DNA of 35,179 nucleotides from a virus: IMG/VR virus record IMGVR_UViG_3300051212_001892, positions 1-35,179 of that record; one strand, 5' to 3'. Within the stretch, counting starts at the first letter, position 1; each line of letters opens with the position of its first letter. Both the position numbers and the translations under genes were made by a program. Of this stretch, positions 1 through 35,179 are shown piece after piece. The notes beneath the pieces were generated by a model. That model had not been told where the DNA came from. It was given only the letters and a program-made list of their open reading frames with translations, and did not search any database.

Positions 1-1
1 T

Positions 2-565
2 AAAACCTTTATAAAAAATATTAATAAAAATAATAAAAATAAGATCTCTTATGAAGAGGTGCTTTCTATTATAGAAAATATAGCAAAGACTCATAGAGGT
101 AAAAAATTTGGTTTTATGACTGAAGAAGATATTGAGTCTCAGGTTAGATTAATTTGTATTCAGCAGATTAAGTTTTTTGATATAACAAAAGAGTCTGACA
201 TAACCCATCAAAAAAGCTTAGAGAGATGGTTGAACAAAATAGTTAAAAACAGGCTAAAAAATTTTTATAGAGATCACTGTCTTTCCGTTAATAAAAAACA
301 CGCGACAGCTAGACAAAATCTAAGCAAATCAGCCTCTTCTGATATAGAAAAAACAGAATCTTTAAATAAAAACGCTATTACAAAATCAAATATAATTGAA
401 GATTTAGAGTTTCAAGAGCTTAGAGATTTTATAATAAAAAATTTAGATAGTCAAATGCTTGAGATATATGAGGCTTGTATTAGTGATGAGGCTGTAACAC
501 CATACTATAAAAACAAACTTATTGCGAAAGTAAACGAGCTTATGATCGAATGGAATAAAAAATGA
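2..565 (+). CDS. Sigma-70 region 2-like protein, 5' partial
   Basis: The frame is open to the window's first bases (Lys codon at 2-4), so the true start probably lies outside. A GTG at 59 is possible but has no Shine-Dalgarno. The residues before it (ISYEEVLSIIENIAK) read as normal protein. The core, beginning KFGFMTEEDIESQ and ending in a WLNKIVKNRLKNFYRD segment, has the shape of sigma region 2: an acidic helix, then a hydrophobic helix, then an aromatic/basic helix. That matches small sigma-like proteins that tailed phages use for late transcription. The C-terminal third (DLEFQELRDFIIKNLDSQM) is helical and could play a region 4-like role. The gene overlaps the small terminase start by ATGA. 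Inference: it may recognise the GTGTAT motif found ahead of many genes here. No family search was possible, and another phage DNA-binding protein cannot be excluded. Confidence 0.5.
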   Translation, partial: KTFIKNINKNNKNKISYEEVLSIIENIAKTHRGKKFGFMTEEDIESQVRLICIQQIKFFDITKESDITHQKSLERWLNKIVKNRLKNFYRDHCLSVNKKHATARQNLSKSASSDIEKTESLNKNAITKSNIIEDLEFQELRDFIIKNLDSQMLEIYEACISDEAVTPYYKNKLIAKVNELMIEWNKK

Positions 566-1389
566 ATCAAAAATTGTCTGCGGCAGATATAAATTTTATT
601 ACAGAAAACATAGATAAAATAAGCATGGCAGAAATAAGTAGAAGACTAAATTGTTCAGTAAAAACGATAGAAAGATATAAGAAAAAATTATCTGATATAT
701 CAAGCAAGCCTGAGCAGCAAGCGATTGAAGACCACACCGAAAAAGACTCAAATTTTTGGATTAGAGATTTAAACGCGTCGGCAAGAGGCAGGAGAATAAA
801 AGCTATGCTTACAAAAAATGAATGGGAATCTTTTTGCGAAGATTGGGCTGGGTATCATACTCAGCTAGACGATCTAAACCATACAGAGGAAAATAATATA
901 GAACAGATAATAATGTTAAAGCTTAGAATAGATAAAAATCAGCAAGATTACTCTAAAAATCTAGAATTAAGAGATACTTTAATGAGAGAAAGTGGTGTAA
1001 GAGATATAAAAGATCTAGATTTAACAAATCCAAACGAGGCTCAAGTTTACGAAAAAGTATTTGCTGCTGGGCTTAGGCTCTCTGATTTAAACAAAGAGTA
1101 CAAGGAGCTTTTAGAGAAAAGTACAAAAATAAGCGAAAGCTTGAATATAACAAGAAGACAAAGAGAAGAAAAAGGTAAAGTAGGGGCGGACACGCTTTTT
1201 TCGCTATTTAAAAAATTCGACTCTAAAAAGACAAGAAGTCAAGAGGGAAGAATGGCTGAGCTTATGAAGATGTCAATGCATAAAAAAACTGAAGAATTGA
1301 GAAACGCGGTAGAGTTTATGGACGGAGAAATAGCTCCGCAGCTTTTAGATATACAAACAGTGAATGGATCAGGTGAAAACAATGAATAA
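562..1389 (+). CDS. terS: Terminase small subunit (putative)
   Basis: 275 residues. The N-terminus, about residues 5-45, is a helix-turn-helix: ISMAEISRRLNCSVKTIERY has the spacing of a resolvase/terminase-type HTH. The middle and C-terminal parts (about 85-250) are charged and helical with coiled-coil character, the part of small terminases that oligomerises into a ring. The role would be recognising the packaging site on phage DNA and handing it to the large subunit. It overlaps the upstream gene by ATGA and the dehydratase by 8 bases, so translation is coupled. Placement ahead of the large terminase supports the call, although three genes intervene, which is unusual. The call rests on HTH plus coiled coil plus position, since small terminases diverge strongly. 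A transcription regulator is the main alternative. Confidence 0.6.
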   Translation: MNQKLSAADINFITENIDKISMAEISRRLNCSVKTIERYKKKLSDISSKPEQQAIEDHTEKDSNFWIRDLNASARGRRIKAMLTKNEWESFCEDWAGYHTQLDDLNHTEENNIEQIIMLKLRIDKNQQDYSKNLELRDTLMRESGVRDIKDLDLTNPNEAQVYEKVFAAGLRLSDLNKEYKELLEKSTKISESLNITRRQREEKGKVGADTLFSLFKKFDSKKTRSQEGRMAELMKMSMHKKTEELRNAVEFMDGEIAPQLLDIQTVNGSGENNE

Positions 1390-2365
1390 AAAAGCAATAA
1401 TCACAGGGTGTCACGGACAAGACGGATCTTATCTGTCAGAGTTTTTATTGGAAAAGGGTTATGATGTATACGGAATATCTAGAAGAACCTCTTCTAGAGA
1501 TAACAACTATCTAGACAAATGTCTAAAAAATGATAGATTTTATCTAGTAAATCTAGATATAACAGACGCTTCTGGCGTTAGCAATATTGTGGCAAAAATA
1601 AGACCAGACGAATATTACAATCTAGCCGCTATGTCTCATGTTGGTCAAAGCTTCAAGGAGCCTCTAAACACTCTTAAAATAGACGGCGAAGCTGTTACTA
1701 TAGCCTTAGAAGCGATAAGAAACAACAGTCCAGAGACAAGATTTTATCAGGCTTCAACATCAGAGCTTTTTGGAAATTCCATAGCTCCTCAGTCAGAAAA
1801 AACAGAATTTGCACCAAGAAGCCCATACGCTGCTGCTAAGCTATACGCTCATAAAATGGTTGGTCTTTACAGAGAGGCTTATAAAATGCACGCGTCTTGC
1901 GGGATACTTTTTAATCATGAAAGTCCTAGAAGGGGGTTAGATTTTGTTACCAGAAAAATAACTAGAGGTGTTGCTAAATTCATATTCACCAAAGAAAAAT
2001 TTTCAATAGGCAATCTAGATGCAAAAAGAGACTGGGGTCACGCAAAAGAATACGTGGAAGTAATGTGGAAAATGCTTCAAAAAGATACCCCAGACGATTA
2101 TGTAATAGGCACAGGTGAAACCGCATCTATTAGAGATGCTATTGAATACGTTTGTTGGTTGGCTAATATTAAAGAAAAGCCATACTACCAAGATGAATCA
2201 ATGATTAGGCCAGCAGAGGTTTTTGAGCTTACGGCCAATCCAGAAAAGGCGGAATTTGGATTAGGCTGGAGAGCGCAAAACAATTGGAAAAAAGTTTTAG
2301 AAGACATGTTTGCTAGTGATTACAAGGAAATTAAAGAGCTTTACGATTCTAATTGTAGTGTATAA
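1382..2365 (+). CDS. gmd: GDP-mannose 4,6-dehydratase
   Basis: 327 residues from the ATG at 1382, chosen over an in-frame ATG at 1364 because AGGTGA at 1371-1376 is well spaced only for 1382. It is an extended short-chain dehydrogenase that converts GDP-D-mannose to GDP-4-keto-6-deoxymannose, the precursor of GDP-fucose, GDP-rhamnose and perosamine. Visible signatures: NAD(P)-binding TGCHGQDG at residues 8-15; QASTSELFG around 123-131 with catalytic Thr126 and Glu128; YxxxK at Tyr149/Lys153; and the family hallmark NHESPRRG at 178-185 followed by FVTRKI. Length is slightly below the usual 345-370. It overlaps the small terminase end by 8 bases and shares AGA-rich codon use with its neighbours, so it is well integrated. 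Likely function (inference): remodelling host surface glycans or supplying sugars for glycosylation. Its site inside the terminase cluster is odd. Confidence 0.95.
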   Translation: MNKKAIITGCHGQDGSYLSEFLLEKGYDVYGISRRTSSRDNNYLDKCLKNDRFYLVNLDITDASGVSNIVAKIRPDEYYNLAAMSHVGQSFKEPLNTLKIDGEAVTIALEAIRNNSPETRFYQASTSELFGNSIAPQSEKTEFAPRSPYAAAKLYAHKMVGLYREAYKMHASCGILFNHESPRRGLDFVTRKITRGVAKFIFTKEKFSIGNLDAKRDWGHAKEYVEVMWKMLQKDTPDDYVIGTGETASIRDAIEYVCWLANIKEKPYYQDESMIRPAEVFELTANPEKAEFGLGWRAQNNWKKVLEDMFASDYKEIKELYDSNCSV

Positions 2366-2366
2366 A
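2358..2366 (+). promoter_or_regulatory. GTGTAT motif before the HNH gene
   Basis: GTGTATAAA overlaps the stop codon of the dehydratase and lies 13 bases (G to start) before the GTG start at 2371. It matches the motif seen at eight other gene starts in this window. No Shine-Dalgarno separates it from the start. It may be a late promoter -10 element, but because it partly encodes the Ser-Val-stop end of the upstream gene, chance is more plausible here than elsewhere. Confidence 0.35.
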
Positions 2367-2370
2367 CTGC

Positions 2371-2754
2371 GTGGCAAGAAAAAAGTATAGAAATAAAAGA
2401 GATACTGAGCTTTACAGAAATTTTAGAAGACAGGTTTTAAAAAGAGATAGTTACACTTGTCAGTATCCAGGATGCAAAATAAGAAGCGGGCTTGAAGTTC
2501 ACCATATCAAGAAATACTCAGAACACTTCAGATTAAGGACAGAAGTCTTCAATGGAATAACGCTTTGTTTTAAGCACCATAATTTTGTTACTGGTAGAGA
2601 ATCCGACTATGAAAGCCTGTTTTTTAGAACTGTAATGGCAAATTCAAGACAGCCAGAATGGGAAAAATTAGATGCACCGAAAAACCTACGCGCAAGGAAG
2701 AAAAAAGGCAGAAAAAACGTTAAAAGAAACAATATACGCAAATATTATAATTGA
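2371..2754 (+). CDS. HNH endonuclease
   Basis: 127 residues from a GTG start, the only candidate ahead of the conserved domain. The HNH fold is clear: zinc-ligand pair Cys30-x4-Cys35, the HH pair at 44-45 (LEVHHIKKYS), Asn61 in FNGITLC, and Cys66-x2-His69. It is a metal-dependent DNA-cleaving or nicking enzyme. Small HNH proteins encoded beside terminases are needed for packaging-linked cleavage in HK97-like phages, and the position between small and large terminase fits that role better than a homing role. The C-terminal 30 residues are very basic (RARKKKGRKNVKRNN) and are encoded in the 83-base overlap with the next gene. A free-standing homing endonuclease is the alternative. Confidence 0.9.
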   Translation: MARKKYRNKRDTELYRNFRRQVLKRDSYTCQYPGCKIRSGLEVHHIKKYSEHFRLRTEVFNGITLCFKHHNFVTGRESDYESLFFRTVMANSRQPEWEKLDAPKNLRARKKKGRKNVKRNNIRKYYN

Positions 2755-3226
2755 CTCAAGAGAAAAAAAGCCATGGGAATTTTCAGAAGGGCTTCCTAGC
2801 GGGTTCTTTGTAAAAGAAACTAAAACTATTGGATTACCATGCGGAGACTATTCCCTAGAAGGGTTCGATAATAAAGATGGAATCATAATAGAAAGAAAAA
2901 ATAGTATTGAGGAGATAATAGGTAATTTTGGTAAAAACTGGGAAAGATTCCAAAAAGAACTAGACAAATTAGCGGAGTACAAGAGATCGTACATCCTTGT
3001 AGAGGATGATCTTAGGGACTCCTTCGCTAGATACGGAGCTAGAAACCCAAAAAAAGGTATGTATTTTACCTTGTCGCCAGATTTCATAATAAAAAGAGCC
3101 TGCGAAATAGATTATAAATGGGGTGTTAAAACCCTTTTTCTTTCAAATAAATATTTTGCAAAAAAGTATATGTGCAATATATTCAAAGCTCTGCTAGAAG
3201 GCAACCTTGACAAAAAACTGGACTAA
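2672..3226 (+). CDS. ERCC4-type nuclease
   Basis: 184 residues. The ERCC4/XPF nuclease core is visible: IIIDSREKKPWEF (Asp28, Arg30, Glu31), then CGDYSLEG (Gly58-Asp59-Tyr60), then IIIERK (Glu74-Arg75-Lys76), followed by an amphipathic helix and the SYILVE strand. These match the metal-binding GDYxxx(V/I)ERK pattern of structure-specific nucleases that cut branched DNA. No fused helicase or HhH domain is seen, so it is a stand-alone domain. The ATG at 2672 is the only start codon before the domain, giving an 83-base overlap in another frame with the HNH gene. It overlaps the large terminase start by 20 bases. Likely role (inference): debranching or resolving replicated DNA before packaging, as T4 endonuclease VII and T7 endonuclease I do with different folds. 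Confidence 0.87.
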   Translation: MHRKTYAQGRKKAEKTLKETIYANIIIDSREKKPWEFSEGLPSGFFVKETKTIGLPCGDYSLEGFDNKDGIIIERKNSIEEIIGNFGKNWERFQKELDKLAEYKRSYILVEDDLRDSFARYGARNPKKGMYFTLSPDFIIKRACEIDYKWGVKTLFLSNKYFAKKYMCNIFKALLEGNLDKKLD

Positions 3227-5225
3227 AGAACATATTCAGGAATATCTAAACAACGCTTATTTAGAGATAGGCGATACTTATAATTTAGAAATAGAAAATC
3301 CTATAGATCTATCAGTAGGAAAGGATTTGGTTCCAGAACAGCTTGTAAGAATTTTTAAAGACATAGACTATCTGCCATTTACGGTAAAGACTCTTCTAAA
3401 TATGAATCTTTTTCCGTATCAAATGTCTATACTAAATACTCTTTGGACTAAAAGACTACCAATGATTTTAGCCACAAGAGGTGGCTCAAAAACCACAATG
3501 CTTGGTTGCTACGCTATAACAAAAGCTCTTCTAGATCAAGGTAGCAAGATAGTTATAGCAGGCGCTGGTCTAAGACAATCTGGTTTAGTATTTGAGTCAA
3601 TGGAAAATATATGGAAAAACGCCCCCATTCTCCAAGACATATGCGGAGCGAACAATGGACCAAGACGTGGCGTTCTTGGCTTCACTTGGGAAATCGGTGA
3701 GAGCAAAATAATGGGTATTCCGATTGGAACAGGAGAAAAAATTAGAGGTCTTAGAGCAAACGTAATCATAGTTGACGAGTTTGGTTCTGTAAATCCAGAT
3801 ATATTTGAGACCGTTATTAGAGGATTTGCTTCTGTTCAAAGCAACAACACTTTTGAAAAAGTAAAACAGCATTATCAAATAGATGCGCTTAAAACAATAG
3901 GAATGTCCGATGAGGATATAAACGATTTTGTTGGCGCTGCTAACAATGAAGGAAACCAAATAATAATAGCTGGAACAGCTACTTACCAGTTTAATCATTT
4001 TTATAAGTATTATCAAGATTATTGTAACATGATATATGATAATGCAAAAAATAATAATGAAAATTGCGAATACGCTGTTATTAGATTGCCTTGGGATAAG
4101 CTACCGAACGGTCTTATGGACAAAACAATATTAGAACAAGGCAAGGCAACTATGGACTCCTCAATTTTTAAAATGGAGTACGGATGCGTTTTCGCAAAAG
4201 ACTCAGACGGTTTTTATCCAGCATCGGCAATACATAGGGCTACTTGTCCAATCAGAACAAAAGACGGAGAAATAAACTTTTTTGCTGAAGATTCTGGAGA
4301 AAATAACTCTAGATACGTTATGGGAATAGATCCCGCGTCTGAAAGAGACAACTTTGCAATATCTATAGTGAAAATTTCAGATGAATCAAGTAGACAACTA
4401 GTATTTTGTTGGAGTACCAATAGAAAAAAGTTTGAACAAAGCAGAAAGAAAAAACCGCAGAACTTTGTGGGAATAGACGACTACAACACGTTTATATTAA
4501 GAAAGATACATGAACTTTGCGGAAGATTTAATATATCAAGAATAAATATAGACTCTGGTGGAGGCGGAAGATCCGTAATAGAGGGTCTTAAAGATCAATC
4601 TAAACTAAAAGACGGAGAGTTTTGCATTTTTGACATGGACGATGATGAGGTGTCAGATAGAAAAGGCTCTCACATAATCAAGGTCATAGAATTCTCTTCT
4701 AGAGAATGGTACGAGGCTGCGCATTACAACTTACTAAAAGATATAACTACAATGTCCATACTCTTCCCAGCCTATGATGCGATAACAGTTGAACAAACTA
4801 GAATGACGAATTCAGAAGAAGAAATAGGCGATTTTTCAATAGAAAATATTCAGTATGAAATAGAGGAATGCAAATACCAAACGACACTAGTTCAAGAACA
4901 AACAACGGCTAAAGGAAATAAAACTTGGGACTTGCCAAAAATTAAAGGTGTTATAACAGAAGGCATAAAGAATAGACTCAGAAAAGACCATTTTACGAGC
5001 CTGCTTTTGGCTAATGATGCTGCTAGATCTTTAAATGTAAGAGAGCCTGACGCAAGAACTACGTTTGGTGGTTACTCTTCAAAAGAGGCTGCGGCAAACA
5101 AAATGTTTGGAGGAAACATGTATCAAGGAAGAGGGCTTAAAAAGATGAAAAACATAAGCTCTAATATAAATAGACCTTCGAGTAGAAGTAGACCAGACGG
5201 ATCAAACGGTAGTATAGCTTATTAA
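3207..5225 (+). CDS. terL: Terminase large subunit
   Basis: 672 residues from a TTG start with AAGG at 3198-3201. It is the packaging motor: an N-terminal ATPase drives DNA into the procapsid and a C-terminal RNase H-fold nuclease cuts the concatemer. Walker A is ATRGGSKTT at 89-97, Walker B is VIIVDEF at 186-192 (Asp190, Glu191), and IIIAGTATY near 252 fits the coupling motif. The nuclease acidic residues lie in GIDPASERDNF near 375, INIDSGGGG near 448 and LLANDAAR near 603. The last 25 residues are Ser/Arg-rich and probably flexible. It overlaps the ERCC4 gene by 20 bases. Its stop is one base from the convergent endolysin stop, with no visible terminator between. Confidence 0.97.
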   Translation: MTKNWTKEHIQEYLNNAYLEIGDTYNLEIENPIDLSVGKDLVPEQLVRIFKDIDYLPFTVKTLLNMNLFPYQMSILNTLWTKRLPMILATRGGSKTTMLGCYAITKALLDQGSKIVIAGAGLRQSGLVFESMENIWKNAPILQDICGANNGPRRGVLGFTWEIGESKIMGIPIGTGEKIRGLRANVIIVDEFGSVNPDIFETVIRGFASVQSNNTFEKVKQHYQIDALKTIGMSDEDINDFVGAANNEGNQIIIAGTATYQFNHFYKYYQDYCNMIYDNAKNNNENCEYAVIRLPWDKLPNGLMDKTILEQGKATMDSSIFKMEYGCVFAKDSDGFYPASAIHRATCPIRTKDGEINFFAEDSGENNSRYVMGIDPASERDNFAISIVKISDESSRQLVFCWSTNRKKFEQSRKKKPQNFVGIDDYNTFILRKIHELCGRFNISRINIDSGGGGRSVIEGLKDQSKLKDGEFCIFDMDDDEVSDRKGSHIIKVIEFSSREWYEAAHYNLLKDITTMSILFPAYDAITVEQTRMTNSEEEIGDFSIENIQYEIEECKYQTTLVQEQTTAKGNKTWDLPKIKGVITEGIKNRLRKDHFTSLLLANDAARSLNVREPDARTTFGGYSSKEAAANKMFGGNMYQGRGLKKMKNISSNINRPSSRSRPDGSNGSIAY

Positions 5226-5226
5226 A

Positions 5227-5823
5227 TTACTGAATACCGTGAACAAAAACGTGTCTTCCAATTCTAATAAAAGTTATTTTAACGTTTTTCTGACCATTAA
5301 AGTTAGTGGTTATTGACCAAGTTTTCTTTCCAGGATTTGCGTCGCTTTGTGAAACTACAAGCTTCACCCATGAAGATTTGTTTGATCGAGAAGCTTTTGC
5401 GTCAGGATTGCAATAAAGGTATATTTTTTTTGCTTGATCCTCTGAAAGACCAGTTCCTTGAGTAAAAACAGAATAATTAACAGCAGGAATGGCTGTTATT
5501 GTCGCTCCTTGCATACATCTATTGTATGCGGTTAAAAAACTAGGACAATCTTTAGCGCTATTCCATACAGAGAATTGAAATGGAGAAAGGCAAGCTATAA
5601 CCTCATTGTTAGCTCCAGCGTACAGAGGATTTGGTTGACGCATATAAGCTGGGCCGTTCGCCCTATTAGCTATAACATTCCTTACCGCGGTTTGTCCATC
5701 AACTGGTTCTCCTTTGCACTCACCATTAAGCGTTGCTAATATTACGTCAGTCTCGCTTTTAGTACAAATAAAAGACTCAATAGCAGACATAGCAAATTTT
5801 AATTTGTCTAGAATATTTTTCAT
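5227..5823 (-). CDS. Endolysin, SleB-type cell wall hydrolase
   Basis: 198 residues, the only leftward gene. The Hydrolase_2 (SleB/CwlJ) core starts near residue 28 with LATLNGECKGEP, followed by DGQTAVRNVIANRANGP. Glu35 is the expected catalytic acid and the AV..VI.NR helix is typical. Further matches are QPNPLYAG and SPFQFSVWN. These enzymes cleave the glycan strand of peptidoglycan as lytic transglycosylases. No signal peptide or membrane segment is seen, so release needs a holin-like protein. The C-terminal 60 residues look beta-rich and could bind the wall. A minus-strand GTGTATA lies 14 bases before its ATG, suggesting its own late promoter. It sits between terminase and portal, far from the other lysis candidate at 16559. 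A virion-borne role is possible but less likely. Confidence 0.88.
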   Translation of the reverse strand: MKNILDKLKFAMSAIESFICTKSETDVILATLNGECKGEPVDGQTAVRNVIANRANGPAYMRQPNPLYAGANNEVIACLSPFQFSVWNSAKDCPSFLTAYNRCMQGATITAIPAVNYSVFTQGTGLSEDQAKKIYLYCNPDAKASRSNKSSWVKLVVSQSDANPGKKTWSITTNFNGQKNVKITFIRIGRHVFVHGIQ

Positions 5824-5830
5824 AACATTT

Positions 5831-5838
5831 TATACACT
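5831..5838 (-). promoter_or_regulatory. GTGTAT motif before the endolysin (minus strand)
   Basis: Read leftward, AGTGTATA lies 14 bases (G to start) ahead of the endolysin ATG. The full context AGTGTATAAAATGTTATG contains no Shine-Dalgarno. Because this is the only minus-strand gene and the motif is inverted with it, this copy is the best evidence that the motif is directional and tied to gene starts. Confidence 0.5.
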
Positions 5839-5868
5839 AACGATATAGTTGTTTAACTCTCTTTCAAT

Positions 5869-5874
5869 GTGTAT
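5869..5874 (+). promoter_or_regulatory. GTGTAT motif before the portal gene
   Basis: TGTGTATGTGATTG lies 29 bases (G to start) ahead of the portal ATG at 5898, in the 74-base divergent gap shared with the endolysin. The two motif copies point away from each other, consistent with divergent promoters. The rest of the gap shows no strong hairpin or other recognised site. Confidence 0.42.
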
Positions 5875-5897
5875 GTGATTGTATTGAGATCCAATTG

Positions 5898-7898
5898 ATG
5901 GAAAAAAAGGAAACATTCTACACGTCAACAAACTCCTCTAAGCATGAAGCTTTAGAAAATCATGCCAAGTCTATGTCTGAAGTAAAAGCCGACCAGATGG
6001 CATTTGGCGGATTTTATTCAAACGTTGAAGACGGAATATCTGTAAGACCACCTTTCACAAGAAAGGCATGGGAAAGATTTAGACCAAACGAGAAAATACC
6101 AACAAAAGACGCAGAGGTAATGACAGCGTGTAGAGAGGCTTACGAAAGCGTTGGTCTTATAAGATCAGTCGTTGACCTTATGACGGAGATAGCCGTTGAA
6201 GGCCTAGACCTAGTTAGCGAAAATGAAGGAATTCAAAACTTTTTTAAACAATGGTCGCTAAAGACTAATATAAAAGAACGAGCTGAAAGGTTTGCAAATT
6301 ACTTTGTGGTAGAGGGAAATGTGGTTTTAGGAAGGAAGTTTGAGTCTATAGATACGCCTTCTGTCAGAAGAATGAAGAGAGATTCTGCGAATGCAGCAAA
6401 AAAATCTAAAATACCTTTATCATATACATTTTATGATCCACAAACAATAGTTCTTATTGGTGGAGAGGCCGCTATATTTTCTGGAATAAAGCGATGGGGA
6501 GTTAAAATAAGTTCAACAAACATCTCTAACTTTAAAGCGCTCATAAAATCCCAAGGCTCAGATGTTATATCAAATGTTTCAGATGAAATTAAAAAGGCAA
6601 TAATAAACGCAAAAACCGGAGCGGATTTAACCATTCAGTTTCCAGAAGATGAAATATATGTAGCGCATTACAAGAAAAAGGACAGCGCTGTTTGGGCAAA
6701 AAGTTTTATATATAGCATACTTCACGACGTAATATATAATGAAAAATTAAGAATGGCAAAAATAAGCGCCTTAGACAGTTGGTATAATTCTGTAAGATTA
6801 TGGCGACTAGGAGATCATAAAGAAGAAATACTTCCAGACATAGGATCTATAGTTAGACTCTCTAACGTTTTAGAAAATCACAGCGGCGGAACCCTAGACA
6901 TAATATGGGATTCTATGTTACAGTACGACCAGTATTTTCCACCGATAGAGAAACTAGAAAATTTTACTGAAAACTATGAATCTATGCTTCTAGGTCTTGG
7001 CATACATAAAAGCTTAGTCGGAGGTAATGCCGCGTCTAGCGGATCAAACGATTCTTTCATGGGACTAAGAAATCTCATGAAAAGAATAGACTCTATAAGA
7101 AGAGCTATTACGGAATGGATACAGTCAGAAATTGATATAGTTTCTGAAGAACTGGGTTTTCAATCTAAGCCAAAAATAAAATTTAGCGTTGACAATCTTT
7201 TTGACCAACCAAGCTACTTTAAGCTTTTAACAGAACTTAATGATAGAAACATAATATCAAATCAAACAATAGTTGAAAAGATTGGCGAAATGTGGGACAT
7301 AGAAAAAGCAAGAGTAAGAAAAGAAGAAGAGGAGAGAGAATCTGGAGACGTTTCTACAAAATATAGTCCTTTTATTCAAACAGAGATTCCAGACTCAAAT
7401 CATAAAAAGAATAAAGAAATGTTAAAACTTAAACAAGAAAGCACGACAGTTCCTGTTCAAATTACAGAGGATCCAAAACTAAGACCTGGAAGACCAGACG
7501 GTAGCCGAGATAAGGTTAAGCGAAAAGTATCAAAAAGAATAAGGGCTTACGAACTAGCAGCAGCGGAAGATTTCCAAAACAGCGTAGACACGGTTTTAGA
7601 TGAGTATTTTTTAAATCAATTTAATGCGCAAAACAAAAGACAATTAACCGCTAAGCAAAAAGAGATTATTGAGGCCGCCAAGAATAAGGTGTTTTCAAAA
7701 TATGGAGGTCTAGAAATTTCAAAAGACGAAATATTTAAAATAGCGAATAGTGATGTAGACTTTTCAAAATTTGAATCGGTTGTAGCAAAGGAGCTTAGAA
7801 AAATAGTAAACCCAACAACCGCAAACGCTAGGATGGTTAAAAATACAGTTCTCGCTAAAATGGCTAGCGTCTTAAAAGGCCAATACAAAAACGCTTAA
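5898..7898 (+). CDS. Portal protein
   Basis: 666 residues from ATG 5898; a TTG one codon upstream is possible. The portal is the dodecameric ring at one capsid vertex through which DNA enters and leaves, and on which the terminase docks. Support: position between terminase and head protease, a length at the large end of the family range, and a portal-like N-terminal core (EVMTACREAYESVGLIRS, then VVDLMTEIAVEGLDL, residues about 70-107). Long helical segments follow, including the region around VSEELGFQSKPKIKFSVDNL. Residues about 525-550 are Pro/Gly/Lys/Arg-rich (RPGRPDGSRDK), leading to a helical C-terminal part of some 110 residues that could form the barrel or a minor head-protein extension. 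No enzymatic motif is seen. A GTGTAT motif precedes it. Confidence 0.82.
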   Translation: MEKKETFYTSTNSSKHEALENHAKSMSEVKADQMAFGGFYSNVEDGISVRPPFTRKAWERFRPNEKIPTKDAEVMTACREAYESVGLIRSVVDLMTEIAVEGLDLVSENEGIQNFFKQWSLKTNIKERAERFANYFVVEGNVVLGRKFESIDTPSVRRMKRDSANAAKKSKIPLSYTFYDPQTIVLIGGEAAIFSGIKRWGVKISSTNISNFKALIKSQGSDVISNVSDEIKKAIINAKTGADLTIQFPEDEIYVAHYKKKDSAVWAKSFIYSILHDVIYNEKLRMAKISALDSWYNSVRLWRLGDHKEEILPDIGSIVRLSNVLENHSGGTLDIIWDSMLQYDQYFPPIEKLENFTENYESMLLGLGIHKSLVGGNAASSGSNDSFMGLRNLMKRIDSIRRAITEWIQSEIDIVSEELGFQSKPKIKFSVDNLFDQPSYFKLLTELNDRNIISNQTIVEKIGEMWDIEKARVRKEEEERESGDVSTKYSPFIQTEIPDSNHKKNKEMLKLKQESTTVPVQITEDPKLRPGRPDGSRDKVKRKVSKRIRAYELAAAEDFQNSVDTVLDEYFLNQFNAQNKRQLTAKQKEIIEAAKNKVFSKYGGLEISKDEIFKIANSDVDFSKFESVVAKELRKIVNPTTANARMVKNTVLAKMASVLKGQYKNA

Positions 7899-7909
7899 TA
7901 TAAAATCCA

Positions 7910-7917
7910 GTGTATAA
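7910..7917 (+). promoter_or_regulatory. GTGTAT motif before the protease gene
   Basis: GTGTATAA stands 23 bases (G to start) ahead of the ATG at 7933, followed by GAAAGG, a usable ribosome-binding site, and then the start. The gap after the portal stop (7899-7932) holds nothing else recognisable. Confidence 0.48.
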
Positions 7918-7932
7918 CCGAAAGGTAATATA

Positions 7933-9921
7933 ATGAACATTTTTAAATCAGAAGAGACAATATCATCTCTAATTAAAAACAATAAAACAACCTCCGAGGT
8001 AAACTACCTAGTTGGCCTAGATAAAAACAAGGGCGCGGAGCTAGCGACAGCATGCCAAGGCAATGCCTGCGCGCTTTCCGCATTAAAAGAAAAAGATTAT
8101 AAGATAACAGATGATATAATGCCAATATCATCAATTTTAGTCACAGATATATGGAACGCTAACAACGATGTTTTTACAGCAGAAGAAATCGTTAAGGCAT
8201 ACTCAACTCCAGAGTTTAAACCAATAAATTGGATGCACAGAGGATCTGAAGACACAGAAAATGAAAATATAGGCGTTATGGTAAAATCAAAATTAGTCTA
8301 CGGCGGCTTGCCAGAGATTAACTACATGACAGATGAAGAGGTTGGCGTATTTAATACAGAAGGCAATACTCTTTCTGGAAATGTACACATAAAACAAGAT
8401 GGTATAATATGGTCTCAATACTTTCCAACATACGCATCAAAGATTAAAAATGGAATTGGAGAAGGGAAAATATACGTCTCCATGGAGTGTTTTTTCGAAG
8501 ATTTTGGCTACTGCCTTAGAAAAAATGAAGACGATGAAAACCCTTTATTTATAGATAGAACAGACGCTACGTCACATATTAGCAAAGATCTAACTTCTTA
8601 TGGTGGTAGTGGCAAGACAAAGTATAAAGGTAAGAAATACCAGGTCGGTAGATGGCTTAAAAATATAATTTTTTCTGGACAAGGAATAGTTTTTGAGCCA
8701 GCAAATAAAAGAAAGGGTAAAATATTGAGTATAATAATAAAAGATGAAAATAAATCAAAAGCGGATGTAATAGGAGTTGATCCAGCTGCAGTAAATCCAC
8801 CAACAGCACCAGTACAAGCTCCAAATACAATCCTAAATCCATTAGAAACTCAGATAACAAACACGCAGAATCCAACCCTCGTATCAACCCCATTAGAGCT
8901 TGCAAAAAATATAAATATGCCAAAAACAAGTGAAGATCCAGCAGACGGTCTTCTCTTCTACACGGCAAAGGAAGCAGAAAAGGTTGGTGAAATAGAAATG
9001 GGCTGCACTGGTTACCATTTATACCAAGAAAACAGACACTCCGATAATCCCCTTTTATATGCTAAATTGATCGCTGATCCTTCAGACTTAGAAAATCAAA
9101 TGAAAATCGCTAGATATAGACCCTGCGCCGACGAGAGAGAGCTTAGATTTGTTTTACAAGATATGGCAAAAAAGGGCCTAAGTCTAAGAAGAGGAGGGCT
9201 TATTACTCCTACACAGACAACATCTTTTCAACCAAGTGTTCCAGGAGGAGGCGGGGAAGACATAGGCGGAGTAATGACATCGGATACTACTACTGGTCAA
9301 CCAGGCGGAACAGATATGGGTCAGACACAAAGCCAAGACAATACTTCAACAAACAATGGTTTATCAGATAATTATAAAAAAGTGTATGAAAATAAAAGAG
9401 AGGCTAAATTGGAAAAAATAACAGAAGAAGAAATCGAACAAGTAATGGATCTTGCCACAGGCAAGATATCAGAGCTTTCCGCTGAAAACCTGGAGTATGA
9501 AAAGGCTATAGCCGAGGCAACGGAATATATAGAAAAACTAAACAGCCAAATTAAAGAACTTCAGGCATTTGCAGAAGAAGTTGAAAAAATAGCAGATAAA
9601 GCCAATGCTCAAAAGACTGTCGCAAAAAGAAAGACAGAACTAGAAAGCATTGTTGGTTTAGATCTTCTAGATATATCCGACAAAGACATTGAGGCTATGG
9701 ACGAAGGATCATATGCTATACTCAAGAAGTCTATGGCGAAAACAGCTTCAGCTATAGATAAGGCCGCCGAAGATTTAGAGAAGGCAAAAGCTGCCTCAGC
9801 CGCAATTAGTCACAAACCAAGACAAACTTCAGCACCAATGGTCGTTTCCTCAGAAGTTATTGAAACAAAGAAAAACTCTGCGGAAGCACTAATAGGTTTT
9901 GCTTTTTCGAAGAAGCGATAA
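7933..9921 (+). CDS. Head maturation protease with scaffold-like C-terminus
   Basis: 662 residues. The N-terminal 270 residues look like a prohead serine protease of the herpesvirus-assemblin type: PINWMHRG with His102, a GVM strand, and YVSMECFF with Ser183-x-Glu185, then NIIFSGQGIVFEPANKRKGK, close to the usual end of the protease domain. Residues about 275-330 are Pro/Thr/Asn-rich linker. Residues about 330-420 form a separate region with Cys/His residues (GCTGYHLY, and RYRPC about 35 residues later) that I do not recognise. Residues about 475-640 are an acidic, Ala/Glu/Lys-rich coiled coil, typical of a scaffold that guides capsid assembly and is removed by the protease. The fused protease-scaffold layout is known in phages. 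The protease call rests on motif and position. Confidence 0.72.
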   Translation: MNIFKSEETISSLIKNNKTTSEVNYLVGLDKNKGAELATACQGNACALSALKEKDYKITDDIMPISSILVTDIWNANNDVFTAEEIVKAYSTPEFKPINWMHRGSEDTENENIGVMVKSKLVYGGLPEINYMTDEEVGVFNTEGNTLSGNVHIKQDGIIWSQYFPTYASKIKNGIGEGKIYVSMECFFEDFGYCLRKNEDDENPLFIDRTDATSHISKDLTSYGGSGKTKYKGKKYQVGRWLKNIIFSGQGIVFEPANKRKGKILSIIIKDENKSKADVIGVDPAAVNPPTAPVQAPNTILNPLETQITNTQNPTLVSTPLELAKNINMPKTSEDPADGLLFYTAKEAEKVGEIEMGCTGYHLYQENRHSDNPLLYAKLIADPSDLENQMKIARYRPCADERELRFVLQDMAKKGLSLRRGGLITPTQTTSFQPSVPGGGGEDIGGVMTSDTTTGQPGGTDMGQTQSQDNTSTNNGLSDNYKKVYENKREAKLEKITEEEIEQVMDLATGKISELSAENLEYEKAIAEATEYIEKLNSQIKELQAFAEEVEKIADKANAQKTVAKRKTELESIVGLDLLDISDKDIEAMDEGSYAILKKSMAKTASAIDKAAEDLEKAKAASAAISHKPRQTSAPMVVSSEVIETKKNSAEALIGFAFSKKR

Positions 9922-9942
9922 TTTCTCCGAAAAATAAAAACA

Positions 9943-9950
9943 GTGTATAT
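9943..9950 (+). promoter_or_regulatory. GTGTAT motif before the decoration-capsid pair
   Basis: AGTGTATATT stands 25 bases (G to start) ahead of the ATG at 9968, with AAAGG as ribosome-binding site between. Together with the terminator at 11579-11608 it would delimit a two-gene transcript of decoration protein and capsid protein. Confidence 0.5.
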
Positions 9951-9967
9951 TTAACAAAGGTAAAAAA

Positions 9968-10480
9968 ATGGCATTAAAACCCGATAGAAACATAGTAGAT
10001 GAAGACATTTCATTCTTTGCTGCCACTGGCTGGGCCTACGGCTCAGCTAGAGGCGGTGTTGTCGTTCCTACTGGTAATACTGTATCTGGACCATCAGGCG
10101 CAGCCATGGATCAGTCTGTAAACCAGGTTTGGTACGCACTAAACCCAACTGGAGCTAGACCATTAGGTATTCTAATGAACGATGTAGTAAACATCGATCT
10201 AACTAGACAAACCCTCAACCCATACAAGAGCGAAGCTCAGGTTGGCGATAAGGTTCTAGTCGCTAGAAAAGGTTATGTTGTAACTAACTTAGTTTATCCA
10301 ACCGGTACGATTAGAGTCGGCGCTCCAGCTTATTTAGGAACTTCTGGCTATATATCACCAAATAGCGGCGTTCTTCCTGGCTCTTGGGGCGCGGCCAATC
10401 TTACAAACGCTTTCGAGATTGGTAAATTCCTTTCTCTACCAGACGAAGACGGATATGTAAAGGTCTATGTTGATTTATAA
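9968..10480 (+). CDS. Putative capsid decoration/stabilisation protein
   Basis: 170 residues, directly ahead of the capsid gene. The composition is Gly/Ala/Val-rich and beta-prone with no long helices. The stretch GDKVLVARKGYVVTNLVYP, then GTIRVGAPAYLG, and the end DGYVKVYVDL fit the small beta-sandwich proteins that bind the outer capsid surface and reinforce it. The gene shares a promoter-like motif with the capsid gene, is separated from it by 21 bases, and shows a similar shift toward C-ending codons, as expected for a protein made at near-capsid copy number. No catalytic motif is visible. A head fibre protein is an alternative. The assignment is by position, size and fold impression. Confidence 0.55.
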   Translation: MALKPDRNIVDEDISFFAATGWAYGSARGGVVVPTGNTVSGPSGAAMDQSVNQVWYALNPTGARPLGILMNDVVNIDLTRQTLNPYKSEAQVGDKVLVARKGYVVTNLVYPTGTIRVGAPAYLGTSGYISPNSGVLPGSWGAANLTNAFEIGKFLSLPDEDGYVKVYVDL

Positions 10481-10501
10481 TTTGAAAGGAAATAACACAC
10501 A

Positions 10502-11560
10502 ATGAAAAACTCAATAAAAGCAAGCGTAGATTCAACCGACCTTACACCAGAGGCGAAAAACCTTCTTGTTTCAGCTGGAAGCAATGACAAAAACGTTGCT
10601 CTAAAGGCTCAAGCTCAGATCGCTAAAGGCATTGCGGCTGCTCTTAACGAATACACTCAGGCCGTTGATGGCCCAATCAGAGAGGGTATTCTCGATGGAG
10701 ATATAGTTTCAGACATCTTCGTTACTGAAGACTTCACTGAAACAACAGATCTTAGAATACCTCTAGATCTTTTAGCTCCTGGCACCGAGAAAGAGCACGT
10801 TGCTTACGTCATGCCAGACCATGGCAAGATCCCAATGAGAAGAGTCGAGGCAGATTACATTCAATTGAACACCTATCCAATCGGTAGCTCAATTGACTGC
10901 ACTAGACGATTCTTAAAGCACGCTCGTTACGACGTTCTTCGAAGAATGATAGAAGTTCTCAACATGTCATTCGTCAAGAAGAACAACGATGACGGATGGC
11001 AGACCTTAATCTCTGCAGCCAAGGGTCGTGGTATCATAGCTTATGATGCCGATGCGGCGCAAGGTTCATTCACTCCAAAGCTCATCAGTCTAATGAAGAC
11101 TGTTGTTAGAAGAAACGGTGGCGGAAACTCTACTAGCGTAGCTAGAAGAAAGTTAACCGATCTTTACATGTCTCCAGAGGCTTTTGAAGACATGTCAAGC
11201 TGGGGTCTCGGTTTAGTATCTGATGATATTAGAACTCAGATCCAAAGAAGCGAAGAAGGCGCTGTTAGAGGTATGTACGGAGTCAACTTCCACGATCTTG
11301 ACGAGCTTGGCGTTGGTCAAGAGTATCAGCTCTACTATACAAGTACATTAGGCGGATCTTTAGCATCTTCAGACGAAGAGCTTATAATTGGTCTTGATCT
11401 TTCGCAGCCAGACAAATCATTTATTCATCCAGTTAGCCAAGAAATAGAGATCACAGAAGATGAGAATCTTCACAGACACGGTCTTGTTGGTTTCTACGGC
11501 TCAATGGAAAGTGGATGGGCTGTTCTAGACGTAAGATACGTATTAGCTGGTTCGTTCTAA
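10502..11560 (+). CDS. Major capsid protein (HK97 fold)
   Basis: 352 residues with ribosome-binding site AAAGGAA. It forms the icosahedral shell. Features that fit the HK97 fold: a helical N-terminal region (residues 1-60, possibly a short delta-like domain trimmed by the upstream protease), then a long spine-helix region around RYDVLRRMIEVLNMSFVKKN, and an A-domain containing DLYMSPEAFEDMSSWG and RGMYGVNFHDLDELG, a pattern typical of phage capsids. The C-terminus HRHGLVGFYGSMESGWAV ends the fold. Codon use differs from neighbours, with more ATC, TTC, GAC and AAG and some CGT/CGA, a sign of very high expression. The gene is followed at once by a strong terminator. Confidence 0.9.
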   Translation: MKNSIKASVDSTDLTPEAKNLLVSAGSNDKNVALKAQAQIAKGIAAALNEYTQAVDGPIREGILDGDIVSDIFVTEDFTETTDLRIPLDLLAPGTEKEHVAYVMPDHGKIPMRRVEADYIQLNTYPIGSSIDCTRRFLKHARYDVLRRMIEVLNMSFVKKNNDDGWQTLISAAKGRGIIAYDADAAQGSFTPKLISLMKTVVRRNGGGNSTSVARRKLTDLYMSPEAFEDMSSWGLGLVSDDIRTQIQRSEEGAVRGMYGVNFHDLDELGVGQEYQLYYTSTLGGSLASSDEELIIGLDLSQPDKSFIHPVSQEIEITEDENLHRHGLVGFYGSMESGWAVLDVRYVLAGSF

Positions 11561-11578
11561 AGCGAGAGTTTTGTTTGT

Positions 11579-11610
11579 GAAAAGCCCCCGTTTATCGGGG
11601 GCTTTTCTTT
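11579..11610 (+). terminator. Intrinsic terminator after the capsid gene
   Basis: A 12-bp perfect stem pairs GAAAAGCCCCCG (11579-11590) with CGGGGGCTTTTC (11596-11607) around a TTTAT loop, with T-rich sequence on the 3' side. The A-tract on the 5' side makes it potentially bidirectional. It begins 19 bases after the capsid stop and should sharply cut readthrough into the neck genes. Confidence 0.93.
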
Positions 11611-11611
11611 T

Positions 11612-11620
11612 GTGTATTAA
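11612..11620 (+). promoter_or_regulatory. GTGTAT motif immediately after the terminator
   Basis: GTGTATTAA begins within two bases of the terminator's T-tract and 14 bases (G to start) before the ATG at 11626. A terminator followed at once by this motif is what a promoter would look like if neck and tail genes need a separate, weaker transcript. No Shine-Dalgarno is present between motif and ATG. Confidence 0.52.
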
Positions 11621-11625
11621 CAAAC

Positions 11626-12108
11626 ATGGCGCTAGCTTATACATCATCAAATGCTGTCCCTACTTCAACTAAAGCTTTTTTAGGAAAAGGTCCGCTAGTT
11701 CAACAATCAATGAATTATGGACAGGCTGGTTCTGTAGCGGAATCACCAAGCGGTTTTAACTTAATAGAATTCACTAGAAAAGTACCCTTTTCAACAGGTA
11801 TGAACGTAATACCAACTGGACAATATATTTATTCTATTGATGACAACTTAAAGGGACCGTTCTTTAAGATGTTAGTTGTAAATCCTGGAATAGCTAATAA
11901 AAATGTTATATTCGCAGGAATAAATGCTATAGGAACTGGTACAGTTAATATGTCTACAGGACTTGGTATTCCTATAAGCGGCGGTGGAAGCTATGAATTT
12001 GGCGGTCTAGGAACAGCACCTGTTAGAAACCTTTGGGTGATGTCATCACCAGGACAAACTGCCACCGTCCAAGTTTATGGTCAATATGACAACCTAGAGG
12101 CTCTATAA
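11626..12108 (+). CDS. Unrecognised head-region protein
   Basis: 160 residues, Gly/Ser/Thr-rich and beta-prone, no membrane segment and no enzymatic motif. Internal stretches such as FSTGMNVIPTGQYIYSIDD and GTGTVNMSTGLGIPISGGG suggest a small beta-sandwich. It lies between the capsid terminator and the head-tail adaptor, so it is probably a minor virion protein: a second decoration protein, head fibre base or vertex protein. It overlaps the next gene by one base (TAATG) and so would share its transcript and translation. Function not established. Confidence 0.6.
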   Translation: MALAYTSSNAVPTSTKAFLGKGPLVQQSMNYGQAGSVAESPSGFNLIEFTRKVPFSTGMNVIPTGQYIYSIDDNLKGPFFKMLVVNPGIANKNVIFAGINAIGTGTVNMSTGLGIPISGGGSYEFGGLGTAPVRNLWVMSSPGQTATVQVYGQYDNLEAL

Positions 12109-12632
12109 TGGCTACAGACCTATCGCCAATGGTAACATCTTTAAGACTTTACATAGGCGATGTGTCATCACCAAATGTTTATTCTGACGCTACGCTAACT
12201 CAATTTATAATATTAGCAGCTCAGCAAACGCTTGGCGAACTTACTGTTGTGCCAAACACCTTCACTATAGATATAACAACTTCAACAATAGACCCAAACC
12301 CGTCTGCAGATGGTTCAAATCAAGGATTGGCCAGCCTTTTTATACTCAAGGCAGCGGTTATAATTGCAATGTCTGAAATGAGAAAAGATGTTGCTAAATT
12401 TGGTGTTAGAATAAAAGACGATCTTACATCTTACGATGGAACGGCCGCCTTAAAAGGCAGACAGGACGCCGTTAAGATGTTTATAGAAAATTTTGAAAAA
12501 ACAAAATGGGACTGGGAAAGAGGCAACAAGTATGCAGGAAGAGCAATACTTGGGCCTTACGAAAGCGCCGATCTTGGCTATACAACAACCAACTTCACCT
12601 ACTATCCAGAGTACGGTCCGTCTAGGAGGTAA
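12108..12632 (+). CDS. Head-tail adaptor (putative)
   Basis: 174 residues. The start matches the head-tail connector family (HK97 gp6/SPP1 gp15-like): SLRLYIGDVSSPNVYSDATL is a short helix and loop followed by FIILAAQQTL, then LASLFILKAAVIIAMSEMRK as the central helix. In that family a helical bundle docks under the portal and extends the DNA channel. The C-terminal 50 residues are Trp/Tyr-rich (TKWDWERGNKYAG). It starts on TAATG with the preceding gene, and the next gene's Shine-Dalgarno (AGGAGG) overlaps its end. Position right after the head genes supports the role. Residue-level certainty is limited. Confidence 0.62.
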   Translation: MATDLSPMVTSLRLYIGDVSSPNVYSDATLTQFIILAAQQTLGELTVVPNTFTIDITTSTIDPNPSADGSNQGLASLFILKAAVIIAMSEMRKDVAKFGVRIKDDLTSYDGTAALKGRQDAVKMFIENFEKTKWDWERGNKYAGRAILGPYESADLGYTTTNFTYYPEYGPSRR

Positions 12633-12634
12633 AA

Positions 12635-13144
12635 TTGTCTTACATTCCAGAAGATATAAAACAGCTATGGAAAGAGGCTGCACAATCTTTCAATGCACAG
12701 ATAAGCGGGGTAGGTTACGCTTGCCTTCTCACATTTAATAATGAGATACGGGCTTCTTCAACAATAATGAGCGACACTGTAAGCTCAAAGCCAAGATTCA
12801 TACCAGCCATGGGCGGATTAAGCAGCCCGCAACAAATTTACGGTTATCAAGAGACAAACTTTACGGCCTCTAGCGGATTTTATCAAGCTGAGACAACAAA
12901 AATTATTGAGGGAAGGGTTTATGGCGCAAACAAGGATTTCGATAATGAACTAATAGCCCAGGGTTCTGCGAATGTATGGAAATTTGTTTGCGATAAAAAG
13001 CATATACCGGATCTAATGAGGGCTACGAACGCCACATTTTATAATGGGTCATCAAAAGAATTCAAAACCAAACTTTTTAGGCCGCCCATTTCTTATGGAC
13101 TTGGGCAAGACGTAAACTGCATATCATTTTGGGTTGATGTCTAA
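12635..13144 (+). CDS. Head-closure/stopper-like neck protein (putative)
   Basis: 169 residues from a TTG start fixed by a strong Shine-Dalgarno, AGGAGG at 12625-12630, five bases upstream. The sequence is beta-rich with a hydrophilic middle. GVGYACLLTF near the start and VNCISFWVDV at the end bracket the domain. Size and place (second gene of the neck) fit the small beta-barrel stopper that closes the portal after packaging (SPP1 gp16 type), but no diagnostic motif is visible. It overlaps the next start by one base (TAATG). Alternative: another head completion protein. Confidence 0.5.
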   Translation: MSYIPEDIKQLWKEAAQSFNAQISGVGYACLLTFNNEIRASSTIMSDTVSSKPRFIPAMGGLSSPQQIYGYQETNFTASSGFYQAETTKIIEGRVYGANKDFDNELIAQGSANVWKFVCDKKHIPDLMRATNATFYNGSSKEFKTKLFRPPISYGLGQDVNCISFWVDV

Positions 13145-14334
13145 TGGCAAAAAGAGGACAAGAGAGACCGCCAAAAGACAGGGTTAGAGATATTCTTATA
13201 GATATAAGCTCTAGCACAGCTATTCAAGACGGAGGATTTGTTGTAAAAACCCTGTCTGAAGTATTAGGCATAACAATACCAGAAATTATATTAGGAAATA
13301 TATGCAGATACTGTGGGCCTGTTCTAACTAGAAGAGCTAACACATACATAAGAAGTCAAATATTAAGCAAGATACGTAAGCATCCAAATATAAACTTTTC
13401 AGAAGATATCTTCTACAGAGGGGCTTTAGGTATACCAAAAAGATTCAATAAAGATAACTTTAAAAAACTTTTATATAAAGCATTAACTGTAGAAGTTACC
13501 GCTTGCGGATATCTTTCAGATTCAAAAATAGGAAGGGCCGCTAGGAGAACAGTAGGAGGCGTAGAATCTTTAGCCTCTTATAGAAAAGAGAAAGCCACAA
13601 GTGTTAAAGAATTAAAAGCAAATCTAGGAAGAGTTGTTCAGAAACTTTATGAGGAAACAAGTTTTAAGGTTGGTGGCAGAAAAAGAACAGGCAAAAGAAA
13701 CTGGCTTTACGAAGCAAATACTGGAAAGACTAAAGTTGACGGCTTTTCTGTTTTTCCAGGCCCAGGCGAAGGTTTAATTAATGGAGGGCAGAGTTATACA
13801 TCTTCAAACACTGGAAATACTCTTTCAAGATACAGTAGATCAGGAACTCATATAATGATAAGCGGGGGTGGTTATAACCCAAATGAGTGGCGGCCAAATC
13901 CAGGAGAAACAAACGTAATAGAAAATATCTTTGTAAGAAGGCTTCCAGGATTGATAAAATCAGTACAGACAACTGGTTTAAAAGCTTGTTTAAATAAAAT
14001 CAAAAGCAGACTAAAAAAACAGGCGGAAAGACAGGCTAAGCTTAGATTATCGGCAGTGCTAGGAAGACAAGGCGGCGGATCTATTAGTGTAAACAGGAAA
14101 GAAATTTCTTCAGCTAATACAGTTATTTCGCAAGATTCGAAACAAATAAATGCAATTAAAGCTATAGAAAGCTCCGACATATCAAACCTCAACATAGAAG
14201 CATCTATAAATCAAATCCTAGGAACAAAAAAATTTACAAAAATACAGTTAGATGTCTTTATAGAAAGAGGCAAAGGTCTTGGTTTAACTGTGCAGCAAAC
14301 TTTGCAAACAATAAAAGAGGGGTTGGGAATATAA
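13144..14334 (+). CDS. Unrecognised 396-residue neck-region protein
   Basis: Not assigned to a family. Residues about 1-120 are hydrophobic/basic helical with CRYCGP near residue 55. Residues about 150-250 carry loop-rich Gly/Asn/Ser sequence (GFSVFPGPGEGLINGG; GTHIMISGGGYNPNEW). Residues about 270-305 are a strongly basic helix (KIKSRLKKQAERQAKLRL). The last 70 residues form a separate, probably helical module. It sits where HK97-like phages encode the gp10-type minor tail/neck protein but is more than twice that size. Translation is coupled to the preceding gene (TAATG). A structural neck or tail-completion role is inferred from position only. Confidence 0.55.
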   Translation: MAKRGQERPPKDRVRDILIDISSSTAIQDGGFVVKTLSEVLGITIPEIILGNICRYCGPVLTRRANTYIRSQILSKIRKHPNINFSEDIFYRGALGIPKRFNKDNFKKLLYKALTVEVTACGYLSDSKIGRAARRTVGGVESLASYRKEKATSVKELKANLGRVVQKLYEETSFKVGGRKRTGKRNWLYEANTGKTKVDGFSVFPGPGEGLINGGQSYTSSNTGNTLSRYSRSGTHIMISGGGYNPNEWRPNPGETNVIENIFVRRLPGLIKSVQTTGLKACLNKIKSRLKKQAERQAKLRLSAVLGRQGGGSISVNRKEISSANTVISQDSKQINAIKAIESSDISNLNIEASINQILGTKKFTKIQLDVFIERGKGLGLTVQQTLQTIKEGLGI

Positions 14335-14336
14335 AA

Positions 14337-15272
14337 ATGTCAATATTCAGAGGAATAAATAGATTTGGTGAATCAACAACTAGAACGATAATCAGAGAAA
14401 ATATTATGGCTAAACTTTCTCAGGCCATGATAGATGCTGGTGGTTACTACAACTTTCCAACTGGCGTTTTAGGATTTGATGGAAACGATCTTTCGCTTTT
14501 AAGACCGTCTTACAGACCAGAGTATGCAAATTTTAGATTTTGGGCTGGTAATAGCTCAAACTGGGTATGGGAAACCCAATCCCCAACTTATACTGGTGGA
14601 GCAGCACCAATACAAATAAGCGGAGTGCATATATCTGGAGTTTTTTATCCAGAAAAAAATGGCGGTCATTATGATCACTATATTGATTATGCAAGGGGCG
14701 GCGTTGTTTTTACAAACCCAATGCCTTCAGGCCTTCAGGTAAGATGCGAAAGGTCTGAAAGAGTTGGATTTATATATCCTTCAATTGGTCCAGAGTACAG
14801 AAAAATATTTAATGCACACTTAAGGAACTGGCAAAATAGTCCTCCAGGATCAGGTTATGATGAAATTACACAAGAGGTTAAGGCCTTTATGCCAGCCGTA
14901 TTTGTGGACATTAAAAGAACGGACGGCGAAGCCTATGAGTTAGGCTCTGCAGTAAGAATAGATCGTTTTTCAATATCTTTTGATATCATAACTGAAGATA
15001 CTATTTTCTATGATTTTTTAATGGATTGCTGTAACTCTCTGCAAGACCAAACTATAGCTGCTTATAACGTAGATCAGGCTAGAGCAGGTAATGCGTATGG
15101 ATTAAACTTTGACGGAACCTTAAATCCAAATAGAAAAAGCTTCGATCAAAGATCGGCTAGTTATCCATGGAAAACAATAAGATTTTTAGGAGACGCCTCA
15201 GAAATAGATACTTTTATGGCCTTGCCAGTGATAAGAGGAGCGGTAGCCGTTGATTTAGAAGTAATAATTTAA
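14337..15272 (+). CDS. Virion structural protein, tail-completion candidate
   Basis: 311 residues. It opens with MSIFRGINRFGESTTRTIIR, then SSNWVWETQSP, a HYDHYIDYARGGVVFTNPMP segment and GLQVRCERSERVGF. This pattern, a conserved N-terminal helix followed by a Trp-rich beta domain, resembles uncharacterised virion proteins I know from other phages of aquatic bacteria. Position between neck proteins and tail tube suggests a tail terminator or connector. The C-terminal half (EYELGSAVRIDRFS-like beta strands, then IFYDFLMDC) is mixed. It starts two bases after the preceding stop. The 30-base gap after it carries a GTGTAT motif for the tail tube gene. Confidence 0.6.
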   Translation: MSIFRGINRFGESTTRTIIRENIMAKLSQAMIDAGGYYNFPTGVLGFDGNDLSLLRPSYRPEYANFRFWAGNSSNWVWETQSPTYTGGAAPIQISGVHISGVFYPEKNGGHYDHYIDYARGGVVFTNPMPSGLQVRCERSERVGFIYPSIGPEYRKIFNAHLRNWQNSPPGSGYDEITQEVKAFMPAVFVDIKRTDGEAYELGSAVRIDRFSISFDIITEDTIFYDFLMDCCNSLQDQTIAAYNVDQARAGNAYGLNFDGTLNPNRKSFDQRSASYPWKTIRFLGDASEIDTFMALPVIRGAVAVDLEVII

Positions 15273-15274
15273 TT

Positions 15275-15281
15275 GTGTATT
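15275..15281 (+). promoter_or_regulatory. GTGTAT motif before the tail tube gene
   Basis: TTGTGTATTC lies 28 bases (G to start) before the ATG at 15303, with GAGAG as a plausible ribosome-binding site between. It is located where a promoter for the highly expressed tail tube protein would be expected. Confidence 0.48.
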
Positions 15282-15302
15282 CTAAATGAGAGATAACATA
15301 AA

Positions 15303-16520
15303 ATGTCCACTAGACTATTAAACAATAACAGACTTTTTTACGCAATTGAGGCAATAGGATTTGCTCCATTTAGCGGTGTAGGAACAACTCAAGCCACTCT
15401 ACAGTCAGGCTTTCTAATGGCCTCTGGAGTTCAGAGCGTTGGTATAGACACATCTTTTAACATTGAGCAAGTCTTCCAGTTAGGTCAGTTAGATATTTAC
15501 GCTAACATGGAAAATATTCCAAACGTTGAAGTAACTGTAGAAAAGGTTCTTGATGGAACTTCTTTACTTCAGCACTTAGCAACACCATTAACTGGCCAAG
15601 GTTCTGAGCTTCTCTCTAGATACAGCAACCAGAGATGCGATGTTGCTTTTAACGTATATAGAGACTACTTATCATCAGCTAGCGGCGGTGGCACATCAGC
15701 TGCAGGTGATCAAAACATTCATCAGTGCTATATGAGCGGAATGTATGTAAGCTCAATCAACTTCAATTTACCAACTGATGGAAACATGACAGAGTCCATA
15801 ACACTAGTTGGTAATAGTAAAAACTGGAAAGCCGGAGCTGCTGTTGGTACAGGTATAATGGATTTTAGACCAAAACAATCCCAGAGTTCTGCTCCTCCAT
15901 TAAGCGGCTTAGTGATGAGACGGCAGAACATAGTGTTTGGTACTGGAACCACGGATTCAGACACTAACGTTTCTTATCTACCAAAAGAAATTCCAGGTAT
16001 AGATTCTACAGGATTCAATAGGGTTTATGGGGCAAGCACTCTAGCAACTGGAGTTTACGCTGGGTTCGGCGCTCACGTTCAAAGTATTCAGGTTTCTGCA
16101 GACCTCGGAAGAACTGAGCTTTTTGAATTAGGAAGACGCGGTCCTTATCACAGATACCTAGACTTCCCAATCGAAGTAACTTGTGCAATTGAAATAATTG
16201 ATACTCAGGGCGACTCAATAATTGCTAGAGAAGAGTCTCAATCAAATCTAACCGACCAAAGAATATATCTTGTTCTTGAAGACGGGACAACTATAGATTT
16301 AGGTAACAAAAACAGACTTACTTCTGTCAATAATTCAGGTGGAGACACCGGTGGAGGAAACAGAACATCTACCTACAATTACAGCAACTTTAACGCGTTA
16401 ACAGTAACTAGAAGAGCAGGCTCTGGCGTTTTAGGATTAGGTCCTGCGGCTCCTGGTAAAGCAGATCCAGCGGATGCAGTTGACGCAGATCCGTTTGAAT
16501 TTGGTGAAGTAGCAACTTAA
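15303..16520 (+). CDS. Major tail tube protein with internal duplication
   Basis: 405 residues, about twice a single tail-tube fold. Two similar segments are visible: VQSVGIDTSFNIEQVFQLGQ at about 43-62 and VQSIQVSADLGRTELFELGR at about 257-276. Each is followed by an aromatic loop (LDIYANMENIPNVEV and GPYHRYLDFPIEV) and a strand (VTVEKVLDG; VTCAIEIID). This is what a duplicated tube domain looks like. In phage T5, the tube protein pb6 is such a duplication and forms trimeric instead of hexameric rings. Position before the chaperones and tape measure supports the role. The C-terminal 40 residues are Ala/Pro/Asp-rich and probably disordered. A promoter-like motif precedes the gene and a hairpin follows it. 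Confidence 0.8.
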   Translation: MSTRLLNNNRLFYAIEAIGFAPFSGVGTTQATLQSGFLMASGVQSVGIDTSFNIEQVFQLGQLDIYANMENIPNVEVTVEKVLDGTSLLQHLATPLTGQGSELLSRYSNQRCDVAFNVYRDYLSSASGGGTSAAGDQNIHQCYMSGMYVSSINFNLPTDGNMTESITLVGNSKNWKAGAAVGTGIMDFRPKQSQSSAPPLSGLVMRRQNIVFGTGTTDSDTNVSYLPKEIPGIDSTGFNRVYGASTLATGVYAGFGAHVQSIQVSADLGRTELFELGRRGPYHRYLDFPIEVTCAIEIIDTQGDSIIAREESQSNLTDQRIYLVLEDGTTIDLGNKNRLTSVNNSGGDTGGGNRTSTYNYSNFNALTVTRRAGSGVLGLGPAAPGKADPADAVDADPFEFGEVAT

Positions 16521-16528
16521 TTTTAAGG

Positions 16529-16552
16529 TGCGATGGGCTAATACTCATCGCA
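16529..16552 (+). other. Hairpin between tail tube and lysis gene
   Basis: TGCGATG (16529-16535) pairs perfectly with CATCGCA (16546-16552). A G-T wobble and one G-C pair extend the stem, leaving a CTAATA loop. No T-tract follows, so it is not a standard intrinsic terminator. Its 3' end lies six bases before the ATG at 16559, which has no Shine-Dalgarno. It could protect the tail tube mRNA from 3' decay or hinder initiation at 16559. Confidence 0.6.
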
Positions 16553-16558
16553 TCACTT

Positions 16559-16990
16559 ATGACAGATAAAATATTGTTTTGCCTTTTATCATCCGCTATA
16601 ATATGCGGTTGTAGGCAAGACAAAATAACTCAGGAAAAACCACTAATCGGTGAAAGCTTAGTTTTTCATGAATTTGAGGAATTAAAAGAAACAACTCACA
16701 CGGAAAATTCAATATCCGATTTGAAAGATAAGAGAAATATTAATTTTGGTGAGTCCTCAGAAGCACTTAGGCCAGAACCACAAATTCAGTCTATTTCAGA
16801 AAAATCAGAAGTACAAGAAAAAATAGAGTTAAAAACAATCTACAATGAAGAAAGGAGTGAAAAAATGGAATTAATATTAAGCTCAACACTTGGAACAATT
16901 TTTTATACGATTACCGTTTTTGTTGCTGGAGCGCTTGTTGGAGCGCCGCTTTGGAATTGGATTTCCTCAAAGTTGCCATGGAATAAATGA
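16559..16990 (+). CDS. Putative u-spanin (lysis lipoprotein with C-terminal membrane anchor)
   Basis: 143 residues. The N-terminus is a lipoprotein signal: a Lys, then FCLLSSAIICGC with lipobox Ile15-Cys16-Gly17-Cys18, so Cys18 would be lipidated in the outer membrane. Residues 19-102 are polar, charged and probably extended or helical in the periplasm. Residues about 105-130 form one transmembrane segment (GTIFYTITVFVAGALVGAP) ending in Lys-containing KLPWNK, which fits a cytoplasmic C-terminus. Lipid anchor plus C-terminal membrane helix is the architecture of the unimolecular spanin (phage T1 gp11, similar length), which fuses inner and outer membrane at lysis. The ATG has no Shine-Dalgarno and follows a hairpin. 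It overlaps the next gene by ATGA. Alternative: a superinfection-exclusion lipoprotein. Confidence 0.6.
   Translation: MTDKILFCLLSSAIICGCRQDKITQEKPLIGESLVFHEFEELKETTHTENSISDLKDKRNINFGESSEALRPEPQIQSISEKSEVQEKIELKTIYNEERSEKMELILSSTLGTIFYTITVFVAGALVGAPLWNWISSKLPWNK
16851..16857 (+). promoter_or_regulatory. Strong internal ribosome-binding site
   Basis: AAAGGAG lies inside the spanin-like gene, seven bases before an in-frame ATG at 16865. It is one of the two or three best Shine-Dalgarno sequences in the window, while the full-length start at 16559 has none. Confidence 0.6.
16865..16990 (+). CDS. Nested 41-residue membrane peptide (internal start, holin-like)
   Basis: An in-frame ATG at codon 103 of the spanin-like gene would yield 41 residues: Met-Glu, a hydrophobic segment (LGTIFYTITVFVAGALVG) and a short Trp/Lys tail (WNWISSKLPWNK). 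It is preceded by AAAGGAG at ideal spacing. A small single-pass peptide with small-residue face (AGALVGA) made from a lysis gene could act as a holin or a modulator. Phages commonly regulate lysis with dual starts, as in lambda S105/S107. Expected topology is N-out, C-in by charge. There is no homology evidence. The alternative is that the purine-rich stretch is only coding sequence for EERSEKM. Confidence 0.35.
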   Translation: MELILSSTLGTIFYTITVFVAGALVGAPLWNWISSKLPWNK

Positions 16991-18063
16991 GTAAAAAAAG
17001 CAATATCGAAATGAAATTGCGCCAGATAGTATCTGGCTTTTTTCATATAAAATTTAAAAACAAACTTTTTAAGTTTTTTGAGCCTACAAACGCTCTTTAT
17101 TCAGAAGTAGCATTTCATACAGAGTCTTTATACGAAGATTTAAAGGTCGAGGGCTTCTTAACTGAAGAAGAAGAAGAGCAGATCCTGAAGGACAGAGGTT
17201 TATGGTCTGATGAAAAAGAAAAAAATCTTAAGCAAATGCAACAGGATCTAGAAAAACTTTTATCAGAAAGACACAAGTATAAATATCAATCTAAGGCAAT
17301 AGCCTCTATAGACAAAGCAATAAAAACCCTAGAGGAATCTATAAAGCAGTTGCTTGATATAAGAGGTTCGCTTTTTTATCACACAATTGAATATCAAAAG
17401 TCTTATAGAACAAATGTAATACTTATAAGCGAGTGTTTAAGAAATAGAGATAACACTAAGGTTTGGTCTTCTTTTGAAGAACTAGAAAATAACGTTTCGG
17501 CAAGTGAGATAGATGAATTGATAGTTTTAACTTCAAAAAATAGATGCACAACTGCTGAAATAAGAAAAATGGCTAGAACCGAACCTTGGAGAACAGTTTG
17601 GAAAACGGCTTGTAAAACATCTAGTAATATATTTAACAAGGCCATAACAGACATAACAAAATCTCAATACGAGCTTTGCTATTGGTCCAACGTTTATGAC
17701 TCGGTTTACGAAAGCTCTGATTATCCAGGACAGGAAGTAATTGACAACGATGAAATGTTAGATGACTGGTTTATATTGCAGTCAGAAAAATATGGAAAAT
17801 CGAAAAAAGAAAATAGTGAATTTACTCAAAATAAAAAAATAGCAAACGCTTCTGAGGTTTTTATGGTTGTAGATACTCCTGACGATGCAAAAAAAGTGTA
17901 TTCAGAATTGAACACTAGCAACGCAGAGGAAATAATCAAAAAAAGGATGGCTAAGATAGATGAAAAAGGACATGTTGCTGAACACGAATTTGCGGACGTT
18001 CAGCAAAACATGCAGATAGAGCTTAATAAACTAAATTCCAAGGCTGCAAATGGAAAAAGATAA
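16987..18063 (+). CDS. Tail assembly chaperone-like protein A
   Basis: 358 residues, starting on ATGA with the lysis gene. Mostly helical: after a short N-terminal part (KFKNKLFKFFEPTNALYSEV) come SLYEDLKVEGFLTEEEEEQI and LKDRGLWSDEKEKNL, a coiled-coil stretch and NTKVWSSFEELENNV. The same order of elements occurs in the 217-residue protein at 18368 (EGFFLEAEIENIIKERG; EKVWDTFDDYKNDI), so the two look paralogous. Position between tube and tape measure is where siphophages encode chaperones that coat the tape measure until the tube forms. No slippery sequence joining it to the next gene was found. A terminator-like hairpin lies in its first codons. Assignment rests on position and paralogy. 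Confidence 0.55.
   Translation: MSKKSNIEMKLRQIVSGFFHIKFKNKLFKFFEPTNALYSEVAFHTESLYEDLKVEGFLTEEEEEQILKDRGLWSDEKEKNLKQMQQDLEKLLSERHKYKYQSKAIASIDKAIKTLEESIKQLLDIRGSLFYHTIEYQKSYRTNVILISECLRNRDNTKVWSSFEELENNVSASEIDELIVLTSKNRCTTAEIRKMARTEPWRTVWKTACKTSSNIFNKAITDITKSQYELCYWSNVYDSVYESSDYPGQEVIDNDEMLDDWFILQSEKYGKSKKENSEFTQNKKIANASEVFMVVDTPDDAKKVYSELNTSNAEEIIKKRMAKIDEKGHVAEHEFADVQQNMQIELNKLNSKAANGKR
17021..17043 (+). terminator. Terminator-like hairpin inside the start of chaperone A
   Basis: GCCAGA (17021-17026) pairs with TCTGGC (17032-17037) around TAGTA, followed at once by TTTTTT (17038-17043). This is a compact intrinsic-terminator shape located 34 bases into the coding sequence, which encodes Gln-Ile-Val-Ser-Gly-Phe-Phe. 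It could attenuate transcription after the tail tube and lysis genes. The six-pair stem is modest, so only partial termination would be expected. Confidence 0.5.
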
Positions 18064-18367
18064 CATCACAAGGATATACATAAATTATCAAACTCCAGAC
18101 GAGACGGCAGAGAAAATACTATGCAAGTTAGTCGAGCTTCATTTTAAAACTGTTTTTGTTGGAGCCGTGTTTCAAATAGAAAAAAATTTCGGCCATTTAT
18201 GGGGAGAAGACGAGGAACTATCAGAAGATGAAATGACAGAAGAGCAAAAGCTCTGGTACGAAAAATTTTTGGAAACAAGAGACAGGATATTTGACCAAGG
18301 TAACAAAGAGAAAAAACAGGCAATAGCAAAGATAAAAAACTTCACAATAAAACCAAAGGAAAAATAA
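18050..18367 (+). CDS. Small unrecognised tail-chaperone-region protein
   Basis: 105 residues; AAGG at 18040-18043 supports the ATG at 18050, overlapping the upstream gene by 14 bases. It begins with a short beta/helix segment (ITRIYINYQTPDETAEKILC) and continues as a charged helix (LWGEDEELSEDEMTEEQKLW, then YEKFLETRDRIFDQGNKEKK). The protein has no membrane segment. It stops directly before the next ATG (TAA|ATG), so it is translated with its neighbours. The acidic helical character and place between two paralogous chaperone-like genes suggest a partner in tape-measure assembly. Function not established. Confidence 0.6.
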   Translation: MEKDNITRIYINYQTPDETAEKILCKLVELHFKTVFVGAVFQIEKNFGHLWGEDEELSEDEMTEEQKLWYEKFLETRDRIFDQGNKEKKQAIAKIKNFTIKPKEK

Positions 18368-19021
18368 ATGGAAGAAAAGAAAGTAAAGGTTGGAGAAACG
18401 GAATTCACACTAAAGAAACCGAGCAGCAAAATAAGAAAAGAAAGTGACTCTATTTACGCGAAGTCGTACAGAAGAGCAATAGCTGAAGGGTTCTTTCTAG
18501 AAGCTGAGATAGAAAACATAATAAAAGAGCGAGGTATAAAGGCGGCGAATCAACGCTACAAAAAAGAAATAGACGAAAAGATAGAACATCTTGAGTCTAG
18601 ATTTAATAAAAACGATTTTGCCTCTGTTGAAGAGGGTGTGGAGAAATATTCTGAAATAGCCGAACTCAGAAAAGAACTAGAAGATCTAGATCAAGCAAAA
18701 AGAGAACTATCAACTCAGTCTGCGGCAATAATAGCAGAAAATGACAGATTTGCGTACTTTGTTTACGCTTGTTGTTTTACTTCAGAAAATGAAAAGGTTT
18801 GGGATACTTTTGATGATTACAAAAATGATATCTCAGAAATAGCAGCAGGATTATCGTCAGAAATGATATCTTTTATATACGATGGAGCAAGCGCTTTGTT
18901 AGAGGAGCTTGCTAAAATACGACCAGAGAATATATGGCGGGCATCTGTTTCAAAAACCAAAGAGGAAAGTCCAGAAGATACCAAGCCTAAGAAATCTAAG
19001 AAATTAAAACCAACCCAATAA
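18368..19021 (+). CDS. Tail assembly chaperone-like protein B
   Basis: 217 residues. VKVGETEFTLKKPSS at the start is followed by SIYAKSYRRAIAEGFFLEAE, IIKERGIKAANQRY, a coiled coil (about 65-115) and ENEKVWDTFDDYKNDIS near 140. This element order repeats that of the 358-residue protein at 16987. The last 30 residues are Lys/Ser/Pro-rich and probably disordered (KPKKSKKLKP). It abuts the upstream stop and is the last gene before the tape measure, the classical chaperone position. A 32-base gap with a GTGTAT motif follows. Function inferred from context and paralogy. Confidence 0.55.
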   Translation: MEEKKVKVGETEFTLKKPSSKIRKESDSIYAKSYRRAIAEGFFLEAEIENIIKERGIKAANQRYKKEIDEKIEHLESRFNKNDFASVEEGVEKYSEIAELRKELEDLDQAKRELSTQSAAIIAENDRFAYFVYACCFTSENEKVWDTFDDYKNDISEIAAGLSSEMISFIYDGASALLEELAKIRPENIWRASVSKTKEESPEDTKPKKSKKLKPTQ

Positions 19022-19023
19022 TA

Positions 19024-19030
19024 GTGTATT
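19024..19030 (+). promoter_or_regulatory. GTGTAT motif before the tape measure gene
   Basis: TAGTGTATTC begins three bases after the chaperone B stop and lies 30 bases (G to start) before the TTG at 19054. AGAGGA at 19041-19046, seven bases from the TTG, is the ribosome-binding site that fixes this start. Confidence 0.5.
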
Positions 19031-19053
19031 CTTATTGACAAGAGGATACTTTA

Positions 19054-22000
19054 TTGGAAAATTTTCTGCTGAATTTTGCAGCCCAAATAGATGTAGGAAG
19101 AATTGTAATAAGCCCAGGCGTAAAAAATACGCTTGCGGCTTTAGGCAAAATAGGCGGCGGAACAACAACTAGCAAGGTAAAACAAACAGTAGAGCTTGAT
19201 GTAAAGACTATTGGAAGGGTTAGTGATCTCGGTTCAGATCTAGCAGCGCAACTAAGAAAATCTTTAGATAAGATAAAGATAACCCCAACAAAGATACTAG
19301 ACGAAGCCTCTCTTTCAAAAGTAAACTCTAGACTAGAACAGATTCCTGTTATAATAAAATCCATAAATGCAGCAATAGCTGGGATCAAGGCTGTTCCTTC
19401 TATCGTTCCAGAGCCAGAAAGAGAGCTAGGCAGATTATCTACATTAAGAAAATCCCTTAAATCTATAGAGGCTGAGGCAAACAAAGCTCTTAAGCTACAA
19501 TTCTCTCCAGAGCTAGGCCAAATAAGAGGCTTTGATTCAAGCATAGCAAAGGCTAGAAGCAACGTAAAAAATCTTCAGGATCAGTTAGATAAGTTAAAGG
19601 CCACCCCATCAAAAAGCCTAGACGTTCAGAAACAAACTGAAGCAGCAAATGCCGCATTTCTAAAAATGCGGGATTTAAGACAGCAAAGAGCGGCCCAAAA
19701 AAATCTTTCTCCAGATGAGAAGCTAGCGCTTCAAGCGCAGGAGAAAGCCGCTAGGGACGCGTTAGCAAAGCTAGAGACAAGAAGAGCTTCTAGTAAAAAC
19801 GTAACACAACAGATAGCTGAAGCGGAGGCAAAAAGATCTAAAGGAGCCACGGCTCAGTTTAATTTAGGATCTAGTTTAAGATCCGAACAAGAGCGGGCTA
19901 AAAAGGAAGTAGAACAAGCTAGAGCGCGTTTAGAAGCCGAGCAGGTAGGCCTTTCTAGAATCCAAGAGCAATCAGCAGCTAGATCTTTAACACCGGCGCA
20001 AACTAAAAACATAAAGGCTAAAGAAGCGGCAGTATCTTCAGGGGAAGCAAAGAAGGCTGAGATATCGAAGGCTTTTGACCAAATAAATAAAGAAATAGCC
20101 GACTTACTAGACAAGGAACGTAAATCAGCTCAAAAGGTTATAGACGACTATAACAAGAAAAAGGCAGAAGTTTTACAACAATTTAAGGGTAAAAGAAAAG
20201 ATCTACCAGCTAGAACCAAGGCGCTAGAAGCTCTAGAAGCACAGTTCCCAAACCTGTTAGAAGCCCAAAGCGCTTTAGATTTTTCTGGTTTTGAGCCAAA
20301 GACCAAAAAATTTCAAGAACTTAAAAAGAAGAAAGAAGCCGCAGCTCAAGCGTTTACCGAGTCAAATCAAGGAGTTGAGGCCGCAAAGAAAGAACTTGAA
20401 GCGACTAGGGCTAGTGTCCTAGAGGAGAACAAGAAAAAGGCTGTCACAAAAGAAGTCTTAGATCAGCAAAATAAAGTTAATGAGGCTGCCAAAAAACTTG
20501 CGGATATTGAAAAAGCTTCACAAGAAAAAGTTAATAAGCTCAGACAAGATTACGAAGCACTAGGAATATCGGTTGCTAAAGCCGCCGAGAAAAAATCACA
20601 ATTAGAAAAACTCAAGTCAGAAGGAAAGACTGGTCTTGAAGGAATAGATGCGCAGATTGAAAAAGCAAAAAAATCACTGAATGAAATTCAGCAAAAACTT
20701 GTGGTTTCTGGGGAAAGCCCAAAGCTTACTAGAGCTTTTCAAGATGCAAGAAAAGAATTTGGCTCAGCTCTAGCGAAGAGAAAAGAAGCCCTTGACGCTC
20801 AAAAGACGGTAGAGCAAGAAATACTTAATCTAGAAAAGCAGATAAACGCGCAAAAAATAATTCAAAGAGATCTAGAAATACAACAAGGCGCAGCCATACT
20901 AGCGAAGGCTGGCAATTTAAAGCAGGACATAGCCTTAAGAGAAAAAATAGATGGCTTGATAAATAAGGCTATTATATCTGAAAAAAATCTACAAAAACAA
21001 ATATCTGATTCTTACGCTAGAGTTGGGAAAAACGCACCACAAAAAACCGAGGCAGAACTTAGAGCCTCTGCGCTATCTAGACTAGGAGTCTCAGAATCAG
21101 AAATAAGCCGTCCTACTGCACAAACATTAGAGAAAATAAAGGCGGCTAGGCCATCGGCTGCGGCTGGAAGGGCTGATGAACGCGTTTCCAAAATCGAAAC
21201 ATTAGACTCACAAGAAAGACTCCGAGTTCTCAATGAGAGAATAAGAGCTTTGGCCATAAGAAGAGCTGATACGGAAAGAATTAACATAGAGTCGCTTAAG
21301 GCTTCTGGAAAGCCATTTGGTCCAGTTACCCCAGTAAGCACAATAGAAGAGTCTATAAGAAAAAGCGTTTTTGCTACAATAAAGCCATCTGATCAAGCCT
21401 CAGAAGTAAGCGCAATAAGAAACGTAAACACTTTAATTAAAGAGCAGGTTGAGCTTAGAAAAGAGGCAATCAGACTCGCCTCACAAGAAAAGGAAAACAG
21501 GAAGATCGCTGTAGATATTGAAGCTAAAATCAATAACTTAGTGGCCAACGAAAATAGAAATAGGGGTAGAATAAGAACAACTTTTGGCTCGCAAGGTTTT
21601 AATTTCGATCCGACCACTGGATTAGCGGCTAGAGTTGTAGCTCCAGGACAAGCCGCCCCAAGCCCAATAAATGTTGCTGGACCAAAAGGAACAGCTAGAG
21701 AAGCAGTCCTGTCTAGAATAGGTATTTCGGAAGATGAGTTGAAGGCAGGTGGTGCGGGTGTAAGAAAAAAGATAGCTGATTCAGAATTGAGAATAGCTGA
21801 AGAAAGAAGAAAAGAATTAGAAAGCGCAAAAGTAAGCGCGAACAGAGCTGTAGCCGCAGAAGACCTAAGAAGAAGCCTCGTAGAGTTAATTCAAAGAGAT
21901 CTAGATTTAGCGAGAAGAAGAGCGGCGCTTTCTGGCGGACCAGCACCGAGTTTAGCACAATCTTCAGCTAGAGTTCTTGGCAGCACATTTGGTACTGGCA

Positions 22001-25000
22001 CTGGACCAAGCCTAGGGACAGTTAATCAGGCAGTTGCTGCTTTTTCTTCTGGAAGTGACGCAGAGGCAGTGGCGGCAATACGTAGGGTATCGGACGCTAG
22101 AAGAAGACAGGTAGAGGTCACAAGACAACTCAGAGAAGAAGAAAGAGCTGCTGCAGAGGCAGCTAGAAATGCTGCCACAGCGCAAAGAACAGAAACAGAC
22201 AGGAGAGCTAGAGCTATAGAAAGAATAAACGCTCTAATTGAAAGATCAACTCTGCTGTATGAGCGTCAAATTAGAGCGTCAAACGCACTAGCTAGATCTG
22301 GAGTTCCAGGTCTTCCAACCCAGCCAGTCGATCAAGCGGCTTTAAGAGCTAATGCTTCTAGATTAATAACTCAGGGCGCAGATCTTACAGGCCTATCTTC
22401 AACCGAGCTAGCTAATTTAGAGAGATCTGGAAGAGGTAGATTGCGGGCACAACAGGCTGAACTAAGAGAGTTTAATTCAGCTGTCAAGGAGGTTAGTGCT
22501 GGAACTAGATCTGCGTTCGAGTTAATTTCAAAGTATTCAGACAACGCTTTTGATAGATTTGGCGCTAGAGTTGGTCTTGCTAGTGAAAGATTGGCGGCTT
22601 ATGTAATAAGCGGCGCAGGCTTATACTCAGCGATAGCAGCAACTAGACAGGCTATAATAGAAACCGCGCTTTTAGAGAAAGAAATTACTAGTGTGCAGCA
22701 AATTTTCGACACTTTAGGCAAGAGTGGTGGAGAGAATGTGGGATTGGCTGCAACATTTGATGCTGCGGCAAAAAGAGCATCTGATCTAAAAGAACAAGTT
22801 TTAGCGATATCTCAGGTCACTGGAGCCAGGCCTGTAGAAATAGCTCAGTCGGCCAAAACACTTGCTGCGGCAGGATTTGCTGATCCTCAAAAGGTTGGTT
22901 TTGCAGAAACAATATCTGCGGTTTCTTTCGCCACACTAGGACCAAGCTTTGGTAACAGTCAAGAGGTTATAGACGGTCTTATTGCTTCTATAAACCAGTT
23001 CAATAGAAGCTTATCAGAAACACCATATATTTTAGGTCTCGTAAATCAATTCTCAAAAGATTATGCCGTTGAAGCTCAAGACCTCTTCGAGTCCATAAAG
23101 AGAGGTGGTGGCGCTTTCAGTGCTGTAGGGGGAAATTTAGAAGATTTTATAAAGCTTACTACCATAATTAGAGAAACTACAAGAGAAGCTGCGCCAGTAA
23201 TAGGCACGTTCATTAAAACACTTTCCTCTAGACTTTACTCAACCGCTGCAGAAAATCTTTTCGGTCAGCTAGGCATAGATACCAAAAAGATAACAGATCC
23301 TTACGAAAGACTACTTGAGCTAGCTAGAAAGTTAAAAGGCTTAGGTGAACAAAATGTTCTACCGCTTTTGGCAAAGATAGTTGATAGTCGTCAGGCTGGT
23401 CGTTTTGCTTCTTTAGTCAAGGCACTAGGAGAGTTCGACACAAGGTTTGGAACAGCTGAAGAGATAAGAGCTAAAGCCGTGAATTCTATCGCGGAAGATG
23501 CCAAGAAAAGATTAGATGATATAGGTCCGACTATAGACAGAATAAGAAACAGTTATTTTAAATTTGTAGAAAATATATACAACAATCCAGCAACTAAAGC
23601 TCTTCTAGATATACCAGCTGGTCTTTTAGGCGCTCTTTCGGAGGTTCCAAAGCTAGGATTTTCCGTTGGTAAGGCAGATTTTAACGCCGCAAATTTTATA
23701 AATCCTCTAGCGCAAGGTGGCGCCGCAATAGGTATAGCAAGCATAATAAGAGGTTCTATAAGAGCTTTCCAACAAAACGGTCTTAGCGTTAGATTAAATA
23801 CTGCATCACTAGATCAGCTTAGAACATCTGTTAACGCATTAACACTTCAAATGGGCGGTAGAGCTGTAGCCCCAACTCAAGGCGGTGGGCAGGCTGGACG
23901 AGGAGGGGGTATATTTGCTGGATTCAGAGGTGGTGGTGGAGGGGCCGCTATAGCTCTAGCGGGAGCCACCCTAATACCAGGTTTAGTCAACTCCATCCTG
24001 CCAGCCTTAGAATTAGAATCTGATACTTCTAGAAGCATAGCAGCTGGTGTTCAAGGGGGAACTCTCGCTGGAGTTGTGGCGTCCTCACTAGGCGCGGGAT
24101 TAAGAGGAACGGCTATAACTGCAATTATAGGGGCAGCGGTTTCCGCTGCAGCTTCTGAATTTGAAAATAGGAGACAGGAAAGACTAATATTAGATCAAAA
24201 AAGGCAGGCGGAGTCAGCAAAAAGTATAAGCGAATTATTTGATATAGGAAAAACGGGTGATATAAAAAGAACTAATGTTTTAGGACCAACAAAAGAAGCT
24301 AGAGCTTTTATCGCTGGAATAGTTCAAACAAACAAGTCTACAGAAAAATTTAAAGATATCATCCCTAGTCTCTTATTAGATCCTAGCTTAGAAAAAAACA
24401 GAGTTCAGATAGCTAAAACGCAGGCTGAAATTGATAAAGCCGCAAGAAATACAGGTTTAGATCCAGAAGTTTTAAAAAATAGCATCAAGGATTTGTCTCA
24501 AAATCTAAGAACCTCATTAGAAAGCGCCCTGATTAAGAGGCTTAAAGACACTCCAGACACTGTTGAATCTAGACAAAAGGCTATAAAAGAGGTTGCTAAA
24601 GAGTTCTCAGAAAAAGTAACAATACAGGGTCAAAGAATAGATAGCAATGTAATAGAGAAGTCTCTTAGCGAGCAATTTTTAAAGGTAAATAAAGAAACTA
24701 GAGAACTATCTGATTCTTTTGGCGGATTTAGAATAGCTGTGAAATCTCTGTATGAAGAGTCTGAAGTAGCTGGAAGAATTTTAAATACTTTAGGTGCAGC
24801 TATAACTAAAACTGTAGAAGTTCAAAACGTAGGAATTCAAAGAGTTCTAGACGCCGCTAATAGGTCTTTAGCATCTCCAGATTTTACAAAAAGATTAACA
24901 ACAAACCCTTTCGCTTTTCAAACAACTCAGCAACTTCAACAAAGCGCGTCTATAAGCACAGTTTCCAAAACAATATCGGAGCTTTCAAATACTAACCCAA

Positions 25001-26718
25001 TAGATTTATTGTCTAGCTCTATAAAAGAAACGGTTTTAGTCATAGACGGTTTCTTAAATGAAATTTCAATCGCTTCTCCATCAGTTAGAGAGCAGATTAT
25101 TAGAGCTTTTTCAGATCAGAATTTGAGAGATGTTGGAGGCGTTGGAAAAGAAGTTGAAGAAGTAGCAAATGAAAGTAGACAAACAATTGTATCCCAAAGG
25201 GTTACAAACGAAGCGTTGAGACTTCAAACAGAGCAAGCTTTTTCGGCTCTTAAGGACATAGGCCCTTCAAGTAAGAAACTTTTTGATCTAATAACCACAT
25301 CAGCACCTCTAGGAGTTCAGCCTTTTGATTTAAGAGAGATAGGTAAAGCCCTAACCTCTGGAGAGGCGAGTTCTGGTCTAAGAATACTAGGGCTTCAAGG
25401 AGCAGAACAAAAACTAAGAGAACAAGCAAATCTTCTCATAGACAGACAAAACCAATCCATTCAAGCTCAAATACAGGCGTCAGAAGCTTTAATCGCCGCC
25501 CTTTTTGAAAGAAGAAATAACGAACTAGAGTCAATAAGACTATCTAGAGATAATCAAATAGCTCTTCTAGGTTTTAGTTCAACTTTAGGTTTTGTTACTA
25601 AAGAGTTTGCGTCGGCTCAGGCTAGTATAATAAAGAGTAGGGAAATATCTGTTAGAGAGGCTGGTCTACCTAGCGGAAACATAAGCGGAATATCTAACAC
25701 GATTAATCTTATAAAGTCTGTTCAGAATGCATTAAGTGGAATAATTAAATCTACTGGAACGCCAGGGTTTTCACAAACAGCCGAGTTCCAAGCTTTAGCT
25801 GGACAAATAGCAGCGATTAACAGATCTCTTCCAGGATTTGGTTTAAATAATAAAATCAGCACAGGCGATATTGGAAAAACCGCAGCAGATCTAGCCTCCT
25901 CTAGAGCTTTACTAGAAAGATCTATACAGGAGGTTTTTGCTAATTTACAGGATAAATTTAGAAACTTCGGAGAAACCGTAGATTTAATTGGAAACAAGAT
26001 ACAAGCACAAAGAGCAACACTAGACGGTATTATAACTAAGTTATTCTCTGGAGGCCCAGCAGAAAGGGCTATAGCAAAGTCTTCACTAACAACTGCTCAG
26101 CAAAACGTAGAAAGAATAATAGCTAGACTAAATAAACTAGACCCAAACATTTTGGCTAGCGGTACTGGTCCAAATAACATTCTATCTAGACAGGATGTAG
26201 CTGACGCTATAAGTCCTTTAATTTCAAGCCTTTCAGAAAGAGATTTTACTGCGCTTAGAGAGCTTATAAGTTTAGCTGGATCTAACCAATTCACGGCAGG
26301 AGGTACTGGCGAACAGATAAAAGCCGCTATTGACGCAGCCTTGTCTAAGATATTACCAACATTTGGTATAGCTGCTGGACAGAAAGATATTGCAGCAAAT
26401 GTTTCAGCTGGACAAGCAGCATTAAATGAGGCAAATAGAATTTTACAGGAGATAAACAGAGCAAGCTCTGAACAAGCAAATATAATGAGCGGAAATCTAA
26501 GCCTAGTTTCTTCCGAAGTTAACAATCTGTCAGCAGCAATAGCAGCAATACCAAAGAAGATAGAACTTGTTGTAAGCGGAATAAACAATGTATCTGTTGA
26601 TTTTGATATAACTGATGTTCAAACTTCTGTGGCTTCCATTGGTCAAGAGGTATACAAACAGGTTGTTCAAACTCTAACTGAAGGATTTAGAAGAGCCGGA
26701 GTACCAGTTCAGTTATGA
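19054..26718 (+). CDS. Tape measure protein
   Basis: 2,554 residues, by far the largest gene. It spans the tail lumen and sets tail length; at about 1.5 angstrom per residue the tail would be near 380 nm. Residues 1-660 are Lys/Glu/Ala-rich coiled coil. Residues about 670-1100 hold two imperfect 212-216-residue repeats. Residues about 1170-1480 form a tape-measure core like PhageMin_Tail, beginning with hydrophobic AYVISGAGLYSAIAATRQA and including RPVEIAQSAKTLAAAGF and VIGTFIKTLSSRLY. A Gly-rich stretch (about 1609-1628) precedes hydrophobic segments near 1628-1650 and 1675-1700, possible membrane-insertion elements for DNA entry. The rest is helical to a typical tape-measure C-terminus (QVVQTLTEGFRRAG). 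It starts at TTG and overlaps the next gene by four bases. Confidence 0.97.
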   Translation: MENFLLNFAAQIDVGRIVISPGVKNTLAALGKIGGGTTTSKVKQTVELDVKTIGRVSDLGSDLAAQLRKSLDKIKITPTKILDEASLSKVNSRLEQIPVIIKSINAAIAGIKAVPSIVPEPERELGRLSTLRKSLKSIEAEANKALKLQFSPELGQIRGFDSSIAKARSNVKNLQDQLDKLKATPSKSLDVQKQTEAANAAFLKMRDLRQQRAAQKNLSPDEKLALQAQEKAARDALAKLETRRASSKNVTQQIAEAEAKRSKGATAQFNLGSSLRSEQERAKKEVEQARARLEAEQVGLSRIQEQSAARSLTPAQTKNIKAKEAAVSSGEAKKAEISKAFDQINKEIADLLDKERKSAQKVIDDYNKKKAEVLQQFKGKRKDLPARTKALEALEAQFPNLLEAQSALDFSGFEPKTKKFQELKKKKEAAAQAFTESNQGVEAAKKELEATRASVLEENKKKAVTKEVLDQQNKVNEAAKKLADIEKASQEKVNKLRQDYEALGISVAKAAEKKSQLEKLKSEGKTGLEGIDAQIEKAKKSLNEIQQKLVVSGESPKLTRAFQDARKEFGSALAKRKEALDAQKTVEQEILNLEKQINAQKIIQRDLEIQQGAAILAKAGNLKQDIALREKIDGLINKAIISEKNLQKQISDSYARVGKNAPQKTEAELRASALSRLGVSESEISRPTAQTLEKIKAARPSAAAGRADERVSKIETLDSQERLRVLNERIRALAIRRADTERINIESLKASGKPFGPVTPVSTIEESIRKSVFATIKPSDQASEVSAIRNVNTLIKEQVELRKEAIRLASQEKENRKIAVDIEAKINNLVANENRNRGRIRTTFGSQGFNFDPTTGLAARVVAPGQAAPSPINVAGPKGTAREAVLSRIGISEDELKAGGAGVRKKIADSELRIAEERRKELESAKVSANRAVAAEDLRRSLVELIQRDLDLARRRAALSGGPAPSLAQSSARVLGSTFGTGTGPSLGTVNQAVAAFSSGSDAEAVAAIRRVSDARRRQVEVTRQLREEERAAAEAARNAATAQRTETDRRARAIERINALIERSTLLYERQIRASNALARSGVPGLPTQPVDQAALRANASRLITQGADLTGLSSTELANLERSGRGRLRAQQAELREFNSAVKEVSAGTRSAFELISKYSDNAFDRFGARVGLASERLAAYVISGAGLYSAIAATRQAIIETALLEKEITSVQQIFDTLGKSGGENVGLAATFDAAAKRASDLKEQVLAISQVTGARPVEIAQSAKTLAAAGFADPQKVGFAETISAVSFATLGPSFGNSQEVIDGLIASINQFNRSLSETPYILGLVNQFSKDYAVEAQDLFESIKRGGGAFSAVGGNLEDFIKLTTIIRETTREAAPVIGTFIKTLSSRLYSTAAENLFGQLGIDTKKITDPYERLLELARKLKGLGEQNVLPLLAKIVDSRQAGRFASLVKALGEFDTRFGTAEEIRAKAVNSIAEDAKKRLDDIGPTIDRIRNSYFKFVENIYNNPATKALLDIPAGLLGALSEVPKLGFSVGKADFNAANFINPLAQGGAAIGIASIIRGSIRAFQQNGLSVRLNTASLDQLRTSVNALTLQMGGRAVAPTQGGGQAGRGGGIFAGFRGGGGGAAIALAGATLIPGLVNSILPALELESDTSRSIAAGVQGGTLAGVVASSLGAGLRGTAITAIIGAAVSAAASEFENRRQERLILDQKRQAESAKSISELFDIGKTGDIKRTNVLGPTKEARAFIAGIVQTNKSTEKFKDIIPSLLLDPSLEKNRVQIAKTQAEIDKAARNTGLDPEVLKNSIKDLSQNLRTSLESALIKRLKDTPDTVESRQKAIKEVAKEFSEKVTIQGQRIDSNVIEKSLSEQFLKVNKETRELSDSFGGFRIAVKSLYEESEVAGRILNTLGAAITKTVEVQNVGIQRVLDAANRSLASPDFTKRLTTNPFAFQTTQQLQQSASISTVSKTISELSNTNPIDLLSSSIKETVLVIDGFLNEISIASPSVREQIIRAFSDQNLRDVGGVGKEVEEVANESRQTIVSQRVTNEALRLQTEQAFSALKDIGPSSKKLFDLITTSAPLGVQPFDLREIGKALTSGEASSGLRILGLQGAEQKLREQANLLIDRQNQSIQAQIQASEALIAALFERRNNELESIRLSRDNQIALLGFSSTLGFVTKEFASAQASIIKSREISVREAGLPSGNISGISNTINLIKSVQNALSGIIKSTGTPGFSQTAEFQALAGQIAAINRSLPGFGLNNKISTGDIGKTAADLASSRALLERSIQEVFANLQDKFRNFGETVDLIGNKIQAQRATLDGIITKLFSGGPAERAIAKSSLTTAQQNVERIIARLNKLDPNILASGTGPNNILSRQDVADAISPLISSLSERDFTALRELISLAGSNQFTAGGTGEQIKAAIDAALSKILPTFGIAAGQKDIAANVSAGQAALNEANRILQEINRASSEQANIMSGNLSLVSSEVNNLSAAIAAIPKKIELVVSGINNVSVDFDITDVQTSVASIGQEVYKQVVQTLTEGFRRAGVPVQL
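21061..21696 (+). repeat. Tape measure repeat unit 1
   Basis: Encodes residues 670-881, starting RASALSRLGVSESEI. It contains SAIRNVNTLIKEQVELRKEA about 112 residues after the start and ends with a Gly/Pro-rich linker. It is similar in order and spacing to unit 2, at the protein level only. Confidence 0.55.
21697..22344 (+). repeat. Tape measure repeat unit 2
   Basis: Encodes residues 882-1097, starting REAVLSRIGISEDEL, with AAIRRVSDARRRQVEVTRQL about 120 residues later and a Gly/Pro linker at the end. A third, partial copy begins at 22345 (RANASRLITQGADLTGLSS) and runs into the tape-measure core. Confidence 0.55.
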
Positions 26719-27344
26719 GTTCAGAAATACTATTAATAGGTTCAGCCCAAGCATTTTTTCTTGGAGCGTTTGCGCCAGTTAGTGGTACTTCTACCTTATT
26801 TATATCTGGAACTGGAAATATAGCATCTGGAGCAATGCCGCTTTTCTTAAGGGCGGTTGATTCAAAAAATGCAAATCTAACTCTTACACTTTTAGCTTCT
26901 TCAAGAACATACTCATGGGAAAGCCTTGGGGATTATTGGCAAAGATATAACATAGCCTGTGATGTTTCTGCCAGTTATTTTTGTAATGATTGGGAATATA
27001 TGCCTTACTCGGTGTCTCAAGCGTCGGGTGCCTCAAGCTATATTACTATGTTTACATCTGGAAGCTACAGATCTGCGAGAAATTACCAATTACCCCTTTT
27101 CATGTCTTGCTCGGGGGACGGGGTAACAAATAGCAGCTTAAATCTATTTTTATACGCGCAAAACAATGAAACAGTTCATTCTGGTTCTGCTACACTTTTT
27201 AATTTAGGTCACGACGTTTCTAGTGGAACTATTGCAATGGCTATAAGTGGAGAGATGCCGTCTTCTAGCGGTTTAATTACAATGGTATGTAATTCTTACG
27301 ATAGAGCAGAGACTACTATAAAACTTTTTACATCGGGTATATAA
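26715..27344 (+). CDS. Unrecognised beta-repeat tail protein
   Basis: 209 residues, starting on an ATGA overlap with the tape measure. No enzyme motif. It shows repeating short strands of the type LFISG...MPLFL: STLFISGTGNIASGAMPLFL, then ITMFTSGSYRS with YQLPLFMSCSGDG and SLNLFLYAQ, then TIKLFTSGI at the end. Such strand repeats suggest a beta-helix or stacked beta fold as in fibre or baseplate proteins of other phages. Position directly after the tape measure fits a distal-tail or tip protein. Ser/Gly/Thr content is high and charge is low. Confidence 0.6.
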   Translation: MSSEILLIGSAQAFFLGAFAPVSGTSTLFISGTGNIASGAMPLFLRAVDSKNANLTLTLLASSRTYSWESLGDYWQRYNIACDVSASYFCNDWEYMPYSVSQASGASSYITMFTSGSYRSARNYQLPLFMSCSGDGVTNSSLNLFLYAQNNETVHSGSATLFNLGHDVSSGTIAMAISGEMPSSSGLITMVCNSYDRAETTIKLFTSGI

Positions 27345-27350
27345 TATAAT

Positions 27351-28145
27351 ATGGGAACGCCACTAACAGGACAAACTCCAGCAGAGACATACAAGGACTT
27401 ATTAAAGTTAAGCAATAGCAATAATGGTATTGACGGAACCTTAAGATATTTAGGAGATGGTGAAGGCCAAGACTCAACGGTTAAAATATCTACTTCTGGA
27501 ATCGACGTATCTGGAACAATATATTTATCAGGAACGGTTCTTTCTGCTTCTGTTGATCAAATAAATAAGCTAAACAGAACAGTTGTAGATGGAATTGTCG
27601 AGGCTAGCAAGGTTTTAGTTGCAGACAACAACAGGGGTCTTAGCACTCTTGGCGGAGACATAGATTTACTTTCAAATAGCGCTGGTCTTTCTAATGGCGT
27701 TGTTTCAAATTTAGGCTTTGGTCCTTTTGGTTATGTAATGAATGACCTAGGATCAACTAGCGGCATAGTAATAAATCCAGCTAGCGGCTCTATTTTTAAA
27801 GCTGTAATAAATTCAACAACCACAGCATTGTCTTTTCAGATACCAAACTATGTTTTAAATGATTATTACGCATCTACACCAAGAGCTTATTGGGTAAGAC
27901 TTTTTGTTGTTCAAGACGCAACAGGCGGAAGGTCAATAACATGGCCTGCTACAGGCCAAGCGAACGGTAATTTATATTTCCCGTCTGGTCAATGGACGTC
28001 TGTATCAGAAAGATACCCAAAAATATCTGGAGTATCTTATTCTCCATCATCTGGAGAAATAGACATATTTGATTTCTGGACTTATGATTACGGAGTAAAT
28101 TGGCTAGGTAATAGAGCAGCTTCTGGGATAAATAGAAATGGCTAA
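27351..28145 (+). CDS. Tail-tip/fibre-like structural protein
   Basis: 264 residues. The N-terminus TPAETYKDLLKLSNSNNGID followed by TLRYLGDGEG resembles the opening of many phage fibre and tip proteins, in which a short helix and a beta hairpin attach to the tail. The middle contains VDGIVEASKVLVADNN, typical of fibre shaft repeats. The C-terminal half is a beta-rich domain with YWVRLFVVQDATGGRSITWP and YDYGVNWLG, suggestive of a surface or glycan-binding fold. There is no clear Shine-Dalgarno before the ATG; the bases just upstream are AT-rich (GTATATAATATAAT). It overlaps the next gene by eight bases. Confidence 0.6.
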   Translation: MGTPLTGQTPAETYKDLLKLSNSNNGIDGTLRYLGDGEGQDSTVKISTSGIDVSGTIYLSGTVLSASVDQINKLNRTVVDGIVEASKVLVADNNRGLSTLGGDIDLLSNSAGLSNGVVSNLGFGPFGYVMNDLGSTSGIVINPASGSIFKAVINSTTTALSFQIPNYVLNDYYASTPRAYWVRLFVVQDATGGRSITWPATGQANGNLYFPSGQWTSVSERYPKISGVSYSPSSGEIDIFDFWTYDYGVNWLGNRAASGINRNG

Positions 28146-29664
28146 CGTATATATTAATGGAAAAAGAATAGTTCCAGCTCCACTGTACGCAATATCTCAT
28201 GATATTACTAGGACTAACGGTGGAGTAATAATATCCTGCGTATATTCAATATCCCTTACTGGCAGTATTCTAGCAAATAGAGGATATCCGTCTAGCACTG
28301 GAGCGTTTTCAACAAGCACTTCAGATGGTTTAGATTTAGATGAATCTTCATCAATCAGAACACAACAACAAAGATTCAAATCTTTACTTAACAAGCAGTT
28401 AGCGCTAAAGCAAGAAATTCTATTAGAGGGTTCTGGTTACGGGGAAAATAGAACTGTACAGATAATTAATACGACTGGTGGACCAAATGGTCAAACTAAT
28501 GATAAAATAGAGTTTAATTATTTTACGTCAAATATAGAATTTGAACCATCTACCACGACAGATATATCAAATTATACCATAACACTACAGGCAAATGATG
28601 TAAGATTAAATAACAGAAGTATAAACCCAGCCTCTGGTTCTTTTCAAGATTATTATTTAAGATCCGCTTCAGACACTATGAGTGTCCAAGCATCAAACGA
28701 TTATGATAACACATATACGGTCACTAGATCTGTAAAGGCTCAGGGTTACAAGCTTTACGATTCAGATGTGGCTGGCAGTACAGTAGGAACAAGCGGTTGG
28801 GCTTCTGCTAGGGCGTGGGTAAAATCACAGTTTGGTACTGATATAAGAAGCGCGCCAACATTGGGGCAAACTGGCGAATTTCCAGTTATAACGCTACCAA
28901 CCAGTTATGAATATGTAAATGCCACAGTGTCCGAAGATGTAGATAGACTTGGTGGCGAATACGGTATAACAATAAGCTGGACATACGCACCAAAAAATAC
29001 TAGCGGTGTTTATTATTCATCTGATGATTATACAATATCTCATACAAAAACAAACATAGGATCTAAAAACCTATTCAAAATAAGCGGTGTTGTAAAAGGT
29101 TATCAAGATAATACTAGAGCAAAAAAGGCTTACGAAGTCGCAAAACTATATTTTGACGAATCTGTAAACATTAGTGCGAACCTTTCAAATAGGATAGCTA
29201 ATAAACTAGGTGTTGAATCTTCCTCTATCAAAGGACCAGTATCTTCAGTAATAACACATAATGAGTTTGGCGGTTCTATAAACTATGACTTCGATTTTTA
29301 TCAAAGACCAACGGGTCTTCCAGCGGCTTTTTCAGATGTAGACGTTACGATGTCTAAAAACAACAACGAAAGAATTATTGCTGAGATTGGTATACCAGGA
29401 AGAACTGCTGGACCAATAATACAAGACATTAAGACTAAACAGGCTAAAAAGAGATCTGTTAATGCTTCCTTTTTATTGGGCGTTTCAGGGTACGATTTTT
29501 CTATTATTGAAGATTTAAGAAGTAGTGGGCTTACTTATTTAAATGATATAAAAGCAACACCAACTGGTACGGAAAACACTCATTTCTGGATGACAGGATT
29601 TTCTCATAATCTAGATATATCAAATGGAAAATATTCTATAGACGCTAACTACACGGAGTTATAA
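28138..29664 (+). CDS. Tail-tip structural protein
   Basis: 508 residues. The opening MANVYINGKRIVPAPLYAIS followed by GGVIISCVYSISLTGSIL has the look of a distal-tail or tip protein domain that grips the tube end. A helix with RTQQQRFKSLLNKQLALKQE follows. Later parts are beta-rich, with repeating Tyr/Ser/Asn strands and a conserved-looking end (HFWMTGFSHNLDISNGKYSI). No catalytic motif or membrane segment. It overlaps the upstream gene by eight bases and stops two bases before the hub gene. Its role as a ring or hub-associated structural protein is inferred from order and size. Confidence 0.58.
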   Translation: MANVYINGKRIVPAPLYAISHDITRTNGGVIISCVYSISLTGSILANRGYPSSTGAFSTSTSDGLDLDESSSIRTQQQRFKSLLNKQLALKQEILLEGSGYGENRTVQIINTTGGPNGQTNDKIEFNYFTSNIEFEPSTTTDISNYTITLQANDVRLNNRSINPASGSFQDYYLRSASDTMSVQASNDYDNTYTVTRSVKAQGYKLYDSDVAGSTVGTSGWASARAWVKSQFGTDIRSAPTLGQTGEFPVITLPTSYEYVNATVSEDVDRLGGEYGITISWTYAPKNTSGVYYSSDDYTISHTKTNIGSKNLFKISGVVKGYQDNTRAKKAYEVAKLYFDESVNISANLSNRIANKLGVESSSIKGPVSSVITHNEFGGSINYDFDFYQRPTGLPAAFSDVDVTMSKNNNERIIAEIGIPGRTAGPIIQDIKTKQAKKRSVNASFLLGVSGYDFSIIEDLRSSGLTYLNDIKATPTGTENTHFWMTGFSHNLDISNGKYSIDANYTEL

Positions 29665-29666
29665 TA

Positions 29667-32615
29667 ATGGCTGCTGATGTGCAAACAATAAAATTTCTAG
29701 GATGCTCTGTTATAAGCTTTACATCATCAATAGGATTCAACGGAAATCCTTCAACATTGTCTGTTACTATGGCAGAAGATTTTGATGCAGGCGATGATTT
29801 TGCAGCAGATAGCCATACTATAAACAATGAGTTAGGGGCAACTTATGGCGGATTAGCATTTTCTGATGGAAACCCAGGAACATACGCGACATTTAAAACC
29901 CCAAACGACAGTTTTGTTTTTAAAGGCTTTGTTACTAGTTACAGAAGGTCTAAAAGTGTTAGCGGAAACCTGATAAATGTAGAACTTTCAGATCCCAGAT
30001 TTTTCTTCGCTAATATACCAATAATAAATGATACAAATCTTGCGATAAATAATACAAATTTCACACCAGGTAACTGGAATATAATATCAACACCAGCAAT
30101 ATTCAACAATCCAATAACTCTTGATTGGAATAAATCGGGAGTAAGATTCGATAAATTAGCAAAAGCTATAGAGGCAAAAACTTTTAATTTATATTTGGTA
30201 ACTGGTATTAAGATAGTTTTTCACCAATCTTTTTATTCTCAACTTATTGGCGGCTACAGATTAAAACAGCAAGCAAGCACCGTTGAAGATGTTATAAACC
30301 AAGCGGCAAAAGACGCAAATATAGATTGGTATTTAGAGATGGGCGAGAGTGGAGGGTTAACTGTAGCTTATGTAAAAGGCATAAAAAGAAAAAACCAGTA
30401 TAATTTTACGTCTAGTAACGGTTTAGAAACTTTTATATCCTCTAGATCAGATAAAGTTGTGAGCTGGGAAGTTGGTAGAGAGTTAAGACAAGATCCAACC
30501 ACAACTATAGTCACAGGAGACAGGGTAAGAACGCTATGGAACACTAGTCCTAACGGAAACTATCCAGTTTTTTGCGAATTGGGAAACGGAGCCGTTATAG
30601 ACAGAGCTTTCGTTTGCTTAGATTTCTTAAAACAAGCGGGCTTCTTAACACTTCCAACTGTTAATCTTAACATACCAGAAAGCGTTTTAAGCACATTAGG
30701 CCAGCAAAGCGATGAATTTGGTAATACTAGACAAAGATATCCAAGTAGAACTAAAAACCAAGTCCCAAGAACTAGAAGAGGGTATATAGCCTCTGAGTCT
30801 ATTCTAAGGGCCGCTTTATATAACAAAGCGTCATGGGAAACAGCGGTATGGTATACATATTGCGACGGTGTTAGTGCGTCTACAACACTAGCTCTTACTT
30901 ATAACACGTACAATAGTTTTGATTTAAATTATGGATTTGATGCACCAACTACCCAAACGCTATCTTCGTTTTCAATGAATCCAAACTCAATTGGTGTTTA
31001 CGGGCCAGCGTTTGATTTTGACACAGGAAATGTTAATGCAACTATTGGACAAAACGCTAATGCTGTACAAGAGACTCTTAAGGAAGCTGTTTATCAGGCT
31101 ACTAGAAGATGCGCTGAGGAGTATTACGGTAAAAAGTTTATTTGTAGACTTCCTCAATCAACAATATGTGAAAGTATAGGCTCTAGTTATGAGGCCAATC
31201 AGAAAAAAATACCTATAGAATATGATGTGGTAGACACCGCTCCAGATATCGCTTTCTATAATTCTCAGTCGCCTATAGGTTTTCCTAAATCTCTTTTGGA
31301 CTCTGACGGCAAAAGCTTTAGAGCGCCTAACGGTTTGTTTAGACCGTTCTTGTATGTAAACAATGCTACAATAGCCTCAAGCTTCAATCAGCAGCAATAC
31401 GAATATTTAGACACAAATTCATGTATATGGGCGTACACTGACCCCAGTGAACAAGGTGGTCAGAATGTTACATTGTATCACTCTGGAGTAAGTGTAGAAA
31501 CTTACAGATTTGATCCTAGGTTTGCAATAGTAACACTTAACGAACCGATCCTGTTAGGTACTGACGGCTATAGAATGGTAACGCCATCAGCTGTAACGAA
31601 TGGCGCCGTAATAGGATGGAGCACTGGAACTAATTACATAAGCCTAAGTAGAACTGACAGAAGCGGCTGTTTTTTAGACATGTTATCAAAAGTATTTAAC
31701 GGTTTTACCATAGTGGCTGCTGATAACGCAGATTTGAATACTAATGGTATTAGGGTAAATGTAAATAGAAGCGTTAAAAAGGTTTCTGTTGATTACTATT
31801 TATCACTACAAAATCAGGCTATAGCGCTTCAATCAATAGTTGGTTTGGCTGAAGTTAGATTGGTTAATATAAATGATCACGGTGGATTCTTTATACCTTT
31901 AGTTTGGAACTATATCAAATATGGACCTTGGGTTAATGGATCAATAAATTCTAGACCAGTTAACGTTATTGATGATAATAGATTAAATCCGTGGACTTAT
32001 GGCAATCACGATAGAATGAATGAAGCTGGCGCTATAATAGCTGAAAGAGCAAACACTTTAACTCACACAATATCTTATGCAACTGTAGTAGTGGAAGGTT
32101 ATCCTGAGTTTAATTTAGGATCTGAAATAACAGACGGAACAAACACGATGGGTTCTATAAGCGATGTAGGAGTCTCTTTTGGGATCGACGGTGTAAAAAC
32201 TACATACAAATTTAAAACATTCTTTGGGCCTATAGGTTTTTCAAAGAAGTCAGAGCTAGATCAAATATCCCAAAACTCATTCTCATCAGGATCTAACAAG
32301 AACACAATAAATTTAGAATCTATATTTGAAAATGTTCAAGAACAAATATATAACCAAAATGGTGGTTTTGGAGGCTCAAACTCAGCATTCGGAACAATTG
32401 GTGTTACTACTTTTGTTGGGTCTGTAAATAACGCTGGTGTTAACGGTGGCGTATCTATGAGGCCTGGCGCTGATGTTAAAAACAATAACAGCTCAAATAC
32501 ATCAAACTACGGCAAAACAGCTAAGGCAGAAGCTAGCGCTATATTTATACCATGTACAACTAGACCTCCTTTAACAACTAGAGGGGAAGCTCCTACAATA
32601 GAGGGAGGTTTATAG
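29667..32615 (+). CDS. Large tail hub/tip protein (putative)
   Basis: 982 residues. The first 115 residues (VISFTSSIGFNGNPSTLSVT, FKTPNDSFVFKGFVTSYRRS, VELSDPRFFF) fit the beta-barrel start of tail-hub proteins, where an initial domain binds the tail tube end. STVEDVINQAAKDANIDWYLEM near residues 205-226 is the helix-strand pattern typical of phage hub proteins such as gp27-like folds. The long middle and C-terminal part is beta-rich with many aromatic residues, including GFFIPLVWNYIKYGPWVNG. The last 80 residues are Gly/Asn/Ser-rich. It is the largest gene after the tape measure and probably the central tip component contacting the host. It is not identified to a named family. Confidence 0.6.
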   Translation: MAADVQTIKFLGCSVISFTSSIGFNGNPSTLSVTMAEDFDAGDDFAADSHTINNELGATYGGLAFSDGNPGTYATFKTPNDSFVFKGFVTSYRRSKSVSGNLINVELSDPRFFFANIPIINDTNLAINNTNFTPGNWNIISTPAIFNNPITLDWNKSGVRFDKLAKAIEAKTFNLYLVTGIKIVFHQSFYSQLIGGYRLKQQASTVEDVINQAAKDANIDWYLEMGESGGLTVAYVKGIKRKNQYNFTSSNGLETFISSRSDKVVSWEVGRELRQDPTTTIVTGDRVRTLWNTSPNGNYPVFCELGNGAVIDRAFVCLDFLKQAGFLTLPTVNLNIPESVLSTLGQQSDEFGNTRQRYPSRTKNQVPRTRRGYIASESILRAALYNKASWETAVWYTYCDGVSASTTLALTYNTYNSFDLNYGFDAPTTQTLSSFSMNPNSIGVYGPAFDFDTGNVNATIGQNANAVQETLKEAVYQATRRCAEEYYGKKFICRLPQSTICESIGSSYEANQKKIPIEYDVVDTAPDIAFYNSQSPIGFPKSLLDSDGKSFRAPNGLFRPFLYVNNATIASSFNQQQYEYLDTNSCIWAYTDPSEQGGQNVTLYHSGVSVETYRFDPRFAIVTLNEPILLGTDGYRMVTPSAVTNGAVIGWSTGTNYISLSRTDRSGCFLDMLSKVFNGFTIVAADNADLNTNGIRVNVNRSVKKVSVDYYLSLQNQAIALQSIVGLAEVRLVNINDHGGFFIPLVWNYIKYGPWVNGSINSRPVNVIDDNRLNPWTYGNHDRMNEAGAIIAERANTLTHTISYATVVVEGYPEFNLGSEITDGTNTMGSISDVGVSFGIDGVKTTYKFKTFFGPIGFSKKSELDQISQNSFSSGSNKNTINLESIFENVQEQIYNQNGGFGGSNSAFGTIGVTTFVGSVNNAGVNGGVSMRPGADVKNNNSSNTSNYGKTAKAEASAIFIPCTTRPPLTTRGEAPTIEGGL

Positions 32616-32617
32616 TT

Positions 32618-33901
32618 TTGATAGTCCCACAAGGAACACATGGATTAAACCCATTTAGAGCTAGATCAGGAAAAGAAGCGGCTAAGCCTAACGTTGCTAT
32701 GGGAAGCACCCCTGGTGATTACAATGCTTTTGATGCTAGAGGCATGGCCATAAGGTTGCCAGTAATGGTTGCTGGATGGGGTTATGATATTTTTGGAAGA
32801 CCAGTCCCTAGTAAAGCCGTTGATCTTGTAACTCTAAACGCTCAAGTAGACATGGGCTATTATGGATTTGCCAACGATAACGCATCTGACACAAGAGGAT
32901 CGCCAGCTCCTTACGGCGCAGAAACGCCGCTAAAAGATTACGTTGGCGGAGCTTTAGATTTAAGATATAATCAAAGACACGGAGTTTGGCAAACAGACCA
33001 CTCATTCTACGCTAGTATCAAAGCGGTAAACGCAACTGCCTCAACTGGCAATAAATTTTATTGGATATACGATTGGGAAGAGGTTGAAGTAAGATATAAC
33101 CCAATTAAAAATCAAAACTCTGGAGACCCTTTTGATAGAGGCTTGTCTAACCCAGCGAAAGGAAAAGCAATAAATGTTGCAGAGTTAGTAAAAGACGCTG
33201 GTGATAGAAACTATGGATATCTTAGAGCTGGGACGATAATTGAACTAAAATCACATCTAGTGGCTAAGTCTGATGACAGTGACTATACCTTAGAACCTGT
33301 TTATCTTTTTAATCACACAGAGGAACAGCCGGTATTTTTACGTATAGATTGGAATTCAACCGTAGGATATCCTGCGCCACTAACAAACGAAGACGCTGGC
33401 TATGGCGCAGGCACTTATAATGGTTGTAATAGGTTTTTATATAGAGCAGAAATAGCCTATTTTAATGAAAACACAACTGGCGGGAAATTCGGCGCTCCTT
33501 TCGGGGCTTTTACTGGAACTAATATATTTGTTCAATGTATAAATGTAAATGAATGGGGAAATCCGGTAAATGCAAGAGGTGTAGTTGCTCCAGGAATACT
33601 GATGGCCACAGGATTAATAACGTATTCTGCAGCAATAAATACTTCTTGGACTGGGTCTAGTTCCGTTGCCGCAACAGGCGCGTATCCTCCTGGTTTTATG
33701 ATAAAGCCTATATGGCATAACACTATTGTTGAAGCAAAAAGAATGAAAAACCAGTCGGCAGGAAAGCTATCGAGTAACGGTCCATTGTACTACTTTAGTA
33801 TGGTTAATGGTCATGACGGAGCTTGCGCTACTGGAGCTTGGCCGGCACTAAACAATACTCAAGATGCTGGGCGCGGAGAAAATACAACGGTTCTTAGATA
33901 A
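32618..33901 (+). CDS. Unrecognised tail-tip/virion protein
   Basis: 427 residues from a TTG start, with GGGAGG at 32603-32608 upstream. The sequence is rich in Gly, Asn, Tyr and Trp and appears to be a beta-sheet virion protein. Recognisable landmarks are RLPVMVAGWGYDIFGRPVPS near residue 46, DHSFYASIKAV and RFLYRAEIAYFNENTTGG. No enzymatic motif. It lies between hub and the paralogous fibre-type genes and starts two bases after the hub stop, so a baseplate-to-fibre connector is plausible. I do not recognise the family. Confidence 0.58.
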   Translation: MIVPQGTHGLNPFRARSGKEAAKPNVAMGSTPGDYNAFDARGMAIRLPVMVAGWGYDIFGRPVPSKAVDLVTLNAQVDMGYYGFANDNASDTRGSPAPYGAETPLKDYVGGALDLRYNQRHGVWQTDHSFYASIKAVNATASTGNKFYWIYDWEEVEVRYNPIKNQNSGDPFDRGLSNPAKGKAINVAELVKDAGDRNYGYLRAGTIIELKSHLVAKSDDSDYTLEPVYLFNHTEEQPVFLRIDWNSTVGYPAPLTNEDAGYGAGTYNGCNRFLYRAEIAYFNENTTGGKFGAPFGAFTGTNIFVQCINVNEWGNPVNARGVVAPGILMATGLITYSAAINTSWTGSSSVAATGAYPPGFMIKPIWHNTIVEAKRMKNQSAGKLSSNGPLYYFSMVNGHDGACATGAWPALNNTQDAGRGENTTVLR

Positions 33902-33911
33902 TAAAGTAAAG

Positions 33912-33919
33912 GTGTATAT
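33912..33919 (+). promoter_or_regulatory. GTGTAT motif before the first paralogous tail gene
   Basis: GGTGTATATTTTAATATATG: the motif lies 16 bases (G to start) ahead of the ATG at 33928 without a Shine-Dalgarno between. The gap 33902-33927 contains nothing else recognisable. Confidence 0.48.
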
Positions 33920-33927
33920 TTTAATAT

Positions 33928-34572
33928 ATGGCAACAGTAACATTTTATGCAAACGAAGGAATAGGCGCTATAAATTCTGGAAGTCAGAACTTAAACGGTT
34001 CTGGATTGGGTTTTTTCGGAGCTGGAGGATCAAGCTCTAGCGTAAGAATTGGTGAGTATCAAGAAAGGACTTTTGTTTCAAACGCCAATGGTACTGCCGC
34101 TGGTGCTGAAATAGATAACGTTCAGTATGTTAACTCAACTGGAGCCATAATATCTAGAGGCGGAGTGGCTGATGCCACTCTTTGGATAAAAAATATCCCA
34201 AACTATAAATCTACCTTAAATATAAGATTTGAGCACACAAGTTCTGTAAGAACGCAGAATGGCAAGATACAGATCTACGATAGATCAAACGTTTCTAACG
34301 GCCCCGTTGGTGTTATATGCCAAGCATGTGAAATAGTACATCCAGAAACTAGCCAAGCTGTAGAAGGATCTGGTTCTTCTGCATGGGTTCCCTGCAGTGG
34401 AAGCTCTCCATATTTAACGCTTACTGACAGTCCTGGCCTAAGCGGTCTAAGGCCTAGCGGATCAAACACATACTCAACAGTTCATGATTGGTATATGTGT
34501 CTTTCAGCATCTCCTACAGGCATAGGGTCACACACAGGCTTTGGACTCTATTTCTCTGTAGAGTACTTATAA
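33928..34572 (+). CDS. Virion/adsorption protein, paralogue 1
   Basis: 214 residues, Ser/Gly/Asn-rich with many short strands. The C-terminal half holds CEIVHPETSQAVEGSGSSAW, a LTLTDSPGLSG turn and HDWYMCLSASPTGIGS followed by GLYFSVEYL, a pattern I associate with virion structural proteins of other phages of aquatic bacteria. The next gene repeats these landmarks, so the two form a tandem pair. It overlaps that gene by one base (TAATG). Its place at the distal end of the tail cluster suggests a tip or fibre component exposed to the host. Precise function unknown. Confidence 0.6.
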   Translation: MATVTFYANEGIGAINSGSQNLNGSGLGFFGAGGSSSSVRIGEYQERTFVSNANGTAAGAEIDNVQYVNSTGAIISRGGVADATLWIKNIPNYKSTLNIRFEHTSSVRTQNGKIQIYDRSNVSNGPVGVICQACEIVHPETSQAVEGSGSSAWVPCSGSSPYLTLTDSPGLSGLRPSGSNTYSTVHDWYMCLSASPTGIGSHTGFGLYFSVEYL

Positions 34573-35179
34573 TGCCGGCTATAAAGTTTAGGACTACAGA
34601 ATACGAGGCTGTAAGTGGAGTTAAATATTACGATTTAAGTCCTGACTCAATATGCTTTACTAGTACTGGAAGTTCGTTTGCCATTCAGGTTAGCGGCTAT
34701 TCAGATGTAGCAAATGTTTCACCACTAGGGTCTTTAAAAAGAAAAAGATCTACGACAAATGTAAGAAGAATACCAGACTCTTCTTCTGGTGTTGTCAAAA
34801 ACGATATATTAAATTTTGTATCCTTACCAATAAAAAATATACCAAATTGGTCTTCAACACTTAGTATAAATTTTGGAGAGCCAGCATCGACTGGGTCTTA
34901 TAACGTTACAACGGCAAGATTTGTGGCCTCTGGTTTAGAGGTAAATCCATACGTTTACCCTGAATCTCAAAAATCTAACGCGGTTAGAATTAATGCTTTT
35001 GAAATATGCCATACTAGTGCTAGCACTGGCATTGAAGGCTCGGGTAGCACTAATTGGACTAGCTTTTACCATCTATCTAAAAACTCGTTAAATTTAACTA
35101 GAAACCCCGGCCCTAGCGGGGCTTATGCAGCGGTAGGATCTACAGGAATACCATCAAATCAACACGATTGGCATATTGG
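34572..35179 (+). CDS. Virion/adsorption protein, paralogue 2, 3' partial
   Basis: At least 202 residues; the window ends inside the gene. Starts MPAIKFRTTEYEAVSGVKYY on TAATG with the preceding gene. FEICHTSASTGIEGSGSTNW, LNLTRNPGPSG and HDWHIW match the landmarks EIVH, EGSGSSAW, LTLTDSPGLSG and HDWYM of the preceding 214-residue protein in the same order. This marks a diverged tandem duplication. The paralogue here has a longer, unrelated N-terminal region with a basic stretch (GSLKRKRSTTNVRR). The missing end should carry the GLYFSVEYL-type terminus. Same presumed role as its neighbour. Confidence 0.6.
   Translation, partial: MPAIKFRTTEYEAVSGVKYYDLSPDSICFTSTGSSFAIQVSGYSDVANVSPLGSLKRKRSTTNVRRIPDSSSGVVKNDILNFVSLPIKNIPNWSSTLSINFGEPASTGSYNVTTARFVASGLEVNPYVYPESQKSNAVRINAFEICHTSASTGIEGSGSTNWTSFYHLSKNSLNLTRNPGPSGAYAAVGSTGIPSNQHDWHI

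Follow-up and report, generated by a model that had tools for sequence, protein, structure and literature searches.

A u-spanin-like viral gene with a conserved internal start that very probably yields a second, free membrane peptide

The question raised by this locus is whether one reading frame is made into a single protein or into two. Within the window (the whole 35,179-nt stretch of viral DNA analysed, IMG/VR record IMGVR_UViG_3300051212_001892), a frame with the layout of a unimolecular spanin (u-spanin) contains, well inside its coding sequence, an in-frame ATG behind a strong Shine–Dalgarno sequence. The elements concerned are:

16559-16990, + strand: full-length ORF, 143 aa, with a u-spanin-like layout; lipobox and architecture recur in four distinct sequences
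16851-16857, + strand: internal Shine–Dalgarno AAAGGAG
16865-16990, + strand: nested ORF, 41 aa, a member of a small membrane-peptide family with stand-alone homologues
16889-16945, + strand: transmembrane helix common to both products, from hydropathy and as an AlphaFold helix (pLDDT ~79-89), and thus present in the short form also
16928-16942, + strand: AGxxxG motif within that helix (peptide residues G22 and G26), found in 28 of 29 family members

The internal signal consists of AAAGGAG, a 7-nt spacer (TGAAAAA) and an ATG at 16865-16867, which is codon 103, in frame, of the ORF starting at 16559; all of this is present exactly as the initial annotation had claimed. The nested ORF specifies MELILSSTLGTIFYTITVFVAGALVGAPLWNWISSKLPWNK (41 aa) and ends at a stop (16988-16990) common to both forms. 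The duplex of the internal Shine–Dalgarno with the 16S tail has an energy of −8.2 kcal/mol, stronger than that of all but two of the 27 gene starts compared, and the RNA around the start is unstructured (−2.1 kcal/mol). The pattern AAGGAG-N4-9-ATG occurs once on the + strand of the window, at 16865. As shuffled sequences give about two such sites per window (1.96 expected in the whole window, 0.024 in the ORF at 16559-16990), the motif somewhere in 35 kb is modest and by itself not surprising; it is the place and the conservation that make it strong. The remaining genes of the window contain 141 ATGs that lie internally and in frame, and just 2 of these have a comparable Shine–Dalgarno (core of at least 5 nt).

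Relatives in which the same two parts are fused were found by scans with the full protein and with the neighbouring genes, and all are metagenomic. They make up a small clade of four distinct sequences: that of the window and L010 (99% identical across the ORF); L005; L006, which is the same as L008, L009, L011, L012 and L029; and L007, which is the same as L013. In all four, an ATG occupies the matching codon and is preceded by GGAG at a distance of 6-8 nt, and no relative was encountered that keeps the protein and loses the internal Shine–Dalgarno or ATG (0 of 4). Since the residues encoded by the Shine–Dalgarno differ (RSEK, QEKK, KEKK and GDKK) and the GGAG falls in three codon phases, the conserved entity, judged on these alignments, is the nucleotide signal and not the encoded protein. 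The N-terminal lipoprotein part shares 26-32% identity between the main lineages (26-28% in the pairwise comparison; 72% for L005 against L007), and the last 41 residues are 76-98% identical among the fused sequences and 76-93% between those main lineages. Between L005 and L007, dN/dS is 0.50 for the N-terminal part and 0.02 for the nested part; across all pairs the former is fast-evolving, with values of 0.08-0.86 that lie below 1 throughout. A change-point fit places the boundary at residue 102/103, with 11 of 116 columns invariant before it and 32 of 42 after it (log-likelihood gain of 33).

Elsewhere in IMG/VR, the nested 41 residues correspond to a stand-alone, single-helix protein of 37-50 residues, with homologues that start at the same Met as the nested ORF in L003, L014, L017 and dozens more loci. 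L003 holds a free 40-aa homologue with ATAAGGAG, whilst L017 has one of 41 aa with AAAAGGAG, right after a separate lipoprotein gene whose stop lies 1 nt before the ATG of the small gene; L014 has a free 41-aa homologue and no lipoprotein gene. Profile searching of IMG/VR returned 45, and then 204, confirmed stretches (204 in one scan), and a Shine–Dalgarno core of at least 5 nt was seen for 82 of 84 distinct peptides, the fused ones included. Among the peptides read, lipoprotein fusion occurs only in the clade of the window. As the short product is a stand-alone family in other viruses, descent supports the internal start in addition to its motif; together with the conserved Shine–Dalgarno and ATG, this favours the separate single-helix peptide that had been proposed.

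Invariant or nearly invariant features of the peptide are G10, F19, A21-G22-A23, G26, P28, L29-W30, W32, P38 and W39. Net charge is higher on the C-side in 29 of 29 members, for which reason an N-out/C-in orientation is predicted by the positive-inside rule. The family was not detected among 50,697 named phage records, had no match in bacterial (GTDB) genomes and gave nothing significant against Pfam and NCBIfam models; weak matches to phrog_16957, of unknown function, were obtained for 13 of 29 members (best E 0.0025). Matches to Roseobacter/Sulfitobacter phages (19 residues, E 3-9) were taken as chance. Several loci were considered as further fusions and set aside: L076/L077 show a long open frame upstream, yet another frame of that DNA is occupied by a 221-aa gene; the open frames upstream in L040, L048, L083 and L130 hold no lipoprotein; and the long tblastn alignments of L172 and L174, both stand-alone, cross stop codons.

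The surroundings of most stand-alone members hold genes for exonuclease, cytidyltransferase, Holliday-junction resolvase or primase-helicase, or else virion genes. Lipoprotein genes are their direct neighbours in L017, L093-L096 and L084/L085/L088/L097, amounting to few independent contexts. In L093-L096, L115, L118 and L046 the small peptide gene comes after that of a lipoprotein with about three additional hydrophobic segments; in L093-L096 the two genes overlap by ~20 nt and may form a two-gene cassette. Unannotated u-spanin-like lipoproteins with a C-terminal helix also occur within 3 kb of the peptide gene at L003:2990-3319, L064:4511-4822, L065:4667-5032, L076:3749-4348 (− strand) and L038:5525-6070 (− strand), none of them with a significant PHROG match.

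The direction of change can be approached through the two genes that flank the frame:

15303-16520, + strand: upstream gene, 405 aa, from its position probably a tail protein; its synteny holds in fused and unfused relatives alike, and the tree was built from it
16987-18063, + strand: next gene, 358 aa, whose start overlaps the shared stop (ATGA); the same gene follows the peptide in L005-L007, L014 and L017

Both L014 and L017 are unfused at the same syntenic place, between homologues of these two genes. The tail-gene tree joins the fused viruses and L014 (100/99), with L017 next (86/88), such that L014 groups with the fused viruses, the fork among them being open, and L017 lies outside. Given this tree and the many stand-alone members, the best reading of the sequences is that the fused state is derived from a stand-alone gene, with some room left for fission, or for loss of the lipoprotein in L014. 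By analogy, the clade looks like the u-spanin route in which a lipoprotein gains a C-terminal transmembrane domain.

With regard to the long form and its start, three further features are relevant:

16610-16612, + strand: lipobox cysteine, residue 18 (IICGC; PROSITE PS00013), with Arg at +2 and no later Cys
16525-16528, + strand: AAGG, a possible split Shine–Dalgarno of the long form, suggested by sequence and fold and by analogy to T4 genes 25 and 38
16527-16554, + strand: 11-bp hairpin between AAGG and the ATG at 16559 (−17.2 kcal/mol, z −5.5)

From its N-terminus, the long form comprises a lipoprotein signal, a charged periplasmic stretch of ~90 residues, a C-terminal transmembrane helix and a short basic Trp/Pro tail. 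The spanin-like label given to the full gene thus agrees with a layout of lipobox, Cys-free stretch and C-terminal helix. All four distinct long forms match the PS00013 lipobox pattern, lack a periplasmic cysteine, have a single C-terminal transmembrane helix and place 92-103 residues between lipid and helix; an RPxPEP motif is conserved. As the +2 residue is not Asp in any of the four, they are expected to reach the outer membrane. An AlphaFold model of the long form, built from 4 sequences, has a mean pLDDT of 57, with confident helices just at the signal and the C-terminus. No homology of the long form to a u-spanin family already described was found in Pfam, PHROG or phage records, which does not exclude a u-spanin since these proteins are very diverse. 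Likewise, the gene lies in the tail-gene region and not in a lysis cassette, ~11 kb from an endolysin-like gene; T4 spanins also lie apart, and so this distance does not exclude a u-spanin either. Conversely, the L006-type relative possesses a separate u-spanin-like gene, and the long form therefore need not be a spanin. The sequence evidence supports a u-spanin-like anatomy and makes the long form a candidate member of the u-spanins. The endolysin-like gene (5227-5823, − strand) encodes an apparent cell-wall hydrolase (Hydrolase_2, E 5e-5, just under the Pfam cut-off) and lies, at a distance from any lysis cassette, between the terminase and the head-region gene that comes next. Two matches of the full ORF were left unused: Pfam HlyE (E 0.21), which is below any threshold, and the phrog_689 'holin' (E 0.014), which spans linker and helix and is not obtained again with the peptide of 41 residues.

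The ATG at 16559 had been described as following a hairpin and having no Shine–Dalgarno. The hairpin is indeed there; the second statement holds for the linear sequence only, in which this start has the weakest Shine–Dalgarno of the 27 gene starts compared (+1.9 kcal/mol). At the foot of the hairpin lies AAGG, 30 nt from the ATG linearly and ~6 nt from it with the hairpin looped out, and by analogy the long form may start via this hairpin-split Shine–Dalgarno. The stem is unchanged in the near-identical L010, where the sole change is in the loop, and the hairpin is absent in L005-L007; in L005 and L007 an ordinary AAAGGA precedes the long-form ATG.

Taken together, the reading we favour, and regard as likely, is of one frame with two starts, in which a lipoprotein gene became fused to a small membrane gene that existed beforehand and whose start was retained. 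Comparison shows the last 41 codons to be a small gene for a single-helix membrane protein, one that has its own Shine–Dalgarno where it stands alone, and very probably two proteins with a membrane helix in common are made from the same DNA. The long product from 16559, possibly initiated through the split Shine–Dalgarno, would be an outer-membrane lipoprotein with the C-terminal helix as its inner-membrane anchor, that is, an outer-to-inner-membrane tether of the u-spanin type. A free 41-residue peptide would be made also, probably in greater abundance than the long form. Carrying the same AGxxxG helix, the two products may associate in the inner membrane, and the relative use of the two starts could determine how many helices are tethered and how many are free.

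Each half of this reading has a counterpart in which only one product matters. It could be held that the short peptide alone is functional, the upstream lipoprotein ORF being a decaying or rarely translated leader, as the weak linear signal at 16559 behind its strong hairpin and the fast divergence of the N-terminal part would suggest; this is nonetheless quite improbable, as four distinct sequences have kept the frame free of stops and the lipobox conserved, the RPxPEP motif persists, pairwise dN/dS stays below 1, and L005 and L007 have AAAGGA before the long-form ATG. That the full-length protein alone is made, with the internal Shine–Dalgarno and ATG an unused leftover, is a highly improbable account. 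Whilst a fusion would leave the old signal in place for a while, here the signal has persisted as the residues and the codon phase around it turned over, in proteins whose N-terminal parts are 26-32% identical, and it is stronger than nearly all gene starts of the window.

More speculative is the proposal that the short form is a built-in regulator, pairing with the long form via the AGxxxG helix and thereby delaying or spacing the outer-to-inner-membrane tether until lysis. The shared helix and its widely kept motif are consistent with this, as are the heteromeric long and short endolysin products already known (PMC9430671), but both peptide and motif predate the fusion and so did not arise for regulation; we consider the proposal doubtful. 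The initial annotation also suggested a nested spanin regulator; that the peptide arose in such a role finds no support, since it stands alone in most viruses carrying it, mostly away from lysis genes. A version that respects this order of events, in which the fusion created a u-spanin-type tether and the retained start supplies free helices that pair via AGxxxG and control its timing or strength, is similarly tentative.

It is, lastly, unlikely that the nested peptide is the holin of this phage or a holin/antiholin-like timer. Its small size, single helix and basic C-terminus would suit such a role, a lipoprotein gene lies next to the stand-alone member in several contexts (L017, L093-L096 and L084), and single members give weak matches to holin profiles (phrog_443, E 0.11; phrog_920, E 0.12). 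Against this, no holin family profile matches the peptide significantly, the best values being E ~0.1 in single members, and no linkage to endolysin or lysis genes was found across family members, whose neighbours are mostly DNA-metabolism or virion genes. A holin role, as originally suggested, is thus not supported for a peptide that is a stand-alone gene in most carriers, mostly away from lysis genes. The accompanying argument that no other holin candidate is visible in the window reflects an edge effect, as the window is a fragment and relatives carry holin-like genes just beyond its edges. On the right, a near-identical relative, G001 (IMGVR_UViG_3300042861_002562; 93% nucleotide identity over the last 2 kb), encodes a 70-aa protein with a coiled coil and a C-terminal helix, starting 80 nt beyond the window's right end (L144:2096-2308); it is XhlA/holin-like by layout, with weak profile matches, and has a homologue at L146:10222-10434. 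On the left, G002 (IMGVR_UViG_3300042326_002433) encodes a 145-aa multi-helix protein that matches phrog_38283 (E 8e-18, unknown function) and, after it, a lipoprotein of 81 aa whose helix is C-terminal (L145:1463-2148). They lie ~1.4 kb to the left of the gene homologous to the first one in the window; from their sequences the two look like a holin and u-spanin pair, and the lipoprotein may be a further spanin candidate beside the fused gene.

In-frame nested starts are already known in phage genes, with a precedent in endolysins (PMC9430671); in the present gene the short product can also be recognised independently, as a gene family that stands alone in many other viruses. The clade offers a plausible route to u-spanin-like proteins, in which a lipoprotein gains an inner-membrane anchor by fusion, and it draws attention to a family, large and uncharacterised, of membrane peptides ~40 residues long that environmental viruses carry. 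Should the tentative version hold in which free helices control the tether, the gene would regulate itself and make two products for envelope disruption, built around a peptide family not described before.

Amongst known systems, lambda S (S105/S107) likewise has two starts in one membrane-protein gene and a shared transmembrane sequence, although its products are 2 residues apart, against 102 residues and an entire lipoprotein domain in the present gene. Endolysin genes such as that of LysP7951, and others, also have internal starts in frame (Pinto et al. 2022, PMC9430671); in these, as here, long and short products have one frame and a common stop and the short one is the C-terminal part; the present gene differs in specifying a lipoprotein/membrane protein and in having a short form that is a separate gene in most relatives. 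In T4 genes 25 and 38, a hairpin between Shine–Dalgarno and AUG brings the distant signal to working distance (PMC3014915), whereas the split site here is predicted only, with one near-identical relative in support. The long form resembles u-spanins such as T1 gp11 in its N-terminal lipobox, C-terminal transmembrane helix and Cys-free periplasmic stretch, periplasmic cysteine being absent from all 58 u-spanins (Kongari et al. 2018, PMC6139136); it differs in its want of homology to named families, its place in the tail-gene region and its internal start, and a literature search, with most subscription journals outside its reach, found no u-spanin with an internal start. That an o-spanin might gain a C-terminal transmembrane domain after a stop-codon mutation was termed 'speculative' by Kongari et al. 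(2018, PMC6139136); the fused clade looks like a similar case, though its transmembrane domain is recognisable as what was seemingly a pre-existing small gene.
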